The position numbers and the translations under genes were made by a program. From the NCBI GenBank assembly GCA_017694945.1, contig JADIMA010000082.1, positions 1-64,000 of the forward strand: 64,000 nucleotides of DNA. Reading direction: 5' to 3'. Shown here one piece after another: positions 1 to 64,000 of this stretch. The stretch is from Candidatus Merdivivens pullicola. Lineage in GTDB: Bacteria > Bacteroidota > Bacteroidia > Bacteroidales > UBA932. How positions within the stretch are numbered: position 1 is the first letter of the stretch; each line of letters begins with the position of its first letter. The notes under the pieces were generated by a model, which saw only the letters and a program-made list of their open reading frames with translations, had not been told where the DNA came from and did not search any database.

Positions 1-36
1 ACCGGTTCGTTGTATAATTAATAAAAGGGAACAGTT

Positions 37-198
37 ATGCCAAAGTCTTCTTCGGATGTTAAGTCTTTTGTCCTCAGAGTAGATGCCAAGACTTGGGAAG
101 CCCTTGAAAAATGGGCTGCTGATGAGTTCCGAAGTGTCAATGGCCAATTGCAATGGATAATTTCGGAAGCTCTCCGCAAGAGCGGCAGGATCAAATGA
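37..198 (+). CDS. Small Arc/ribbon-helix-helix-like DNA-binding protein (53 aa, MPKSSSDVKSFVLRVDAKTWEALEKWAADEFRSVNGQLQWIISEALRKSGRIK)
   Basis: Read directly: ATG at 37, TGA at 196-198; RHH-like pattern (F-x-L-R-V-D then two helices); shorter than the ORF-track cutoff. Confidence 0.75.
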   Translation: MPKSSSDVKSFVLRVDAKTWEALEKWAADEFRSVNGQLQWIISEALRKSGRIK

Positions 199-206
199 TC
201 GGTCGA

Positions 207-357
207 AATATCGTAATATACTGATATATTGTAAATTACTATTATTATAATATTTTACAGGTATGGAATTCGAGGGCTTCCGAACCCTTTGAATTCCATA
301 CCTGTTTTTTGCGTGTTGTTTTTCTTGATTTACAATAAATTACAAGAATAAAAGTTA
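207..357. repeat. ~150-bp dispersed repeat, copy 1, with central hairpin (258-304) followed by T6
   Basis: Near collinear match to 57321-57478; perfect 14-bp arms CAGGTATGGAATTC / GAATTCCATACCTG. Confidence 0.85.
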
Positions 358-372
358 TTGCGGCTTTTCGTT

Positions 373-744
373 TTAGAACGGCAGATCGTCTTCGTCTGAA
401 ACCGGTTCCGAAAGGTCGTCGATGCCTGGCGCGGCAGGTGACGGTGCGGCAGGCGACGGCGCAGCAGGCTGCGTTCCGGCATGTTCAAGCCGCCATGCCC
501 TTATGTCATTGTACCATCTTCCGTTGTATTCCCTTGCGGAAATGCTGAAAGATATTTTCATTTCATCCCCTTCCCTGTATTTTTCCAAATCGTGGACTCT
601 GTCTCCCCAGACATTGAAACAGATATAACTCGGGTATTGTCCTTCCTGGTATTCTATGACGAATTCCTGTTTCTGCCATTCGCCTCTGGCCGATGCGCCC
701 TTCTGGATGGCAAGTTTCTTGCTTAATTTTCCGGTAATCTCCAT
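373..744 (-). CDS. DUF3127 family OB-type protein with SSB-like acidic C-terminus (DEDDLPF)
   Basis: Translation MEITGKLSKKLAIQKG...GRWYNDIRAWRLE matches the DUF3127 pattern; ends ...SDEDDLPF. Confidence 0.8.
   Translation of the reverse strand: MEITGKLSKKLAIQKGASARGEWQKQEFVIEYQEGQYPSYICFNVWGDRVHDLEKYREGDEMKISFSISAREYNGRWYNDIRAWRLEHAGTQPAAPSPAAPSPAAPGIDDLSEPVSDEDDLPF
424..474. repeat. 15-bp in-frame tandem repeat encoding PAAPS units in the DUF3127 linker
   Basis: GCGGCAGGTGACGGT / GCGGCAGGCGACGGC / GCAGCAGG... Confidence 0.7.
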
Positions 745-810
745 GATTTCAGCATGTCTAAAAAAAGAGGAGGCCCGAAGACACTCCTCTTCAAATTTCG
801 TAAAGGTATG

Positions 811-1629
811 TTATTTTGCCAGTTTGGCAGTTTTTGCTTTTGGCGCCGGTTTGGCAACGGTTTTTGTCTGCGTTGGCGCTTTGTCGTTTTCGGTCTCCAC
901 GTAAGGCATCACCTTTATCAGTTCAATGTCGAATATGAGTGTGGAGTTGCCAGGGATAGGGCCTCTGCGAGAAGAACCGTATGCGAGTTCGGATGGTATG
1001 TACAGTTCCATTCTTCCTCCTTCGCCGATCTTAGGAAGGCCTTCTTTCCATCCGTCGATGAAAACCTGCAAAGGCATGGTCACGGATTTGCCTTTTGAAG
1101 AATCGAATTCTTCGCCGTTGATGAAGGTTCCTCTGTAAATTACTTCCACGGTATCTTTAGGAGATGTAGGGCGGAGTTCGCTTCCTTCTTCGATAATCTT
1201 GTACTGAAGTCCGCTTTCAGTTTCCTCTACGCCTTCCTTTTCCCTGTTTGCTTCAAGGAATTTTTCGCCTTCTTTGAGATTGACCTCGTTGTCGTAAGCG
1301 GTCATGATTCCGAGGTATTTCCTGAATGTAGGGTTGATGTCCTTAGGATCCAGTTTGAATGCGGTGGTGTCATTAGGGCCGGTGGCTTTGAAATAGTCGT
1401 ACATGCCTTCTTTGACTTCGGACATGTTCACGAAATCCTGATTGAACCCGTTGTTTTTGATGAAATATCCGAAATTGAAGCCGATATAATAACTAACGGA
1501 ATCAATGAGGGATTTCTGTGGGAGTTCGGTTTCGATTTCAAAGTCGTGGGTTGCGGGCGCAGTGCCTGTCCCGCATGATACAAGTGCCGCTGTAAGTGCG
1601 CCAAATGCCAATGATTTGATGATTTTCAT
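811..1629 (-). CDS. FKBP-type peptidyl-prolyl cis-trans isomerase, lipoprotein
   Basis: Lipobox LVSCG; FKBP core VEVIYRGTFINGEEFDSSKG...LAYGSSRRGPIPGNSTLIFDIELI; start moved to the MKIIKSLAFG methionine. Confidence 0.9.
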   Translation of the reverse strand: MKIIKSLAFGALTAALVSCGTGTAPATHDFEIETELPQKSLIDSVSYYIGFNFGYFIKNNGFNQDFVNMSEVKEGMYDYFKATGPNDTTAFKLDPKDINPTFRKYLGIMTAYDNEVNLKEGEKFLEANREKEGVEETESGLQYKIIEEGSELRPTSPKDTVEVIYRGTFINGEEFDSSKGKSVTMPLQVFIDGWKEGLPKIGEGGRMELYIPSELAYGSSRRGPIPGNSTLIFDIELIKVMPYVETENDKAPTQTKTVAKPAPKAKTAKLAK

Positions 1630-1663
1630 TTTTGTATTAATTTTTGCGTTCAACTTTTCAAAA

Positions 1664-3034
1664 TCATGCAAAATTACTATTTTTTTGCTTTTTGCAAACC
1701 AGAAAAAGGAAAGTTAATCCGATAATTGCCGAACATAGTGAAGTAAAAAGGATTGTGACCTTGCCTATGTCTGTAATGCCGCTGTCCGGGAAGGCGAGGT
1801 TGTTTATGAAAATAGACATCGTGAATCCTATTCCGCCGAGTATTCCGATGCCGACAATCTGCCTCCACTTCGCATCTTCAGGTTTGCGGGCCAGCCCTGC
1901 CTTGGTCGCAAGCCAGCTGAAAAGGAAAATGCCCAGAGGTTTTCCGATGAATAGCCCGAAAAATATTCCGAGCGATATGTCTGGAATGCCGTCTCCGGGC
2001 CCCAGTGCGCTCCCGTTTAATGCCACTCCTGCATTGGCCAGGGCGAATACGGGCATGATCATGAATGTAACCCAGGGGTGCAGCGTGCTTTCAAATTTGT
2101 GCATGAGCGGATCGGCCTTGTTGATCATGCTGTGCATCGTGTGGATTATATGCTGCTGTTCCGGGTTGGCGATGACTTCCACCTTCGCGGAACCGGCCAT
2201 TTTGAATTTGTCAATCAGGTATTGCAGTTTTGTCCCGAAGCGAAGTTCGTTTATGACGCTTCTCGCCGGGGTGACTGCGGCGAGAAGTACTCCGGCAATC
2301 GTGGCGTGGACTCCTGAACGATATACGAAGTACCATAAAAATACTCCGGCAATGATATAGACATATTTATTCCTGATGTTCAGGAAGTTCAGGAGAGCAA
2401 GGCCGGCGACAATGCCTGCGGCGTACAGCAGGAATACCGGGTCGAGGGCATGTGCGGGATAAAACAGTGCGAGCACGATTATCGCCCCGAGGTCATCGAC
2501 GATTGCCAGCGCGGTAAGGAATACCTTTAACGAAAGCGGGACGCGTTTCCCCAGCAGCGATACTATGCCTATGGCGAAGGCTATGTCGGTAGCCATTGGG
2601 ATTCCCCAGCCTTTTTCGGTAAACGGATTTCCCGAATTGAACATGAAATACGTTACGGCAGGCACCAGCATGCCACCTATGGCTGCGAATATGGGAAGGG
2701 CGGCGTGTTTTAGCGAAGACAGTTCCCCTACCAGCATCTCGCGCTTGATTTCCAGCCCGACGACAAAGAAGAATATGGCCATCAGCCCGTCGTTGACCCA
2801 GTCGAGCAGTGACATTTTAAGTGAGAAGTTTCCGACCGAGATCCCCATTTCCTTGTCCCAGATGTTTACCAGCCAGGGCATCAGCCCGGTGTTGGCGGCT
2901 ATGATGGCCAGGGCGGTACATATTATGAGCACTATGCCTCCGGCTGATTCGTTGTGGAAAAAGGTATTGAAGATGTTCCGGATTTCGTACATCCGGAATT
3001 TTTTAAGGCTCTGTTCTCTGTCAATAGCAGACAT
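1664..3034 (-). CDS. nhaA: Na+/H+ antiporter NhaA
   Basis: Translation with NhaA signatures (GLEIKREMLVGEL, ALAIVDDLGAIIVLALFY). Confidence 0.95.
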   Translation of the reverse strand: MSAIDREQSLKKFRMYEIRNIFNTFFHNESAGGIVLIICTALAIIAANTGLMPWLVNIWDKEMGISVGNFSLKMSLLDWVNDGLMAIFFFVVGLEIKREMLVGELSSLKHAALPIFAAIGGMLVPAVTYFMFNSGNPFTEKGWGIPMATDIAFAIGIVSLLGKRVPLSLKVFLTALAIVDDLGAIIVLALFYPAHALDPVFLLYAAGIVAGLALLNFLNIRNKYVYIIAGVFLWYFVYRSGVHATIAGVLLAAVTPARSVINELRFGTKLQYLIDKFKMAGSAKVEVIANPEQQHIIHTMHSMINKADPLMHKFESTLHPWVTFMIMPVFALANAGVALNGSALGPGDGIPDISLGIFFGLFIGKPLGIFLFSWLATKAGLARKPEDAKWRQIVGIGILGGIGFTMSIFINNLAFPDSGITDIGKVTILFTSLCSAIIGLTFLFLVCKKQKNSNFA

Positions 3035-3062
3035 GTTCTTTCAATAAAAAAGTTTTAGGTTG

Positions 3063-3070
3063 CAAAATTA
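3063..3070 (-). promoter_or_regulatory. Bacteroidetes-type -7 box TAATTTTG upstream of nhaA
   Basis: Matches TAnnTTTG on the minus strand. Confidence 0.5.
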
Positions 3071-3151
3071 ATAATTTATCAAATAATCTCGGGAAAAATT
3101 TGGAGGGAATGCGATTGTTTGATATCTTTAGGGGAAATTAGACAACTGTAT

Positions 3152-5356
3152 ATGGAAATAACATCGGGACTGCTTCACGCCAAACTCAAGGAATTCTTCG
3201 GTTTTGACAAATTCAAAGGACAGCAAGAGGATATAATAAAAAGTCTTATTTCCGGCAAGGACACTTTCGTGCTGATGCCTACCGGGGGCGGCAAGTCTCT
3301 GTGTTATCAGCTTCCGGCGCTCGTCATGGAGGGGACGGCTATTGTGATTTCGCCGCTGATCGCCCTGATGAAAAACCAGGTTGACGCCATAAGGGGGTTT
3401 ATTTCGGATCAGGAAGGGATAGCGCATTTTCTCAATTCCTCTTTGAACAAAAGCCAGATTGCCGAGGTCAGGAAGGATCTTGTCGAAGGCGTCACCAAGT
3501 TGCTGTATGTCGCGCCGGAGTCCCTGACAAAGGAGGAAAATGTTTCTTTCCTGAAGCAGTTGAAGATTTCGTTCTATGCAGTTGACGAGGTGCATTGCAT
3601 CTCGGAATGGGGGCATGATTTCCGTCCGGAATACAGGCGTATCCGCGAAATCGTGGAGGAAGTGGGCCGTGCGCCGATAATCGCGCTTACCGCTACGGCG
3701 ACGCCTAAAGTCCAGTACGATATCCAGAAAAATCTGGGAATGTTGGACGCCAATGTGTTCAAGTCCTCTTTCAACAGGCCTAATCTGTATTACGAGGTTA
3801 GGGACAAGGTCGATCCGAAGCGCGACATGATCAAGTTCATCAAGCAGAATGCAGGCAAGTCAGGAATCGTGTATTGTCTTTCAAGAAAGAAAGTGGAAGA
3901 GATTGCCGAATTGCTTAATGTGAATGGTATCAAGGCATTGGCCTACCATGCCGGAATGGATGCGGCGACAAGGGCGGCCAATCAGGACAAGTTCCTTATG
4001 GAGGAGGTCGATGTGATAGTCGCCACCATTGCTTTCGGCATGGGCATAGACAAGCCCGATGTGCGTTTCGTAATACACTACGACATGCCGAAAAGCCTTG
4101 AAGGCTATTACCAGGAGACCGGCAGGGCGGGCAGGGACGGCCGGGAAGGCAAGTGCATCGCCTATTATTGTTATAAGGACATGGTCAAACTTGAGAAGTT
4201 CATGCAGGGCAAGCCTGTCACCGAGCAGGAGATAGGCAAGCAGTTGCTGCAGGAGACAATCGCTTATGCCGAGTCCACCCAGTGCCGAAGGAAGATACTT
4301 CTGAACTATTTCGGGGAAGAATACGGACAGGAAAACTGCGGTGCATGCGACAATTGCCTGCATCCGCGCAAGCAGTTTGATGGAAAAGAAGCGCTTCTTA
4401 CGGTAATCGAGCTTGTTCTTTCCATGCCTGAACACTTCAAGACGGAGCATTTGGCCAACATACTTGCAGGTGTCGATACCGCGCTGGTGAAGTCCTATCA
4501 TCACAACGGGCACGAGATGTTCGGTATCGGGAAGTCGAAAGGCGCAAGATACTGGATATCCGTCATCAGGCGCGGTGTCGTCGATAAGTTCCTGGACAAG
4601 GACATAGAGACTTTCGGACTTATAAGCGTAACGGACAAGGGCCGCAAGTTCTATGATTCCCCGTATCCTCTCATGATGACCGAAGACAGGGAGTTTGCCG
4701 AAGGGGACGACGATGACGACGATGTTGTTTCTTCGCAGGTGAAGGCAGGCGGCGGAGGAGCCGGCGACGAGGTTCTGCTTTCGATGCTGAAAGACCTGCG
4801 TTCTTCCATGTCGCGAAGGCTCAAATTGCAGCCGTGGGTGATTTTTACAGATGTCGCCCTGGAGGATATGACGATACTTTATCCGATAACTGTTGACGAA
4901 TTGAAGCATTGCCAGAATGTCGGCGAAGGCAAGGCTAAAAAGTTCGGCAAGGAATTTGCCGAACTCATCAGACGCTATGTTGAGGAAAACGATATAACCC
5001 GTCCGAACGATTTCGTTGTCAAGACCGTGGTGAACAAGTCCGCCAACAAGGTGCAGATCATAACCAGCATAGACCGCATGCATCCTTTGGAGGACATAGC
5101 CGAGGCCATAGGCATGGAAATGGACGAGTTGCTGGACGAGATAGAATCCATCGTATATTCGGGGACGAAGTTGAACATTGATTATTACATCCGGCAGGAA
5201 GTAGATGACGACAAGGTCGAAGATATTTACGATTATTTCAAAAATGAAGCCGAGTCGGATTCGCTGGCTGATGCAATGAAGGAACTCGGCCCTGATTTTA
5301 CTGAAGAAGAAGTACGTCTGGTGAGAATCAAATTCCTCTGCGAAGTGAGCAATTAG
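3152..5356 (+). CDS. recQ: ATP-dependent DNA helicase RecQ (with HRDC region)
   Basis: Motifs PTGGGKSLCYQLPA, DEVHCISEWGHDFRPEY, QETGRAGRDG; zinc cysteines; start moved to MEITSGLLHAKLKEFFGF. Confidence 0.95.
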   Translation: MEITSGLLHAKLKEFFGFDKFKGQQEDIIKSLISGKDTFVLMPTGGGKSLCYQLPALVMEGTAIVISPLIALMKNQVDAIRGFISDQEGIAHFLNSSLNKSQIAEVRKDLVEGVTKLLYVAPESLTKEENVSFLKQLKISFYAVDEVHCISEWGHDFRPEYRRIREIVEEVGRAPIIALTATATPKVQYDIQKNLGMLDANVFKSSFNRPNLYYEVRDKVDPKRDMIKFIKQNAGKSGIVYCLSRKKVEEIAELLNVNGIKALAYHAGMDAATRAANQDKFLMEEVDVIVATIAFGMGIDKPDVRFVIHYDMPKSLEGYYQETGRAGRDGREGKCIAYYCYKDMVKLEKFMQGKPVTEQEIGKQLLQETIAYAESTQCRRKILLNYFGEEYGQENCGACDNCLHPRKQFDGKEALLTVIELVLSMPEHFKTEHLANILAGVDTALVKSYHHNGHEMFGIGKSKGARYWISVIRRGVVDKFLDKDIETFGLISVTDKGRKFYDSPYPLMMTEDREFAEGDDDDDDVVSSQVKAGGGGAGDEVLLSMLKDLRSSMSRRLKLQPWVIFTDVALEDMTILYPITVDELKHCQNVGEGKAKKFGKEFAELIRRYVEENDITRPNDFVVKTVVNKSANKVQIITSIDRMHPLEDIAEAIGMEMDELLDEIESIVYSGTKLNIDYYIRQEVDDDKVEDIYDYFKNEAESDSLADAMKELGPDFTEEEVRLVRIKFLCEVSN

Positions 5357-5367
5357 ATTTTTAAGCC

Positions 5368-8300
5368 ATGAAACGTTTTTTGTGTTTTCTGGCATTGGCA
5401 GTTGTCTTTTCGACGGCTGCAAATGCCATTGCCGACCGTTATCAGGACAAGCGCCTGAAATTTAAAAAAGATTGGACGGAATATTCCAGGGCTGAAGAAA
5501 AGGATCTGCCCAAGACTCAGGAAAGGATACTGGAAAGGATAATGGACAAGGCGGTTTCCGAGGATGCCTGTCTCGATCTTTGCTATGCTTTCGACGAGTA
5601 TGTGTCATTGTCCGGCTATGATCGGGAGGAGTTGCCGGACAGGCTTGATTATATATATGGTGTGATAGAAGGGCTGCCGTCGGTACAGATGAAATGCCTT
5701 ATGTATCTGTCGGTGAGGCAGGATGCCCCTCAAAGGGCCACGGATTCGTTGGCTTCATGCCTGGAGAGGAACAAGGACGCGCTCATCGGGAAGCACCGTA
5801 TCACAGCAGGCATGGCGTCCGCCGTTGGCGGCTCCATCGATGAGGCTTTCCATTATATAGACGATTACGAATTTCTTCTCAAAAAGTTGATATATACATA
5901 CTGGCCGGGGATGTCCCGTGTTCCGGCCGGCTATATTGACAAACTGGTGGAATATTGTTCCGGAGCCGGAGAAGAATACATGATAAATTTAGTGGACGCC
6001 CTGATGATAAAAGCCGGGCACGAGGCCGAAAACGCTTATGCCGGGACCGGGAACGGGGAATTGATCAGGCGTTACAGGGAAATAGCCGACAGTTGCGGGG
6101 ACAATGCGGCATGGATTATTCCGGTTTCGCGTATGGCGGAACTTCTCCGTATCCGTTCAGGGAGCGAAGACGAATTTCTTTCCCTCGATTCCATGTCGAG
6201 GCAGGCTATAGCATGGGCGGATGAAAAACTTTCGCAGAAAGATATCCCGTTTTATGAAAAACAGTTGCTTGAAGACCGGAAGGAGGATATCGAACATGTC
6301 ATTGACATGCTGAATGAAAAGGCGATTTACGATCTGACCGAATATTTCCCGTATCCTTGCGAGACCGAGATTGTGTTTGCCGTGAAAAATTGCAGTGACG
6401 TGCATGTGACTATAAACAAGTCGGATCTTTCCGGAATCGTCATGGATGAGACTGTGCATTGTCCCGGAACAAGGAGTTTCGGAGTGGAGGATACGCTCGT
6501 CCTGTTTACTTTGCCGGCTCTGGAAGACGGGAATTATAACATATCATATTATATTCCCGGAGAAAACGCTGCATTGTGGAACAGGATAAGCCGTCGTCTC
6601 GATGTGTCTTCTTATTCTGTGGCGATGAGGACGGGATCCGACGGGATTCCCGAGTTTTATCTGACTGATGCGAGGACGGGGAAGCCTGTTGAAAGTTCCG
6701 GCTTTACAATTGAGTTTGAGGACAAGGGGCGCGAGCCTTTTTCGTCAGTAATGGATTTTGACGGTTTTACGAAACTTCCGGTTGAAATAGACTGTTACGC
6801 CCGTCTCCGTTTTGTCTCCCCGGACGGCAGGCGTTCTCCCGAGGTCCCGATATATCCTGAGCGTCCGCATTATTCGGGAAGCCGGCCTTATGATGCTTCC
6901 TACGGAGAGTTTTTCCTTGACAGGAAACTGTTCAGGCCCGGCGAGAAAGTGCGTTTTAAATATGTGGCATATCATTCGAATGGCAGGAGGCTCGGTGTCG
7001 AACCCGGGAAAACAGTGTCCGTGGGGCTTTATGCTTCGGACGGCAGGCTGGTTGATAGCCTTTCTTGCACGACCGGCGATTTCGGTTCAGCCTCAGGGGA
7101 GTTCGAGATTCCTGAAGGTCTGATGAACGGGACTTTCAGCATAAGGACAAAAAGCGGCAGCATGGAATATTTCCGTGTCGAGGATGCGGAGCCGCCTGTT
7201 TTCTCGGCCGGCTTCAACCCGGTGGAAGGCATTTTCAGGTATGGCGATTCATTGTCGGTTTCCGGTTATGTCAAAAGTTACAGAGGATATGATGTGGAGG
7301 GAGCCAAGGTGGCATATACGGTTGAAGACCGCTGGGGAGGCCGGGAGTTTTCCGGGAAAACATATACCGGACGGGACGGGAGTTTTTCAATACCTGTCGT
7401 GATGACCGGGGGCTATATGTGCATTAATGCCGTGGCCACCATGCAGGACGGCAGTTCTCTTGAGTTCCGCAAATCGTTGATGACCGATGAGTATGGGGTG
7501 GAACTGTCGATTTTGACCGATTGTCTTAAAGTATCCGACGACGGCGGGTTTTATTCAATAGGAGATGACAGCCTTGCGTTTGAACTGGAGGCGAAAAACA
7601 GGGACGGTGTCGTTCTGGACAGCCTTGCATGCCGCTATTCGGTCTGCCGTGTCGGCGAGGACGGCAAGAAGCGTGTTGTTTTCTCGGCAGACGCATTTAC
7701 AGGAGAAAAACTGGTTGTCGGCAAAGAAATGTTGTCTCCGGGCGAATACGAGGTGTCGTTTTCTTATGAGTCGGACGGACTTGTGAACAGCGAGGCCCGG
7801 AGTTTTATTTTCCTTGAAGATTCCGAAGCCGCTTATCCGGATATTGACAGGCCGTATGTGTTTGTGGAGGTTTCAGGTGATACGTGCCTCATGGGCGGCA
7901 GGGACAGCCTGTGGGTGCTTGCGGAATATTTCGACTTGAATACCGGGGAACTTCTGGAAGTAGGCCGGGATGTGCTGGTTCCGGGCATTCATCGCATATG
8001 TGACAGTATTCCGGAACTTTATCCGGGCAGGAGCCTTGTGCGTTCTCTCTATGTCGTAAAGGAAGGTGAGGCAAAAGTCTTGCGGACGGATCTTTCGAGC
8101 ACGGCGGACTTCTCCATTGACATGGAGGTGGCTTCGCTCAGGAAGGTCACTTCTTCCGGGACTACGGAATATTTTACTTTGATTTTTCCAGACACTCATG
8201 ATGTTGAAGTGCTCGTGGATATTTTTGACAAGAGTTCGGAAGATATCATGTCCAATAAATATTATTTCGCTCCCCAGAATGTGCTTAAGCGGGCTTATGT

Positions 8301-10725
8301 CCCTTATCCTTACTCTTATTTCGGGGGAAGCGGTCATTTCAGGGATTTTGCAATGTCGTCCGGCAATGTCGTGATGAAAGCGGATGCGGCTGTGGCTGAA
8401 AGAGCGATGGGTTCTGCTTCCGATGAACGCGCGTTATATATTCCTGATGACATTCTGAGGAAAGATTTCTCATCGACTCTCGCTTTCTATCCTCACCTGA
8501 GGCCTGATGCTGATGGCCGTATCGAGGTATGTTACGGGACTTCGGCAAGGCTTTCGACTTTTGTCGTGCAGATTCTGGCCCATGACAAGGCGTTGAGGAC
8601 TGCGTTTGCAAGGGATGAAGTTGTCGTGAAACGTGAATTGATGGTTTCGGCATCCGTGCCGGATTTCCTGCGCGTGGGCGACAGCGCGGTGCTTGCGCTT
8701 GCCGTGAAAAACGACATGGACGCTCCGGCTTACGGGCGTTTTGTCGTGGAAATGTATGACGCGTCCCGTGAGGATTCGCTTGCCGTTCCTGCATACAGGT
8801 GGCAGAGCGCGCCGGTATTTGTAGATGCAGGTGGAACCGTTTCGGAAAATGCGGCGCTGCCGGTTGCCGACGGGAAAATCTCCCGATATGCCTTGCGTTT
8901 TGCGTTTGTCGGTGAGAATGATACCAAAGTGAGCGATGCTGAAGAGCATGTCCTGTCTGTCGTTCCGTCTGATATCGTCGCTGTCAATACGGTGTCCGCG
9001 ATTTCTGATGCGTCGGGAATGGCTGCAGTGGATGTGCGGGAGTTGTCCGATACGGGCGGCAATCCGATATACCGCATAGATGTCTCTACTCCTGTGTCAG
9101 CCGCCATAGATGCCATGCCGCTTGTTCTGGAACCTTCCGTAAACTCTCTGACAGACTGGGTTGACGCCCTTGTGACGATGAAGGTGGCTGAAAGGTTGCT
9201 TGCGGAAAAGCCGGGAATGGCTGACTATGTCAGGGCTTTGGAGCCCGAAGATGTTGCCGGGTATGAAAACACTCCGTGGTATGATTACATGGCGGAGCAG
9301 AATGCCGGACTGGCCGCGCTGGATTCATTGCTGTCGCCTTCGTGGAGGCAGCGTTTCTCGGAAGAGGCCGTTTACAGGATACGCGGGTTCAGATATTCGA
9401 ACGGGGCTTTTTCTTGGTTCCCAGGAGGAAAACCATCTGCATACATGACATTGATGCTGCTTGAACGTTATGCCGTTTGCAGCGCCTTCGGTATCGGCTA
9501 TTCCGAGGAAGAGGCCGAATGTATTTCAGGAGCGCTCGCTTATCTTGATGAGGAGTTTTCATCGCGCATGAAACATGTCTCGGATTCATTGGGCTGGAGG
9601 GAATATTCTTCCGAATTGTTTGACCGTGACGGTTTTGTCCATGATTATATGTTTGTCCGTTCGTTTTACCGTAATTCGGTTCCTTTGTCGGGAACGGCGG
9701 GGCGATTTTATGATAAATGTGAAAAACTGATGGCAAGGAGGGCTGCTCGTGCGGATGTTCCTTTGAAAATCAAATTCGCGCATGTGCTTTTGAACGGCGA
9801 CCGTTATTCCGGAAGCAGGAGAATGGCGGATATTGTGGCTTCGCTTTATGAACATGCTTCCGCCGACAGATGGGGCAATCTGTGCTTCGCCCCCGGGCGG
9901 CACGGACTTTATGGAATATTTGATTCGGAAGTATATGTCAATTCTTCGGCTCTGATGCTTTTCGACGAACTGGAAGCCCGTGGAATCAATGACAGGCGCG
10001 GTTCAGCCGGAAAGGTGTCATCTTTGGCTGACGGTACGGAGCGGCATCTGCTTTCACTCAAGGAAGGGACTGACTGGGGGGACGGCATAAGGACTGCGGT
10101 GGCTGTATCCGCTTTGATCTCACGTTCTTCCGGAGAGTTTCCGGAAAAGTCGTCTTCTATCATTGCCGATGCATCCGGTCTGGATTCTCTGGCTGGGGAC
10201 GACGGCATTCTGAGGATTGCGGCCTCCGATGCCGGCAATCTCATGATTGTTTCAGTATCGAAGATTTATCGCACCGTGATTGAAGATCTGGGCAGTTCCG
10301 GGAACGGTATTTCCGTAAGGCGTGAATTTTACCGGAGGCCTTTGGCGTCTTCTTCACTGGAACCTTTGACAGAAGGTTCGCATATTGAGAAAGGGGATGT
10401 GATAGTCTGCCGGTATGTCATTGACAACGACCAAGCACGTTCTTTTGTCAGGTTAAGTGCGATGAAACCTGCCTGCTTTGCGGCAACCGACATCCGTTCC
10501 GGCTATGCCTATTCGTGGCGTACTTCTTTCCCTGCTTACAGGGACATACAGGAAAGCCATACTGATTATTATGTCGATTACCTTCCGGAAGGCGTTTCAG
10601 AACTTACCGAAGAGTTTTTCGTTACTGTGTCGGGGACTTTCTCGGCTGGAAATGTTGAGATTGTTTCACTGTATGCGCCTCAATACAGAGGCTGTACGGA
10701 GGCACAGGAAGTGCATGTGCAGTGA
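5368..10725 (+). CDS. Alpha-2-macroglobulin-like (MG2-containing) exported protein, 1785 aa
   Basis: Signal peptide; FFLDRKLFRPGEKVRFKYVAY...; long Ig-like MG architecture; no CxEQ thioester motif seen. Confidence 0.85.
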   Translation: MKRFLCFLALAVVFSTAANAIADRYQDKRLKFKKDWTEYSRAEEKDLPKTQERILERIMDKAVSEDACLDLCYAFDEYVSLSGYDREELPDRLDYIYGVIEGLPSVQMKCLMYLSVRQDAPQRATDSLASCLERNKDALIGKHRITAGMASAVGGSIDEAFHYIDDYEFLLKKLIYTYWPGMSRVPAGYIDKLVEYCSGAGEEYMINLVDALMIKAGHEAENAYAGTGNGELIRRYREIADSCGDNAAWIIPVSRMAELLRIRSGSEDEFLSLDSMSRQAIAWADEKLSQKDIPFYEKQLLEDRKEDIEHVIDMLNEKAIYDLTEYFPYPCETEIVFAVKNCSDVHVTINKSDLSGIVMDETVHCPGTRSFGVEDTLVLFTLPALEDGNYNISYYIPGENAALWNRISRRLDVSSYSVAMRTGSDGIPEFYLTDARTGKPVESSGFTIEFEDKGREPFSSVMDFDGFTKLPVEIDCYARLRFVSPDGRRSPEVPIYPERPHYSGSRPYDASYGEFFLDRKLFRPGEKVRFKYVAYHSNGRRLGVEPGKTVSVGLYASDGRLVDSLSCTTGDFGSASGEFEIPEGLMNGTFSIRTKSGSMEYFRVEDAEPPVFSAGFNPVEGIFRYGDSLSVSGYVKSYRGYDVEGAKVAYTVEDRWGGREFSGKTYTGRDGSFSIPVVMTGGYMCINAVATMQDGSSLEFRKSLMTDEYGVELSILTDCLKVSDDGGFYSIGDDSLAFELEAKNRDGVVLDSLACRYSVCRVGEDGKKRVVFSADAFTGEKLVVGKEMLSPGEYEVSFSYESDGLVNSEARSFIFLEDSEAAYPDIDRPYVFVEVSGDTCLMGGRDSLWVLAEYFDLNTGELLEVGRDVLVPGIHRICDSIPELYPGRSLVRSLYVVKEGEAKVLRTDLSSTADFSIDMEVASLRKVTSSGTTEYFTLIFPDTHDVEVLVDIFDKSSEDIMSNKYYFAPQNVLKRAYVPYPYSYFGGSGHFRDFAMSSGNVVMKADAAVAERAMGSASDERALYIPDDILRKDFSSTLAFYPHLRPDADGRIEVCYGTSARLSTFVVQILAHDKALRTAFARDEVVVKRELMVSASVPDFLRVGDSAVLALAVKNDMDAPAYGRFVVEMYDASREDSLAVPAYRWQSAPVFVDAGGTVSENAALPVADGKISRYALRFAFVGENDTKVSDAEEHVLSVVPSDIVAVNTVSAISDASGMAAVDVRELSDTGGNPIYRIDVSTPVSAAIDAMPLVLEPSVNSLTDWVDALVTMKVAERLLAEKPGMADYVRALEPEDVAGYENTPWYDYMAEQNAGLAALDSLLSPSWRQRFSEEAVYRIRGFRYSNGAFSWFPGGKPSAYMTLMLLERYAVCSAFGIGYSEEEAECISGALAYLDEEFSSRMKHVSDSLGWREYSSELFDRDGFVHDYMFVRSFYRNSVPLSGTAGRFYDKCEKLMARRAARADVPLKIKFAHVLLNGDRYSGSRRMADIVASLYEHASADRWGNLCFAPGRHGLYGIFDSEVYVNSSALMLFDELEARGINDRRGSAGKVSSLADGTERHLLSLKEGTDWGDGIRTAVAVSALISRSSGEFPEKSSSIIADASGLDSLAGDDGILRIAASDAGNLMIVSVSKIYRTVIEDLGSSGNGISVRREFYRRPLASSSLEPLTEGSHIEKGDVIVCRYVIDNDQARSFVRLSAMKPACFAATDIRSGYAYSWRTSFPAYRDIQESHTDYYVDYLPEGVSELTEEFFVTVSGTFSAGNVEIVSLYAPQYRGCTEAQEVHVQ

Positions 10726-10818
10726 GAGGCCTTCGCGCATGCCTGAGTCAAGTCTGGGTATGGTCTTGGATTTTGCAAGGTTAGCATTGTGCCGTATTTG
10801 CTACTTTTAAAAACAATA

Positions 10819-10848
10819 AAGCCTGTTAATCAAGCGATTAACAGGCTT
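10819..10848. terminator. Intrinsic (bidirectional) terminator
   Basis: AAGCCTGTTAATC caag-type loop GATTAACAGGCTT followed by TT. Confidence 0.8.
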
Positions 10849-10854
10849 TTCCTG

Positions 10855-10926
10855 TACCCCCGTGGGGAATCGAACCCCAACCTAAAGAACCGGAATCTTC
10901 AATTCTATCCATTAAACTACGGAGGC
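10855..10926 (-). tRNA. tRNA-Arg (anticodon CCG)
   Basis: Minus strand GCCTCCGTAGTTTAATGG...GAAGATTCCGGTTCTTT...GGTTCGATTCC...CGGGGGTA; cloverleaf and anticodon loop TTCCGGT. Confidence 0.93.
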
Positions 10927-10938
10927 AGTTTTGGACTG

Positions 10939-10946
10939 CAAATATA
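10939..10946 (-). promoter_or_regulatory. -7 box TATATTTG of tRNA-Arg
   Basis: Same CTATATTTGCAGTCC leader as the tRNA-Asn genes. Confidence 0.6.
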
Positions 10947-10967
10947 GCAAATAAAGATAAAATACTA

Positions 10968-10975
10968 TATCTTTG
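10968..10975 (+). promoter_or_regulatory. -7 box TATCTTTG upstream of fabD
   Basis: Matches TAnnTTTG. Confidence 0.5.
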
Positions 10976-11017
10976 CGCCTGAATTTGTTAAAGACTAAAT
11001 TTTAATACAAATAGTTT

Positions 11018-11926
11018 ATGAAAGCATATGTTTTCCCCGGTCAAGGTTCTCAGTTTACCGGGATGGGTAAATCCCTGTATGACGGGAATGCCAAGGCTAA
11101 GGAATTATTTGAATGTGCAAATGATATTCTCGGTTTCCGTATTACGGATGTGATGTTTTCCGGTACTGCCGAGGATCTCAAGGCTACAAAAGTGACACAA
11201 CCGGCTATTTTCGTTCACTCGGTATTGTTGGCAAGTTGTCTGAAAGACGGTGACGTTATAGACGGATATGAGGGCGGTTTTAATCCGGACATGGTTGCAG
11301 GACATTCTTTAGGAGAGTTCTCCGCCCTTACTGCGGCAGGAGCCCTTTCTTTTGAAGACGGTCTGCGTCTCGTCGCAATACGTGCTTCGGCAATGCAGAA
11401 AGCCTGTGAAATCAAGCCTTCTACAATGGCGGCAATCCTCGGAATGGACAGTGCGAAGATAGAGGAAGTCTGCCGTGAAGAGGTTGAAGGAATTGTAGTT
11501 CCGGCCAATTACAATTGCGATGGGCAAGTGGTTATTTCCGGTGACATGGAAGCAGTTAAAAGAGCCTGCGACAAACTGAAGGCGGCTGGTGCGAAACGTG
11601 CCGTGATGCTGGCCGTAGGCGGAGCATTCCACTCTCCGCTGATGGAGCCTGCCAGGGCGGAACTGGCAGAAGCGATAGAAAAGACAGTTTTCTCCGCTCC
11701 GGTATGTCCGGTTTATCAGAATGTCGATGCACGGCCTAATACCGATCCTTCCGCAATAAAGGCCAATCTTCTCTCGCAACTTACATCGCCTGTTAGATGG
11801 ACCCAGACGGTTAAGAACATGGCAGCCGACGGCGCCGACGAATTCATAGAACTCGGGCCGGGTACAGTCCTTCAGGGATTGGCCAAGAAGATTATTCCAG
11901 GAGTCAACGCTATTTCAATAGCATAA
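11018..11926 (+). CDS. fabD: Malonyl-CoA:ACP transacylase
   Basis: FPGQGSQFTGMG, GHSLGEFSAL, GGAFHSPLM. Confidence 0.96.
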   Translation: MKAYVFPGQGSQFTGMGKSLYDGNAKAKELFECANDILGFRITDVMFSGTAEDLKATKVTQPAIFVHSVLLASCLKDGDVIDGYEGGFNPDMVAGHSLGEFSALTAAGALSFEDGLRLVAIRASAMQKACEIKPSTMAAILGMDSAKIEEVCREEVEGIVVPANYNCDGQVVISGDMEAVKRACDKLKAAGAKRAVMLAVGGAFHSPLMEPARAELAEAIEKTVFSAPVCPVYQNVDARPNTDPSAIKANLLSQLTSPVRWTQTVKNMAADGADEFIELGPGTVLQGLAKKIIPGVNAISIA

Positions 11927-11945
11927 TTTTATTATAGAAGATATT

Positions 11946-14900
11946 ATGGCGAAAGAGAAAAAATTCATTACATGCGACGGTAATTATGCCGCTGCTCACA
12001 TGGCATACCTTTTCAGTGAACATGCTGCAATCTATCCGATCACCCCTTCATCGACAATGGCTGAATATGTTGACGAATGGGCTGCCGCAGGAAAGAAAAA
12101 CCTGTTCGGCGAAGTCGTGAAGGTGACGGAGATGCAGAGTGAGGCCGGAGCCGCAGGAGCGGTGCATGGTTCTTTGCAGGCTGGCACCCTTACAACTACG
12201 TTTACGGCTTCGCAGGGTCTGTTGCTGATGATACCGAACATGTACAAGATAGCAGGCGAACTCCTGCCTTGTGTCTTCCATGTTTCTGCCCGCAGCCTTG
12301 CCAAACAGGCGCTTTCGATTTTCGGCGACCATCAGGATGTGATGGCAGTGCGGCAGACAGGATTCGCGATGCTCGCTTCGGCAAGTGTCCAGGAGGCATT
12401 GGACATGGCAGCAGTGGCGCATCTGGCGACGATAAAGTCAAGAGTGCCTTTCGTGCATTTTTTTGACGGTTTCAGGACATCCCACGAAATACAGAAGATA
12501 GAGTTGATAGACGAGGATGCATTGCGTTCGATGCTCAGTGAAAAAGCGCTGGCTGCTTTCCGCGAGCGCGCCCTCAATCCGGATGCTCCTGTAATAAGGG
12601 GCACTGCCCAGAATCCGGACGTGTATTTCCAGGCATGCGAGGCTTCCAACGGGTATTATGACGCCCTTCCTGATATTGTCGCCCGTTATATGGGAGAAAT
12701 CAGCGAAGAGACAGGCAGGGAGTACAGGCCGTTCGAATATTATGGCAATCCTGAAGCGGAGAACATAATAGTGGCGATGGGTTCCGTATGCGAAACCATA
12801 AAGGAAACAATCGATTATCTGAACAGGTTCGGAAGGAAATACGGTCTTGTTACCGTGCGCCTGTATCGTCCGTTCTCGGAAAAATATTTCATGAAAGTCC
12901 TTCCTAAGTCAGTGAAGAGGATAGCCGTTCTTGACCGTTCAAAAGAACCGGGTTCACTCGGTGAGCCTTTGTACATGGATATCAAGACCCTCTTTGAAGG
13001 CAAGTCCAATGCTCCTCTCATCATAGGAGGCCGTTACGGGCTTTCGTCCAAGGATACCAGCCCGGCGCAGATTGTGGCTGTTTTCGACAACCTCGAATTA
13101 CCGGAGCCTAAAAACGGCTTTACAATAGGCATCGTGGATGACGTCACTTTCAAGTCGCTTCCTGTCAAATATGAAATAAGCATAGTGAAAGAGGGGACGA
13201 CGGAGTGCAAGTTCTACGGTCTGGGTTCGGACGGTACGGTCGGAGCAAACAAGAATACGATTAAAATCATCGGCAATCATACTTCGAAATTCTGCCAGGG
13301 TTATTTCGACTACGACTCGAAAAAATCCGGCGGCTACACATGTTCGCACCTCCGTTTCGGGGATTCTCCGATAAAGGCTCCTTATCTTGTTTCTACACCG
13401 GACTTCGTAGCCTGCCATGTGCCTTCGTACTTGAAAAAATACGATGTACTCAACGGCATCAAGCAGGGGGGTACCTTCCTCCTGAACAGTCTCTGGCCTG
13501 TAGAAGAGACCCTTGAAAGGATTCCTGACAATGTGAAGGCCACTATTGTAAGGAAGGACATAACACTCTATGTGATTAATGCGACGAAGATTGCCGCTGA
13601 AATAGGTCTGGGCGGGCGTACAAACACTATCCTCCAGTCAGCATTTTTCAAGATTACCGGCATAATCCCTTACGAGGAAGCCGTAAGGTACATGAAGCAG
13701 GCCATCGACAAGAGTTATGGCAAGAAAGGCGAGCAGGTCGTGAAAATGAATTATGCAGCAGTTGACAGGGGCGGGGAATATGAAAAAGTCGAGATTCCGG
13801 AGTCATGGAAAGAACTCGTTTCGGACAGGTTTGTAAACCCTAACAAGGATCGTCTTGCCACTGATTTTGTGAAGAACATCGCCGATGTATGCAACGCACA
13901 GGAAGGCAACAGGATTCCGGTAAGCGCCTTTGCAGGCGACGGGGTTGACGGCACCATTCCTTGCGGAACGGCTGCATATGAAAAGAGGGGAGTCGCCGTC
14001 AAGGTTCCTTCATGGCTTCCTGACAACTGTATCCAGTGCAACATGTGCGCATATGTGTGTCCTCACGCTGCCATCCGTCCGTTCATCATGACTGCTGACG
14101 AGGCGGCAAAGGCTCCTCAGGCTGTCAAGAGGGCGGCAGGAAAGGCTCAGTTGAAAGACTATTTCTTTACGATGCAGGTTTCTCCTATGGACTGCACGGG
14201 TTGCGGCAATTGCGCCGATGTCTGCCCTGCTAAAGAAAAGGCCCTTGTGATGTCTTCTCTGGAATCGCAGATTGAAGAGCAGAAGTCCTTCGACTATCTT
14301 CACAGTGCCGTAGGCTACAAGGATACTATTCTTCCGAAAGAACAGAATGTGAAGGCATCCCAGTTTGCGCAGCCTTTGTTCGAGTTCTCGGGAGCATGTG
14401 CCGGGTGCGGTGAAACCCCTTATGTGAAGGCAATCTCGCAGTTGTTCGGCGAAAGCATGATGGTAGCGAACGCAACCGGCTGTTCTTCAATATACAGCGC
14501 TTCGTTCCCGTCATCACCGTATTGTACGAATGCAGAGGGACACGGCCCGGCATGGGCAAACTCTCTGTTTGAGGACAATGCCGAATTCGGTCTCGGTATG
14601 AAGATAGGTTCGGACTGCGTGCGCAATTATGTGGAGAGACTGATGAAAGAAGGCCTTGCATGCGACTGCTGCAGTGCTGAAATAAAGGCCCTCTTCACCG
14701 AGTGGATAGAAAACAGGAACGACCGGAAGGTTACCCGCTCCGTAGCCGACAGGCTTGTGCCTTTGATGAAAGATTGCGGTTGCGACATATGCAACAGGAT
14801 TCTGGAATACGAGCATTTCATTCCTGCCCGTTCACAGTGGATCATCGGTGGTGACGGCTGGGCATACGACATAGGCTACGGCGGACTTGACCATGTTCTG

Positions 14901-15476
14901 GCATCAGGTGAAAATGTGAATGTGCTTGTGCTTGACACAGAAGTATATTCGAATACCGGCGGCCAGTCGTCCAAGTCAACCCCTGCTGGTGCTGTCGCGA
15001 AATTCGCTTCATCCGGAAAACGTGTCAGGAAGAAAGACCTCGGAATGATGGCCATGAGTTACGGTTACGTATATGTGGCCCAAGTCGCAATGGGTGCTAA
15101 CCAGGCGCAGTTCCTCTCAGTGCTTAAGGAAGCCGAGGCATATGACGGCCCTTCATTGATAATCGCATACGCGCCTTGTATTAACCACGGCCTGAAAGCC
15201 GGAATGGGCAAGAGCCAGGCGGAAGAGAAAGCCGCCGTAGAGTGCGGATACTGGCATCTTTACAGGTTCAATCCTGAACTGACGGCCCAGGGCAAGAATC
15301 CGTTTATCCTCGAAAGCAAGGAACCGGACTGGAGCAAGTTCCAGTCTTTCATAAAGGGCGAAGTGCGCTACGCATCCCTCATGAAGGCATTCCCTGCCGA
15401 GGCTGAAGAACTCTTTGCCAAGACGGAAGAATATGCTAAAATAAGGCTTGAATCGTACAAGAGGCTTGCAAAATAA
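11946..15476 (+). CDS. nifJ: Pyruvate:ferredoxin (flavodoxin) oxidoreductase
   Basis: YPITPSSTMAEY, CIQCNMCAYVCPHAA and CTGCGNCADVCPAKE clusters, full length 1176 aa. Confidence 0.96.
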   Translation: MAKEKKFITCDGNYAAAHMAYLFSEHAAIYPITPSSTMAEYVDEWAAAGKKNLFGEVVKVTEMQSEAGAAGAVHGSLQAGTLTTTFTASQGLLLMIPNMYKIAGELLPCVFHVSARSLAKQALSIFGDHQDVMAVRQTGFAMLASASVQEALDMAAVAHLATIKSRVPFVHFFDGFRTSHEIQKIELIDEDALRSMLSEKALAAFRERALNPDAPVIRGTAQNPDVYFQACEASNGYYDALPDIVARYMGEISEETGREYRPFEYYGNPEAENIIVAMGSVCETIKETIDYLNRFGRKYGLVTVRLYRPFSEKYFMKVLPKSVKRIAVLDRSKEPGSLGEPLYMDIKTLFEGKSNAPLIIGGRYGLSSKDTSPAQIVAVFDNLELPEPKNGFTIGIVDDVTFKSLPVKYEISIVKEGTTECKFYGLGSDGTVGANKNTIKIIGNHTSKFCQGYFDYDSKKSGGYTCSHLRFGDSPIKAPYLVSTPDFVACHVPSYLKKYDVLNGIKQGGTFLLNSLWPVEETLERIPDNVKATIVRKDITLYVINATKIAAEIGLGGRTNTILQSAFFKITGIIPYEEAVRYMKQAIDKSYGKKGEQVVKMNYAAVDRGGEYEKVEIPESWKELVSDRFVNPNKDRLATDFVKNIADVCNAQEGNRIPVSAFAGDGVDGTIPCGTAAYEKRGVAVKVPSWLPDNCIQCNMCAYVCPHAAIRPFIMTADEAAKAPQAVKRAAGKAQLKDYFFTMQVSPMDCTGCGNCADVCPAKEKALVMSSLESQIEEQKSFDYLHSAVGYKDTILPKEQNVKASQFAQPLFEFSGACAGCGETPYVKAISQLFGESMMVANATGCSSIYSASFPSSPYCTNAEGHGPAWANSLFEDNAEFGLGMKIGSDCVRNYVERLMKEGLACDCCSAEIKALFTEWIENRNDRKVTRSVADRLVPLMKDCGCDICNRILEYEHFIPARSQWIIGGDGWAYDIGYGGLDHVLASGENVNVLVLDTEVYSNTGGQSSKSTPAGAVAKFASSGKRVRKKDLGMMAMSYGYVYVAQVAMGANQAQFLSVLKEAEAYDGPSLIIAYAPCINHGLKAGMGKSQAEEKAAVECGYWHLYRFNPELTAQGKNPFILESKEPDWSKFQSFIKGEVRYASLMKAFPAEAEELFAKTEEYAKIRLESYKRLAK

Positions 15477-15584
15477 CGGAGTGTATCCTGTCAAGGATAG
15501 TAATATATTGTTACTGTTCTCAAGGAAAAATACTTATTTGTTGCGATTGCGGACAGGCATAAGTCGGGCTATCTTTGCAAAGAA

Positions 15585-15651
15585 TTTTGTAAGCCATAAT
15601 TAAATACACCGCTGCACCATGGAGGCCATCCCGGGTGCAGCGGTTTTTTTG
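15585..15651 (+). ncRNA. Candidate small RNA (own promoter plus intrinsic terminator)
   Basis: -7 TATCTTTG at 15570-15577, TTGC about 19 bp upstream, terminator 15609-15643 plus T7. Confidence 0.4.
15609..15650 (+). terminator. Intrinsic terminator CCGCTGCACC...GGTGCAGCGG TTTTTTT
   Basis: Perfect 10-bp stem, T7. Confidence 0.85.
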
Positions 15652-15667
15652 GATAACCATTTAAAAA

Positions 15668-15699
15668 GACGGCCATGGAAAAAACCACGGCCGTCTTGA
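15668..15699 (-). terminator. Intrinsic terminator of the fimbrial-like operon
   Basis: AAGACGGCC...GGCCGTCTT, T-rich downstream on the minus strand. Confidence 0.7.
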
Positions 15700-15717
15700 A
15701 AATTGTCTTTTTTGAGT

Positions 15718-17724
15718 TTATGCTTCAGGTGTTATGGTGACTTTGTCTCCGCTGTTCTTGTGTCCGTACAGTTCATGCTGAGGTTCATAGTCATAAGGTT
15801 CGCCTGTCCCGTCGTGTATGTATTCGACATAACCTGCCGAGCAGTTGTCAAGTTCGATGGCGGCATAAAATGAGATTGTGAGTCCGCCGTCGCCGATATT
15901 CCCGATGAAGCCTGATGACTGGGAAATATAACTGTAACGGATAAATACGTTGTCGGTGTGGCAGTCAATGAACTGCGCTCCACGGTCTCCCAGTATCTGT
16001 CCTACAAGTCCTCCGGCCTGGTATCCTGTCAGATAGACATCTTCTGCAGTACATCCCTCGAATGATATGCTGCGGCTGCCTACTGCTCCTCCGCCGGAAC
16101 CGACCCAGCCTACAAGTCCTCCGAGGTTCTGGGACGAAGCAGAAGACTTGATGTGGATATGGCGTACATGGACATTCTGGAATTTACTGCTCATGCTCCA
16201 ATGGTTTCCTCCGGTATAACCTACCACTCCGGCAAAGTATGCGCTTTCTTTGCTGTGGTCAATCGGATTGCCGTCAATGTCGTAGTGTACTTCGTCGTCG
16301 GCAAGGCCGTTGATGGTTATGTTTTCAAAGGTGATGTCCTTCATGAGACCGTCAAATTTGCCCCATATTCCTGTATATGCCTCATATTCCTGTTTGATGA
16401 GTCCGCCGAGTGCGCTATATACATAGATTGCCCCGTATTTTCCGCTCATAGAGAAATTGCGCAGGGTATGGCCGTTGCCGTCAACCGTATATTCCTGAGC
16501 GCTTGCTGAAGGATAGATAGGTTTCCATTCAACTCCGCTCATGTCGATGTCGTTCATGATTTCCAGAGTGAAATTCCCGTGGGCGCTACGCATTTCGTTG
16601 ATATGGTCAGGAAGCCACATGAATTCTTCTTTGGTATAAATATAATAGGTGTTGCTGGTCTCATCGTATGTCGGCTCTACAGGGGCGAATTCGCTTGAAC
16701 GCCACCATTCCTCTCCGACAATCCATTCGTTCTCGAAGTCCTCTGTGATGGAAATTGTGAAGTCGGCAGCCGTGGTGAACATGTTGCCTATAATAGTAGT
16801 GAGCCAGTTGCGCTGGATAGGAATGTCAGTCTTAAGATCATGCGCATTTACAAGCGTTCCGCCGTCATATGCCTCATATTTGATGTGGATAGGGGTCTGC
16901 TCCTCATAATCAGTCATCAGATAATCGACGATAACCGTGCGGTTGTTTGCGCTCTGGTCGTAATTGAGGGCGTATTCCTTCTCAGCTTTGTTGATTGTGC
17001 CGCTATAGACTTCGGCAGGATTGTCTTCCAATGTGACGCTTTCAGACATGCCTGTCAGGGCATTGATGTTTGTGAAGCGTTTGCAGCCGTAATAGGTAAT
17101 CTTGAAGTTGTCCGGCATCTCAAGATTTCCGTAGCCCCAGTCGGTGGCGACCATGCGGATTTTGGCGAAAGGACGCTTGAGGATGAGGTCGCCTGAAACA
17201 GGCTGGCTGCCGAGTTTCAGGTCGTGTGAAATGTAATATGCATCACGGCTTTCATCATTGAGTTGTGCATCAAGTCCGTCAATGCAGGTGATGTTCTCGA
17301 AGTCGGCCGTGTTATAGTGGAGGTCTTCTGATTGGCCCTGCAGTACGAAGTCCGCCCATACCACTACCTTGTAATCACGGTTAGGGGTAAGCCTGATAGA
17401 ATAGGTGACAGGCTGGTAATTGTCCACGATTATAGGCTGGGGAGTGATTACCTGTTCGTAGGTTTTGGCGTCTTCTTCGCCGTCAACCCTGTAAACTGCA
17501 AGCTGGTAGCGGATGTCGTATGCGGCGAAGTCCACATTGGTGATGCCTCCGCGAGCGCTGTTGCTGTTTTCACCGTAAACTGCACGTGTCCCTATCAGCT
17601 CAGGTGCGGATACTGTAAAATTCACATTCCCGTCTCCTTCAATGACGCCGTCAGTGAATTTTTCTGTCTGGCAGGATGCGAGCAATGCGCACAAGCCGAC
17701 TAACGGATAAAATAACTTTTTCAT
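15718..17724 (-). CDS. Fimbrillin-like (DUF6562-like) lipoprotein with GLUG-type C-terminal repeats
   Basis: Lipobox LLASCQ; ...YKVVVWADFV...LKRPFAKIRM; C-terminal NLGGLVGW, QAGGLVGQ repeats. Confidence 0.7.
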   Translation of the reverse strand: MKKLFYPLVGLCALLASCQTEKFTDGVIEGDGNVNFTVSAPELIGTRAVYGENSNSARGGITNVDFAAYDIRYQLAVYRVDGEEDAKTYEQVITPQPIIVDNYQPVTYSIRLTPNRDYKVVVWADFVLQGQSEDLHYNTADFENITCIDGLDAQLNDESRDAYYISHDLKLGSQPVSGDLILKRPFAKIRMVATDWGYGNLEMPDNFKITYYGCKRFTNINALTGMSESVTLEDNPAEVYSGTINKAEKEYALNYDQSANNRTVIVDYLMTDYEEQTPIHIKYEAYDGGTLVNAHDLKTDIPIQRNWLTTIIGNMFTTAADFTISITEDFENEWIVGEEWWRSSEFAPVEPTYDETSNTYYIYTKEEFMWLPDHINEMRSAHGNFTLEIMNDIDMSGVEWKPIYPSASAQEYTVDGNGHTLRNFSMSGKYGAIYVYSALGGLIKQEYEAYTGIWGKFDGLMKDITFENITINGLADDEVHYDIDGNPIDHSKESAYFAGVVGYTGGNHWSMSSKFQNVHVRHIHIKSSASSQNLGGLVGWVGSGGGAVGSRSISFEGCTAEDVYLTGYQAGGLVGQILGDRGAQFIDCHTDNVFIRYSYISQSSGFIGNIGDGGLTISFYAAIELDNCSAGYVEYIHDGTGEPYDYEPQHELYGHKNSGDKVTITPEA

Positions 17725-17748
17725 GAAAAGTGTTTTTTGTTTGGTAAC

Positions 17749-18831
17749 TTATATTTCTACTGTAATTTCTCCCTCAAAGTTTTCGTCTATGCCGATTATG
17801 TTTTCAGATCCTAATTCGCGTGTGAGAAAATATCCCCTGACGATTGTTTCATGGTCGCGTTTAAGCGGTATTTCTATGTTCTGGCAGTGGTTTATTTCCT
17901 TGCCGTCGCTGTCGTAAAAATAGAAGTCGGCTATGATGTTGGTCACGCTTCCTCCGTTTGTCGTGAAGATGTAGTCTCCGAACAGGGACGCTTCATGCTT
18001 GCCGTCATATTCTATGTCCGAAGGCCTTACATTGAAACTGTATGTCGAAGTGAAATGGTTCGGCTCCATCGTCGCTACGTTGAAACCAGTGCTTATGTAC
18101 TGCTTATATACGACTTTTATTGTAAGGCTGTCGATTTCTCCGCCAGTGTTGATAAAATCTTCATAATCGTCGGCGATTACGCGGTATCTTCCCGAAGGGC
18201 GTTCCATGTTTACAGGCACGATCCTCGATTCGATGATTTCTCCCGATGATTTCATTATCGGATAGCCTTCCTGCGTCAGGCTGAAGTCTATGTTGAATTC
18301 GCTGTTTCCTGCTCCGGAACTTCTGTGGTGCGGGTTGCGCGGATAAGCATCGATGTCGGTGCGTATGTTTGTAAGGCTGTCGGTTTCGTAAGTCCCGCTG
18401 TGCGCTTCTTTCAGAACATAGTCCGCCCATCCCAGAACATAATATTTGCCGTCCGGAAGTCTGACATGCATGGTATCCTGGGGCATGTCCGCGATGTTTT
18501 CCACATATACTATTTTTCTGCAGGCGCGCTCCCTTGAAGGGGATTTTTCACTTGCATCGCCTTTATAGATGTCCATTATGATGCGCATTTCAAGCCTGTC
18601 GGACGGGAAATACGGCTGAGCCTCTTTTTCTTCAAGTTCCTTTTCCGTCCTGTTGCCGTTTTCATCATATATCACCTCTTTAAAATACAGAGGCTGGTTT
18701 CTGTTGACATTCGCCTCAAGTATTATGAGCGAATCCTGCGGAACAGGATATTCGTGTATGGTTCTGTCGCATGATGCGGCCACTATTGATGCGGCAAGGA
18801 GGGCGGCGCATGTTATTTTTCCTGTTTTCAT
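17749..18831 (-). CDS. Fimbrillin/Mfa2-like (DUF6562-like) lipoprotein
   Basis: Lipobox ASCD; ...KYYVLGWADYVL...; arrangement similar to the neighbouring paralog. Confidence 0.6.
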   Translation of the reverse strand: MKTGKITCAALLAASIVAASCDRTIHEYPVPQDSLIILEANVNRNQPLYFKEVIYDENGNRTEKELEEKEAQPYFPSDRLEMRIIMDIYKGDASEKSPSRERACRKIVYVENIADMPQDTMHVRLPDGKYYVLGWADYVLKEAHSGTYETDSLTNIRTDIDAYPRNPHHRSSGAGNSEFNIDFSLTQEGYPIMKSSGEIIESRIVPVNMERPSGRYRVIADDYEDFINTGGEIDSLTIKVVYKQYISTGFNVATMEPNHFTSTYSFNVRPSDIEYDGKHEASLFGDYIFTTNGGSVTNIIADFYFYDSDGKEINHCQNIEIPLKRDHETIVRGYFLTRELGSENIIGIDENFEGEITVEI

Positions 18832-20102
18832 ATTCCCCTCCCGTTTTTCTTTTCAACGTACCATTTATAAGAGATGGATATTCCCGCTCTGGTGATTCCC
18901 CAGTACCAGTCTGAGCCGGAACCTACTTTCGGCCCGTTTTCCCAGTTGCGGTATATGTCGTAGTCGTATTCGGCGAATCCTGCGCCGATGTTGAATTCGA
19001 TAGACCAGCGTTTTTCAGCGCCGAGGTTTATGGCGTATCCGTAACTGATACCCATTCCCCAGAGCGCATGGTTCGGATCCTGATATCTCCCGTTGTCGTT
19101 TATGGCAACGTTGAATCCGGCTACATGAGTGTGGAGTCCTATGAAATGCCCTTCTCCGCCTTTTTTCGGCCAGAATCTGATTTCAGGCTGTGTGGCCAGA
19201 AGCCTCAGTTTTCTCGTAGGCGTTATGTCGTATGGGGAGTAGAATACCGGGACGTCGAGTGACCATTTTCTCCACAGGCCGACTTCGAATCCGAGGTTGG
19301 CAGTCAGTGCGCCGAGGAAAAGGGCGTTGGTTTTTAATGAAATGAACCTGTATTCCGGCGGTAATTTGATTTCTCTTCTGCCGGGGGCGAATTCAGGGCT
19401 GGAATATGGGCGCGGCGCTGAAGGGTGTGCGACTGATATCTTCGTGAGCAATTCGGAATTGCAGACAATGACGAGGCGGGAATTTCTGAGCGGTGTGAAC
19501 AATTCATGAATCATTTTTGTCCATGTCCTCCCTCCGTCCAGTTCCCGGATGAGCCTTTTCCTTTCATTGTTGTCGCTTTCGTCCGAGATGATCCGAAGTA
19601 TTTCTTCCCTGTTTGGAAAATCCTTTTCCGACAGGATGCGTGCTACGGAGTTCCAGTCCTCTCCGAGATTTTCTATACGAAGGGAACTCCCGGGGAGCGA
19701 TGTGTTGTCAAGCAGCCAGTCTCCAAGGGCTCTGGCTCTGAACTCTCCTAACTCCATGTTCCAGTCTGCCGGCCCTTCGGGCGAGGCGCTGCCTCCGATC
19801 CAGACATATGCCAGTTTGATGCGAGGGTCTATGATGATCCTGTCCAGCAGGTCTGCAATGCTGTCTGTCTGGGCATTTGGGATGAGTTCGTACTTGTTTA
19901 CCGAATAAATCACCGGCACGATGTCCGTCTCGGCGTATGCAAGTACTGAATCCAATTGATGGTAGGGCAGGAAGGTCACATATCGTGGATACCACTTGTA
20001 CCCGATTGCCGGGGCATTGACAGGAATGTCCTTCTTCTGTGCGGCTGCTATGCAACATAACATGAATGCAAGCAGCATAGTCAATGGTAGTCGTTTAGCC
20101 AT
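18828..20102 (-). CDS. DUF3575-like outer membrane protein with OmpA-like periplasmic region
   Basis: Signal peptide; WIGGSASPEG (OmpA-like); FISLKTNALFLGALTANLGFEVGLWRKWSLDVPVFYSPY (DUF3575-like). Confidence 0.75.
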   Translation of the reverse strand: MAKRLPLTMLLAFMLCCIAAAQKKDIPVNAPAIGYKWYPRYVTFLPYHQLDSVLAYAETDIVPVIYSVNKYELIPNAQTDSIADLLDRIIIDPRIKLAYVWIGGSASPEGPADWNMELGEFRARALGDWLLDNTSLPGSSLRIENLGEDWNSVARILSEKDFPNREEILRIISDESDNNERKRLIRELDGGRTWTKMIHELFTPLRNSRLVIVCNSELLTKISVAHPSAPRPYSSPEFAPGRREIKLPPEYRFISLKTNALFLGALTANLGFEVGLWRKWSLDVPVFYSPYDITPTRKLRLLATQPEIRFWPKKGGEGHFIGLHTHVAGFNVAINDNGRYQDPNHALWGMGISYGYAINLGAEKRWSIEFNIGAGFAEYDYDIYRNWENGPKVGSGSDWYWGITRAGISISYKWYVEKKNGRGI

Positions 20103-20137
20103 AATAAAAGCGCGGGATCGTTGTTACTCGTCCCGCG
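20103..20137 (-). terminator. Intrinsic terminator of the SRP RNA, U-tract abutting the downstream ATG
   Basis: CGCGGGA...TCCCGCG then CTTTTATT on the minus strand. Confidence 0.75.
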
Positions 20138-20139
20138 AT

Positions 20140-20310
20140 TCGAGGCCTTCGCATTGCCTTTCACTACCACAGCGAGCAACAATGAAGCCCACGCCGATAT
20201 GCTGCTTTGAGGCTGCTCCCTGAGTACGATATCCATACTCAGGGAACCTCCTCAGGTATTTACATATCCCGCAAACACCGAATGTTGCTTTGTTTCGGGT
20301 AGTGATCAAA
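20140..20310 (-). ncRNA. ffs: Signal recognition particle RNA (bacterial type), approximate ends
   Basis: Rod-like fold (TCACTACC/GGTAGTGA, GCAACA/TGTTGC, GATATG/CATATC) with ACCTGAGGAGGTTCC...GGGAGCAGCCTCAAAGCAGCATATCGGCGTGGGC, resembling E. coli 4.5S ACCAGGTCAGGTCC...GGAAGCAGCCAAGGCAGATGACGCGTGTGCC. Confidence 0.75.
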
Positions 20311-20374
20311 AGTTGCGAAGTTTCGAATCGCCGAAACAAAACGTAAAAACGTTTACTAAAAAAATTATCCGATG

Positions 20375-20382
20375 CAAAATTA
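20375..20382 (-). promoter_or_regulatory. -7 box TAATTTTG, candidate SRP RNA promoter
   Basis: Matches TAnnTTTG. Confidence 0.45.
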
Positions 20383-20393
20383 GGCAAGTTTTT

Positions 20394-20401
20394 TAACTTT
20401 G
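20394..20401 (+). promoter_or_regulatory. -7 box TAACTTTG upstream of cstA
   Basis: Matches TAnnTTTG, 13 bp before the ATG. Confidence 0.5.
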
Positions 20402-20414
20402 CAATAAAAAAAAC

Positions 20415-21890
20415 ATGATAACTTTTCTGATATCGATAGCGTTGCTGGTTGCGGCTTATTTCGTTTATGGCAAGTTCATTGAGCGTCGTTTCGGGGCAGA
20501 TCCGAAGATAAAGACCCCGGTGCAGCGACTTGAGGACGGGGTGGATTACAAGGAAATAAAGCCCTGGAGGGCTTTTGTGATACAATTCCTGAATATTGCA
20601 GGTTTAGGGCCCATTTTCGGCGCGGTTCTGGGCGCGGCCTATGGCCCGGCGGCGTACCTCTGGATTGTGCTCGGGTGCATATTCATGGGGGCTGTGCATG
20701 ATTATTTTTCAGGGATGCTTTCAATGAGGCACGACGGGATGAGCCTTCCCGACATGGTAGGCCGCTATCTGGGCAAGGCCGTGAAACATGTCCTGCTCTT
20801 TTTCGTCAGCATCATGCTGCTCGCAGTCGGCGTTTCTTTTGTCGTAGGGCCTGCCGACCTGCTTTCAACGCTGACATCCTGGCCTAAAGAGGTGTGGCTG
20901 TATATCGTATTCGCATATTATTTGCTGGCCACGTTGCTCCCAATAGACAAGATAATAGGAACCATATATCCCTATATGGGTGCGGCCTTGCTTTTCATGG
21001 CGGTCGGCGTAGGCGGGATGATGATAGTCAAGGCTTTTTCAGGAGAACTGGCGATGCCTGAACTTACCTTGCATTCATTGAAAAACTACCATGCCGACCC
21101 TGAAAACAACGTGCTTGTCCCTATGCTTTTCATCGTTATCTCGTGCGGCGCAATATCGGGTTTCCATTCGACACAGTCTCCCTTGATAGCGCGCTGCATA
21201 GCGAATGAACGGCATGGCCGCCTGATATTTTACGGGGCGATGATTTGCGAGGGAATAGTGGCCATGATCTGGGCCTCTGCCGCCATGAGTTATTTCGGGG
21301 GCCCTGAAGGGTTGAATGCCGCTGCCACGGAGGGTATAATGATAGACGGAGTACTGACAAAAGTGACACCGGCAATAGCGGTTGACCTTATTTGCCGTTC
21401 TTGGCTCGGAAAGGTTGGCGCGGTAATAGCCATAATAGGCGTGATAGTCTGTCCGATTACTTCCGGCGACACGGCTTTCAGAAGTCTCAGGCTTACGTTG
21501 GCCGACGGGCTTAAGTATGGCCAGAAGCCTCTTGTCAACAGGCTGATTGTAGCAATTCCTGTCTTTGTAGTGGCGTTCATTATGTGCAAGGTCGAGTTTT
21601 CCACTATCTGGAACTATGTGGGCATAGGCAACCAGGTTCTGGCAATGACTGTTCTGTGGGCGGGTGCGGCTTATCTGGTACGGAACGGGAAAAGCCATTT
21701 CATACTTTCCATTCCGGCGGCTTTCCTTACTTTCGTGTGCGTGAGTTATTTTCTCATAGCGCCTTATGCCAGCGGAGGTCTTGACCTCAAGCCTGTGGCA
21801 GGATACGTGGCAGGTATTGTTGCCGCGCTTGCGCTGTTTGTCTGGAGAATCGTGTCGGCAAGAAAGGTCTATTGCGGAATGAACCTGTAG
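20415..21890 (+). CDS. cstA: Carbon starvation protein CstA family
   Basis: GPIFGAVLGAAYGPAAYLWIVLGCIFMGAVHDYFSGMLSMRHDG. Confidence 0.93.
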   Translation: MITFLISIALLVAAYFVYGKFIERRFGADPKIKTPVQRLEDGVDYKEIKPWRAFVIQFLNIAGLGPIFGAVLGAAYGPAAYLWIVLGCIFMGAVHDYFSGMLSMRHDGMSLPDMVGRYLGKAVKHVLLFFVSIMLLAVGVSFVVGPADLLSTLTSWPKEVWLYIVFAYYLLATLLPIDKIIGTIYPYMGAALLFMAVGVGGMMIVKAFSGELAMPELTLHSLKNYHADPENNVLVPMLFIVISCGAISGFHSTQSPLIARCIANERHGRLIFYGAMICEGIVAMIWASAAMSYFGGPEGLNAAATEGIMIDGVLTKVTPAIAVDLICRSWLGKVGAVIAIIGVIVCPITSGDTAFRSLRLTLADGLKYGQKPLVNRLIVAIPVFVVAFIMCKVEFSTIWNYVGIGNQVLAMTVLWAGAAYLVRNGKSHFILSIPAAFLTFVCVSYFLIAPYASGGLDLKPVAGYVAGIVAALALFVWRIVSARKVYCGMNL

Positions 21891-22624
21891 GTTATTTCAC
21901 CGGCCTGTTTTTCCGGAGCGTCTTCCTTTGCTTCAAATATTGACCTTTTTGCGGCCTTTATTGCTGCTTTCCTCAGGCAGTCGTCAGGTTCGGATACCTC
22001 GTCTATCACTTCGGCTTTTGTTACACGGCCTGAGCGGTTCACGATAATCATTACGCTTACATCCCCTCCGCCGATACATTGGTATGCAGGGACTGGAGGG
22101 GCGCCGGAGAATTTACGGCCGTCAAGCGAATACGTGAGTACTGAAGCCCCCTTGTATGCGCCTTTTTCAGAACTGCCTTTCTCCGAGCCGGATTTTTCTT
22201 TGGAAGCGGAAGCGTTTTCTTCCATTTCCTTTTCAGCGATGGCCGCTTCACGGGAGGCATCCAGTTTCCTTTGCAGTTCGCGTGCCTGGTCATAGACGTC
22301 GTTGGCGTTCCTGTCGTCTTTGAGCCGTTCGCCGCTACGGGAATTGTCATCGGCGTCAACTGCGATGTTCCTTATGTTGCTGCGGCTCTGCGGTCTGGAA
22401 GCATTGGCAATCATTTCGTCAAGTTGCTCGCTGATATCAGCCTTGAACTCTTCCTGCCGGCGTAGTTCCTCTGCTTCTTCCTGGGCCGTGAAATCAAGTA
22501 CGAAAGACTGCTCTGCAACTGTCAGTTGGGTGATTTTGCAGGATAACAGGACAATCACGGCAACAAGGTGTATTATTACCGTGAGATACAGTCCTGCCAG
22601 GTCTTCTTTCTTGAATCTGCGCAT
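21869..22624 (-). CDS. TonB-like energy transducer protein
   Basis: N-terminal TM, charged linker, C-terminal VMIIVNRSGRVTKAEVI... Confidence 0.7.
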   Translation of the reverse strand: MRRFKKEDLAGLYLTVIIHLVAVIVLLSCKITQLTVAEQSFVLDFTAQEEAEELRRQEEFKADISEQLDEMIANASRPQSRSNIRNIAVDADDNSRSGERLKDDRNANDVYDQARELQRKLDASREAAIAEKEMEENASASKEKSGSEKGSSEKGAYKGASVLTYSLDGRKFSGAPPVPAYQCIGGGDVSVMIIVNRSGRVTKAEVIDEVSEPDDCLRKAAIKAAKRSIFEAKEDAPEKQAGEITYRFIPQ

Positions 22625-22627
22625 CTT

Positions 22628-23239
22628 CTATTTAGCAAGTGTCTTTTCAATAATTGCAGTAAGTACGTCTATGGCCACTTTGTTATGGCCTCCCTGCGGT
22701 ATGATGATGTCGGCGTACCGTTTGCTCGGCTCTATGAACTGGAGGTACATGGGCTTTACGGTCTTGGTGTAGCGTTCGATTACCTGTTCCACTGTCTTGC
22801 CCCTTTCCTGGATGTCCCTTGTGATTACGCGCATGAGCCTGTCGTCATCATCGGCATCAACGAATACCCTGATGTCCATCAGGTCGCGAAGAGCCTTGCA
22901 TGTGAAAATCAATATGCCTTCGATGATGATTACGCTTGCCGGGCGGACTGTAATCGTCTCGGTTCTGGAACGTGAGCATGTGAGGTAGGAATAGACCGGC
23001 TGCTCGATGCTCTTCCCGTTTCTCAAATCGTCTATCTGTTTGATCAGAAGGTCGAAATCTATTGATTCGGGATGGTCGAAGTTGAGTTTCTGCCGTTCCT
23101 CCAGTGCGAGGTGGCTCGAATCCTTGTAATAGGAATCCTGCGGAATCACCACTACCTGCTCTCTGAGGTTTTCCGTGATATTCCTTACCACAGTTGTTTT
23201 TCCTGAACCGGATCCTCCGGCTATACCGATGACAAACAT
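22628..23239 (-). CDS. udk: Uridine kinase
   Basis: GIAGGSGSGKTTVV, IPQDSYYKD. Confidence 0.94.
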   Translation of the reverse strand: MFVIGIAGGSGSGKTTVVRNITENLREQVVVIPQDSYYKDSSHLALEERQKLNFDHPESIDFDLLIKQIDDLRNGKSIEQPVYSYLTCSRSRTETITVRPASVIIIEGILIFTCKALRDLMDIRVFVDADDDDRLMRVITRDIQERGKTVEQVIERYTKTVKPMYLQFIEPSKRYADIIIPQGGHNKVAIDVLTAIIEKTLAK

Positions 23240-23250
23240 GGCTTCACCTC

Positions 23251-24648
23251 TTAAAAGTCAGCGTTTTTCGGTGTCCTTGGGAACGGAATTACGTCTCTGA
23301 TATTTGCCATTCCGGTTACGAAGAGCAGCAGCCTTTCAAATCCCAGTCCGAATCCGCTGTGAGGCGCCGTTCCGAATCTCCTGGTATCTATGTACCATTG
23401 CAGGTTTCGGGTATCCATTCCGAGTTCGGCTATCCTTCTGTTGAGTTTGTCGAGGTCTTCTTCACGCTGCGAACCTCCGATGATTTCACCGATTTTCGGG
23501 AAGAGTACATCCATCCCCCTTACTGTTTTTCCATCGTCGTTCTGTTTCATGTAAAAGGCCTTGATGTCTTTAGGATAGTCGGTTACTATTACCGGCCTCT
23601 TGTAGTGTTCTTCTACGAGGTATCTTTCGTGCTCGCTCTGAAGGTCAACTCCCCATGAAACCGGGTATTCGAAATTTTTTCCTGATTTAAGAAGTATGTC
23701 AACGCCTTCAGTGTAGGTGATTCTTGCGAAATCGGTGTCGATTACTCCCTGAAGCCTTTCTATCAGTCCTTTGTCGAACATGTCGTTGAGGAATCTCAAG
23801 TCGTCCATGCAGTTGTCTAATGCGTACCTTACACAGTATTTGATGAATTCCTCGGCAAGATCCATGTTGTCCTCGATTTCGTAGAATGCCATTTCCGGTT
23901 CAATCATCCAGAATTCGGCCAGGTGCCTCGGGGTGTTGGAGTTTTCGGCACGGAATGTAGGGCCGAATGTATAAATCTGTCCCAGGGCCATTGCGCCGAG
24001 TTCGCCTTCAAGTTGTCCGCTTACAGTCAGCGAGGTCATCCTTCCGAAGAAATCCTGCGTGTAGTCAATGCCGCCGTCTTCATTGCGGGGAGGGTTGTTC
24101 ATGTCAAGCGTGGTTACCTGGAACATTGCACCGGCTCCTTCACAGTCTGATGCTGTGATGAGTGGGGTGTGAAGATATACGAACCCCTTGTCGTTGAAGA
24201 ATTTATGAATAGCAAAAGCCATTGCGTGGCGTATTCTGAGTACGGCTCCGAAAGTGTTCGTTCTCGGCCTGAGATGCGCTATGCTCCTGAGGAATTCAAG
24301 GGTGTGCCCTTTTTTCTGGAGCGGGTATGTCTTGGGGTCTGCAGTGCCGTAAACAAGTATGTCCTTTGCCTGTATCTCTACAGCCTGTCCGCTTCCTACC
24401 GATTCCACAAGATTTCCCTGTACTCTCAGGCAGGCGCCGGTGGTAATGCTTTTCATCATTTCTTCATCGAATGCCTGCATGTCGCAAACGACTTGTATGT
24501 TGTTGATGGTAGAACCGTCGTTAAGAGCTATAAAGTTGATGTTCTTGTTCCCTCTTTTAGTTCTGACCCAACCTTTTGCCACGACTTCAGCTCCCGGTTG
24601 CATTGCAAGCAACTCTTTGATTTTGGTTCTTTTAATTTCTGTTTCCAT
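23251..24648 (-). CDS. asnS: Asparaginyl-tRNA synthetase
   Basis: Class II aaRS motifs, [36 protein letters not shown]. Confidence 0.95.
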
Positions 24649-24673
24649 CTTGTTTCCCTTTTAAATTTTCGTG

Positions 24674-24681
24674 CAAATTTA
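24674..24681 (-). promoter_or_regulatory. -7 box TAAATTTG upstream of asnS
   Basis: Matches TAnnTTTG. Confidence 0.5.
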
Positions 24682-24798
24682 AGAAACTTGCTCTTATAAA
24701 ATGCAAAAAGGAGTGTAAAATGCCGTAAAATTTCATCCCGCACTCCAGTTGCTCTTTCCGGCCTTCTTTCCGATTAACCGATGTTTCAGGATAAAAAA

Positions 24799-24828
24799 GC
24801 GGCTCGAAAGTCCGATGACCCGAGCCGC
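24799..24828 (-). terminator. Intrinsic terminator downstream of the exb operon
   Basis: GCGGCTCG...CGAGCCGC flanked by A/T tracts. Confidence 0.8.
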
Positions 24829-24853
24829 CTTTTTATGATATTCTGAACTATGA

Positions 24854-25318
24854 TTACTGTGCTCTCCTTGCCGAGTACATGATCTTCAGGGCGTAGCAAC
24901 GGCGAAGTTCCTGCTTCACATCCGTTACTGTACCCATTCGGGCATATTCATCAACCCTGAGGGCTGTAGTCATAAGTTGTCTGTCACTTTCACTCATGGA
25001 CTCACGTGCTGAAGCGATGAAGTCACCGATATCAGACACGGTCTTGTAAGAGTCGTTGAGCTGAATACGAACATCATTACCGTATTGAGCCTGCATGCTG
25101 AGGATAGGAGTACCTATATAAATATAAGAGGTAAGATCCTTTCTTTCCAGTTTAACAGATTCGCTCGCTTCTGGAAGTCGTACCTGTACCTTGATCTCAG
25201 TAGTCCTCATGCTGGTGGTAACCATGAAGAAGAACAGTACCATGAATACGATATCCGGAAGTGACGAAGTGTTGACTCCGGGCATTTTGTTCTTATCTTT
25301 TCTTCCAAATTTTGCCAT
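24854..25318 (-). CDS. exbD: ExbD/TolR family biopolymer transport protein
   Basis: N-terminal TM SLPDIVFMVLFFFMVTT. Confidence 0.85.
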   Translation of the reverse strand: MAKFGRKDKNKMPGVNTSSLPDIVFMVLFFFMVTTSMRTTEIKVQVRLPEASESVKLERKDLTSYIYIGTPILSMQAQYGNDVRIQLNDSYKTVSDIGDFIASARESMSESDRQLMTTALRVDEYARMGTVTDVKQELRRCYALKIMYSARRAQ

Positions 25319-25336
25319 GCTTTTTCCTCCTAATTG

Positions 25337-25912
25337 TTACTTCCCACCGGTTACATCTTTAGGTTCTGCCTCAGAAATCTGCTGAGGAATGGCATCACGG
25401 ACGATTCTCTGCCTTTCTTCATCAAGGCGCGAGTAAGGCATGCCCCAATTCTTGATTGAGAAATCGTCGCGGATTTCATTTATGGCGGCAACTATCTCGT
25501 TCTGTACTTCAATATATGCTTTATATGTAGTACTGCGGTCGTTCTGCAAAGAGATTACGCCGTTTGAAACAGGATAATCGCCGTACCCTTCAATGTAAGT
25601 CATCTTCTTTTCAGGAAGTTTAGGGTCGTCGGTAGGGTTGAGTATGAACTCTTTAATCTTATCTTTCAGCATGGAGACATCCATCGGCTGGCCACCGGCG
25701 AACAACCTGTCAAGCGAGTTGATACGCACGATAATGACATTGCGCTCGTTGATCTGCTGGTTTTCCACTTCTCCGGTTACAGGAGGCGGCAGCTGACGGC
25801 GCAAGCCATAGTTCTGATCCATCGTGGTTGTCATAAGGAAGTATGTCAAAAGCAGGAAGGCGATGTCCGCCATCGAGCTTGAGTTGATTTCCATTGGTCC
25901 TCTTGTTGCCAT
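25337..25912 (-). CDS. exbD: ExbD/TolR family biopolymer transport protein (second copy)
   Basis: SSSMADIAFLLLTYFLMTTT. Confidence 0.85.
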   Translation of the reverse strand: MATRGPMEINSSSMADIAFLLLTYFLMTTTMDQNYGLRRQLPPPVTGEVENQQINERNVIIVRINSLDRLFAGGQPMDVSMLKDKIKEFILNPTDDPKLPEKKMTYIEGYGDYPVSNGVISLQNDRSTTYKAYIEVQNEIVAAINEIRDDFSIKNWGMPYSRLDEERQRIVRDAIPQQISEAEPKDVTGGK

Positions 25913-25926
25913 ACTAAAAAATATTA

Positions 25927-26355
25927 CTATCTACGAACCACATTTATGATATATCCGGCAATTATTGATAAAATGGCTGCTCCGAGCAAGATATAAGTCA
26001 GGTTCAGGAGCGTGTCTGTCATTTTAAGCGTGGCCTCGGTCGGTTCGATGCCGACAAGCCCTACGGCAGGTGTACCAGGTGCCAAAAGGTAAGCAATTCC
26101 AATCACAACAATGACGCCTACAAGTGTGAAAATTGATTTTTTCAGACCTTTCGGGTTGTCAATAATGCTGACGATGGAACCTATGATAGCACCTAAAAGA
26201 CCGACACCTACCAGAACATACGCCCAGTACAGCAGTGGGTCAACCACGCCTTCGTTCTGCCCCATCTTCACATCGCCGAAGAGGACTAAGCAACTCAGTA
26301 CGATGCCGACCAGCAGCAGGACGTATGAAAGGATTTTGATTATTCTAGCGTACAT
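25927..26355 (-). CDS. Small membrane protein of the ExbB/ExbD operon, unknown function
   Basis: Four hydrophobic segments; lies between exbB and the exbD genes. Confidence 0.75.
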   Translation of the reverse strand: MYARIIKILSYVLLLVGIVLSCLVLFGDVKMGQNEGVVDPLLYWAYVLVGVGLLGAIIGSIVSIIDNPKGLKKSIFTLVGVIVVIGIAYLLAPGTPAVGLVGIEPTEATLKMTDTLLNLTYILLGAAILSIIAGYIINVVRR

Positions 26356-26370
26356 AGTGTCGAGTTTGAA

Positions 26371-27183
26371 TTATTTCTGATTCTTTACCAAAATGTCGAT
26401 AAGTGAGATTGAAGCGTCTTCCATTTCAATTGAAAGGGAGTCGATTCTTGAAAGGATATAGTTGTAGAAGAGCTGAAGGATAACGGCAACGATCAAACCG
26501 CCGACGGTGGTGATCAAAGCGACTTTCATACCTCCTGCGACAACGTTAGGGGAGATGTCGCCTGCTGCCTGGATAGCGTCGAATGCCTGGATCATACCAA
26601 CGACTGTTCCCAAGAATCCCAAAGAAGGAGCGATGGTGATGAAGAGCTGAATCCAAGAAAGGCCTTTTTCCATAAGGCTCATCTGTACTGAACCGTAAGA
26701 AACGACGGTCTTTTCAACAACTTCCAGACCCTGCTCGGCGCGGAGAAGACCCTGATAGAAGATGCTTGCGACAGGGCCGCGGGTGTTGCGGCATACTTCT
26801 TTCGCTGCGTCAACGCCACCGTTCTTGAGAGCTTCTTCAACTTTGTTGAGGAGTTTCTTGGTGTTGGTCTTTGAAAGGCTCAGGTAAAGAATCCTTTCAA
26901 TGCAGAGTGCAAGACCCAATACGAAGCAGGCAAGGATTGTAGCCATGAAGCCTGCACCACCTTCGATGAACCTTGTCTTGAGCTGCTGGTGGATTGGAAT
27001 CTCAGGCTGTGCTGCTGTCATTTCTGCCAATGTAGCAGGCTCTGAGGAAACTGGAGTAGCTTCGACCGCTTCGACGGTGTCGGTAGCTGCCGGTGCAGCT
27101 CCGTCGTTCTCCTGAGCTGCTGCGAACTGAGCAGACACGATCATAAGACCGCTAACTGCCAAAAACATGAAAAACTTTTTCAT
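26371..27183 (-). CDS. exbB: MotA/TolQ/ExbB proton channel family protein
   Basis: LFITIAPSLGFLGTVVGMIQAF...GMKVALITTVGGLIVAV; start moved to MKKFFMFLA. Confidence 0.9.
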   Translation of the reverse strand: MKKFFMFLAVSGLMIVSAQFAAAQENDGAAPAATDTVEAVEATPVSSEPATLAEMTAAQPEIPIHQQLKTRFIEGGAGFMATILACFVLGLALCIERILYLSLSKTNTKKLLNKVEEALKNGGVDAAKEVCRNTRGPVASIFYQGLLRAEQGLEVVEKTVVSYGSVQMSLMEKGLSWIQLFITIAPSLGFLGTVVGMIQAFDAIQAAGDISPNVVAGGMKVALITTVGGLIVAVILQLFYNYILSRIDSLSIEMEDASISLIDILVKNQK

Positions 27184-27282
27184 AACTGTTTTTGAATGTT
27201 TAAATGTTAAATAATGTATTAAATAGTTATAGTATTTCAAAAATTCCGTGCAATATAGTAATTAATCTTGAGATGCAAATAA

Positions 27283-28317
27283 TTATTTTGAAATTTCTCC
27301 TCTGAGGTTTATTTCAAATTGTTGCCTAACAATGTGGTTATCACTATATTGTCCCATTAAAAAAAATAATTTGGTTATGGCGCTTTCCGTGGTGCTGTCG
27401 TGCCCGTTTGCTACTCCGGCGCATTTAAGTCCCATCCCGGTCGCATAGACTCCCATGTTGACCGAACCTGTCATGCATTGCGTTACATTTACTATTACAA
27501 GCCCCTTTTCGGATGCTTCGCGGATGCTTTTTATGAACCATTCGCCGGACGGTGCGTTTCCGGATCCGAAAGTCTCCAGCACGATGCCGCGCAGTCCGGG
27601 CATTTTCAGGGCATTTTCAAGAATGGCCGAGGTTATCCCCGGATAAATCTTTATGATGGCGGCGGAGGGGTCGAGTTTTTTGTGGACGACGAGTTTTTTC
27701 CCGCGTTCCCCGTGTCCGTATATGAAAGGCAGGTGATATTTGATATTGATCCCCGCTTCGGCAAGGGTCGGGTAGTTCGGAGAAACAAATGCCTTGAATT
27801 CTTCTGCACTGTATTTCGTGGTGCGGTTGCCTCTCATGAGGGCGGAGTCGAAAAAAATGCATACTTCCGGAACCATCGCATTCCCGTCGCTGTCTTTGGC
27901 GCATGCGATTTCAATTGCGGAAATCAGATTTTCCTTTCCGTCTGTCCTCGGAACTCCTATCGGAAGCTGGCTTCCGGTGAAAATCACAGGCTTTTCAAGG
28001 TTTTCCAGCATGAAACTCAGCATTGAGGCCGAGTATGACATGGTGTCTGTGCCGTGAAGTACGACAAAGCCGTCGTATCCGTCGTATTTTTCTTCGATTA
28101 TTCCGGCAAGCCTTATCCAGAAGTCGGCGTCAACATCGGAAGAGTCGATGATGGGGTCGAATGTGTAACTGTCGATCCTGCATCCGAATTTGCGCAGTTC
28201 CGGAACCTCTTCGACTATCTGTTCGAAATTGAACGGCTTGAGTGTCAGGTCTTCGGGGTCTTGTTTCATGCCGATGGTGCCGCCGGTATATATTACCAGT
28301 ATGGATGTGTTGTTCAT
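27283..28317 (-). CDS. ansA: L-asparaginase (type I)
   Basis: IYTGGTIGM, VLHGTDTMSYSASMLSF. Confidence 0.93.
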   Translation of the reverse strand: MNNTSILVIYTGGTIGMKQDPEDLTLKPFNFEQIVEEVPELRKFGCRIDSYTFDPIIDSSDVDADFWIRLAGIIEEKYDGYDGFVVLHGTDTMSYSASMLSFMLENLEKPVIFTGSQLPIGVPRTDGKENLISAIEIACAKDSDGNAMVPEVCIFFDSALMRGNRTTKYSAEEFKAFVSPNYPTLAEAGINIKYHLPFIYGHGERGKKLVVHKKLDPSAAIIKIYPGITSAILENALKMPGLRGIVLETFGSGNAPSGEWFIKSIREASEKGLVIVNVTQCMTGSVNMGVYATGMGLKCAGVANGHDSTTESAITKLFFLMGQYSDNHIVRQQFEINLRGEISK

Positions 28318-28327
28318 AGGTCGCCTC

Positions 28328-29125
28328 CTATATCCGTTTTTTCGTTTCTGTCAGTGAAAACAGGTTTTCAGCGTTGGCTGTAGTGGCTGCTGCCACTGCT
28401 GAAATGTCCGTGCCTTTGATTTCCGCAATGCGGGCTGCAATTATGGGGATGTACGAACTTTCGTTTCTTTCCCCCCTGTGCGGTACGGGAGTGAGATAGG
28501 GGGAGTCGGTTTCAAGGATTATTCTTGAAATGTCTATGCCGGCCAGCGTGTCGGGAAGTTTGGACTTCCTGTATGTCAGCGTGCCTCCTATTCCCACGTA
28601 GAAGTCGCCGTATTTGTCGAATCTTCTATATGTCTCTATGCTGCCCCCGAATGCGTGGAATACTCCTCTCAGTCCTTCGCCCCTGTGCGCTTCGAGTATG
28701 TCGAAAATCTCCGCCGTGGCTTCTCTGGAATGTATTATTACCGGAAGATTCCTGCCTGATGCCCATGACAACTGGGTGTCGAATGCTTCTTTCTGTTCGG
28801 CCAGGAACTGTTTGCTCCAGTACAGATCCATGCCGATTTCGCCTATGCCGTGCCACCTGTGTCTTCCTGATAAATGGCTCTCGACCATTCCGAGTTCGTC
28901 TTCCCAGTTTTCCCTGATGGAAGTAGGGTGGAGTCCGACTGTGCAGAATATGTTTTCGGGGTATCTTGAAGCGCATTCAAGCATTGCGTCCCTGGATGAA
29001 CTGTCTATGTCCGGGAACACGAGCCTGGTGACGCCGGCTTCTGCGGCCCTGGCGACGGTTTCCCCGAAATCGGCGGAAAACGCATCGTCGTACAGGTGAG
29101 TGTGCGTATCTGTGAAATAATGCAT
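28328..29125 (-). CDS. tatD: TatD family hydrolase/DNase
   Basis: FTDTHTHLYDDAF, IGEIGMDLYW, ETDSPYLTPVPHRGERN. Confidence 0.92.
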   Translation of the reverse strand: MHYFTDTHTHLYDDAFSADFGETVARAAEAGVTRLVFPDIDSSSRDAMLECASRYPENIFCTVGLHPTSIRENWEDELGMVESHLSGRHRWHGIGEIGMDLYWSKQFLAEQKEAFDTQLSWASGRNLPVIIHSREATAEIFDILEAHRGEGLRGVFHAFGGSIETYRRFDKYGDFYVGIGGTLTYRKSKLPDTLAGIDISRIILETDSPYLTPVPHRGERNESSYIPIIAARIAEIKGTDISAVAAATTANAENLFSLTETKKRI

Positions 29126-29154
29126 CCTGCAAAACTATTGGCATGCAAAAATAA

Positions 29155-30246
29155 TCATTTTATTTTAATGTGCCAGTTGAATCCGTCTCCCGTCCGGATT
29201 TTCCCTTCCATTTCAAGTTCTGTGAGGAGGATGTTGAGCCTGTCGGGGCCGATGCCGGTAAGTGCAACCAGTGTCTCCGTGTCTTTCCTGCCTTTCCCAT
29301 AAAGCGCCTTCAGTATCTTTCCGCGGTCTCCGGGTTCCGGTTCCGGTGCGGTAGCGGTATTTTTACCGTCTCCCTTTTCCCAGAAATACATTGAAAATAT
29401 TTCAGGTTCGCAGATACATCCGGCCATATTCGATGCTATAAGGTAATTGCATCCGCTGTTAAGGCTGTCGTCCGTCCGTCCCGGGACGGCGTACAGGTCT
29501 CTGCCGTATGAGAATGCCTGTGTCGCCGTGACCATGCTCCCTCCCTTTTTTGGAGACTGGACGACTACTGTGCAGCAGGACAGTCCCGCTATGATCCGGT
29601 TCCTTCTCAGAAAATTGACTGGTATGGGAGGTTCCCCGAGCGGGAAATCGCTTATCAGGCATCCTCCGCTTTCAACAATCTTCCGTGCGAGCCATTCATG
29701 CCTGCGGGGATATGTTATGTCGATTCCGGTGCCCAATACTGCCAGAGTAGTCCCCTGCCTCTCCAATGTCTGCATGTGGGCCTGTTTGTCGATTCCGTAT
29801 GCCAGCCCGCTTACGACCGCCGGCGGATTCCCTACGGAGTGTACGGAATCGATCAGCCTTGAACACGATTCTATGCCGTAGTCGTCGGGTGAGCGTGTGC
29901 CTACAACCGACAGCAGCCTTTTGCCTGCCGGAAGCATTCCTTTTATATATAGAAACAGCGGTGCGTCGGGGCATTCGCGCAGTAATTCCGGATATGACGG
30001 CGACGGCAGCGGCAGGACGGATATTCCCTTTCGCCTGCATTCCGAAATCTCGTTTTCCGCCCATGCGGCAAGTTCCGAGCCGGCGCGCCCTGGAGGCATG
30101 AGGCTTTCAGGTTCGATGCCGTTTTCAATCATGTTTTTCTGCTTTCCCGGCCTGTATCCGTAAAGCCTGTTCAGCGCGCAGAATATGATAGTCTCCCTTT
30201 CTGTCATTGCGACTGCTTTTTTTGCCAAGATATGCGGTTTTTGCAT
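29155..30246 (-). CDS. dprA: DNA processing protein DprA
   Basis: VVGTRSPDDYG, VSGLAYGIDKQAH, GTGIDITYPRRH. Confidence 0.93.
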   Translation of the reverse strand: MQKPHILAKKAVAMTERETIIFCALNRLYGYRPGKQKNMIENGIEPESLMPPGRAGSELAAWAENEISECRRKGISVLPLPSPSYPELLRECPDAPLFLYIKGMLPAGKRLLSVVGTRSPDDYGIESCSRLIDSVHSVGNPPAVVSGLAYGIDKQAHMQTLERQGTTLAVLGTGIDITYPRRHEWLARKIVESGGCLISDFPLGEPPIPVNFLRRNRIIAGLSCCTVVVQSPKKGGSMVTATQAFSYGRDLYAVPGRTDDSLNSGCNYLIASNMAGCICEPEIFSMYFWEKGDGKNTATAPEPEPGDRGKILKALYGKGRKDTETLVALTGIGPDRLNILLTELEMEGKIRTGDGFNWHIKIK

Positions 30247-30261
30247 GGCATGATGACAAAA

Positions 30262-30286
30262 ATCCCCGTTTGTGGCGAACGGGGAT
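30262..30286 (-). terminator. Intrinsic terminator after queA
   Basis: ATCCCCGTT...AACGGGGAT. Confidence 0.6.
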
Positions 30287-30334
30287 GGAAAATATCTTTT
30301 TTTGATGATTGTCCGGTGAAACGGGGCGGCTTTC

Positions 30335-31384
30335 TCAGATAATCAGGATTGCGTCTCCGTAAGGCCCGAAGCGGTATCCTTCTTCGGTCGCGACTTTATA
30401 GCATTTCATGACATTTTCAAAACCTCCGAAAGCGCATTCCGACATGAGCATTGTCGAACAAGGCATGTGGAAGTTAGTCACCATTGCAGTAGGTATGGCC
30501 ACCTGGTACGGAGGAAAAATGAACTTGTTGGTCCATCCTTCAAATTCCCTGATTTCGTTAGTGGTGGTAACGTATGTCTCTAGTCCGCGCAGCACGGTGA
30601 CTCCTATGGCGAATACGCGTTTCCCGTTCTTCTTCGCGTTGTTTACGAGTTCAGCCGTCCTTTCAGGGATGTTCAGGGACTCGGAATCCATCTTGTGTTT
30701 TGAGAGGTCTTCCACATCGACGCTCCTGAAATTCCCCAGCCCCATGTGGAGGGTGAGGAACGCGGTGTCAACGCTTTTGATTTCCATCCTCTTGAGGAGT
30801 TCGCGGCTGAAATGCAGTCCCGCTGCAGGGCAGGCTACCGCGCCTTCCTTGGAGGCGTATATGGTCTGATAGTTTTCATAATCCGATTCTTCGACTTTGG
30901 CTTTCACCCATTTCGGAATAGGGAGTTCCCCCATCTTGTACAATGTTTCCTTGAATTCCTCGTAAGGGCCGTCGAACAGGAATCTTAATGTCCTTCCCCG
31001 GGATGTCGTATTGTCGATTACTTCGGCTACCAGTGCGTCGTTTTCTCCGAAATACAGTTTGTTCCCGATGCGGATTTTTCTTGCCGGATCGACAAGCACG
31101 TCCCAGAGCCTCTGTTCCCTGTTCAGTTCCCTGAGCAGGAATACTTCGATTTCCGCCCCTGTCTTTTCTTTGTTCCCGTAAAGCCTTGCCGGGAAAACCT
31201 TTGTGTCGTTGAGGACGACCAGATCCCCCTCGTCGCAATAATTGATGAAATCCTTGAAGAGTCTGTGCTCGATTTCCCCCGTGTCCTTGTGAAGCACCAT
31301 CATCCGGCACTCGTCGCGGAAAAACGTGGGGTTCTGCGCTATGAGTTCTGGTTTCAGGTCGAAGTTGAATTGTGAAAGTTTCAT
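30335..31384 (-). CDS. queA: S-adenosylmethionine:tRNA ribosyltransferase-isomerase
   Basis: [26 protein letters not shown]; start moved to [10 protein letters not shown]. Confidence 0.95.
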
Positions 31385-31535
31385 ATAATACTCTGCGTGA
31401 TTAAACTCTAACAAAATATTATACGATATTTTTTCTTTTTTGTTTCATAATCCGTATGAATTTTCTTCAAAAGTTCAAGTGCCCGGGCATGGCTCAAGGA
31501 AGGCTCATCTCTTCAAAGAGTGTTTTTGCGGATAA

Positions 31536-32420
31536 TCAAAAAAAATTGTTACGGTCTTCATTGAATACATGCAGGGCCGTATCCATCGTGACCGAATCGG
31601 CGATGTTGAACTGTCCGGATCTTGTGCGTCTGAGCGAGGCCAGATGTGCTCCGCTTCCGAGGGCTTCTCCTATGTCGCGGGCAAGCGCGCGGATGTATGT
31701 CCCTTTGCTGCATGAAATCCGGAGCCTTGCGCATGGCAGGTCGTGTGAATATTTTTTTACCGTTATCGTCCTGTGCGTGCCTGCCGAGCCGGGATTCCCT
31801 GCCTGTCCGGGGGTGCCGGGAATCTCTGCCGTGCTGAAAAAGTCAAGAAGTTCCAGTTCGTTTATCCGAATGAGGGAAGTCCGTATGCCGGCTTCACGGG
31901 CGGCTGAAACGGAAGCGGTGTCGCCGTTGCGGAGCATTTTCCGGGCTATTTCGTATGCTCTTGTCCCGTCTATCGATTTGGCTGAGAACAGAGGGGCGAT
32001 CTGTTCATGCTCGCCTGTGAAAGATGGGAGGATGTCCGCTACGGCCTGCGCTGTGATATGTGCGGACGGGTATTCGCGGTCAATGTCTTTTTCAAGATCG
32101 TATGAGGGCGTTGTGGCCCCGAAAACGATGTCGGCGACATACTCCTTGTCGGATGCCTGGAACTGCTCGGCGAGTTTTGTCGCGTTTGCGATGCATATCA
32201 GAAGCAAGCCGGTGGCCAGCGGGTCAAGGGTTCCCGCGTGTCCTACTTTGAGGTTTTTCTTGAAAAAATGGCGCTGCGCGCGGAATTTTATTTTTCTCAC
32301 CGCGTCGGCGGAAGTCCACATGTAAGGCTTGTCCAGCGGTATGACGATGCCTCCCGGGTAATCGGCTATTTCCCGGGAAAGCATGTCGTTTCCGTTTATT
32401 GTTATGAAAGCGTCTTGCAT
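31536..32420 (-). CDS. truB: tRNA pseudouridine(55) synthase
   Basis: GHAGTLDPLATGLLL; start moved to MQDAFITING, overlapping the gltX 3' end. Confidence 0.93.
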   Translation of the reverse strand: MQDAFITINGNDMLSREIADYPGGIVIPLDKPYMWTSADAVRKIKFRAQRHFFKKNLKVGHAGTLDPLATGLLLICIANATKLAEQFQASDKEYVADIVFGATTPSYDLEKDIDREYPSAHITAQAVADILPSFTGEHEQIAPLFSAKSIDGTRAYEIARKMLRNGDTASVSAAREAGIRTSLIRINELELLDFFSTAEIPGTPGQAGNPGSAGTHRTITVKKYSHDLPCARLRISCSKGTYIRALARDIGEALGSGAHLASLRRTRSGQFNIADSVTMDTALHVFNEDRNNFF

Positions 32421-33964
32421 GCGAATGCCACTCTTGCGGCGGTTTCTTCTTTTCCTATTGTAGTCGCGACGGCGGCGATGCCGAGCCCGCTGGAAGAACC
32501 TATGAGTGCAAGCCTCAGGGTATTCATGACTTTGCCCATAGGCCATTCGTTCGAATGGATATAATCGCTCAGGGCAGGTTCAAGGTCCTCTTCGGTGAAA
32601 GGTTCGAAACCGTTTATGAAATCTGCGGCCTGTTTCATGAGGGCTACGTTTTCAGGCTTCCAGAATTTTTTGGCGTCCGCTTCGTTGAATGATGACGGTG
32701 CAATGAAGAGATAATGGGCTATGTCCCAGAAATCCTTTATGAAGGTGGCCCGTTCTTTTGTAAGCCGTATGACCCCAAGCACGTATGTGTCATCGAAGCG
32801 GTTGCGGTCTATGCCATGGCTGTCAAGTATTTCTCTGAATTGTGCCGCGATTTCGGCATCGGGCATCTTCCTGAGATATTCGCGATTGTACCACTTTGCC
32901 TTTTCAGGATTGAAACGCGCTCCGGATTTTATTACGCGCTCCAGGGAAAATGCCTTGACGAGTTCGTCCATGGTGAAAAGTTCCCTGTCGTCTCCGGGAT
33001 TCCACCCGAGCATGGCAAGCATGTTTACGAATGCTTCAGGCAAATAGCCTTCTTCACGGTATCCCCTGGTTATTTCTCCTTCCTGGTTGACCCACTGGAG
33101 CGGAAATACCGGGAATCCCAGCCTGTCGCCGTCCCTTTTGCTGAGTTTCCCTTTGCCGTCGGGCTTCAGCAGCAGGGAAAGATGGGCGAACCTTGGCATG
33201 GAATCCGTCCATCCGAATGCTTCGTAAAGCAGATAGTGGAGCGGGAGCGATGGGAGCCATTCTTCTCCGCGGATGACTTCCGTTATTTCCATGAGATGGT
33301 CATCTACGATGTTTGCGAGATGGTAGGTGGGAAGCCCGTCGTGGCTTTTCCAGAGCACCTTGTCATCCAGAATGCCTGTGTTGACTTCAATATGCCCCCT
33401 AATGAGGTCGTCCATCTTTACGATGCGATCCAGAGGCATCTTGAAACGTATTGTCCAGCCTGTTTCTTCCTTTACGCGCCTTTCCCATTCTTCTTTCGGG
33501 AGTGTGAGCGAGTTTTTGAGGCGGCCGCGGGTCTCGTGGTTGTAAATGAAGGTTTCTTTGCGTGCCTCCGCTTCCGCCCTCATAGCCGCGAGTTCTTCGG
33601 CCGTGTCGAAAGCATAGTAGGCATATCCGTTCTCAACGAGTTGCTCTGCATATTTTCTGTAGATGTCTTTCCTCTGGGACTGCCTGTAAGGCGCGTGCGG
33701 ATGTTTTTCGGACGGGGTCTCGACTATCCTTCCGTTTTCGTCAACGCCTTCGTCCGGTATGATGCCGCACCAGCGCAATGAGTCGATTATGTATTGTTCG
33801 GCCCCCGGTACGAACCTCTGCGAATCGGTGTCCTCGATGCGTATTATGAAATCCCCTCCGCGCTGTTTGGCGAAGAGGTAATTGTACAATGCCGTGCGCA
33901 CGCCTCCCATGTGGAGCGGGCCCGTCGGCGACGGGGCGAATCTTACTCTTGTCCTTCTTTCCAT
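32402..33964 (-). CDS. gltX: Glutamyl-tRNA synthetase
   Basis: RFAPSPTGPLHMGGVRTALYN, KLSKRDG. Confidence 0.96.
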   Translation of the reverse strand: MERRTRVRFAPSPTGPLHMGGVRTALYNYLFAKQRGGDFIIRIEDTDSQRFVPGAEQYIIDSLRWCGIIPDEGVDENGRIVETPSEKHPHAPYRQSQRKDIYRKYAEQLVENGYAYYAFDTAEELAAMRAEAEARKETFIYNHETRGRLKNSLTLPKEEWERRVKEETGWTIRFKMPLDRIVKMDDLIRGHIEVNTGILDDKVLWKSHDGLPTYHLANIVDDHLMEITEVIRGEEWLPSLPLHYLLYEAFGWTDSMPRFAHLSLLLKPDGKGKLSKRDGDRLGFPVFPLQWVNQEGEITRGYREEGYLPEAFVNMLAMLGWNPGDDRELFTMDELVKAFSLERVIKSGARFNPEKAKWYNREYLRKMPDAEIAAQFREILDSHGIDRNRFDDTYVLGVIRLTKERATFIKDFWDIAHYLFIAPSSFNEADAKKFWKPENVALMKQAADFINGFEPFTEEDLEPALSDYIHSNEWPMGKVMNTLRLALIGSSSGLGIAAVATTIGKEETAARVAFACKTLS

Positions 33965-33993
33965 GTCAGGTCTTGTTTTCCAAATTTAAATCC

Positions 33994-35289
33994 CTACCTG
34001 GAGATATCCACCGGCTGTGTCCAGTTGCATCTCCTGATTGACGGGATGTCTTCAAGTTCCGAAATATTGTTTCCGCTGTTTACGGCCAGCAGCGGAGGTT
34101 CGCTGTAATGGAACTTCCTGATATTGGTGTTTGTCGTCTTTCCGATTACCTGTATGCCGGCCTCTTCGACGGAAATCGTCTGCAAAGATACTATTTCTCC
34201 TTCTTCTTCGGAACTGTCTTTTAAAGTCTTGCTGACATAATTTTCATCAATCACTATTACGTTCCCTCTGTCGCGTTTGGTAATCTGCGGCAAAAGGCTC
34301 ATGCTGAATCCTGTCGCAATGATCGTTATGCAAATGTCGCCGTTGAGTTTTCCTCCGTCTTCCTCATAGACAATTCCTCGTTTGAAGTTGTCTGTATTCC
34401 CCATGTTTTCTTCGATGCAGTCGGAAATCTGTTTGAGTTCGCGGGCGTACAGGCCGTTTTCGTCTTTGCTGGTGCGTATGTTTACCAGCACGTTCCTTGC
34501 TGTCTTGAGGTCGAAGTCGTTCAGAAGAGGGGAGGTGAGCGCCTGGGTGACGGCGTCCCTGATGCGGTTCTCGCCGTTTCCGCGTCCGCTTCCCATGAGC
34601 GCGAGTCCGCTTCCCTTCATCGTCTTCTTGACATCTGCGAAGTCCACATTGATATAACCTGTGTCCATTATGATTTCCGTGATGCCGCGAACGGCTGTGG
34701 CCAGGATTTCGTCCGCTTTTGGGAAGGCTTCGTGGATGGGCAGGTCGCCATACACTTCGTATATTTTCTGGTTGTTGATTATAAGCAGGCTGTCAACGCA
34801 TTTGCTCATTTCGTGTATTCCTTCGATGGCTCTTGACATTGTTTCGTAGCCTTCGTCCTCAAAAGGAAGGGTTACGACAGCTACTGTCAGAAGATCCATC
34901 TTGTGGGCTATGTCTGCAATTACGGGTGCGGCTCCTGTGCCTGTTCCTCCTCCCATTCCGCAGGTTACGAATACCATCTCGGTCTTTCCTCCGAGAGCCT
35001 CTTTTATTGCATCCTGCGATTCGATTGCCGCCTTTCTTCCGCGAAGAGGGTCAAGGCCGGCTCCAAGCCCTTTAGTCAGTTCGTTGCCGAGCTGGATTTT
35101 AAAAGGGACTTCGTTTTTCGCCAGGGCCTGCCTGTCGGTGTTGCAGATGATGAAATCGGCTCCTTTGATGTCTTCCAGTTTGAACATGTGTTCCACGGCG
35201 TTGCATCCGCCGCCTCCGACACCTATCACTTTTATGATATTGCCGGATTTGACCCAGTTGTAAGGTGTAAGTGTATCGTCGTTTTCCAT
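33994..35289 (-). CDS. ftsZ: Cell division protein FtsZ
   Basis: GVGGGGCNAV, GGGTGTGAAPV; C-terminal DIPSIRR; start moved to MENDDTL. Confidence 0.96.
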   Translation of the reverse strand: MENDDTLTPYNWVKSGNIIKVIGVGGGGCNAVEHMFKLEDIKGADFIICNTDRQALAKNEVPFKIQLGNELTKGLGAGLDPLRGRKAAIESQDAIKEALGGKTEMVFVTCGMGGGTGTGAAPVIADIAHKMDLLTVAVVTLPFEDEGYETMSRAIEGIHEMSKCVDSLLIINNQKIYEVYGDLPIHEAFPKADEILATAVRGITEIIMDTGYINVDFADVKKTMKGSGLALMGSGRGNGENRIRDAVTQALTSPLLNDFDLKTARNVLVNIRTSKDENGLYARELKQISDCIEENMGNTDNFKRGIVYEEDGGKLNGDICITIIATGFSMSLLPQITKRDRGNVIVIDENYVSKTLKDSSEEEGEIVSLQTISVEEAGIQVIGKTTNTNIRKFHYSEPPLLAVNSGNNISELEDIPSIRRCNWTQPVDISR

Positions 35290-35299
35290 AATCGTGTTT

Positions 35300-36661
35300 T
35301 TAAGCGTTTTCATTGTCGGCGTCTTTTCCGAAAAATACGTCTTTCAGCCAGGTGGTCTTGCGTTTCTTTTCGGTTTTTTCCGGCTTTTCTTCAATCTGTC
35401 CGGCAGTTTCGTCGGTGACTTCTGTTTCATTGTCTGTTGTTTCGTCGTCTCCTGCCTGGCGGTTCTGTTCAATGTATGTCGAGGCGGAGTCGGTGCCTTT
35501 CAGGGTGATTTCGCCGTCCATTACCAGTTTCAGAAGCCCTGTCAGCGAGGCGTAACTGTAGTCGTAGAGTTTTGAAAAACCGCTGTAGTCGATTTTGACT
35601 GACGGCATTGCTCGTCTTACCGGATAACCGGACAGGGATTTGATGAAGTCTGTTATGCACATCAGGTTGGCTTCCCCTCCGGTGAGGACGATGCCCGAGG
35701 AAAGTTGTTCGGCGTATCCGGACTCCTCGATCTTGTAGAATATGGCATCGAAGATTTCCTGGCATCGGGCATTGATTATCTCGGCCAGGTATTTGACTGG
35801 AATTTCGATGTCATTGAGCGTCCTTCCCTTGATCTGGATTGATTTTTCGGAATTTATGGCGAGTTTGTCCGGCATTGCATTGCCGAAGTCGCGTTTGATG
35901 CTCTCAGCCAGTCTTGTCGTGATGCGGCATTCGTTTGCAATGTCGTGCGTTATGTTGTTGCCGCCGAAAGGCAGTGTATATACGTACCTGATGGTATTGC
36001 GGTAATAAATGACGAGGTTTGTGGTGTTGCCGCCGAATTCAATCAATGCAACGCCGTTGTATTTTTCCTGGTCAAGCAGGGTGGATTCCGCGCTGGCAAT
36101 AGAGTACAACGCCTTGCCGGATATATTGATGCCGAGGTTTTTGAAGACCCTTTCGTTTCCGGAAAAAATGTTTTTGTTGCCGGCGAGCAGCCTGTATTTC
36201 CCTTCGATGGTTTCGGAAGCCATTCCTACGGCATCGTCGTAACTGATGTCGATGATGTCGCCGACTCTGTAAGACTGGGGAATGGCGGCATAAATCTTCT
36301 CATTCTCGTTCTCGGTTCTGTTGTATGCCTCTGCTGTCATGGCATTCAGTTCGGTCGTTGTGATGCAGTCCGGGTCGGCCGCGTTTTTCTCGATGAGCAG
36401 GTCTCTGTTCGTTATTCCGTATCCGGGGATTCCCGTAACGACATTCGAAATCTTGATTCCGAGTTCGTTTTCAATCTCTTTTATCAGGGAGCCTGTTACT
36501 TCGGCTGCCTGTCTTGGATTGAAAACGATTCCCCTTTTCACACCTTCGGAATGTGCGTCTTTGTGCGCTACTATGCTTATGTCCTTGCCTTCGATGGCGG
36601 CGGTGCATACTGATATGCGATATGAACCTATATCGACTATCGTTATAAACCTCTTTTCCAT
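35300..36661 (-). CDS. ftsA: Cell division protein FtsA
   Basis: VDIGSYRISV, ALIEFGGNTTNLVIY, GIVLTGGEANL. Confidence 0.93.
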   Translation of the reverse strand: MEKRFITIVDIGSYRISVCTAAIEGKDISIVAHKDAHSEGVKRGIVFNPRQAAEVTGSLIKEIENELGIKISNVVTGIPGYGITNRDLLIEKNAADPDCITTTELNAMTAEAYNRTENENEKIYAAIPQSYRVGDIIDISYDDAVGMASETIEGKYRLLAGNKNIFSGNERVFKNLGINISGKALYSIASAESTLLDQEKYNGVALIEFGGNTTNLVIYYRNTIRYVYTLPFGGNNITHDIANECRITTRLAESIKRDFGNAMPDKLAINSEKSIQIKGRTLNDIEIPVKYLAEIINARCQEIFDAIFYKIEESGYAEQLSSGIVLTGGEANLMCITDFIKSLSGYPVRRAMPSVKIDYSGFSKLYDYSYASLTGLLKLVMDGEITLKGTDSASTYIEQNRQAGDDETTDNETEVTDETAGQIEEKPEKTEKKRKTTWLKDVFFGKDADNENA

Positions 36662-36664
36662 ATA

Positions 36665-37435
36665 TTAATGTTTTATTTTCTTACATACTATCTGGTCTTT
36701 GTATTTCAGCGAAACTTCGCTGTATTTTTCACCCGATGACGGAAAAACGGAAGCGTAGAATTTTTCCAGCCGGTAGAATTTGTTTTCTATGTTGCCGGAG
36801 TCTCCGAAAACTATCCTGAAACTTCCTGTCTGCGGTATGAGTACTATGTCTCCGTCGCCGTCGATTTCAATCTGGGTAATCATCCTGCTCCAATATCCGT
36901 TTTTTCCTATCCATTCGTTCAGCCGGAGTATTCCTGACAGCCATTCGGTTTCATCGGTGTTTTCAGGATTGTCGTCGATGGGGATGTCGCCCGTCACTAC
37001 CATTACACGGGGAAAATGCGAGCCCTGCACCGGAAAAACGTAGCCCTCCCTGTCGGAGTACAGTCTTGTCGTGCCGTTCTCGAACCTTATTGCCGGTTCT
37101 CTCTGGAACACGCTGATATTGAGGGTGCCGCTCCTGTCCGTATAGCAGTTGCAGTCTTTTATGGCGGTTATGCCTTTAAGAGCGTTTTCAATCGCCATGC
37201 AGTCGATTTCGTCGATAAGGCGGCCTTTGCATTCTCCGTAATTGTCAAGCACGAACTTCATGATGTCGTCCTTGCGGATGAAGTCGCATTCATCGGCGTT
37301 CCTTATTGTTATTTCTACCTTTTCACAGGCAATGGATTCGGTTTCTTCCGCATCCAGCCGTGCCGCAAAAATGAAATATGCGGCAATTATGGCGGCGAAA
37401 ACGCCGATAAGGAAATATTTCAGTATTTTCAGCAT
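36665..37435 (-). CDS. ftsQ: FtsQ-like cell division protein
   Basis: Single N-terminal TM, position between murC and ftsA. Confidence 0.8.
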   Translation of the reverse strand: MLKILKYFLIGVFAAIIAAYFIFAARLDAEETESIACEKVEITIRNADECDFIRKDDIMKFVLDNYGECKGRLIDEIDCMAIENALKGITAIKDCNCYTDRSGTLNISVFQREPAIRFENGTTRLYSDREGYVFPVQGSHFPRVMVVTGDIPIDDNPENTDETEWLSGILRLNEWIGKNGYWSRMITQIEIDGDGDIVLIPQTGSFRIVFGDSGNIENKFYRLEKFYASVFPSSGEKYSEVSLKYKDQIVCKKIKH

Positions 37436-38790
37436 TTTCCGATCCTCCCTTTCAACATGTCGGTTATTTGTCCCGTAAATCTGTCTATGTCTCCGGCCCC
37501 GAATGTTACGAGTACGTCTATGTCTTCTTTTTCAAGGCATTGCATCAGTTCGTCACGCCTTATCAATATTTTTGACTGAATGGAAGCCCTGTCAAATATC
37601 AGTCTTGATGTAACTCCCTCGATCGGAAGTTCGCGTGCCGGATAGATATCGAGCAGTATCAGCCTGTCTGCTTTTGAGAGTGATGAAGCGAAACCTTCGG
37701 CGAAGTCTCTTGTCCTTGTGTAAAGATGCGGCTGGAATACCGCTGTAATCCTCCGTCCGGGGAAAATGTCCCTTATTGACTTAATGGCGGCTTCAATCTC
37801 TTTGGGATGGTGGGCGTAGTCGTCGATGTAAGAACATTTTTCAGTATTCAGTCGTATGTCCATCCTTCTTTTTACTCCGAGAAAACTGCCGAGGGCTTTC
37901 TTGACTTTTTCGCCGTCGATTCCGTTGAGGAGGGCGGCTGCTGCTGCGGCAATCCCGTTTTCGGCGTTGAGCCTTCCCGGAACTCCCATGATGCAGTCTT
38001 TTACCGTGCCGCCGGGGTGGTTCAGGTCGAATTTGAAATATCCTCCGGGCAGGACGCTTGTCCCGCTGGCGTAGAAGTCGGACGGTGTGTCGTATGAATA
38101 ACGGTATATTTTCGCTTTGGTGCTCTTGTCGTCGATAGGGAGACCCTCTTTTAATATAAGGTATCTTTCCGTCTGGGCGGCAAATTCGCAGAAGGCTTCC
38201 ATGACATGGTTGTAATCATGGTAAACATCCAGATGGTCTGCATCGACGGAGGTTATTATGGCAGTGTCGGGGAACAGTTGCAGGAACGAACGGTCGAATT
38301 CGTCCGCTTCGGCCACCACTATTCCGCTGTCGCTTAACAAAAGATTGCTTCCGTAATTTTTTGAGATTCCCCCGAGGAATGCGTCGCATCCGGTTCCGGA
38401 CGATTGGAAAATGTGCCCTATCATCGTGCTTGTGGTCGTTTTTCCGTGCGTGCCGGCTACTGCTATTGTCTTTTTGCCCTTGGCTATTTCTCCGAGTACT
38501 TTTGACCTTTTAAGCAGGCGGAATCCTTTTTCTTTGAGGTATTCAAGTTCCCTGTTGCTTTCAGGGATGGCGGGAGTATAGATTGCGAGGGTGCTTTTGT
38601 TGTCGCCGGGTATCATTTCCGGGCGCTCTTCGAAATGCACGGCTATTCCTTCGGATTGCAGGGAAGCCGTGATGTCCGACGGGGTGCGGTCGTAACCGCT
38701 TACGTTGAGTCCCTTGCTGTGAAAATAACGTGCGATCGCGCTCATGCCGATTCCGCCGATACCTAACATATATATATTCCCGTATTCCAT
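37429..38790 (-). CDS. murC: UDP-N-acetylmuramate--L-alanine ligase
   Basis: GIGGIGMSAIA, GTHGKTTTSTM. Confidence 0.96.
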   Translation of the reverse strand: MEYGNIYMLGIGGIGMSAIARYFHSKGLNVSGYDRTPSDITASLQSEGIAVHFEERPEMIPGDNKSTLAIYTPAIPESNRELEYLKEKGFRLLKRSKVLGEIAKGKKTIAVAGTHGKTTTSTMIGHIFQSSGTGCDAFLGGISKNYGSNLLLSDSGIVVAEADEFDRSFLQLFPDTAIITSVDADHLDVYHDYNHVMEAFCEFAAQTERYLILKEGLPIDDKSTKAKIYRYSYDTPSDFYASGTSVLPGGYFKFDLNHPGGTVKDCIMGVPGRLNAENGIAAAAAALLNGIDGEKVKKALGSFLGVKRRMDIRLNTEKCSYIDDYAHHPKEIEAAIKSIRDIFPGRRITAVFQPHLYTRTRDFAEGFASSLSKADRLILLDIYPARELPIEGVTSRLIFDRASIQSKILIRRDELMQCLEKEDIDVLVTFGAGDIDRFTGQITDMLKGRIGKC

Positions 38791-38797
38791 TTTGACT

Positions 38798-39907
38798 TTA
38801 TTTTTTACAAGTTGAGAATATTTCTTCCGCTATTGCCTCCGATGCGTCGGGCCTGGCAAGGCCTGCGATGTTTTTTTCCAGCATCCGAAGCGACAGGTCG
38901 TCCTTGACAAGGGAGACCGCGCAATCCATAAGTCTTTCGGGGGCCTGGGCGTCGCTGACGATTTTTGCGGCCTCTCTGTTGACGAGGGCCATTGCGTTGT
39001 GCGTCTGGTGGTCTTCAGTGACATTTGGGGACGGAACGAATATTACGGCTTTTCCCGCGATGCAGAGTTCAGATATGGTTCCGGCTCCCGAACGGGATAC
39101 GACAAGGTCGGCGGCGGCATAGGCGAGATCCATCCTGTCGATGAAATCGAAAAAACGGATATCGTGCGCTCCGGAGTGCGACATGAATTGCCTTACTCCG
39201 TCCATATATGCCTTGCCGCATTGCCAGATTAATTGTATGCCTTCGCCTCCCGGCTGTCCGTCATTGATCCATTTTCTGACGGAATTGTTCAATGTACCGC
39301 TTCCGAGGCTGCCTCCCACGATGAATACCGTCTTTTTGTTGCTGTCGAGACCGTAATGCAGGAGCGCTTCTTCCCTTTCTTCGGGAAGAGGCCTGTGTAT
39401 GCTGCTTCTTACAGGATTGCCTGTGAGGATGATTCTGTCTTTCGGGAAAAACCTTTCCATTCCGGAATAGGCGACACAGATTCTGTCGGCTTTCCTGCCG
39501 ATAATCTTATTGGTCAGTCCGGCATACGAGTTCTGTTCCTGGATTAGCGTAGGGATGGACAGCCTCTGTGCCGCCCACAGTGTGGGCGCGCTTGCGTATC
39601 CCCCGACTCCTATGACTATGTCCGGACGGAATTCCTTTATGATGCGCCTCGCTTTTTTTATGCTTTTGGCTACCTTGAACGGCAATGAAAGGTTTGAAAG
39701 CGACAGGCTTCTTTTCAGGCCTGCCACCGGGAGGCCTATGATACGGTATCCGGCAGCAGGAACCCGTTCCATTTCCATGCGGCCTTCGGCTCCGACGAAC
39801 AGTATTTCGCTGTCCGGCTCTCTTCTTCTGATTGCTTCGGCAATCGATATGGCAGGAAAGATATGCCCTCCCGTGCCACCTCCGCTAATTATCGCCCTCA
39901 TTGTCAA
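38798..39907 (-). CDS. murG: MurG glycosyltransferase (lipid II synthesis)
   Basis: GGGTGGHIFPAI, SRSGAGTISEL. Confidence 0.96.
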   Translation of the reverse strand: MTMRAIISGGGTGGHIFPAISIAEAIRRREPDSEILFVGAEGRMEMERVPAAGYRIIGLPVAGLKRSLSLSNLSLPFKVAKSIKKARRIIKEFRPDIVIGVGGYASAPTLWAAQRLSIPTLIQEQNSYAGLTNKIIGRKADRICVAYSGMERFFPKDRIILTGNPVRSSIHRPLPEEREEALLHYGLDSNKKTVFIVGGSLGSGTLNNSVRKWINDGQPGGEGIQLIWQCGKAYMDGVRQFMSHSGAHDIRFFDFIDRMDLAYAAADLVVSRSGAGTISELCIAGKAVIFVPSPNVTEDHQTHNAMALVNREAAKIVSDAQAPERLMDCAVSLVKDDLSLRMLEKNIAGLARPDASEAIAEEIFSTCKK

Positions 39908-41132
39908 CTTTGTTAATGTCTATTTCCTGAATTGACCTGCTTATTGACAGGATGATCCCGAATGCTCCGCTGAATACAATGTATGCCATGCCGCCGTGGC
40001 TGACAAGGGGGAGTGTGTGCCCTGTGATTGGGAACATCCGGATATTCACGTATATGTGCATCATAGCCTGGGCCGTTATCAGCAGTCCGAGGCCAAACAC
40101 AATAGTGCTTGCAAATGTGGTCTTGCAGTTGTATGCTATACGCGCGCACCTTGCGAACAGCCAGATGTACATGAACATGACAAGTATTCCGACTATGCTG
40201 CCGTATTCTTCAATGATGAAAGCATAAATGAAATCGGAAAATGCCATTGAAAGAGTGTAGCGCTGCGTGCTTTTGCCCGGCCCCTTTCCGATGAGGCCGC
40301 CTTCATGTATGGCTATCTTCGCATTTTCAGACTGTCTTTCCTCGTCTTTGATTCTCTGTTTCTGGCTGTCGGTCAGATTGGCCGTTGCTTCATCGCTGCT
40401 TGCCGGACTGAAGAAATTGGATATCCTCGACTCTGCCGTGGCGAACCTTCTGAACATCGGGTTTTCGCTGCCCTTTGTTGCTTCATACAGTCCCAGGCAT
40501 GCCAGGAACACTCCTGCGCCAATCGCAAGTGTGGCCAGGAGGTATTTCCAGTTTATCTTGTTTATCCACAGTATAACGAGGCAGATGGCTCCCATGAATA
40601 ATGCCGACGAGAAACTTCCCGTAAGTAGCAGCACGCATGTCAGCCCTATCGGTATGAGAAGCCTGATCAGGTAAGTCTTGAAATCCTTGATTTCATATCT
40701 TTCCATCACTCTTGCTATATAGAGCAGCAAGGCCACTTTCGCGGCGTCGAAAACCTGTATGGAGGCGCTTCCTATCTTGATTCCTCTGACGGCTCCGTTG
40801 TATTCGGCGCGCAATGGCGGAATGAACAGCATGAGCAGCACCGCAATGCTGATGAAATATATCAGAATGGCGTATTTTCTGTAAAATTTCGGCGGAAGGA
40901 AGTATGCGACCAGCAGCACGCACCATCCCAGAACGGCCATGCCGAACTGTTCAAGGAAGATGACTATCTTGCTTGTGTTCGTGTCCATGGCTATGTAGGA
41001 ACTGGCGGAATATACTGCGGCAATAGAGAACATGGACAGTATGAAGACGATTGTCCATACTATTTTGTCCCCTCCGAGCCTTTTGTTGGCCCAGTCTCCC
41101 ACTTTCTCGATATATGTTTTCAGTACATTCAT
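39885..41132 (-). CDS. ftsW: FtsW/RodA-type SEDS peptidoglycan polymerase
   Basis: SEDS TM pattern; LPLVSHGGMAYIVFS. Confidence 0.92.
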   Translation of the reverse strand: MNVLKTYIEKVGDWANKRLGGDKIVWTIVFILSMFSIAAVYSASSYIAMDTNTSKIVIFLEQFGMAVLGWCVLLVAYFLPPKFYRKYAILIYFISIAVLLMLFIPPLRAEYNGAVRGIKIGSASIQVFDAAKVALLLYIARVMERYEIKDFKTYLIRLLIPIGLTCVLLLTGSFSSALFMGAICLVILWINKINWKYLLATLAIGAGVFLACLGLYEATKGSENPMFRRFATAESRISNFFSPASSDEATANLTDSQKQRIKDEERQSENAKIAIHEGGLIGKGPGKSTQRYTLSMAFSDFIYAFIIEEYGSIVGILVMFMYIWLFARCARIAYNCKTTFASTIVFGLGLLITAQAMMHIYVNIRMFPITGHTLPLVSHGGMAYIVFSGAFGIILSISRSIQEIDINKVDNEGDN

Positions 41133-42463
41133 AGATTGCGTACGGCCTCTTTGAACAGTTTTCCTCTCTCTTCATAATTCCTGAACAGGTCGAACGATGC
41201 GCAGCACGGCGACAGCAGTACGACATCGCCGTCCATGCCGAGGCCGTATGCTTTTGTGACGGCCTCTTCTGCCGAGGAGGCATCCGTTATGACCGGAATG
41301 ATGCCGGAAAACGCCTCGTGGAGTTTGCGGTTGTCCTTGCCGAGGCATATCAGTGCCTTTACTTTCTGTTTTACCACTTCGTAAAGTTCCGAATAGTCGT
41401 TCCCTTTGTCCGTTCCTCCGGCAATCCAGATTACGGGCCTGTCCATGCTTTCAAGAGCATACCAGGCGGAGTTTACATTGGTTGCCTTGGAGTCGTTGAT
41501 ATACAGCACTCCTTTTATCGTGGCGACTTTCTCGAGGCGGTGCTCTATGTTTTTGAATGTCTTGAGCCCCTCCCTGATTTTGTCATCGTCTATGTCCATT
41601 ACTTTGCCGGCTATTGCGGCGGCCATTGAGTTGTAAAGGTTGTGTTTTCCCTGGAGTGAAAGTTCGTCCAGAAACATCCGGCATTCGTGTTCCCCGTATT
41701 TTACGGTAAAGTGGTCGTCTTCCACGTATGCTCCCTGTGCGACTCTGGACTTTTGGCTGAACGGGAGCATCTTGGCCTTGATGACGATGTCGTTCAGGTG
41801 CTTGATTGTAATCTCGTCGTCCGAACAGAATATGAAGCAGTCTTCCTTTTCCATATTCTGTGTTATGCGGAATTTCGCTCTGGCATAGTTCTCGATTTTG
41901 TGGTCGTATCTGTCCAGATGGTCGGGGGTGATGTTGGTAAGTATCGCTATGTCGGCTTTGAAATCATACATGTTGTCCAGTTGGAAACTGCTTATTTCAA
42001 GCACGTATATGTCATAGTTGCAAGTGGCGACCTGGTAGGCGTAACTTTTGCCTATGTTGCCACCGAGGCCTACATTCAGTCCGGCGAGTTGCAGCAGGTG
42101 GTAAATCAGGGAGGTCGTGGTCGTCTTGCCGTTGCTTCCCGTGATGCAGATTTTTTTCGCCCTGTCGTATCTTCCGGCAAATTCGATTTCCGATATGATG
42201 TCTATGCCTGCTTCCCTGATAGCCTTTATGACCGGGGCAGTGTCCGGAATCCCCGGGCTTTTGATGACCTGGGATGCGTCCAGTATCTTTTCAAGACTGT
42301 GCTTACCTTCTTCGTAAGGTATTTCCCATTCGGCAAGTCTTTCTTTCTGGTTTTCGGGTATTGTGCCGTAATCCGAAAGGAAGACATCGAATCCTTTTAC
42401 TTTTGCGAGTACTGCGGCCCCTGTGCCGCTTTCTCCTCCTCCGAGTATTGCTATCTTGTCCAT
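41129..42463 (-). CDS. murD: UDP-N-acetylmuramoylalanine--D-glutamate ligase
   Basis: GGGESGTGAAVLA, ITGSNGKTTTTSL. Confidence 0.96.
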   Translation of the reverse strand: MDKIAILGGGESGTGAAVLAKVKGFDVFLSDYGTIPENQKERLAEWEIPYEEGKHSLEKILDASQVIKSPGIPDTAPVIKAIREAGIDIISEIEFAGRYDRAKKICITGSNGKTTTTSLIYHLLQLAGLNVGLGGNIGKSYAYQVATCNYDIYVLEISSFQLDNMYDFKADIAILTNITPDHLDRYDHKIENYARAKFRITQNMEKEDCFIFCSDDEITIKHLNDIVIKAKMLPFSQKSRVAQGAYVEDDHFTVKYGEHECRMFLDELSLQGKHNLYNSMAAAIAGKVMDIDDDKIREGLKTFKNIEHRLEKVATIKGVLYINDSKATNVNSAWYALESMDRPVIWIAGGTDKGNDYSELYEVVKQKVKALICLGKDNRKLHEAFSGIIPVITDASSAEEAVTKAYGLGMDGDVVLLSPCCASFDLFRNYEERGKLFKEAVRNL

Positions 42464-42465
42464 GA

Positions 42466-43650
42466 CTATCTGATTTTCAAAGTTATTATGGTTATTACGG
42501 CCAGCAGTATGGATACAATCCAGAATCTTACTACTATTTTTGCTTCAGGCAATGCCACGGTCGGTTTCTTTATGATTGCTTCCACGCCCTCTTTCTGGAA
42601 GTGGTGGTGCAGTGGCGTCATTTTGAATACTCTCCGGCCTTCCCCGTATTTCTTCTTGGTGTATTTGAAATATATGCGTTGTATGATCACCGACAGGCTT
42701 TCAACGAAAAACACTCCGCAAAGTATGGGAATCAGTAATTCTTTCTTGATCAGGATTGCCGCCACGCCGATGATTCCTCCCAGCGCAAGGCTGCCGGTGT
42801 CGCCCATGAATACCTGTGCGGGGTAGGAGTTGTACCATAGAAAACCGATTAGCGCCCCGACGAATGCCGCAAATACTATGGTAATCTCTCCGGTTCCGGG
42901 AATATACATAATATTAAGGTATCCGGCATCGTTTATGTTTCCTGACAGGTAAGCCAGTACTCCGAGTGCCGTTCCGACTATTGCGGAGATGCCGGTAGTC
43001 AGGCCGTCCATGCCGTCGGTGAGGTTGGAGGCGTTGGAGCAGGCGGTTATGACGAGGATGATTATGATTATGTATATCGCCCAGGTGAATATGTCTCCGG
43101 CTGTTCCGGAAAACGGACTGAATATCCCGTAGTCGAGTTCATGGTTTTTGACGAAAGGAATCGTCGTGTCCGGGGATGTCGCCAGTCCGTCATGCAGGAG
43201 CACGGCAAAGCCTATAACCAGGCCGAGTCCGATCTGCCCTGCAAGTTTTTTCTTTTCGCTCAGACCGTTCTTGTCCTTTTTATATACTTTTATGTAGTCG
43301 TCGACGAATCCCAGGCCTCCGAGCCATACCAGGGAGAGTATGAGAAGAAGCACGTAGAAGTTGGTCAGGTCGCAGAACAGAAGTATCGGTGTCAGTATCG
43401 ATATGAGTATGATAATGCCTCCCATTGTGGGCGTGCCCTTTTTCTGCATCTGGCCTTCAAGTCCGAGGTCGCGTATTTCTTCGCCTATCTGCCTGCGCTG
43501 GAGCAGCCTGATAATCTTTTTTCCGAATACCAGGGACAAAATGATTGACAGCAGGCTTGCGCATACAGCCCTGACGGAGATGTACTGCATAAGCCCTGCC
43601 CCGGGAAAGTCCGTGATGCTTTTAAGGTATTCAAACAGATGGTAAAACAT
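42466..43650 (-). CDS. mraY: Phospho-N-acetylmuramoyl-pentapeptide transferase
   Basis: [36 protein letters not shown]. Confidence 0.97.
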
Positions 43651-45079
43651 TTTTTACTATTTCAAATTCGTTAAAATCTCTTTTTTCATGTCCTATTATC
43701 TGGTAGGTTTCGTGCCCTTTGCCGGCAAGCAGTACTACGGCTCCGGGAGGGGCCGTCATGATTGCCGTGCGGATGGCGGTTTCCCTGTCGGTTATGAATA
43801 TCGTTTTTTTCAATCCGTCCGGGCTGAAACCGGCCTTTATCTCGGCGATTATCATTTCAGGATCTTCCGTCCTCGGGTTGTCGGATGTCACGAAAATACG
43901 GTCGGAGTATTTTTCCGCCACTTCGGCCATCTCAGGGCGTTTGCTGCGGTCTCTGTCCCCGCCGCATCCGAATAAAGTAATCAGTTCATGTTTGCGGCTT
44001 ATGTCCTTCAATGTCCTGAGTATGTTTTCAAGTGCGTCGGGAGTATGCGCATAGTCTATCACAACGGTGGTTCCGTTGCTGCCCCTCATGTATTCGAGCC
44101 TGCCCGGAACTGGTTTGAGTCCGCTGATGATTCTCAGTGTCTCTTCAGGGTCGGCGCCGAGCAGAACCGCTGCCGAATATACTGCAAGCAGGTTGTATGC
44201 GTTGTGCCCGCCTATGAGCCTGCACCATACTTCCCTGCCGTCGATTCGGAGTAGCATTCCGTCGAAACTTTCTTCCATTATCCTGCATGTGTGGTCTGCT
44301 GCATTCCTGCATGAATACGTGATTGTCCTCGCCTTGGTATTCTGTACCATTATCCTGCCGTTCCTGTCGTCGATGTTCGTAAGTGCGAATGCCGTCTTTG
44401 GCAGTGAGTCGAAAAACATTTTCTTGCATCTGAGGTATTCGGCAAACGTTTTATGGTAATCGAGATGGTCGTGGGTGAGGTTTGAAAATATTCCTCCGGC
44501 AAAAGACAGCCCCGCCGTCCTTTCCTGCTGTACGCCTACCGAACTCACTTCCATGAAACAGTAAGTGCAGCCAGCGGCCGCCATTTCGGCGAGCAGCGAG
44601 TTTATTGTTACGGGATCCGATGTAGTGTTAAGCGTCTGGTATTCCTTTTCGCCGACATAATTGGCGATGGTCGAGAGCAGGCCGCATCCGTATCCCATTG
44701 CAGTGAAAGTCCTGTAAAGCATAGTGGCGGTAGTCGTTTTGCCGTTGGTGCCTGTTATGCCTACAAGTTTGAGTTTTGATGAAGGATGTCCGTAAAAGCA
44801 GTCGGCGGCAAGGGCTATGGCTCTTCTCGCATCGCCTGTCATTGCGGACGGTACGTTTTCCGGACAGTATGCCGGGTCTTCGTATATTATCGCCGAGGCT
44901 CCGTTTTCTATTGCGCGTCCTATGTATGCGTGTCCGTCGGTTTCAAAGCCTTTGACGGCAATGAACAGCGCGCCCGGAACGCATTTTCTCGAATCGTCGG
45001 TAATCATCGAAATCTCTGTTCCGGTATCGCCTTTCACATTTTCAGCCGCAACGGCCTTGATTATTTCTTTGAATTCCAT
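43631..45079 (-). CDS. murE: UDP-MurNAc tripeptide synthetase
   Basis: [36 protein letters not shown]. Confidence 0.96.
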
Positions 45080-45087
45080 TTTGCCAA

Positions 45088-47133
45088 TCAATCAAGTTCT
45101 AACTTTATAAGTTGTCCGGGGCTTCCTTGCTCCCCGGCTGGCGGGGTCTGGGAGGCTACCAGGCCTTCTCCGCTGTATGATACTTTGAAACCTCTGTTTT
45201 CAAGCAGGTAAAGCGCGTCTGAAAGCCCGAGTCCGGTAAGGTCGGGTATTGTATAGTCGTCGAATTGCCCTATGTCAAGGTGTATGTCCTCTACCTGCGG
45301 CAGGGATGCCGATGCCTCTATCTTTTCCCCCCAGTCGGGCATCATCGTACAGATGTTGTCCACTATTTCCCTGAATACAGGGGCTGCCCAGCTTCCTCCG
45401 TAGAAATTGCCGCGTGTTTTTTTTGAATATACGACTACGATTGCGCTATAGACGGGCTCTTCCGAAGGGAAAAATCCGACGAAAGTAGCCTGATGCCTTT
45501 TGTATCCCTGAGGGTCTTCGTATCCTGACCGCCTTTTCCCGTTGGCATCGGTGTAGTCAACGATGATCCGGGCGGTTCCTGTTTTTCCGGATACATTGCA
45601 TTTCGCCCCTCTCAGGGCCGAGCCGGTGCCTTCGCTGACTACGGTTCTCAGTGCCTTTTTGACGGTGTCTATGGTTTTCTGGGAACAGATTTTGCCGCTC
45701 AGTACTGTCGGCCCCAGTCTTTTTACCACCTTTCCGTCCTTTTCGATTGCTTCGACGAGGTATGGTTTCATGGCTTTCCCGTCGTTGGCTATCGTATTAT
45801 AGAATGTAAGTATGTTCAAAGGCGTTATGTTGATATTGTATCCGATGGCAATGGATGGCAGGGACGTGCCGCTCCAGTTTGCGCTCCCCGGGCCCGGTAT
45901 GAAGTTGTAGCCTTCGCCCTTTACGTCGAAATTGAATTTTTCGCACAGTTTGTAACTGTAAAGTTTGTCAACATACTCTTTTTCATGTCCGGTGTAGTTT
46001 TCGCAAACGAGTTGGCGGAACACCTGGTTCGAGGATTTCATGAATCCCCAGAGTACGCTTACTTCTTCGTTGTTACGAATGTATTCGTCGTAAAATGTCC
46101 TTCCGTTGTATGACCAGCGGCCTCTGTTGCCTTTTATCTTGGTGTCCAGCGTGACCTTGCCGTCCTCAAGCAATGTTACGAGTGAAGCCAGTTTGAATAC
46201 GGAGCCGGGTTCTCCCACCTGGCCTATCGCGTAGTTGTATATTTCATCGAATTTCCCGTTCTTCCTTCTTCCGAGATTGACCATTGCGCGTATTGCGCCG
46301 GTCTTGACATCCATTATGATTACACAGCCTCCTTCTATTGAGCGGACAGTGTCTATTTTGGCTCTTAATGCCTTGTCCGCTATGTCCTGCAGTTCGATGT
46401 CTATAGTCGTGAGCAGGTCTTCTCCGTTTTCGGGCTGGACTACGGGTTTTTCAAAGTCAACTATCCATTTCATGTCTTCGGTGCGGCGCAAATGTCTGGA
46501 GCCCTCTTTCCCGTGCAGGAGGTAATTGTACCTGCCTTCAAGGCCGATGAGTTTGTTGGAAGATGAAGTGTCCGGATTGTCTTTTACTTCTCCGATAGTC
46601 CTGAGCGCGAGCCTTTCGTATGGATAAATACGGCTGTCCGCCTGTTCTTTGATTATGAGGCCTCCTTTGAACTGCCCCAGTCTGAATATGGGCAGTTTTT
46701 TGATGGCTTTCATCTCGCTGAGGGTGGCCGGCCTGTCTCCGATCTTTATGTCTCTGTCGTTGGTGCGCCTGGCCTTGACCATCTGCGCCTTGTATTTCGC
46801 CGCGCTCTTGTCCTGGAATATTTCGGAAAGTCCCTGCGCCAGCGAGTCGATACCTGCCTGGAATACGGTGTCTGCCGATGTTACGCAGTCCATCCGTATC
46901 TCATACCTCGGAGAAGAAATGGCAAGCGGCCTTCCGTCCCTGGCGAGGATGCTGCCCCTTATGGGGAGAAGGGCTTCGGTGCGGCCTTTTACTCCGTAGT
47001 CCTTGTCCGGTTCGTAGAATATCTGCAGCCATGCTATTCTCACGATGGCGAGAACGGCGAAGAACACCATCGCGGAATAGATGATGAGCAACCTGTTGGA
47101 CGAAACTATGTTGTTGTTTTTATCCATTTTCAT
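45088..47133 (-). CDS. ftsI: Penicillin-binding protein (FtsI-type) with C-terminal PASTA-like region
   Basis: Transpeptidase motifs (MKSSNQ, SGKTGTARI); C-terminal IPDLTGLGLSDALYLLENRGFKVSYSG. Confidence 0.94.
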   Translation of the reverse strand: MKMDKNNNIVSSNRLLIIYSAMVFFAVLAIVRIAWLQIFYEPDKDYGVKGRTEALLPIRGSILARDGRPLAISSPRYEIRMDCVTSADTVFQAGIDSLAQGLSEIFQDKSAAKYKAQMVKARRTNDRDIKIGDRPATLSEMKAIKKLPIFRLGQFKGGLIIKEQADSRIYPYERLALRTIGEVKDNPDTSSSNKLIGLEGRYNYLLHGKEGSRHLRRTEDMKWIVDFEKPVVQPENGEDLLTTIDIELQDIADKALRAKIDTVRSIEGGCVIIMDVKTGAIRAMVNLGRRKNGKFDEIYNYAIGQVGEPGSVFKLASLVTLLEDGKVTLDTKIKGNRGRWSYNGRTFYDEYIRNNEEVSVLWGFMKSSNQVFRQLVCENYTGHEKEYVDKLYSYKLCEKFNFDVKGEGYNFIPGPGSANWSGTSLPSIAIGYNINITPLNILTFYNTIANDGKAMKPYLVEAIEKDGKVVKRLGPTVLSGKICSQKTIDTVKKALRTVVSEGTGSALRGAKCNVSGKTGTARIIVDYTDANGKRRSGYEDPQGYKRHQATFVGFFPSEEPVYSAIVVVYSKKTRGNFYGGSWAAPVFREIVDNICTMMPDWGEKIEASASLPQVEDIHLDIGQFDDYTIPDLTGLGLSDALYLLENRGFKVSYSGEGLVASQTPPAGEQGSPGQLIKLELD

Positions 47134-47447
47134 TCAATCTCTCTTGGCGCCTGCTGCGGTTTTTTCAAATCCGAACCGTGATCTTCAAGCATTTCTTCAA
47201 TATTGTTCCTTGTGTCTATGCTGATCAGTCTGGTGCTCTTCTGTGTATAGTCTATCCGGAGTTCCTCTATTACTTCTGCATTGCTCCGGTGTACTGTCAT
47301 CGTTTTTTCTATAAGGAGGTTGATGGTAATATATGCTATAATCAGGAAAAACACATATAAAATGAAGGGGATGTTCTTGTCCGCCTTGATAAGGGTAAGA
47401 AAATCTCCTCTGATGATGCTTTTCAGGTATTTCATTATTGCCGCCAT
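47130..47447 (-). CDS. ftsL: FtsL-like small bitopic cell division protein
   Basis: 105 aa, one TM, located between mraW and ftsI. Confidence 0.75.
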   Translation of the reverse strand: MAAIMKYLKSIIRGDFLTLIKADKNIPFILYVFFLIIAYITINLLIEKTMTVHRSNAEVIEELRIDYTQKSTRLISIDTRNNIEEMLEDHGSDLKKPQQAPREIE

Positions 47448-47454
47448 GCCGTTC

Positions 47455-48360
47455 TCATATTTTTTCCGCTACTCTGAGTTTTGCGCTGCGCGCCCTGGTG
47501 TTGGCCCTGATTTCTTCCTCCGACGGGGTGACCGGTTTTTTGGTTATCATCTTCAGCGGAGAAGGGATGCTGCCATAAATGTCGCTGTCGGTCTTGCCGT
47601 CGGCATATCCGCTTTTGAGAAAATTTTTCACCATCCTGTCTTCGAGGGAGTGATAGGTGATTATGGCTATCCTGCCTCCGCGCCTGAGCGACTTCAGCGA
47701 GCCTGCAAGGAATTTCTCGAGCGAGCGCATTTCCTTGTTCACTTCTATGCGCAGCGCCTGATAGACTTTGGCCAGGAACTTGTGTTCGGCAAATCCCGGC
47801 AGGAGTTTTTCAATGGCTTTTCCGAGATCGCCGGTCGTTTCGATCCGGTGCGAATTACGGGCGGAACATATTGCAGCAGCAAGCCTGCCGCTTTCGCGGA
47901 GTTCGCCGTAAACCCGGAAAAGCCTTTCCAACTCTTCATTACTATAACTATTTACTACATCTTCAGCCGTTATTTCTCCTTCCGTGTTCATCCTCATGTC
48001 AAGGGGGGCGTCGAACCTGAATGAGAACCCCCTGTCTCCTGTGTCGAACTGGTGCGACGATACTCCGAGATCTGCAAGGATTCCGTCAACTCCGTCTTTG
48101 TAGCCTCCGGCAAGGACATAATTGTGTATGAACCGGAAATTGTTGTGGATGAAACTTATTCTTATGTCGTCGGGCAGGTTTTCCATGGCATCCTTGTCGC
48201 GGTCGAACGCAAGCAGTCTTCCGTCGGGGCCGAGTTCTGACAGGATGCGCCTGCTATGGCCGCCGCCGCCGAAAGTGGCATCGACATATACTCCCGAGCG
48301 GTCGGTAATAAGCGCGGAAACGCTTTCATGAAGCATTACTGGAACATGATATTCGGACAT
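47455..48360 (-). CDS. rsmH: 16S rRNA (cytosine(1402)-N4)-methyltransferase
   Basis: HVPVMLHESV, YVDATFGGGGHSR. Confidence 0.96.
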   Translation of the reverse strand: MSEYHVPVMLHESVSALITDRSGVYVDATFGGGGHSRRILSELGPDGRLLAFDRDKDAMENLPDDIRISFIHNNFRFIHNYVLAGGYKDGVDGILADLGVSSHQFDTGDRGFSFRFDAPLDMRMNTEGEITAEDVVNSYSNEELERLFRVYGELRESGRLAAAICSARNSHRIETTGDLGKAIEKLLPGFAEHKFLAKVYQALRIEVNKEMRSLEKFLAGSLKSLRRGGRIAIITYHSLEDRMVKNFLKSGYADGKTDSDIYGSIPSPLKMITKKPVTPSEEEIRANTRARSAKLRVAEKI

Positions 48361-48374
48361 GTGAAGACCCTCCC

Positions 48375-48827
48375 TTATTTTTTACTGGCAAACCTGCCGG
48401 CCAGTGAAATGAACTCTTCTTCGCTTATGCCGCTTGTGTCGTATTTCTCGGCGGCCCAGATTTCAATCTTGTTGTCGCTGCCGCTGAAAACGATTTCCTT
48501 GTTTGCTCCGATTAGTTCAAGGAGTTTCCTCGGGATTGTCATGCGGCCCAGTCTGGGATCTGGCTCGACTACCGCCCTGTCCCTTGTATATGCTCTCCAG
48601 AACATGGCATCTTCCCTGTCGAAAGGGTTGAGCATCTCCCTGATCCGTGCGGACTCTTTTTCCCACTCTTCGTAAATGAACATGTCAAGGCATTCCTCGA
48701 ACGTGTTCTTTCTGATTACGAATCTGGCAGGGGCGCCGGCGGGCATGAGCGCCTTGAACGCCGAAGGAAAGATGAGTCTTCCCTTGTCGTCCATTTTTGC
48801 TCTGTATTCGCCGATGAAATTAATCAT
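48375..48827 (-). CDS. mraZ: Transcriptional regulator MraZ
   Basis: YRAKMDDKGRLIFPSAFK, GRMTIPRKLLE; start moved to MINFIGEY. Confidence 0.93.
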   Translation of the reverse strand: MINFIGEYRAKMDDKGRLIFPSAFKALMPAGAPARFVIRKNTFEECLDMFIYEEWEKESARIREMLNPFDREDAMFWRAYTRDRAVVEPDPRLGRMTIPRKLLELIGANKEIVFSGSDNKIEIWAAEKYDTSGISEEEFISLAGRFASKK

Positions 48828-48861
48828 GATGCTTTGTCCCTCTGTTGTTTTGTATGTTGTG

Positions 48862-48869
48862 CAAAAGTA
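48862..48869 (-). promoter_or_regulatory. -7 box TACTTTTG upstream of mraZ / dcw cluster
   Basis: Matches TAnnTTTG about 35 nt before the ATG. Confidence 0.55.
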
Positions 48870-48878
48870 CGAAAACTT

Positions 48879-48913
48879 TTCCACTTTATTACACAAAATT
48901 ACAAATTTTTCCA
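48879..48913 (-). promoter_or_regulatory. Candidate MraZ operator: four TG(G/T)AA direct repeats at exact 10-bp spacing
   Basis: Minus strand TGGAA AAATT TGTAA TTTTG TGTAA TAAAG TGGAA just upstream of the -7 box. Confidence 0.55.
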
Positions 48914-48974
48914 CAATACTTTTTGAAACCTCCGTATTTTGCCATAACTTGCGCTCAAAATAAAATCCTGCTTT

Positions 48975-50291
48975 ATGTCGAATGTTAAGAAAATCCTTAC
49001 GGCGCTCCTTGTCCCATGTCTTGCCGCTTGTGCCGGAGGGGAAAATGTTGCGGTTGATAATGAGGAACTTGCCGGGATAGAGGACAGCGTGCGCAGAAAT
49101 GAATTGGGGATTCCTTTGGATGGATATGATACTTATGAGGAACGGGTGGAGAGGGGGGATTTCTTCTCGACAATACTTAACGGTTACGGGGTTTCCAACC
49201 AGAGGATATATAAAATATCCGAAAGCATAAAGGATACTTTCGACATCAGGGACATCAGGGTGGGCAATGAATATACGGCTTATGTGTCGCAGGCGGATAC
49301 ATCTCTTGGCTTCTGGGTCTATAGCATAGACAAGCGCAGGAGCCTTGTCATAGACATTTCCGACCCCGATACTGTGGAGGCTTTCGTTTTCAGGAAACAG
49401 ATGGAGGCTGTGCCGCGTTATACCGACGTCTCGATTGAAAACTCGTTATGGTACGATATGGTGCAGGCCGGGGCTTCTCCGTTGCTGATTCTGAAACTGT
49501 CGGACATTTATGCGTGGACGGTCGATTTCTTTGCCCTTCAGAAAGGCGATACTTTCAGGGTGCTGTATGACGAAATAATGTGCGACGGGGAGGTGTTTGA
49601 AATAGGGGACGTGCGCTATGTGGAATTTGTGCACAACGGCGAACTCTTTCCTTCGATCATGTTCGACCAGGGAGACGGAGGCAACATATACTGGAACGAA
49701 AAAGCCGAGAGCATGCGCAAGGCCTTTCTCAAGGCGCCTTTGAACTATTCCCGCATCAGTTCCGGATTTTCTTATGCGCGCAGGCATCCGGTGACGAGAA
49801 AGGTGCAGCCGCACACAGGAGTCGATTATGCCGCCCCTACGGGTACTCCGGTTATGTCGGTCGGTGACGGTACGGTCATAGAGTGCCGTTATCGCGGGGC
49901 CAATGGAAACATAGTGAAAATCAGGCACAACTCGATATACACCACTGCTTATCTGCATCTTTCGCGTTTCGCAAAGGGGATGTATGTCGGCAAGAGAGTC
50001 CGCCAGGGAGACGTAATCGGCTATGTCGGAAGCACCGGGCGTTCTACCGGCCCGCATCTGGATTACCGTATCTGGAAAAACGGCACGCCGATAAATCCTT
50101 TGAAGATGGAATCGCCGTCCGAGGAGCCTTTGAAAAAGGAGAACATGGAGGCTTTCATGGCCGTGATGGCGTCTTATAAGTCCGGAATCGATTCGGTCTA
50201 TGCGGAAAAACTGTATGAAGAGGCTATGGAGTTCTTCTCGTCACCTCTTGCAGATGATGTTGAGTCCGTCCCGCAGGGGCAGGATCATTGA
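48975..50291 (+). CDS. M23 family peptidase (lipoprotein)
   Basis: Lipobox LAACA; HTGVDYAAPTGTPV, YLHLSRF, GPHLDYRIWKNGTPINPL. Confidence 0.92.
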   Translation: MSNVKKILTALLVPCLAACAGGENVAVDNEELAGIEDSVRRNELGIPLDGYDTYEERVERGDFFSTILNGYGVSNQRIYKISESIKDTFDIRDIRVGNEYTAYVSQADTSLGFWVYSIDKRRSLVIDISDPDTVEAFVFRKQMEAVPRYTDVSIENSLWYDMVQAGASPLLILKLSDIYAWTVDFFALQKGDTFRVLYDEIMCDGEVFEIGDVRYVEFVHNGELFPSIMFDQGDGGNIYWNEKAESMRKAFLKAPLNYSRISSGFSYARRHPVTRKVQPHTGVDYAAPTGTPVMSVGDGTVIECRYRGANGNIVKIRHNSIYTTAYLHLSRFAKGMYVGKRVRQGDVIGYVGSTGRSTGPHLDYRIWKNGTPINPLKMESPSEEPLKKENMEAFMAVMASYKSGIDSVYAEKLYEEAMEFFSSPLADDVESVPQGQDH

Positions 50292-50888
50292 TGAGACTCT
50301 TTCGTCCGAAGCCACAAGGTCGTTGAACGCCATGATTCCGGTGCTTTGCCTGTCTTTCGGGGCGGATGTGCCGGAAAAAATCTTCCCGTCCCACAATACG
50401 TTGTCGGCGATAATTATTCCGCCTTTGCGCACTTTGTCGAAAACCAGCGAATAATATTCGCAGTACTCGCGTTTGTCGGCGTCTATGTAAACGAGGTCGT
50501 ATGGCCCGGGGAGGGAGCTGAGCGTCTTTTTTGCATCTCCGATATGGAGCCTGATTTTTCCCGAATGTCCGGAACGTTCAAATGCTTCAAGGATGATGTC
50601 CGAAAGTTCGTCGTTGATTTCAAGAGTGTCCAGGATTCCTCCTTCATTCAGTCCTTCGGCAAGGCAGATGGCGCTGTATCCGGTGAACGTGCCTATTTCC
50701 AGTATTCTGTCCGGGGCGGTCATTCTGGACACGGTTGCGAGGAACAGCCCTTGTATGCCGTCTGAAAGCATGCGGGCGTGGTTGGTGCGCAGGTTGGTCT
50801 GCCTCGTGAGCCATTCCAGGGCTTCGTTGGCTTTGCTGGAATGCGACAGTATGTATTCTGTTTCGTCCGGTGGAAGGTTTCTGTCCAT
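50241..50888 (-). CDS. SAM-dependent O-methyltransferase
   Basis: ILEIGTFTGYSAICLAEGL, YDLVYIDADKREY. Confidence 0.92.
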   Translation of the reverse strand: MDRNLPPDETEYILSHSSKANEALEWLTRQTNLRTNHARMLSDGIQGLFLATVSRMTAPDRILEIGTFTGYSAICLAEGLNEGGILDTLEINDELSDIILEAFERSGHSGKIRLHIGDAKKTLSSLPGPYDLVYIDADKREYCEYYSLVFDKVRKGGIIIADNVLWDGKIFSGTSAPKDRQSTGIMAFNDLVASDERVSSMILPLRDGLNIICKR

Positions 50889-50902
50889 TTTTCTGGTGTT
50901 TG

Positions 50903-52159
50903 TCAGATATAAATCAGTTTTGAAAGCCTTTCAGGGCTGAAAACTGTGCGGGCGCAGTCTATGATGTCGTCGGCGGTAATCGTGTCCAGTATCTTCTGGC
51001 CTTTGGTGTCGTCGGCGTCTTTCCCGAAAAGCAGGTAATTTTTTCCGAGCGTTATGCATTTCTGCTCTCCGTTGTCGGCGGATACGAGCAGCTGTCCCTT
51101 CAATTGTTTCTTGGCGTTTTTCAGAAAGGTGTCGCTTACTCGCTTCTCCCGGAATTTTTCAAGAATGCCGGTTACGGCATTGCAGCATTTTTCTATTTTT
51201 TCCCTGTCGCAGCCGAAAGAAATCGCCACCACTCCGTTGTCCGCATATGGCGTATATGAAGCATCGACTCCGTAAACCCAGCCTTTCTTTTCTCTTAACT
51301 CGGTGTTCATTACGGAGTTTGCGGCAGGCCCTCCGAGTATGTTGCAGAGCAGTACGAGGGCTATCCTTTCCTTTTCCGCCCCCATCGGGTAGCCGGTGCA
51401 GCCGATTATGCAGTTGGCCTGGTGGTTCCTTTTGTTAAGGGTTTTTTCGAAGACTTTCCCCTCGCGCAGACCTGATGACATCGGATAGGCATGGGAAAAT
51501 GCGGGGCTCGCTCCGATGGGAGGTATGCCGCTTTTCGCTACCGCTTTGGACACGGCTTTTCTGATTTCCCTTTCATCCATGTCGGCCACTACCGACAGGA
51601 CTGCACGAGGGTAGGTGAAATTTTCTCCCACGTATTCTGTTATGTCCGTTCTTTTCATGTTCCTCACGCTTCTCATTGAACCGAGAATCTGAGGGGCAAG
51701 GGCCGTCCCTTCAAGCAGGAGTTCTTCAAAATGGTCGTAAATGGCGTCGGGGGGTGAGTCTTTGTAAGATAATATTTCGTCGATTATTACGTTCTTCTCG
51801 GTTTCTATGTCATTTTCCCTGAAAAGAGACCTGAATGCGAGTTCAAGAAGCAGGGAGATGCCTTTGGTAAGTTCTTCCTTGAGTATGGAGGCGTGAATTA
51901 CCGTTTCTTCTTTTGTCGTGAATGCGTTGAGGTCTCCTCCGGAACGCTCTATGCAGTTGTTTATTGCCGACGCGCTTCTGGTTTCTGTCCCTTTGAAAAG
52001 CAGGTGTTCGGTGAAATGGGCGGTCCCGCTTCCCGGCTTTTTCTCATCACGCGTGCCGCTTCTGAGGGTAAGGGAGCAGTATGCAACATCGGAAAACGAA
52101 CGTTTGAATGTAAATCCGATTCCGCAAGGCAGTATGTCCGTTAGAACCTTATTTTCCAT
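50903..52159 (-). CDS. M16 (insulinase-type) zinc peptidase
   Basis: HFTEHLLFKGT (HxxEH) motif. Confidence 0.92.
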   Translation of the reverse strand: MENKVLTDILPCGIGFTFKRSFSDVAYCSLTLRSGTRDEKKPGSGTAHFTEHLLFKGTETRSASAINNCIERSGGDLNAFTTKEETVIHASILKEELTKGISLLLELAFRSLFRENDIETEKNVIIDEILSYKDSPPDAIYDHFEELLLEGTALAPQILGSMRSVRNMKRTDITEYVGENFTYPRAVLSVVADMDEREIRKAVSKAVAKSGIPPIGASPAFSHAYPMSSGLREGKVFEKTLNKRNHQANCIIGCTGYPMGAEKERIALVLLCNILGGPAANSVMNTELREKKGWVYGVDASYTPYADNGVVAISFGCDREKIEKCCNAVTGILEKFREKRVSDTFLKNAKKQLKGQLLVSADNGEQKCITLGKNYLLFGKDADDTKGQKILDTITADDIIDCARTVFSPERLSKLIYI

Positions 52160-53006
52160 TTTTTATGATTAGAGAAAGTTTTTTCAGTTCTGCCTTCCCG
52201 AATCCGGCGTTTTCCTTGCCGGTCATACGGTATTTTCTGAAATATAGCAGTTTATAGTCTTCCGTGGAAATAAGCATGTTGAATGCGAATCTTCCTCCTT
52301 CCGGGGCTATTGTGTATGAGACTACTGTGCCCGGCCTCATTTCTTCGGCGGCGAGTCCGATGTCGTCCGATGTCGTTACGAACATGCGTCCGGAGGAGAT
52401 CTCTTCAATCAGGCCTGTATCCGTTTTTCGTGATATGTCCTCGGGGCAGAACAGTATGTCTCCGCTGAAATCTTTGAGATCCTGTCCTTTGTACGAATTC
52501 ATGGCCGTGTAGGCGGAGATGTCCGATCTGGTGACTTTCGGTATGTGCTCCTGTATGATGTTGATGAATGCCGGCAGGAATGAGGCGCAGCGGCCTTCCA
52601 TGTCGTCGGCGGCCCTGAACGGCAATGAGATTACTTCGGCCATCTTGTCAAGCCCTTGTCCGGCTTTGGGCCCTCCGCGGAGCAGGGAAAGGAATTCCAC
52701 TGTCGGGCTGTCTTCATTTTTATATTGCCCTTTTGTCCTTATCAGAAAAAAATAGTTCGTGTCGCATTTGCTTTTTTCGAATTCGGCAAGGTCGCAGAAC
52801 TCATAAGGCGATACAGTCCAGTTTCTTTCGATTTCATCTTCCAGAATCAGGTTGATGAAGGCGTCGTCGCCTGAGATGACGACTTTGGTAATCATGCTGG
52901 AAACGTTCTGTATGTCTCTTTTTTTAGTCATCAGTTCCGCCTGTGCGTAAGCCGTCGCCGGAACGGCCATCATGGCAATGGCTGCAAATAATATGTATCT
53001 TTTCAT
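52149..53006 (-). CDS. Exported protein of unknown function
   Basis: Signal peptide MKRYILFAAIAMMAVPATAYAQ; overlaps M16 gene by 11 bp. Confidence 0.8.
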   Translation of the reverse strand: MKRYILFAAIAMMAVPATAYAQAELMTKKRDIQNVSSMITKVVISGDDAFINLILEDEIERNWTVSPYEFCDLAEFEKSKCDTNYFFLIRTKGQYKNEDSPTVEFLSLLRGGPKAGQGLDKMAEVISLPFRAADDMEGRCASFLPAFINIIQEHIPKVTRSDISAYTAMNSYKGQDLKDFSGDILFCPEDISRKTDTGLIEEISSGRMFVTTSDDIGLAAEEMRPGTVVSYTIAPEGGRFAFNMLISTEDYKLLYFRKYRMTGKENAGFGKAELKKLSLIIKNGK

Positions 53007-53109
53007 TTTTAAAGAAAATGATGTGGGTTACAGGCGGCAAAAATAAGGATTTTTTTCTTGCAGAATGAGGATTTTTTTATAAATTGCACGGTTTTACGGT
53101 TGTGAATAT

Positions 53110-55095
53110 ATGCAATATATAGTATCCGCAAGGAAATACAGGCCCGACAGTTTCGGGGGCCTTATCGGGCAGGACAATATCGCCCGTACTCTGAGAAATT
53201 CTATAAAGAGGGGGCAGCTTGCTCATGCTTACCTGTTCTGCGGCCCTCGCGGCGTGGGAAAGACCAGTACGGCGAGGATTTTCGCGAAAACGATCAACTG
53301 CATGAATCCCACCCCGGACATGGAGCCTTGCGGTCATTGCGAATCATGCGTTTCCTTCGACGAGGGACGCTCGTACTGCATACACGAACTGGATGCCGCT
53401 TCCAATAACGGAGTCGAGGATATAAAGCAACTTATGGAGAAGGTGCGAATCCCTCCGCAGGTAGGCAGGTACAGCGTATATATAATCGATGAGGTGCACA
53501 TGCTCTCCCAGGCGGCTTTCAATGCTTTCCTGAAAACGCTTGAAGAGCCTCCGGCGCATGCGATTTTCATACTGGCCACTACCGAGAAGCACAAGATACT
53601 CCCTACGATTCTTTCAAGATGCCAGACATATGATTTCAATCGAATAAGCATAGAGGATATTGTGCGCAATCTCAAGGACATTTCGGAAAAAGAAGGCGTG
53701 TCGATAGGCGATGAGGCCCTTCATGTAATCGCGGCCAAGGCAGACGGCGCCATGAGGGACGCCCTTACGCTGTTCGACCAGACCGTGGCGTTTTGCGGAC
53801 GGGAAGTGTCGTATCAGGATGTCATTTCCAATCTTAATGTCCTGGATTACGATTATTACTTCAGGCTGGTGGATTGTTTTGCGGCCTCGGACTATGCTTC
53901 CGCCCTGCTGCTTTTTGACGAAGTGCTTTCAAAGGGTTTCAACGCGCTTTATTTCGTATCCGGTTTAAGCAGGCATTTCAGGGATTTGATTGTCAGCAAG
54001 AGCGGCTCCGCCTCTTCTTTGATAGAACTGCCGGGGTCTCTGAAGGAAAGATATGCGTCTCAGGCTTCGGGGCTGTCCATGAAGTTTCTGTATTCGGCCC
54101 TGGAAGACTCGGTGAGATGCGAATCGGCCTATCGTTCAAGTGTGAATCAAAGGCTGTTGATAGAGTTTACTCTTATGAAGATGTGCAGGCTGGTTTCTGT
54201 GCCGGAGGTTGATCCGGTCAGGACTGTCCCTCCGGTTTCAAAACCGCAGCCTGCAGTGCCGTCCGCACCTCCGTCTTTGGACATGGAAAGGTTGAGAAAG
54301 GTGTGGGACGATGTGACGGAGAAATATAAATCCGTCCCTTCCATCCAGAGGTTCTATTCTTTTATGAAATCGGCGGAACTTGGTCTTGAAGGTGATGCCG
54401 TTGTTCATTTTTTTGTGAAAAACGACAAGCAGAAAGCCTGGGTTGAAGCCAATGTGGCTGAAGAAATAGAAAAAGGACTGAGAGAGGGGCTTGGCTGCCC
54501 CGGTTTGGTTTTGTCTGTCAAGGTTGCACAGGAAACGTCCGCTCCTGTCCGTGTTGCGGCTCCTGTCAGGGCCGTCGCTGCCGAAAATGTGGCACAGAAT
54601 GTGAAAAAGAAGTCCGGCCTTTCGATTTCCTCGGTTTTGCAGGAGGATGAGGTCAGGACTGCTGAATCCGATGCGCCGGGCGATGTTTCCGGCAACAGGG
54701 CGTCGGAGGATATTTTGGCCAATGTGAAGCAGGAGGATGTCCGGAGGGTCTGGGACTCCATGACTGCAAAGTATGAAAGCAATAAGATGCTTTTCGCCGC
54801 AGTTTCGTCCGGGGATGTTTCGCTTGAAAAACAGGAGGGCAGGCTGATAGTGCATTTTTCTGCCGCCAATGAGGCCCAGAAAGAGTTGATTCAGACGAAA
54901 CTCCTTTCTGATTTGGAAGACGGATTGAGAACCGGGCTTGATATCGTTGCGGTGTCTTTGGCCATAGAAGTCGCACCGGATTCGGAAAAGTCCTCGCCGG
55001 CCTGTTACATGCCTTCGGAAAAGGCGAAGTACATGATGGAAAATTCGGAAGAAGTAAGGAATCTGTGTGAAGACCTCGGGCTGGATTTGAAATGA
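53110..55095 (+). CDS. dnaX: DNA polymerase III subunit gamma/tau
   Basis: FCGPRGVGKTSTARIFAK, DEVHMLSQAAFNAFLKTLEEPP. Confidence 0.96.
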   Translation: MQYIVSARKYRPDSFGGLIGQDNIARTLRNSIKRGQLAHAYLFCGPRGVGKTSTARIFAKTINCMNPTPDMEPCGHCESCVSFDEGRSYCIHELDAASNNGVEDIKQLMEKVRIPPQVGRYSVYIIDEVHMLSQAAFNAFLKTLEEPPAHAIFILATTEKHKILPTILSRCQTYDFNRISIEDIVRNLKDISEKEGVSIGDEALHVIAAKADGAMRDALTLFDQTVAFCGREVSYQDVISNLNVLDYDYYFRLVDCFAASDYASALLLFDEVLSKGFNALYFVSGLSRHFRDLIVSKSGSASSLIELPGSLKERYASQASGLSMKFLYSALEDSVRCESAYRSSVNQRLLIEFTLMKMCRLVSVPEVDPVRTVPPVSKPQPAVPSAPPSLDMERLRKVWDDVTEKYKSVPSIQRFYSFMKSAELGLEGDAVVHFFVKNDKQKAWVEANVAEEIEKGLREGLGCPGLVLSVKVAQETSAPVRVAAPVRAVAAENVAQNVKKKSGLSISSVLQEDEVRTAESDAPGDVSGNRASEDILANVKQEDVRRVWDSMTAKYESNKMLFAAVSSGDVSLEKQEGRLIVHFSAANEAQKELIQTKLLSDLEDGLRTGLDIVAVSLAIEVAPDSEKSSPACYMPSEKAKYMMENSEEVRNLCEDLGLDLK

Positions 55096-55137
55096 ATGTC
55101 CGCCCTGTTTGTTGTGTAATTTAATATATGTTGCAGG

Positions 55138-55893
55138 ATGAAACTTTATTGCAGGGATCTTGTTAAGAAATACGGCATGCGCACTGTTGTTAAAGGCGTG
55201 TCTTTTGATGTAGAGCAGGGAGAGATAGTCGGGCTTCTTGGGCCTAACGGTGCCGGAAAGACGACAAGTTTCTATATGATTACCGGGCTTATCAAACCCA
55301 ACGGAGGCAAGATTTTTCTTGACGACCAGGAAATAACCAATCTCCCGATGTACAAAAGGGCCCAACTCGGTCTTGGATATCTCGCCCAGGAGGCGTCAGT
55401 ATTCAGAAAACTGAGCGTGGAAGACAACATAATGTCCGTAATGGAGATGTCGCGTTTTACCAAACAGGAAAGGAAAGAGCGCCTTGAGTCGCTGATAGAT
55501 GAATTCGGCCTCCACAAGGTGCGGAAGAGTTACGGTATCCAGTTGTCCGGAGGCGAGAGGAGGCGTTGCGAAATAGCGCGCGCCCTGGCGATAGACCCGA
55601 AATTCATCCTGCTCGACGAGCCTTTTGCCGGTGTCGATCCGATAGCGGTGGAGGACATACAGCATATCATAGCAAAACTCAAGTACAAAAACATCGGTAT
55701 CATCATAACAGACCACAATGTTCATGAAACCCTGGCGATTACGGACAGAGCATACCTGCTTTATGAAGGCAATATCCTTGAAAGCGGCACGGCGGAGGAA
55801 CTTGCTTCGAACGAGGAAGTCCGCAGAAAGTACCTCGGAACCAATTTCGAGTTGAGAAAAGCCGTGCTGAATCCGAACAGGAACAAACAATAA
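55138..55893 (+). CDS. lptB: LPS export ABC transporter ATP-binding protein
   Basis: [38 protein letters not shown]. Confidence 0.95.
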
Positions 55894-55907
55894 TAAGGAT
55901 TGGAAAA

Positions 55908-57110
55908 ATGGATTCGATTAAAAACATATACAGAATAGGTCGCGGCCCTTCAAGCAGCCATACCATGGCTCCGATGAGGGCGGCGCAGATGTTTCTTGAA
56001 AAATCGGGCAGGCATGCGTCCCGGTATGAAGTAGAACTTTACGGCTCGCTTGCTTCCACCGGGAAGGGGCACTTGACCGATGTCGCCATTCTGGACGTGC
56101 TGTCCCCGGTGGCGCCATCCGAAATAATATGGCATCCCGACACAAATCTTCCGATGCACCCCAATGGGATGATTTTCAAAGCCTATGATGGGGATGGGAA
56201 TGTAGCCGTGTCATGGACTGTGTATAGCACGGGGGGCGGCGCCCTGGCTGATGATACCTGGGACGAACGCAGGACGGAGAATATTTATGAGATGGATTGG
56301 ATCGGCGATATTTACAGGTGGTGCAGCAATACGGGGTGTTCTTATTGGGAATATGTAGAACAGCATGAGGACAAGGATATATGGGATTATCTCTTCGAGG
56401 CGTGGAAAAAAATGCAGGAAGTAGTCCATCGCGGGCTGGATACCGAGGGGGTCATCCCCGGAGGGCTGGGGCTGAGAAGAAAAGCCGGCGAGTACCACAT
56501 CAAGGCTGTCGGTTATAGCAATGCTGTAAGAGGAAGGGGACTGGTGTATTCCTATGCCCTTGCGGTATCTGAAGAAAACGCCTGCGGCGGAGAGGTGGTT
56601 ACCGCTCCTACATGCGGTTCGTCCGGGGTTTTGCCGGCGGTGCTTTTCCATTTGAAAAGAAGCAGGGATTTTTCAGACAAAAAAATCCTGCACGCCATGG
56701 CGACGGCCGGTCTTTTCGGCAATGTCGTGAGGACGAATGCTTCCGTATCCGGGGCGGCTGTGGGTTGTCAGGGAGAAGTGGGTGTCGCCTGTGCCATGGC
56801 TGCTGCTGCGGCAAGCCAACTGTTCGGAGGTACTCCTTCCCAGATTGAATATGCAGCAGAAATGGGGCTGGAGCATCATCTCGGACTTACCTGTGACCCT
56901 GTAGGCGGCCTCGTCCAGATACCCTGCATAGAACGTAACGCCTTTGCGGCGGCGCGTGCTCTCGACGCCAATACATATTCTAATTTTTCTGATGGCAGGC
57001 ACAGGGTGAGTTTTGATGATGTGGTGGATGTCATGCAGCAGACGGGAAAGGATCTTCCGAGCCTGTATAAAGAAACTTCACAAGGGGGGTTGGCAAAAAG
57101 ATTGGTGTGA
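55908..57110 (+). CDS. sdaA: L-serine ammonia-lyase
   Basis: GRGPSSSHTMAPMRAA, APTCGSSGVLPAV, GCQGEVGVACAMAAAA. Confidence 0.95.
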   Translation: MDSIKNIYRIGRGPSSSHTMAPMRAAQMFLEKSGRHASRYEVELYGSLASTGKGHLTDVAILDVLSPVAPSEIIWHPDTNLPMHPNGMIFKAYDGDGNVAVSWTVYSTGGGALADDTWDERRTENIYEMDWIGDIYRWCSNTGCSYWEYVEQHEDKDIWDYLFEAWKKMQEVVHRGLDTEGVIPGGLGLRRKAGEYHIKAVGYSNAVRGRGLVYSYALAVSEENACGGEVVTAPTCGSSGVLPAVLFHLKRSRDFSDKKILHAMATAGLFGNVVRTNASVSGAAVGCQGEVGVACAMAAAAASQLFGGTPSQIEYAAEMGLEHHLGLTCDPVGGLVQIPCIERNAFAAARALDANTYSNFSDGRHRVSFDDVVDVMQQTGKDLPSLYKETSQGGLAKRLV

Positions 57111-57186
57111 TGTTTTGTTTGGCATGCATTTGGCATGTGGAAAAAACGGATTGTTTTCATAATAAGATAGGTTAGTATATACGATG

Positions 57187-57211
57187 AGAGTGAGTGCTTC
57201 GGCCTCACTCT
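57187..57211 (+). terminator. Intrinsic terminator after sdaA
   Basis: AGAGTGAG...CTCACTCT TTTC. Confidence 0.65.
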
Positions 57212-57297
57212 TTTCTGTATTATGATGAAAAGCGTTGCCATGTTCCCCTTTGTGTCCCCCTTCCAGTTCTGAAAAATAACCCGGTATGCCTTCTTTG

Positions 57298-57493
57298 GGC
57301 CACGCCCCGACTTAATTTAAAGATATCGCAATATATTGATATATAATAGATTACTATTGTAATAATATTTTACAGGTGTGGATTCTGAGGGTGTCGGAAG
57401 CCCTTGAAATCCACACTTGTTTTTTGGAGCGCATGTTGTTTATTCTTGATTTACAATGGATTGCAAAGATTAAAGTTAAGTCGGGGCGTGGCC
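57298..57493. repeat. 196-bp MITE-like element with perfect 18-bp terminal inverted repeats enclosing repeat copy 2
   Basis: GGCCACGCCCCGACTTAA (57298-57315) and TTAAGTCGGGGCGTGGCC (57476-57493). Confidence 0.75.
57321..57478. repeat. ~150-bp dispersed repeat, copy 2, hairpin 57373-57419 followed by T6
   Basis: Alignment to 207-357; arms CAGGTGTGGATT / AATCCACACTTG. Confidence 0.85.
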
Positions 57494-57666
57494 TTGGCTG
57501 CACCTCATGCTGCCGGAAGGTGTTTTGCCGGGAAAGTGAACCATTTTCCCGAGAATTCCAGACGCTTTCCCGGAACTCTCGAGTTTGTACTTTATGTCCC
57601 CCATAATGTCCTACTATATCGGAAACTGACGTATGTTATTGATAATCAATCAGTGTATTATATATT

Positions 57667-60600
57667 TTGTGGTTTCAAAAGGACTACACCCCTGACATTA
57701 ACAAGGTCCGCGAGGACATGGTGACTGCCCTTGAAGAGCAGAACCAGGCTCTTACGGAAGCTATCAATTCCCTTAGGGAAGAAGCGAGACAGCTTGCTGC
57801 TGCAGCCGAGCAGACTGCAAAAGATTATGCTGACGCTGCGGCTGAAGCAGCCGAGCAGGCTGCAATAGCAGAGGCTGAGAATTTGGCTGAAGCGGCACGT
57901 CAGGCTGCAATAGAAGCAGCCCAGAAAGCCGCTGACAATGCCCTGGCCCTTGCAAAAGAGTATGCCGACATGGTCGCTGCTCAGAAAGCAAGTGAGGTAA
58001 AGGCTGAAATCATTGCTGAAATTCAGGATGACTTGAAGAGGACCCTTGAAGATGCAAAGGCTTATACCGATGCGGAACTCAAGGAACTTGAAGACGCACT
58101 CAACCTGAAGATTAATGAACTTGCAAGCCGTATCGAGGGTGTGGCTGCCGATTTCCAGAAGCAACTTGAAGACTATGCCGATCAGTTCAACGGCCAGTTG
58201 GATCAACTCGAGCAGGATTTGCTTGATCAACTTGGAGACTTGTCGGACAGTCTGAGGGAAGAACTCGGTAACCTTGAGGAAAATTTCAATGGCCAGCTTG
58301 GCAACCTTGAGGACGATTTGAACGGTCAGATCGGCGGGCTTGAAGATCAGATCGGCGGGCTTCGCGATAGTCTTTACAACCAGTTGAATGAAATCCATTC
58401 GCAGGTTTACGAGATTATGAGCAATTTGAACTCCCTGTCTTCAATAGTTGAGGCTCAAGGCGAGCAGATCAACGGCCTTATTGCCTTGACTACTCAATTG
58501 GAGGCAAGGATTGAGACTCTTGAAGCATACAAACTCACCGTGGATGACTTCATGAAAGAGACTGAGCAGACATTCAATGAGTTGAACGAACGCCTTGGCG
58601 GACTTGACGACCGTTTGGATTCAATGGAAGAGGCTCATGGACAGGATATAGATGCTTTGAAATCTGCCATTGAAAATACAAGGTCTGAAATGTCCGAGTA
58701 TGTTGAAGACTTGCAGTTGCAGATTAATGCAATCAATACTTTGGTGCTCAACCTCCAGGAACTCTATGGCGAAGTAAGTGCGGAGATTGCAAAACTTTAT
58801 GGCGAAATAGCCCTTCTCGGCAACCGGGTTGACGGTGTTGAAAACAGCCTTGCTGCTTACCAGGAAGCGATTGACAACTACCTTGAAATACTCAGGGCTG
58901 AACTTGAAGCAGCGATTGCGGCCGGCGACAATGCTACAGCGCAGGCAGTTAAGGAAGAACTCATCAACAAACTCAACGAATCTCTCGAGATTGTAGAAAA
59001 CAGGCTCAGGGAATACTTCACTACCGAACTTTCCGAACTTGAAAACCTGTTCGGAATGGAACTGGCGAAAGTGAGAAGCGAACTCTCTGCAAATTACAAT
59101 GAACTCAATTCGAAAATCGATGAGTTGAGGAAGGAAATGTTCGTGATAGAAAAAGCGATTTATGCTTATGTCAACGAAAGCATCAATACTCTTACCGAAG
59201 ATATCCGCGACCAGTTTGCCGCTGTCAACGCGAAACTTGGCAAGAGGCTTACTTCCATCACATTGATTCCTGAAACCTATGTGAACGGTGTTCCTTCGGT
59301 AATGATTCCTGTCCTTACTTACAATCCGTATGTAGAAGACGAGGCAACGCCTGAAGTTTTCACAAAAGACAACAAAGTCACTTATTACAGTTCGATTGAT
59401 ACGATTGCTGTCCGTTATCACCTTTCTCCTGACCATATAGATATTAACGGTATAGTTAAGAATGATATCAATTATGTATTCGAGGCTGCCGAAATGGTTA
59501 AGAGCTATGTGGCAAGCGAGGATCTGGACTGGTTCACTATCGACTACGATGAAATCGTTATCAATGACAGGAACGAACTTGTTATCCCTCTCTTGAGGAA
59601 CGCTATTGAGATGACTGAAGGCGAAACGGTTGATTTCCGCACTACTTCTGACAGGGAAATCATTACAGGTGCATTGAAGGTTCCTATCGCTGAAGCGCTT
59701 CTTACCGACGAAGAGAAACAGAACAACGGCGCTTCTGTTACATCGGAATACACTGCATTCTACGATGATCCGCGCAATATCCATATAACCCCGTTGAAAG
59801 ATCTCAACCAGGATATTAACGGATATTCATGTGAGAACGGCCACAAACGTTTCTCTACTACATTCAATGCTGTTAAATCCGTTTCTGTATTGCCTTCCGT
59901 TGAAGTAAGGTATGACGAGGGCATCGACCTCCTTTCACTCGTTACTTCATGCGCTTATGCAATTAACGACCAGGCAAGGTGCAAGGAAATTTCAAAGGAA
60001 ACTTTGAAAGACCACGGCTTCGAGTTCAGGTTCTCTATTCCTGCGGAATATTACAAAGGCACTGAAAAGACCAACGAGCAGGATTTCGTTCAGTTCGTAT
60101 CCGGAAGCACTACAAGCGTCGAGGCCAAACTCCCTGGCGGAGTTACCGACAACAGGGCATCGGTAGGCAGGACTCCTGTCATCCGCGTAGAGTTGGTTAA
60201 TGTTGACGACAACGCTATCGTCGATGTACAGTGGTTCAAGATAGTATGGGTTGACGAAGAAATCGAGGATGTAGAACTCGGCAACATCAAGACTTTCGAT
60301 TATCTCCTCAGCTGCAACGATTTCAGAGGCGAACTCACATGGCAGGAATTCAATGACAAGGTTATTTCCAAGATAGGCGCTGCCGGAATGTCGCACGAAG
60401 AATTCGGTCAGAAGTATGTAAGGAACGGTAAACTCAATACTACGGTGGTTCTTGATGCAGAGGCTGAAAACTTCAACGATGTGACTGGTACTATCGATAT
60501 CGACTACCCTGTTTCAGAGGTTGAACTTACTACTGCAATCCTCGGCTGGTCGCTTACAGTAGCCGAAATCGGCGATGTAATTGACGAGATACTTGAAAAC

Positions 60601-61827
60601 GGCAAGGTAAGCAAGACTATCGACGTTACTATCCATCCTAATGGCGTGGGCGCTCCTGAAGTTACATTCTCTCTCACGATGAACGTTCTTCCTGGCGACC
60701 TCCCTGCAATCAACGGATACAACGATTCCAAGTGGTCTGATGCAAACCATACCCTTGCTCCGGTATATCCGGTCGCTTATGCCGCTAAGGACGGTGACGA
60801 TGTAACTACTGAGGAATGCTATTACTACTACTCTCTTATGGATCTCTTCCGCGCTGACGGCAAGGGCAACATAATCAAGAACCTTTACATCTCTGAGGCA
60901 CAGGCTGAGGCATACGGTTCCGAAACAGCTTTCGACTGCCGTGCATGGGATATGCAGTTCTCGGCAACTCAGGAAAATACTCCTGATGAAAACTACGTGG
61001 CAGAGTTTGTAAACTTTGATCAGGACTATGCCGGATTCAATGATGAAAAAGGCTATAGTTTCATATACAATTACAGCGCTGGCTGGGAAATAGATATAGC
61101 CGGTCTTGCACCGGTGGGCTATCCTGATGCCATTGCCAATTGGTACAGAGGAACTGAAGATTCTTATCTGCAGAACTTCTACATATCTGTTCCGAGCATG
61201 ATGGGCTCTCCATACGATCCTGAAGTAATCGCTATCGTAAGCGATCCTGAAGATGCAGAGAAGGTGACAGTGACTATCGACGTATGGGCACAAATCAACC
61301 TTTACAACATCATGAAGGTTACTTCATTCGATGTATGGTTCGTAGCACCTCTTACTTTCTCCGAGCCTAATGTAACCAAGTCAATAACCGATGCCTTCGG
61401 TACAGAGCAGTCAATCACTCTTGACGAATATCTCGGCCAGGTTAAGGACTTCGACGGCGCAAGGGTTGACAAGGATGAGGACATGTGCGAATACTATGGC
61501 CTTGAATACGCTTGGGGCGCAGAAGAGACCATCCGCGTGAACATGAAACTTGAAGGCGACAATCTGACTGTTGATACATCACTCGATCCTGCAAATCCGG
61601 AGGATTACGAACAGATGCTCACTCTTGAAGAGGCAAGGCTCGCTGATTTCGTAACTCTTGAGGATGACGGGGCTGGTAACACCGTACTCAAATACCGTCG
61701 TACGGCAGGTACCGCAAACGTTCAGACAGTTACGATGTACATCCCTGTAACTTATACCCACATCTGGGGCAGTGAACTGATGTATGCTGCAATTGAACTC
61801 AAACCGAGCGGTTCGATAGTTGATTAA
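57667..61827 (+). CDS. Large alanine-rich coiled-coil surface-type protein, 5' end abnormal (no ATG before codon 18, no signal peptide)
   Basis: Heptad-rich N-terminal ~500 aa then beta-rich Bacteroidetes-type domains; open from about 57646 (after in-frame TAA 57643-57645); TTG at 57667, first ATG 57718. Confidence 0.75.
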   Translation: MWFQKDYTPDINKVREDMVTALEEQNQALTEAINSLREEARQLAAAAEQTAKDYADAAAEAAEQAAIAEAENLAEAARQAAIEAAQKAADNALALAKEYADMVAAQKASEVKAEIIAEIQDDLKRTLEDAKAYTDAELKELEDALNLKINELASRIEGVAADFQKQLEDYADQFNGQLDQLEQDLLDQLGDLSDSLREELGNLEENFNGQLGNLEDDLNGQIGGLEDQIGGLRDSLYNQLNEIHSQVYEIMSNLNSLSSIVEAQGEQINGLIALTTQLEARIETLEAYKLTVDDFMKETEQTFNELNERLGGLDDRLDSMEEAHGQDIDALKSAIENTRSEMSEYVEDLQLQINAINTLVLNLQELYGEVSAEIAKLYGEIALLGNRVDGVENSLAAYQEAIDNYLEILRAELEAAIAAGDNATAQAVKEELINKLNESLEIVENRLREYFTTELSELENLFGMELAKVRSELSANYNELNSKIDELRKEMFVIEKAIYAYVNESINTLTEDIRDQFAAVNAKLGKRLTSITLIPETYVNGVPSVMIPVLTYNPYVEDEATPEVFTKDNKVTYYSSIDTIAVRYHLSPDHIDINGIVKNDINYVFEAAEMVKSYVASEDLDWFTIDYDEIVINDRNELVIPLLRNAIEMTEGETVDFRTTSDREIITGALKVPIAEALLTDEEKQNNGASVTSEYTAFYDDPRNIHITPLKDLNQDINGYSCENGHKRFSTTFNAVKSVSVLPSVEVRYDEGIDLLSLVTSCAYAINDQARCKEISKETLKDHGFEFRFSIPAEYYKGTEKTNEQDFVQFVSGSTTSVEAKLPGGVTDNRASVGRTPVIRVELVNVDDNAIVDVQWFKIVWVDEEIEDVELGNIKTFDYLLSCNDFRGELTWQEFNDKVISKIGAAGMSHEEFGQKYVRNGKLNTTVVLDAEAENFNDVTGTIDIDYPVSEVELTTAILGWSLTVAEIGDVIDEILENGKVSKTIDVTIHPNGVGAPEVTFSLTMNVLPGDLPAINGYNDSKWSDANHTLAPVYPVAYAAKDGDDVTTEECYYYYSLMDLFRADGKGNIIKNLYISEAQAEAYGSETAFDCRAWDMQFSATQENTPDENYVAEFVNFDQDYAGFNDEKGYSFIYNYSAGWEIDIAGLAPVGYPDAIANWYRGTEDSYLQNFYISVPSMMGSPYDPEVIAIVSDPEDAEKVTVTIDVWAQINLYNIMKVTSFDVWFVAPLTFSEPNVTKSITDAFGTEQSITLDEYLGQVKDFDGARVDKDEDMCEYYGLEYAWGAEETIRVNMKLEGDNLTVDTSLDPANPEDYEQMLTLEEARLADFVTLEDDGAGNTVLKYRRTAGTANVQTVTMYIPVTYTHIWGSELMYAAIELKPSGSIVD
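58327..58368. repeat. 21-bp in-frame tandem repeat (QIGGLED/QIGGLRD)
   Basis: CAGATCGGCGGGCTTGAAGAT CAGATCGGCGGGCTTCGCGAT. Confidence 0.8.
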
Positions 61828-61869
61828 TGAAAACAGGTTCTTTCAGATAATATTCATTAATTAAACGGA

Positions 61870-61900
61870 TGGGGTGTGTCGCTCATGACGGCACACCCCA
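61870..61900 (+). terminator. Intrinsic terminator
   Basis: TGGGGTGTG...CACACCCCA TTTTC. Confidence 0.8.
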
Positions 61901-61963
61901 TTTTCTTATATGTTTTTACAAATAATTGATTGAATTTTTAAAGAAAAATCATGCTATTTGAAA

Positions 61964-62067
61964 AAAAATGTCTATATTTGCAGTCCCAAAATTCCTCATT
62001 AGCTCAGTTGGTTAGAGCATCTGACTGTTAATCAGAGGGTCCTAGGTTCAAGTCCTAGATGAGGAGC
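61964..62067 (+). repeat. 104-bp direct repeat copy A (promoter core plus tRNA-Asn)
   Basis: Identical by eye to 62816-62919. Confidence 0.9.
61993..62066 (+). tRNA. tRNA-Asn (anticodon GTT)
   Basis: TCCTCATTAGCTCAGTTGG...CTGTTAATC...GGTTCAAGTCC...ATGAGGAG; CCA follows at 62067-62069. Confidence 0.96.
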
Positions 62068-62070
62068 CAA

Positions 62071-62106
62071 AGCGGACAAATCATCGGAAACGGCGGTTTG
62101 TCCGCT
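62071..62106 (+). terminator. Intrinsic terminator of tRNA-Asn copy A
   Basis: AGCGGACAAA...TTTGTCCGCT TTTTT. Confidence 0.85.
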
Positions 62107-62132
62107 TTTTTATTGCGGCTTGCATAAAAAAA

Positions 62133-62167
62133 CGGATTCCAGAAGATTTAAAACCCTCTGGAATCCG
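62133..62167 (-). terminator. Intrinsic terminator of hsp20
   Basis: CGGATTCCAGA...TCTGGAATCCG with T-tract on the minus strand. Confidence 0.8.
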
Positions 62168-62188
62168 CACTGTTATTCTTCCGTACTA

Positions 62189-62635
62189 TTATTCAATAGC
62201 AATGGTCTGGGTAGTGTCGATAGGCTTTTCTTCCTCTTTCTTAGGCAGTACTATTGTCAGCACGCCGTGTTCCATTTTGGCGGAAATGCCTTTCCTGTCA
62301 ATGGTGTCAGGCAAAAGCAGGCTCTGCTGGAATCTGCTGTATGAGAACTCCCTTCTCAGGTATTTGCCGTTCTTCTTTCCTTCATGCTCCTTGTCTTCGT
62401 ACTTTTTCTCCATTTCAATGGTGAGTTCATTGTCGTTGGTGACATTGATCTTGAAATCGTTCTTCGTGAGACCCGGAGCGGCGACTTCGACAGTGAAGTC
62501 CTTTTCGTTTTCAATGATGTTTACAGCCGGTGAGGTGCTGTTGCTCCTTGCGATGTTGGTATTCATGAAATCATCATCAAAGATGTCATTGAAAATAGAT
62601 GGTAACCAATACTGGTTTCTTCTAACAAGTGCCAT
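62189..62635 (-). CDS. Hsp20/alpha-crystallin family small heat shock protein
   Basis: VEVAAPGLTKNDFKINV, ISAKMEHGVLTIVLPK; start moved to MALVRRNQYW. Confidence 0.95.
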   Translation of the reverse strand: MALVRRNQYWLPSIFNDIFDDDFMNTNIARSNSTSPAVNIIENEKDFTVEVAAPGLTKNDFKINVTNDNELTIEMEKKYEDKEHEGKKNGKYLRREFSYSRFQQSLLLPDTIDRKGISAKMEHGVLTIVLPKKEEEKPIDTTQTIAIE

Positions 62636-62712
62636 AATTTTATCCTCCAAATTTTAAATTCAACTTTATTGTATCCGAACCCGACCCTTGTCGGATTCGT
62701 GCATATAGTCTG

Positions 62713-62727
62713 ACAACAGGCGTGCCA
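62713..62727 (-). promoter_or_regulatory. Possible sigma-54-type promoter TGGCACG-CCTG-TTGT upstream of hsp20
   Basis: Matches TGGCACG-N4-TTGC except for the last C. Confidence 0.35.
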
Positions 62728-62815
62728 GTGCGGTAATGCGGCCGTTCCGGCACGATTAATGGACAAAAAGTCATTGATTGGTGAAATTTTGTCAGAAAAA
62801 TTTTGCCGTATATGT

Positions 62816-62919
62816 AAAAATGTCTATATTTGCAGTCCCAAAATTCCTCATTAGCTCAGTTGGTTAGAGCATCTGACTGTTAATCAGAGGGTCCTAGGTT
62901 CAAGTCCTAGATGAGGAGC
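62816..62919 (+). repeat. 104-bp direct repeat copy B (promoter core plus tRNA-Asn)
   Basis: Identical by eye to 61964-62067. Confidence 0.9.
62845..62918 (+). tRNA. tRNA-Asn (anticodon GTT), second copy
   Basis: Identical to copy A; CCA not encoded (followed by CAGG). Confidence 0.96.
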
Positions 62920-62925
62920 AGGAGG

Positions 62926-62951
62926 CCGTAGTAAAAGCAATTTTACTACGG
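62926..62951 (+). terminator. Intrinsic terminator of tRNA-Asn copy B
   Basis: CCGTAGTAAAA gcaa TTTTACTACGG TTTTTTT. Confidence 0.9.
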
Positions 62952-63007
62952 TTTTTTTGTCAACCATGCCAATAATAATTATTTTTGCAATATAATTTTT
63001 CAAGCAG

Positions 63008-63655
63008 ATGGACATATCTCTTTTGTCGCGCATGGTTAAGGAACTCGTTTTAAAGAACGACAGGGTCTCGCTTCCGGGGCTCGGCGTTTTTGCATGCGAG
63101 TATGTGCCGGCTTCATTTTCGGACAAGGGATTTGTCATCAATCCGCCTTACAGGAGGGTGTTTTTCAGGAGCAGGAAGGAGGATGACGGAATCCTTGTTT
63201 CCTTTTATGCGAAAGAGAACGGCCTGGATGAAAGTCTGGCAAGGAAGTCTCTGGAGGCCTGTATGGCCGGGCTTAAATCCGAACTCGAGACAAAAAGGGT
63301 GGTCGAGTTCCCGGGATTCGGAAAACTGCGCTCGACAAAAGAAAATACCTTGTTTTTTGTGGCCTCTCCCGACCTTGACATATATCCTGATGGTTTCGGT
63401 CTGTCTCCGGTGTCATTGAAAAGCAATGAAGAGGTTCCGGATGCGGATGTGCTTCCGGTTTCAGAAAAGGTCGAGACCGTTCAGGAGCCTGTAAGGAGAT
63501 GGTGGAGGCCTGTATTACTTGTGGCCGGGGCGGTTGTCCTTCTGCTTGCAATCTTTGTAATTGCGGCGCGTCTTTTCCCCGAGATGGACTTCATAAATCG
63601 GTTGCTGTATTCCGAAGATGAACTTGAATTGCTAAAATGGGCCGGATACCTTTAA
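63008..63655 (+). CDS. HU/CCDC81-like N-terminal domain protein with a TM near the C-terminus
   Basis: VSLPGLGVFACEYVPA, FPGFGKLRSTKENTLFF; hydrophobic PVLLVAGAVVLLLAIFVIAARLF. Confidence 0.7.
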   Translation: MDISLLSRMVKELVLKNDRVSLPGLGVFACEYVPASFSDKGFVINPPYRRVFFRSRKEDDGILVSFYAKENGLDESLARKSLEACMAGLKSELETKRVVEFPGFGKLRSTKENTLFFVASPDLDIYPDGFGLSPVSLKSNEEVPDADVLPVSEKVETVQEPVRRWWRPVLLVAGAVVLLLAIFVIAARLFPEMDFINRLLYSEDELELLKWAGYL

Positions 63656-63694
63656 GATAGCCGGCCCGTTTCATTCTTGTTTACTGCGCAGTTG

Positions 63695-64000
63695 TTATCC
63701 TATTTCTGCTCCGTTGTCAAGAGTCTCTTCAGGAGTTATGAAGCGCATCTTACCGTCCGGTTGCCTTGCCATGAGGATCATCCCCTGTGATTCTATGCCT
63801 TTGATCTTGCGCGGCAGCAGGTTGGCAAGAATGCATATCTGCTTTCCGAGCATCTGTTCCGGAGTATAGTATTCGGCGATTCCTGATACTATGGTGCGTT
63901 TGTCAATCCCGGTATCGATGGTCAGTTTCAGGAGTTTGTCTGTCTTGGGTACTCTTTCGGCTTCAAGGACGGTGGCCGTCCTTATGTCCATCTTCCCGAA
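63695..64000 (-). CDS. metG: Methionyl-tRNA synthetase, C-terminal tRNA-binding domain (cut by window edge)
   Basis: FGKMDIRTATVLEAERVPKTDKLLKLTIDTG...ANLLPRKIKGIESQGMIL. Confidence 0.85.
   Translation of the reverse strand, partial: FGKMDIRTATVLEAERVPKTDKLLKLTIDTGIDKRTIVSGIAEYYTPEQMLGKQICILANLLPRKIKGIESQGMILMARQPDGKMRFITPEETLDNGAEIG

Follow-up and report, generated by a model that had tools for sequence, protein, structure and literature searches.

In the intergenic SusC/SusD (RagA/B) shufflon of Bacteroides fragilis, which has the invertase Tsr0667 and inverted repeats at the 5′ ends of the genes, inversion puts alternative surface-protein genes behind expression signals (PMC5729914, PMC11852207). 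In the Vsa system, what moves is the promoter together with the 5′ coding region, which comes to lie ahead of silent 3′ bodies (PMC2268961). The sfx sites of the R64 shufflon (Rci) are asymmetric, with a variable flank on one side and, on the other, a short stretch that is conserved (PMC11852207).

Here we describe apparent leader-swapping antigenic variation in an uncultured, poorly studied group of chicken-gut Bacteroidales (genus Ca. Merdivivens). In a window of 64,000 nt from Ca. Merdivivens pullicola, a long open frame, W, begins without a leader, and we consider W likely to be a full-length but silent cassette belonging to a recombinase-driven, leader-swapping and chromosomally dispersed system. 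The features of the W slot are:

55908–57110, forward strand: sdaA (L-serine dehydratase), the neighbour upstream, by which the slot is identified; it is syntenic with contig C85 of Ca. M. pullistercoris.
57268–57510, no strand: interspersed repeat of about 245 bp upstream of the slot and outside the switch, absent from the orthologous sister-species slot.
57643–57645, forward strand: in-frame TAA that opens frame W, with no leader before the core.
57646–61827, forward strand: leaderless open frame W, the putative silent cassette body, 1,393 codons plus stop, with two paralogs in its own genome.
57667–57669, forward strand: TTG, the only start codon before the core in W.
57675–57690, forward strand: 16-bp core TCAAAAGGACTACACC, proposed recombination site, its boundaries taken from six contexts.
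61867–61903, forward strand: strong intrinsic terminator of W (−26.1 kcal/mol, z −6.5).
61993–62069, forward strand: tRNA-Asn, the first right-flank feature after W.

Reading the frame confirmed the initial annotation's description of a long intact frame that opens behind a TAA: all 1,393 codons (57646–61824; stop 61825–61827) are intact, a length with a chance probability of about 4e-31 at the given base composition, and translation from the only early start, the TTG, would give 1,386 aa, with the first ATG at 57718. Between the TAA and the core the codons are TCA ATC AGT GTA TTA TAT ATT TTG TGG TTT. The lack of expression signals, also claimed there, was borne out: no Cys, lipobox or signal peptide lies on the frame upstream of the body, and no TAnnTTTG box is present in the 600 nt upstream. 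A weak sigma-70-like match at 57639–57668 does not stand out from shuffled sequence (10 such matches in the region versus 8.0 expected), and sigma-70 hexamers differ from the Bacteroidota consensus. With its strong terminator, W is complete at the 3′ end, and what it lacks is confined to the 5′ expression signals. The encoded protein has an N-terminal alanine-rich coiled-coil stalk (approximately residues 1–515) followed by a large C-terminal head. Pfam and NCBIfam gave only generic coiled-coil matches, with no family above cut-off in the head; Baculo_PEP_C and DUF1664, which exceeded Pfam thresholds over the repetitive coil, were judged coil artefacts. AlphaFold prediction of the head from three sequences gave no usable model (mean pLDDT 35).

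The check proposed earlier was to look for a paralog that has a signal peptide and promoter and shares the sequence at 57640–57720. Such a paralog exists on contig C14, with the sharing beginning exactly at 57675, directly after the lipobox Cys codon. C14 carries two paralogs, A and S, arranged tail-to-tail. Paralog A is preceded by a Bacteroidota promoter (TTTG-N19-TACATTTG) and has a signal peptide with the lipobox FFGC (MKGFLRKVMLIASLGATLTFFGC, followed by QKDYT); W, S and an orphan site on contig C31 have none of these. As in an inversion system, only one expression locus, that of A, offers a promoter and 5′ signals. S is leaderless, without an interspersed repeat upstream, and adjoins a tyrosine recombinase gene (L043, 6363–7523) of the Bacteroidota Arm-DNA-bind_5/SAM_5 integrase type, with Phage_integrase (4.8e-25), SAM-like and Arm-binding domains and recognisable catalytic motifs (TGLR, HTARH and GHTS...IY). 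The cores of S and A are in inverted orientation (C14:7622, forward; C14:14607, reverse) and enclose a 7.0-kb segment. Searches of viral collections for the junction, leader and recombinase found none of them, and thus no evidence of a prophage.

The core TCAAAAGGACTACACC is identical at the start of all three bodies, W, S and A, and is translated as Q-K-D-Y-T, which in A immediately follows the lipobox Cys. Exactly 4 copies occur in the 1.89-Mb genome, against about 0.001 (0.0009) expected from base composition. The 16-mer was found in 2 of 300 family genomes searched, representing two species, with 4 copies here, 2 in Ca. M. pullistercoris and 0 in the other 298. The fourth copy in the genome is the orphan, at C31:371–386, where similarity drops abruptly on both sides and non-homologous non-coding DNA follows; protein conservation therefore cannot explain the identity of the core. 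In the four bodies, counting that of the sister species, the core codons are identical at 5 of 5 positions, whereas outside the core one codon is kept in 16 of the 96 columns with the same residue, giving a probability of about 1e-4 if alignment columns are independent. Counting against recombination at this site, the core itself is not palindromic, and a classical two-arm tyrosine-recombinase site is not visible. The bodies behind it are diverged: in the four-sequence alignment S and A are 38% and 34% identical to W, and pairwise BLAST gives 29–43% identity between the bodies as proteins.

In Ca. M. pullistercoris, the 16-mer adjoins the orthologous recombinase (70%), which again lies beside a leaderless body, B, and also occurs 575 bp downstream of sdaA on contig C85, where the slot is likewise leaderless. 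The slots on the recombinase side and the sdaA side agree in their first 30 nt, and then the contig ends, as would be the case if both could join one body. The initial annotation held that relatives with the same N-terminus always fixed at this locus would speak against a cassette; this applies in part, since the sdaA-side site is kept in two species, but only the site is fixed, and the sister contig stops 14 bases past the core. No leader was found in the Ca. M. pullistercoris assembly, which also misses its neighbour gpsA; a DNA match to the leader promoter proved to be the region upstream of a 16S rRNA gene, and we claim no leader from it. In a genus relative that lacks the system (G002), tadA and gpsA are adjacent, whereas here an 8.7-kb block of recombinase, S and A intervenes. 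Gene order in our window equals that of G002 up to 57220 and then continues on another G002 contig (C33), which holds the right flank of W from tRNA-Asn on. This jump is compatible with a past rearrangement at the W site. Because of the break, the orientation of W cannot be read from G002, and we dropped a route to W by a 120-kb and then a 7-kb inversion that had been drawn from that gene order.

We propose the following model. The sole expression locus, on C14 next to gpsA, would supply the promoter, 5′ UTR, start codon, signal peptide and lipobox Cys in a leader that ends at the 16-bp core, and the alternative bodies A, S and W, each starting at the core, would bring their own stop and terminator. 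The tyrosine recombinase beside S would recombine the cores: inversion of the tail-to-tail segment C14:7622–14607 would swap A and S behind the leader, and if a C14 core recombined with that at 57675, W would enter the C14 cluster, or come to lie directly behind the leader, by a large chromosomal rearrangement. The model is based on identical cores, a single leader, inverted S and A, a linked recombinase and slots kept in a second species; from these we infer recombinase action at the cores, the inversion and the expression of W after rearrangement. The 87-contig draft shows no other arrangement of the bodies, and the W core may be in either orientation relative to those on C14; directly repeated cores would yield a deletion rather than an inversion. 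The cost of a very large inversion may also make the use of W rare. The donor-cassette reading given earlier is supported, and refined from a generic donor to a recombinase-linked cassette with a 16-bp site.

We weighed several other readings of W. It could be a stranded relic, left when a past site-specific rearrangement removed its leader, with the core as a fossil and only S and A making up the working switch. W does lie on a different contig from C14 with neither recombinase nor leader nearby, and the orphan on C31 shows that sites persist without a body, but the 1,393-codon frame has stayed intact in spite of large divergence, W and S differ most at third codon positions (678 nucleotide differences versus 407 at second positions), the core is still perfect and the slot is kept in a second species, making a relic unlikely. 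A donor for homologous gene conversion, of the vlsE or pilS type, is a clearly weaker candidate than that. The sister-species body is a mosaic, with a W-like stalk (columns 420–525, 50% identical to W versus 35% to S) and an S-like head (56–58% to S versus 37–39% to W), and intragenic exchange between bodies has probably occurred over evolutionary time, as judged from these sequences. Against conversion as the means of switching, DNA similarity between bodies is low, with short matches of about 71–81% identity outside the core and no long homology, conservation ends sharply at the core edge even at the non-coding orphan, and a tyrosine recombinase is linked.

A cytoplasmic coiled-coil protein, expressed from W at TTG 57667 or ATG 57718, is very improbable: the frame is intact and an in-frame TTG stands shortly before the core, but there is no Bacteroidota promoter upstream, in the orthologous sister-species slot the TTG is not conserved and no other start codon precedes the core, the nearest paralog of full length is a lipoprotein, and Marseilla massiliensis has a distant relative that starts with a signal peptide and VSCKDYDDDIN. 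Truncation of the 5′ end by a mobile element, the main alternative raised earlier, has a candidate agent in the multi-copy repeat at 57268–57510, which has about 50 matches in the genome and terminal inverted repeats (57298–57321 and 57470–57493). Rfam gave nothing at gathering score, and a weak MIR6224 match covering the repeat is probably due to its long palindrome. However, the repeat ends at about 57510, 165 bp before the core, and the frame opens at 57646; the Ca. M. pullistercoris slot is leaderless at the same base without the repeat, on which ground we reject truncation by it; S, too, is leaderless with no such repeat upstream; and W begins at a core common to five other places. Truncation by this or any other element is thus scarcely credible.

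Returning to the cassette reading, the position of the proposed crossover, exactly at the lipidation codon, means that any body would become a surface lipoprotein, and, to judge by the dispersed cassette and orphan site, the recombinase may be active chromosome-wide, beyond the local cluster. A bolder version, which we hold only tentatively and at less than even chances, is a chromosome-wide shufflon in which scattered bodies starting at position +2 after the lipidated Cys would be swapped onto one signal-peptide/lipobox leader through the 16-bp Q-K-D-Y-T site, with large rearrangements as the normal cost of switching and the orphan as a blank (OFF) cassette giving a lipopeptide of about 24 residues. 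Start-less long frames in Bacteroidota, easily called pseudogenes, can turn out to be silent cassettes that a common post-lipobox 16-mer reveals.

The locus resembles the B. fragilis shufflon in its host order (Bacteroidales), its inverted repeats at the 5′ ends of surface-protein genes, its dedicated recombinase and, in the proposed model, inversion that places alternative genes behind expression signals. In B. fragilis, however, the repeats overlap the start codon, the genes form one cluster and the cargo is SusC/SusD outer-membrane proteins, whereas here the site follows the signal peptide and lipobox, in the mature N-terminus, other contigs hold one of the bodies and the orphan site, and the cargo is a coiled-coil lipoprotein. 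One-sided conservation of the site, with the conserved stretch part of the coding sequence, is shared with R64, which switches the C-termini of a pilus protein rather than an N-terminal junction. Among Bacteroidota surface lipoproteins that begin CKDYDDDI and have a coiled-coil stalk, the M. massiliensis homolog (24% in the best segment, residues 3–915 matched) has the same layout, but with an ordinary leader; signal peptide II and the lipobox Cys are present in it and in A and absent from W itself, and its surroundings showed neither silent copies nor a recombinase nor the 16-mer. Finally, Vpma of Mycoplasma agalactiae, Vsp of M. bovis and Vsa of M. pulmonis (with Xer1, Mbr and HvsR) likewise have a single expression locus together with several silent lipoprotein bodies, recombination sites that are short and identical, and a linked tyrosine recombinase, although in an unrelated phylum and with unrelated proteins, and with the Vpma and Vsp sites in the 5′ UTR. 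By analogy, Vsa is the nearest functional counterpart: its moved 5′ coding part is 714 nt, and that proposed here would be the signal peptide and lipobox only, about 68 nt of coding sequence.

The long open frame W (57646–61827, forward strand) proved to be as intact as the initial annotation had held: it opens after a TAA at 57643–57645 and runs to a stop at 61825–61827, and the chance probability of a 1,393-codon open run at this base composition is about 4e-31. The sole start codon before its coil is a TTG at 57667, and an ATG lies at 57718. The signal peptide and TAnnTTTG box reported as missing are indeed absent, the box from the 600 nt upstream. The 3′ end is complete, with a terminator 40 bp past the stop (−26.1 kcal/mol, z −6.5), so that W lacks its 5′ expression signals only. 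W would presumably be expressed after a rearrangement.

A protein search of the window's own genome (87 contigs, 1.89 Mb; the window is contig C71) identified two paralogs of W, here called S and A, which lie tail to tail on contig C14.

Features of the proposed cassette system and its surroundings
Stretch L043 of C14, 6363–7523: tyrosine recombinase directly upstream of S; Phage_integrase (4.8e-25), SAM_5, Arm-DNA-bind_5
L043, 7620–11132, forward strand: S, leaderless; starts TAA-TCT-CAA-AAG-GAC-TAC-ACC
L043, 14675–11265, reverse strand: A; starts MKGFLRKVMLIASLGATLTFFGCQKDYTNDIN, with an ordinary lipoprotein signal and lipobox FFGC
Stretch L054, C31:371–386: orphan core, an exact copy followed by unrelated non-coding DNA and then a stop after about 24 codons
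Window, 57268–57510: interspersed repeat of about 245 bp, largely palindromic; terminal inverted repeats, GGCCACGCCCCGACTTAA; inner hairpin, GTGTGGATT...AAATCCACAC

A is the kind of paralog that the initial annotation had proposed seeking, having both a signal peptide and a promoter, TTTG-N19-TACATTTG (14840–14833), which is the Bacteroidota promoter consensus. An 11-G run at 14884–14894, just upstream of this leader promoter, may give the expression locus a second switch, of the slippage type. The 132-bp gap between S and A holds a terminator for each.

W, S and A are identical across exactly 16 bases, TCAAAAGGACTACACC (57675–57690 in the window); the first of these is the last base in A's lipobox Cys codon. 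The three are unrelated 5′ of this core, and 3′ of it they diverge immediately at silent positions. Judged by its copy number, orphan, distribution and codon invariance, the 16-mer is a DNA site rather than just a conserved peptide. A search tolerating two mismatches found four exact copies in the genome, against 0.0009 expected, and one copy with two mismatches. Because the orphan on C31 runs into unrelated DNA that stops at about 24 codons, coding constraint is no explanation. Among 300 family genomes, the core is present only in this genome and in one sister species. Its five codons are invariant in all four known bodies; outside the core, one codon is kept in 16 of the 96 columns where all four share a residue.

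The recombinase beside S, which carries the motifs TGLR, HTARH and GHTSISTTQIY, probably acts on the cores. Its ortholog in the sister species, Ca. M. pullistercoris, is 70% identical and has a core downstream, joined to a leaderless body, B. That genome carries the 16-mer at two places, this one and an sdaA-side slot, whose core lies 575 bp downstream of sdaA, past dnaX and an ABC-transporter gene, at the window's own locus. The first 30 nt are the same at both slots and the sdaA-side contig terminates there, which hints at an assembler meeting two upstream sequences that lead into one body. No leader was found in this assembly, from which gpsA, the leader's neighbour, is likewise missing. 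B itself, by sequence comparison, is a mosaic of a W-like stalk (50% identity versus 35% to S, alignment columns 420–525) and an S-like head (56–58% versus 37–39% to W).

The main alternative in the initial annotation was that a mobile element had truncated W at its 5′ end. The repeat upstream of W looks like a MITE-type element and has about 50 matches genome-wide (for example C11:8477–8714 and C54:46516–46758), most of the longer copies being 79–87% identical to the window copy; a partial copy lies at 208–357, and no Rfam family matched at gathering score. At the sdaA-side slot of the sister species, no start codon precedes the core either, and the repeat is absent. The leaderless state is thus older than the repeat and independent of it, and we rejected truncation by this element. 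Another copy (C31:567–805) lies about 180 bp upstream of the orphan core and is oriented like the repeat at the window's slot; the presence of a copy beside both is perhaps a coincidence.

Most likely, the C14 leader serves as the sole expression site, and recombination between cores exchanges the bodies behind it. Exchange between S and A would be a 7.0-kb inversion; exchange involving W would entail a large chromosomal rearrangement, an inversion or a deletion depending on core orientation. With the crossover directly past the Cys codon, the leader would supply start, signal peptide and lipid anchor to every body, and the Q-K-D-Y-T N-terminus, stalk, head and terminator would come with each body. 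In Bacteroidales surface lipoproteins, acidic residues that closely follow the Cys serve as an export signal (reviewed in PMC12632263), a role that the K-D of the core may fill. The orphan C31 half, placed behind the leader, would yield a peptide of about 24 residues, effectively an OFF state.

Neither the bodies nor the 16-mer occurs in G002, a third genome from this genus. There, tadA and gpsA are adjacent; here, an 8.7-kb block with the recombinase, S and A separates them. Up to 57220, except for internal rearrangements near 15–25 kb, the window runs collinear with G002 C1, and the right flank after W (tRNA-Asn, hsp20, an HU-like gene and the end of metG) corresponds to G002 C33, which places a gene-order breakpoint at or next to the slot (window 57220 versus C1:155056 and C33:170–175 kb). 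An earlier rearrangement at the site is consistent with this breakpoint but not proved by it. In this flank, two tRNA-Asn genes (61993–62069 and 62845–62919) with near-identical 5′ flanks enclose hsp20; in G002, two tRNA-Lys genes take the place of tRNA-Asn before hsp20. G002 C33 also has a 664-codon open frame, unrelated to the cassette bodies, between tRNA-Asn and the HU-like gene (L068, 12244–14235), where the window's genome is short.

The GTDB species genomes yielded just one further homolog, from Marseilla massiliensis: a lipoprotein with an ordinary leader and with neither 16-mer copies nor silent bodies around it. Nothing related turned up in a viral collection. Site-specific switching of surface-protein genes is a kind of system already known. 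In B. fragilis, intergenic shufflons place alternative SusC/SusD genes downstream of a promoter (PMC5729914), and the shuffling invertase is Tsr0667 (PMC11852207). Linked tyrosine recombinases switch the Mycoplasma lipoproteins Vpma, Vsp and Vsa through site-specific inversion; for Vsa, what moves is a promoter with a 5′ coding region, which is joined to silent 3′ bodies (PMC2268961). The present system differs from the B. fragilis shufflon and the Mycoplasma systems in that its proposed crossover falls at the post-lipidation codon, its cargo is a coiled-coil lipoprotein, and other contigs carry a full body and an orphan site.
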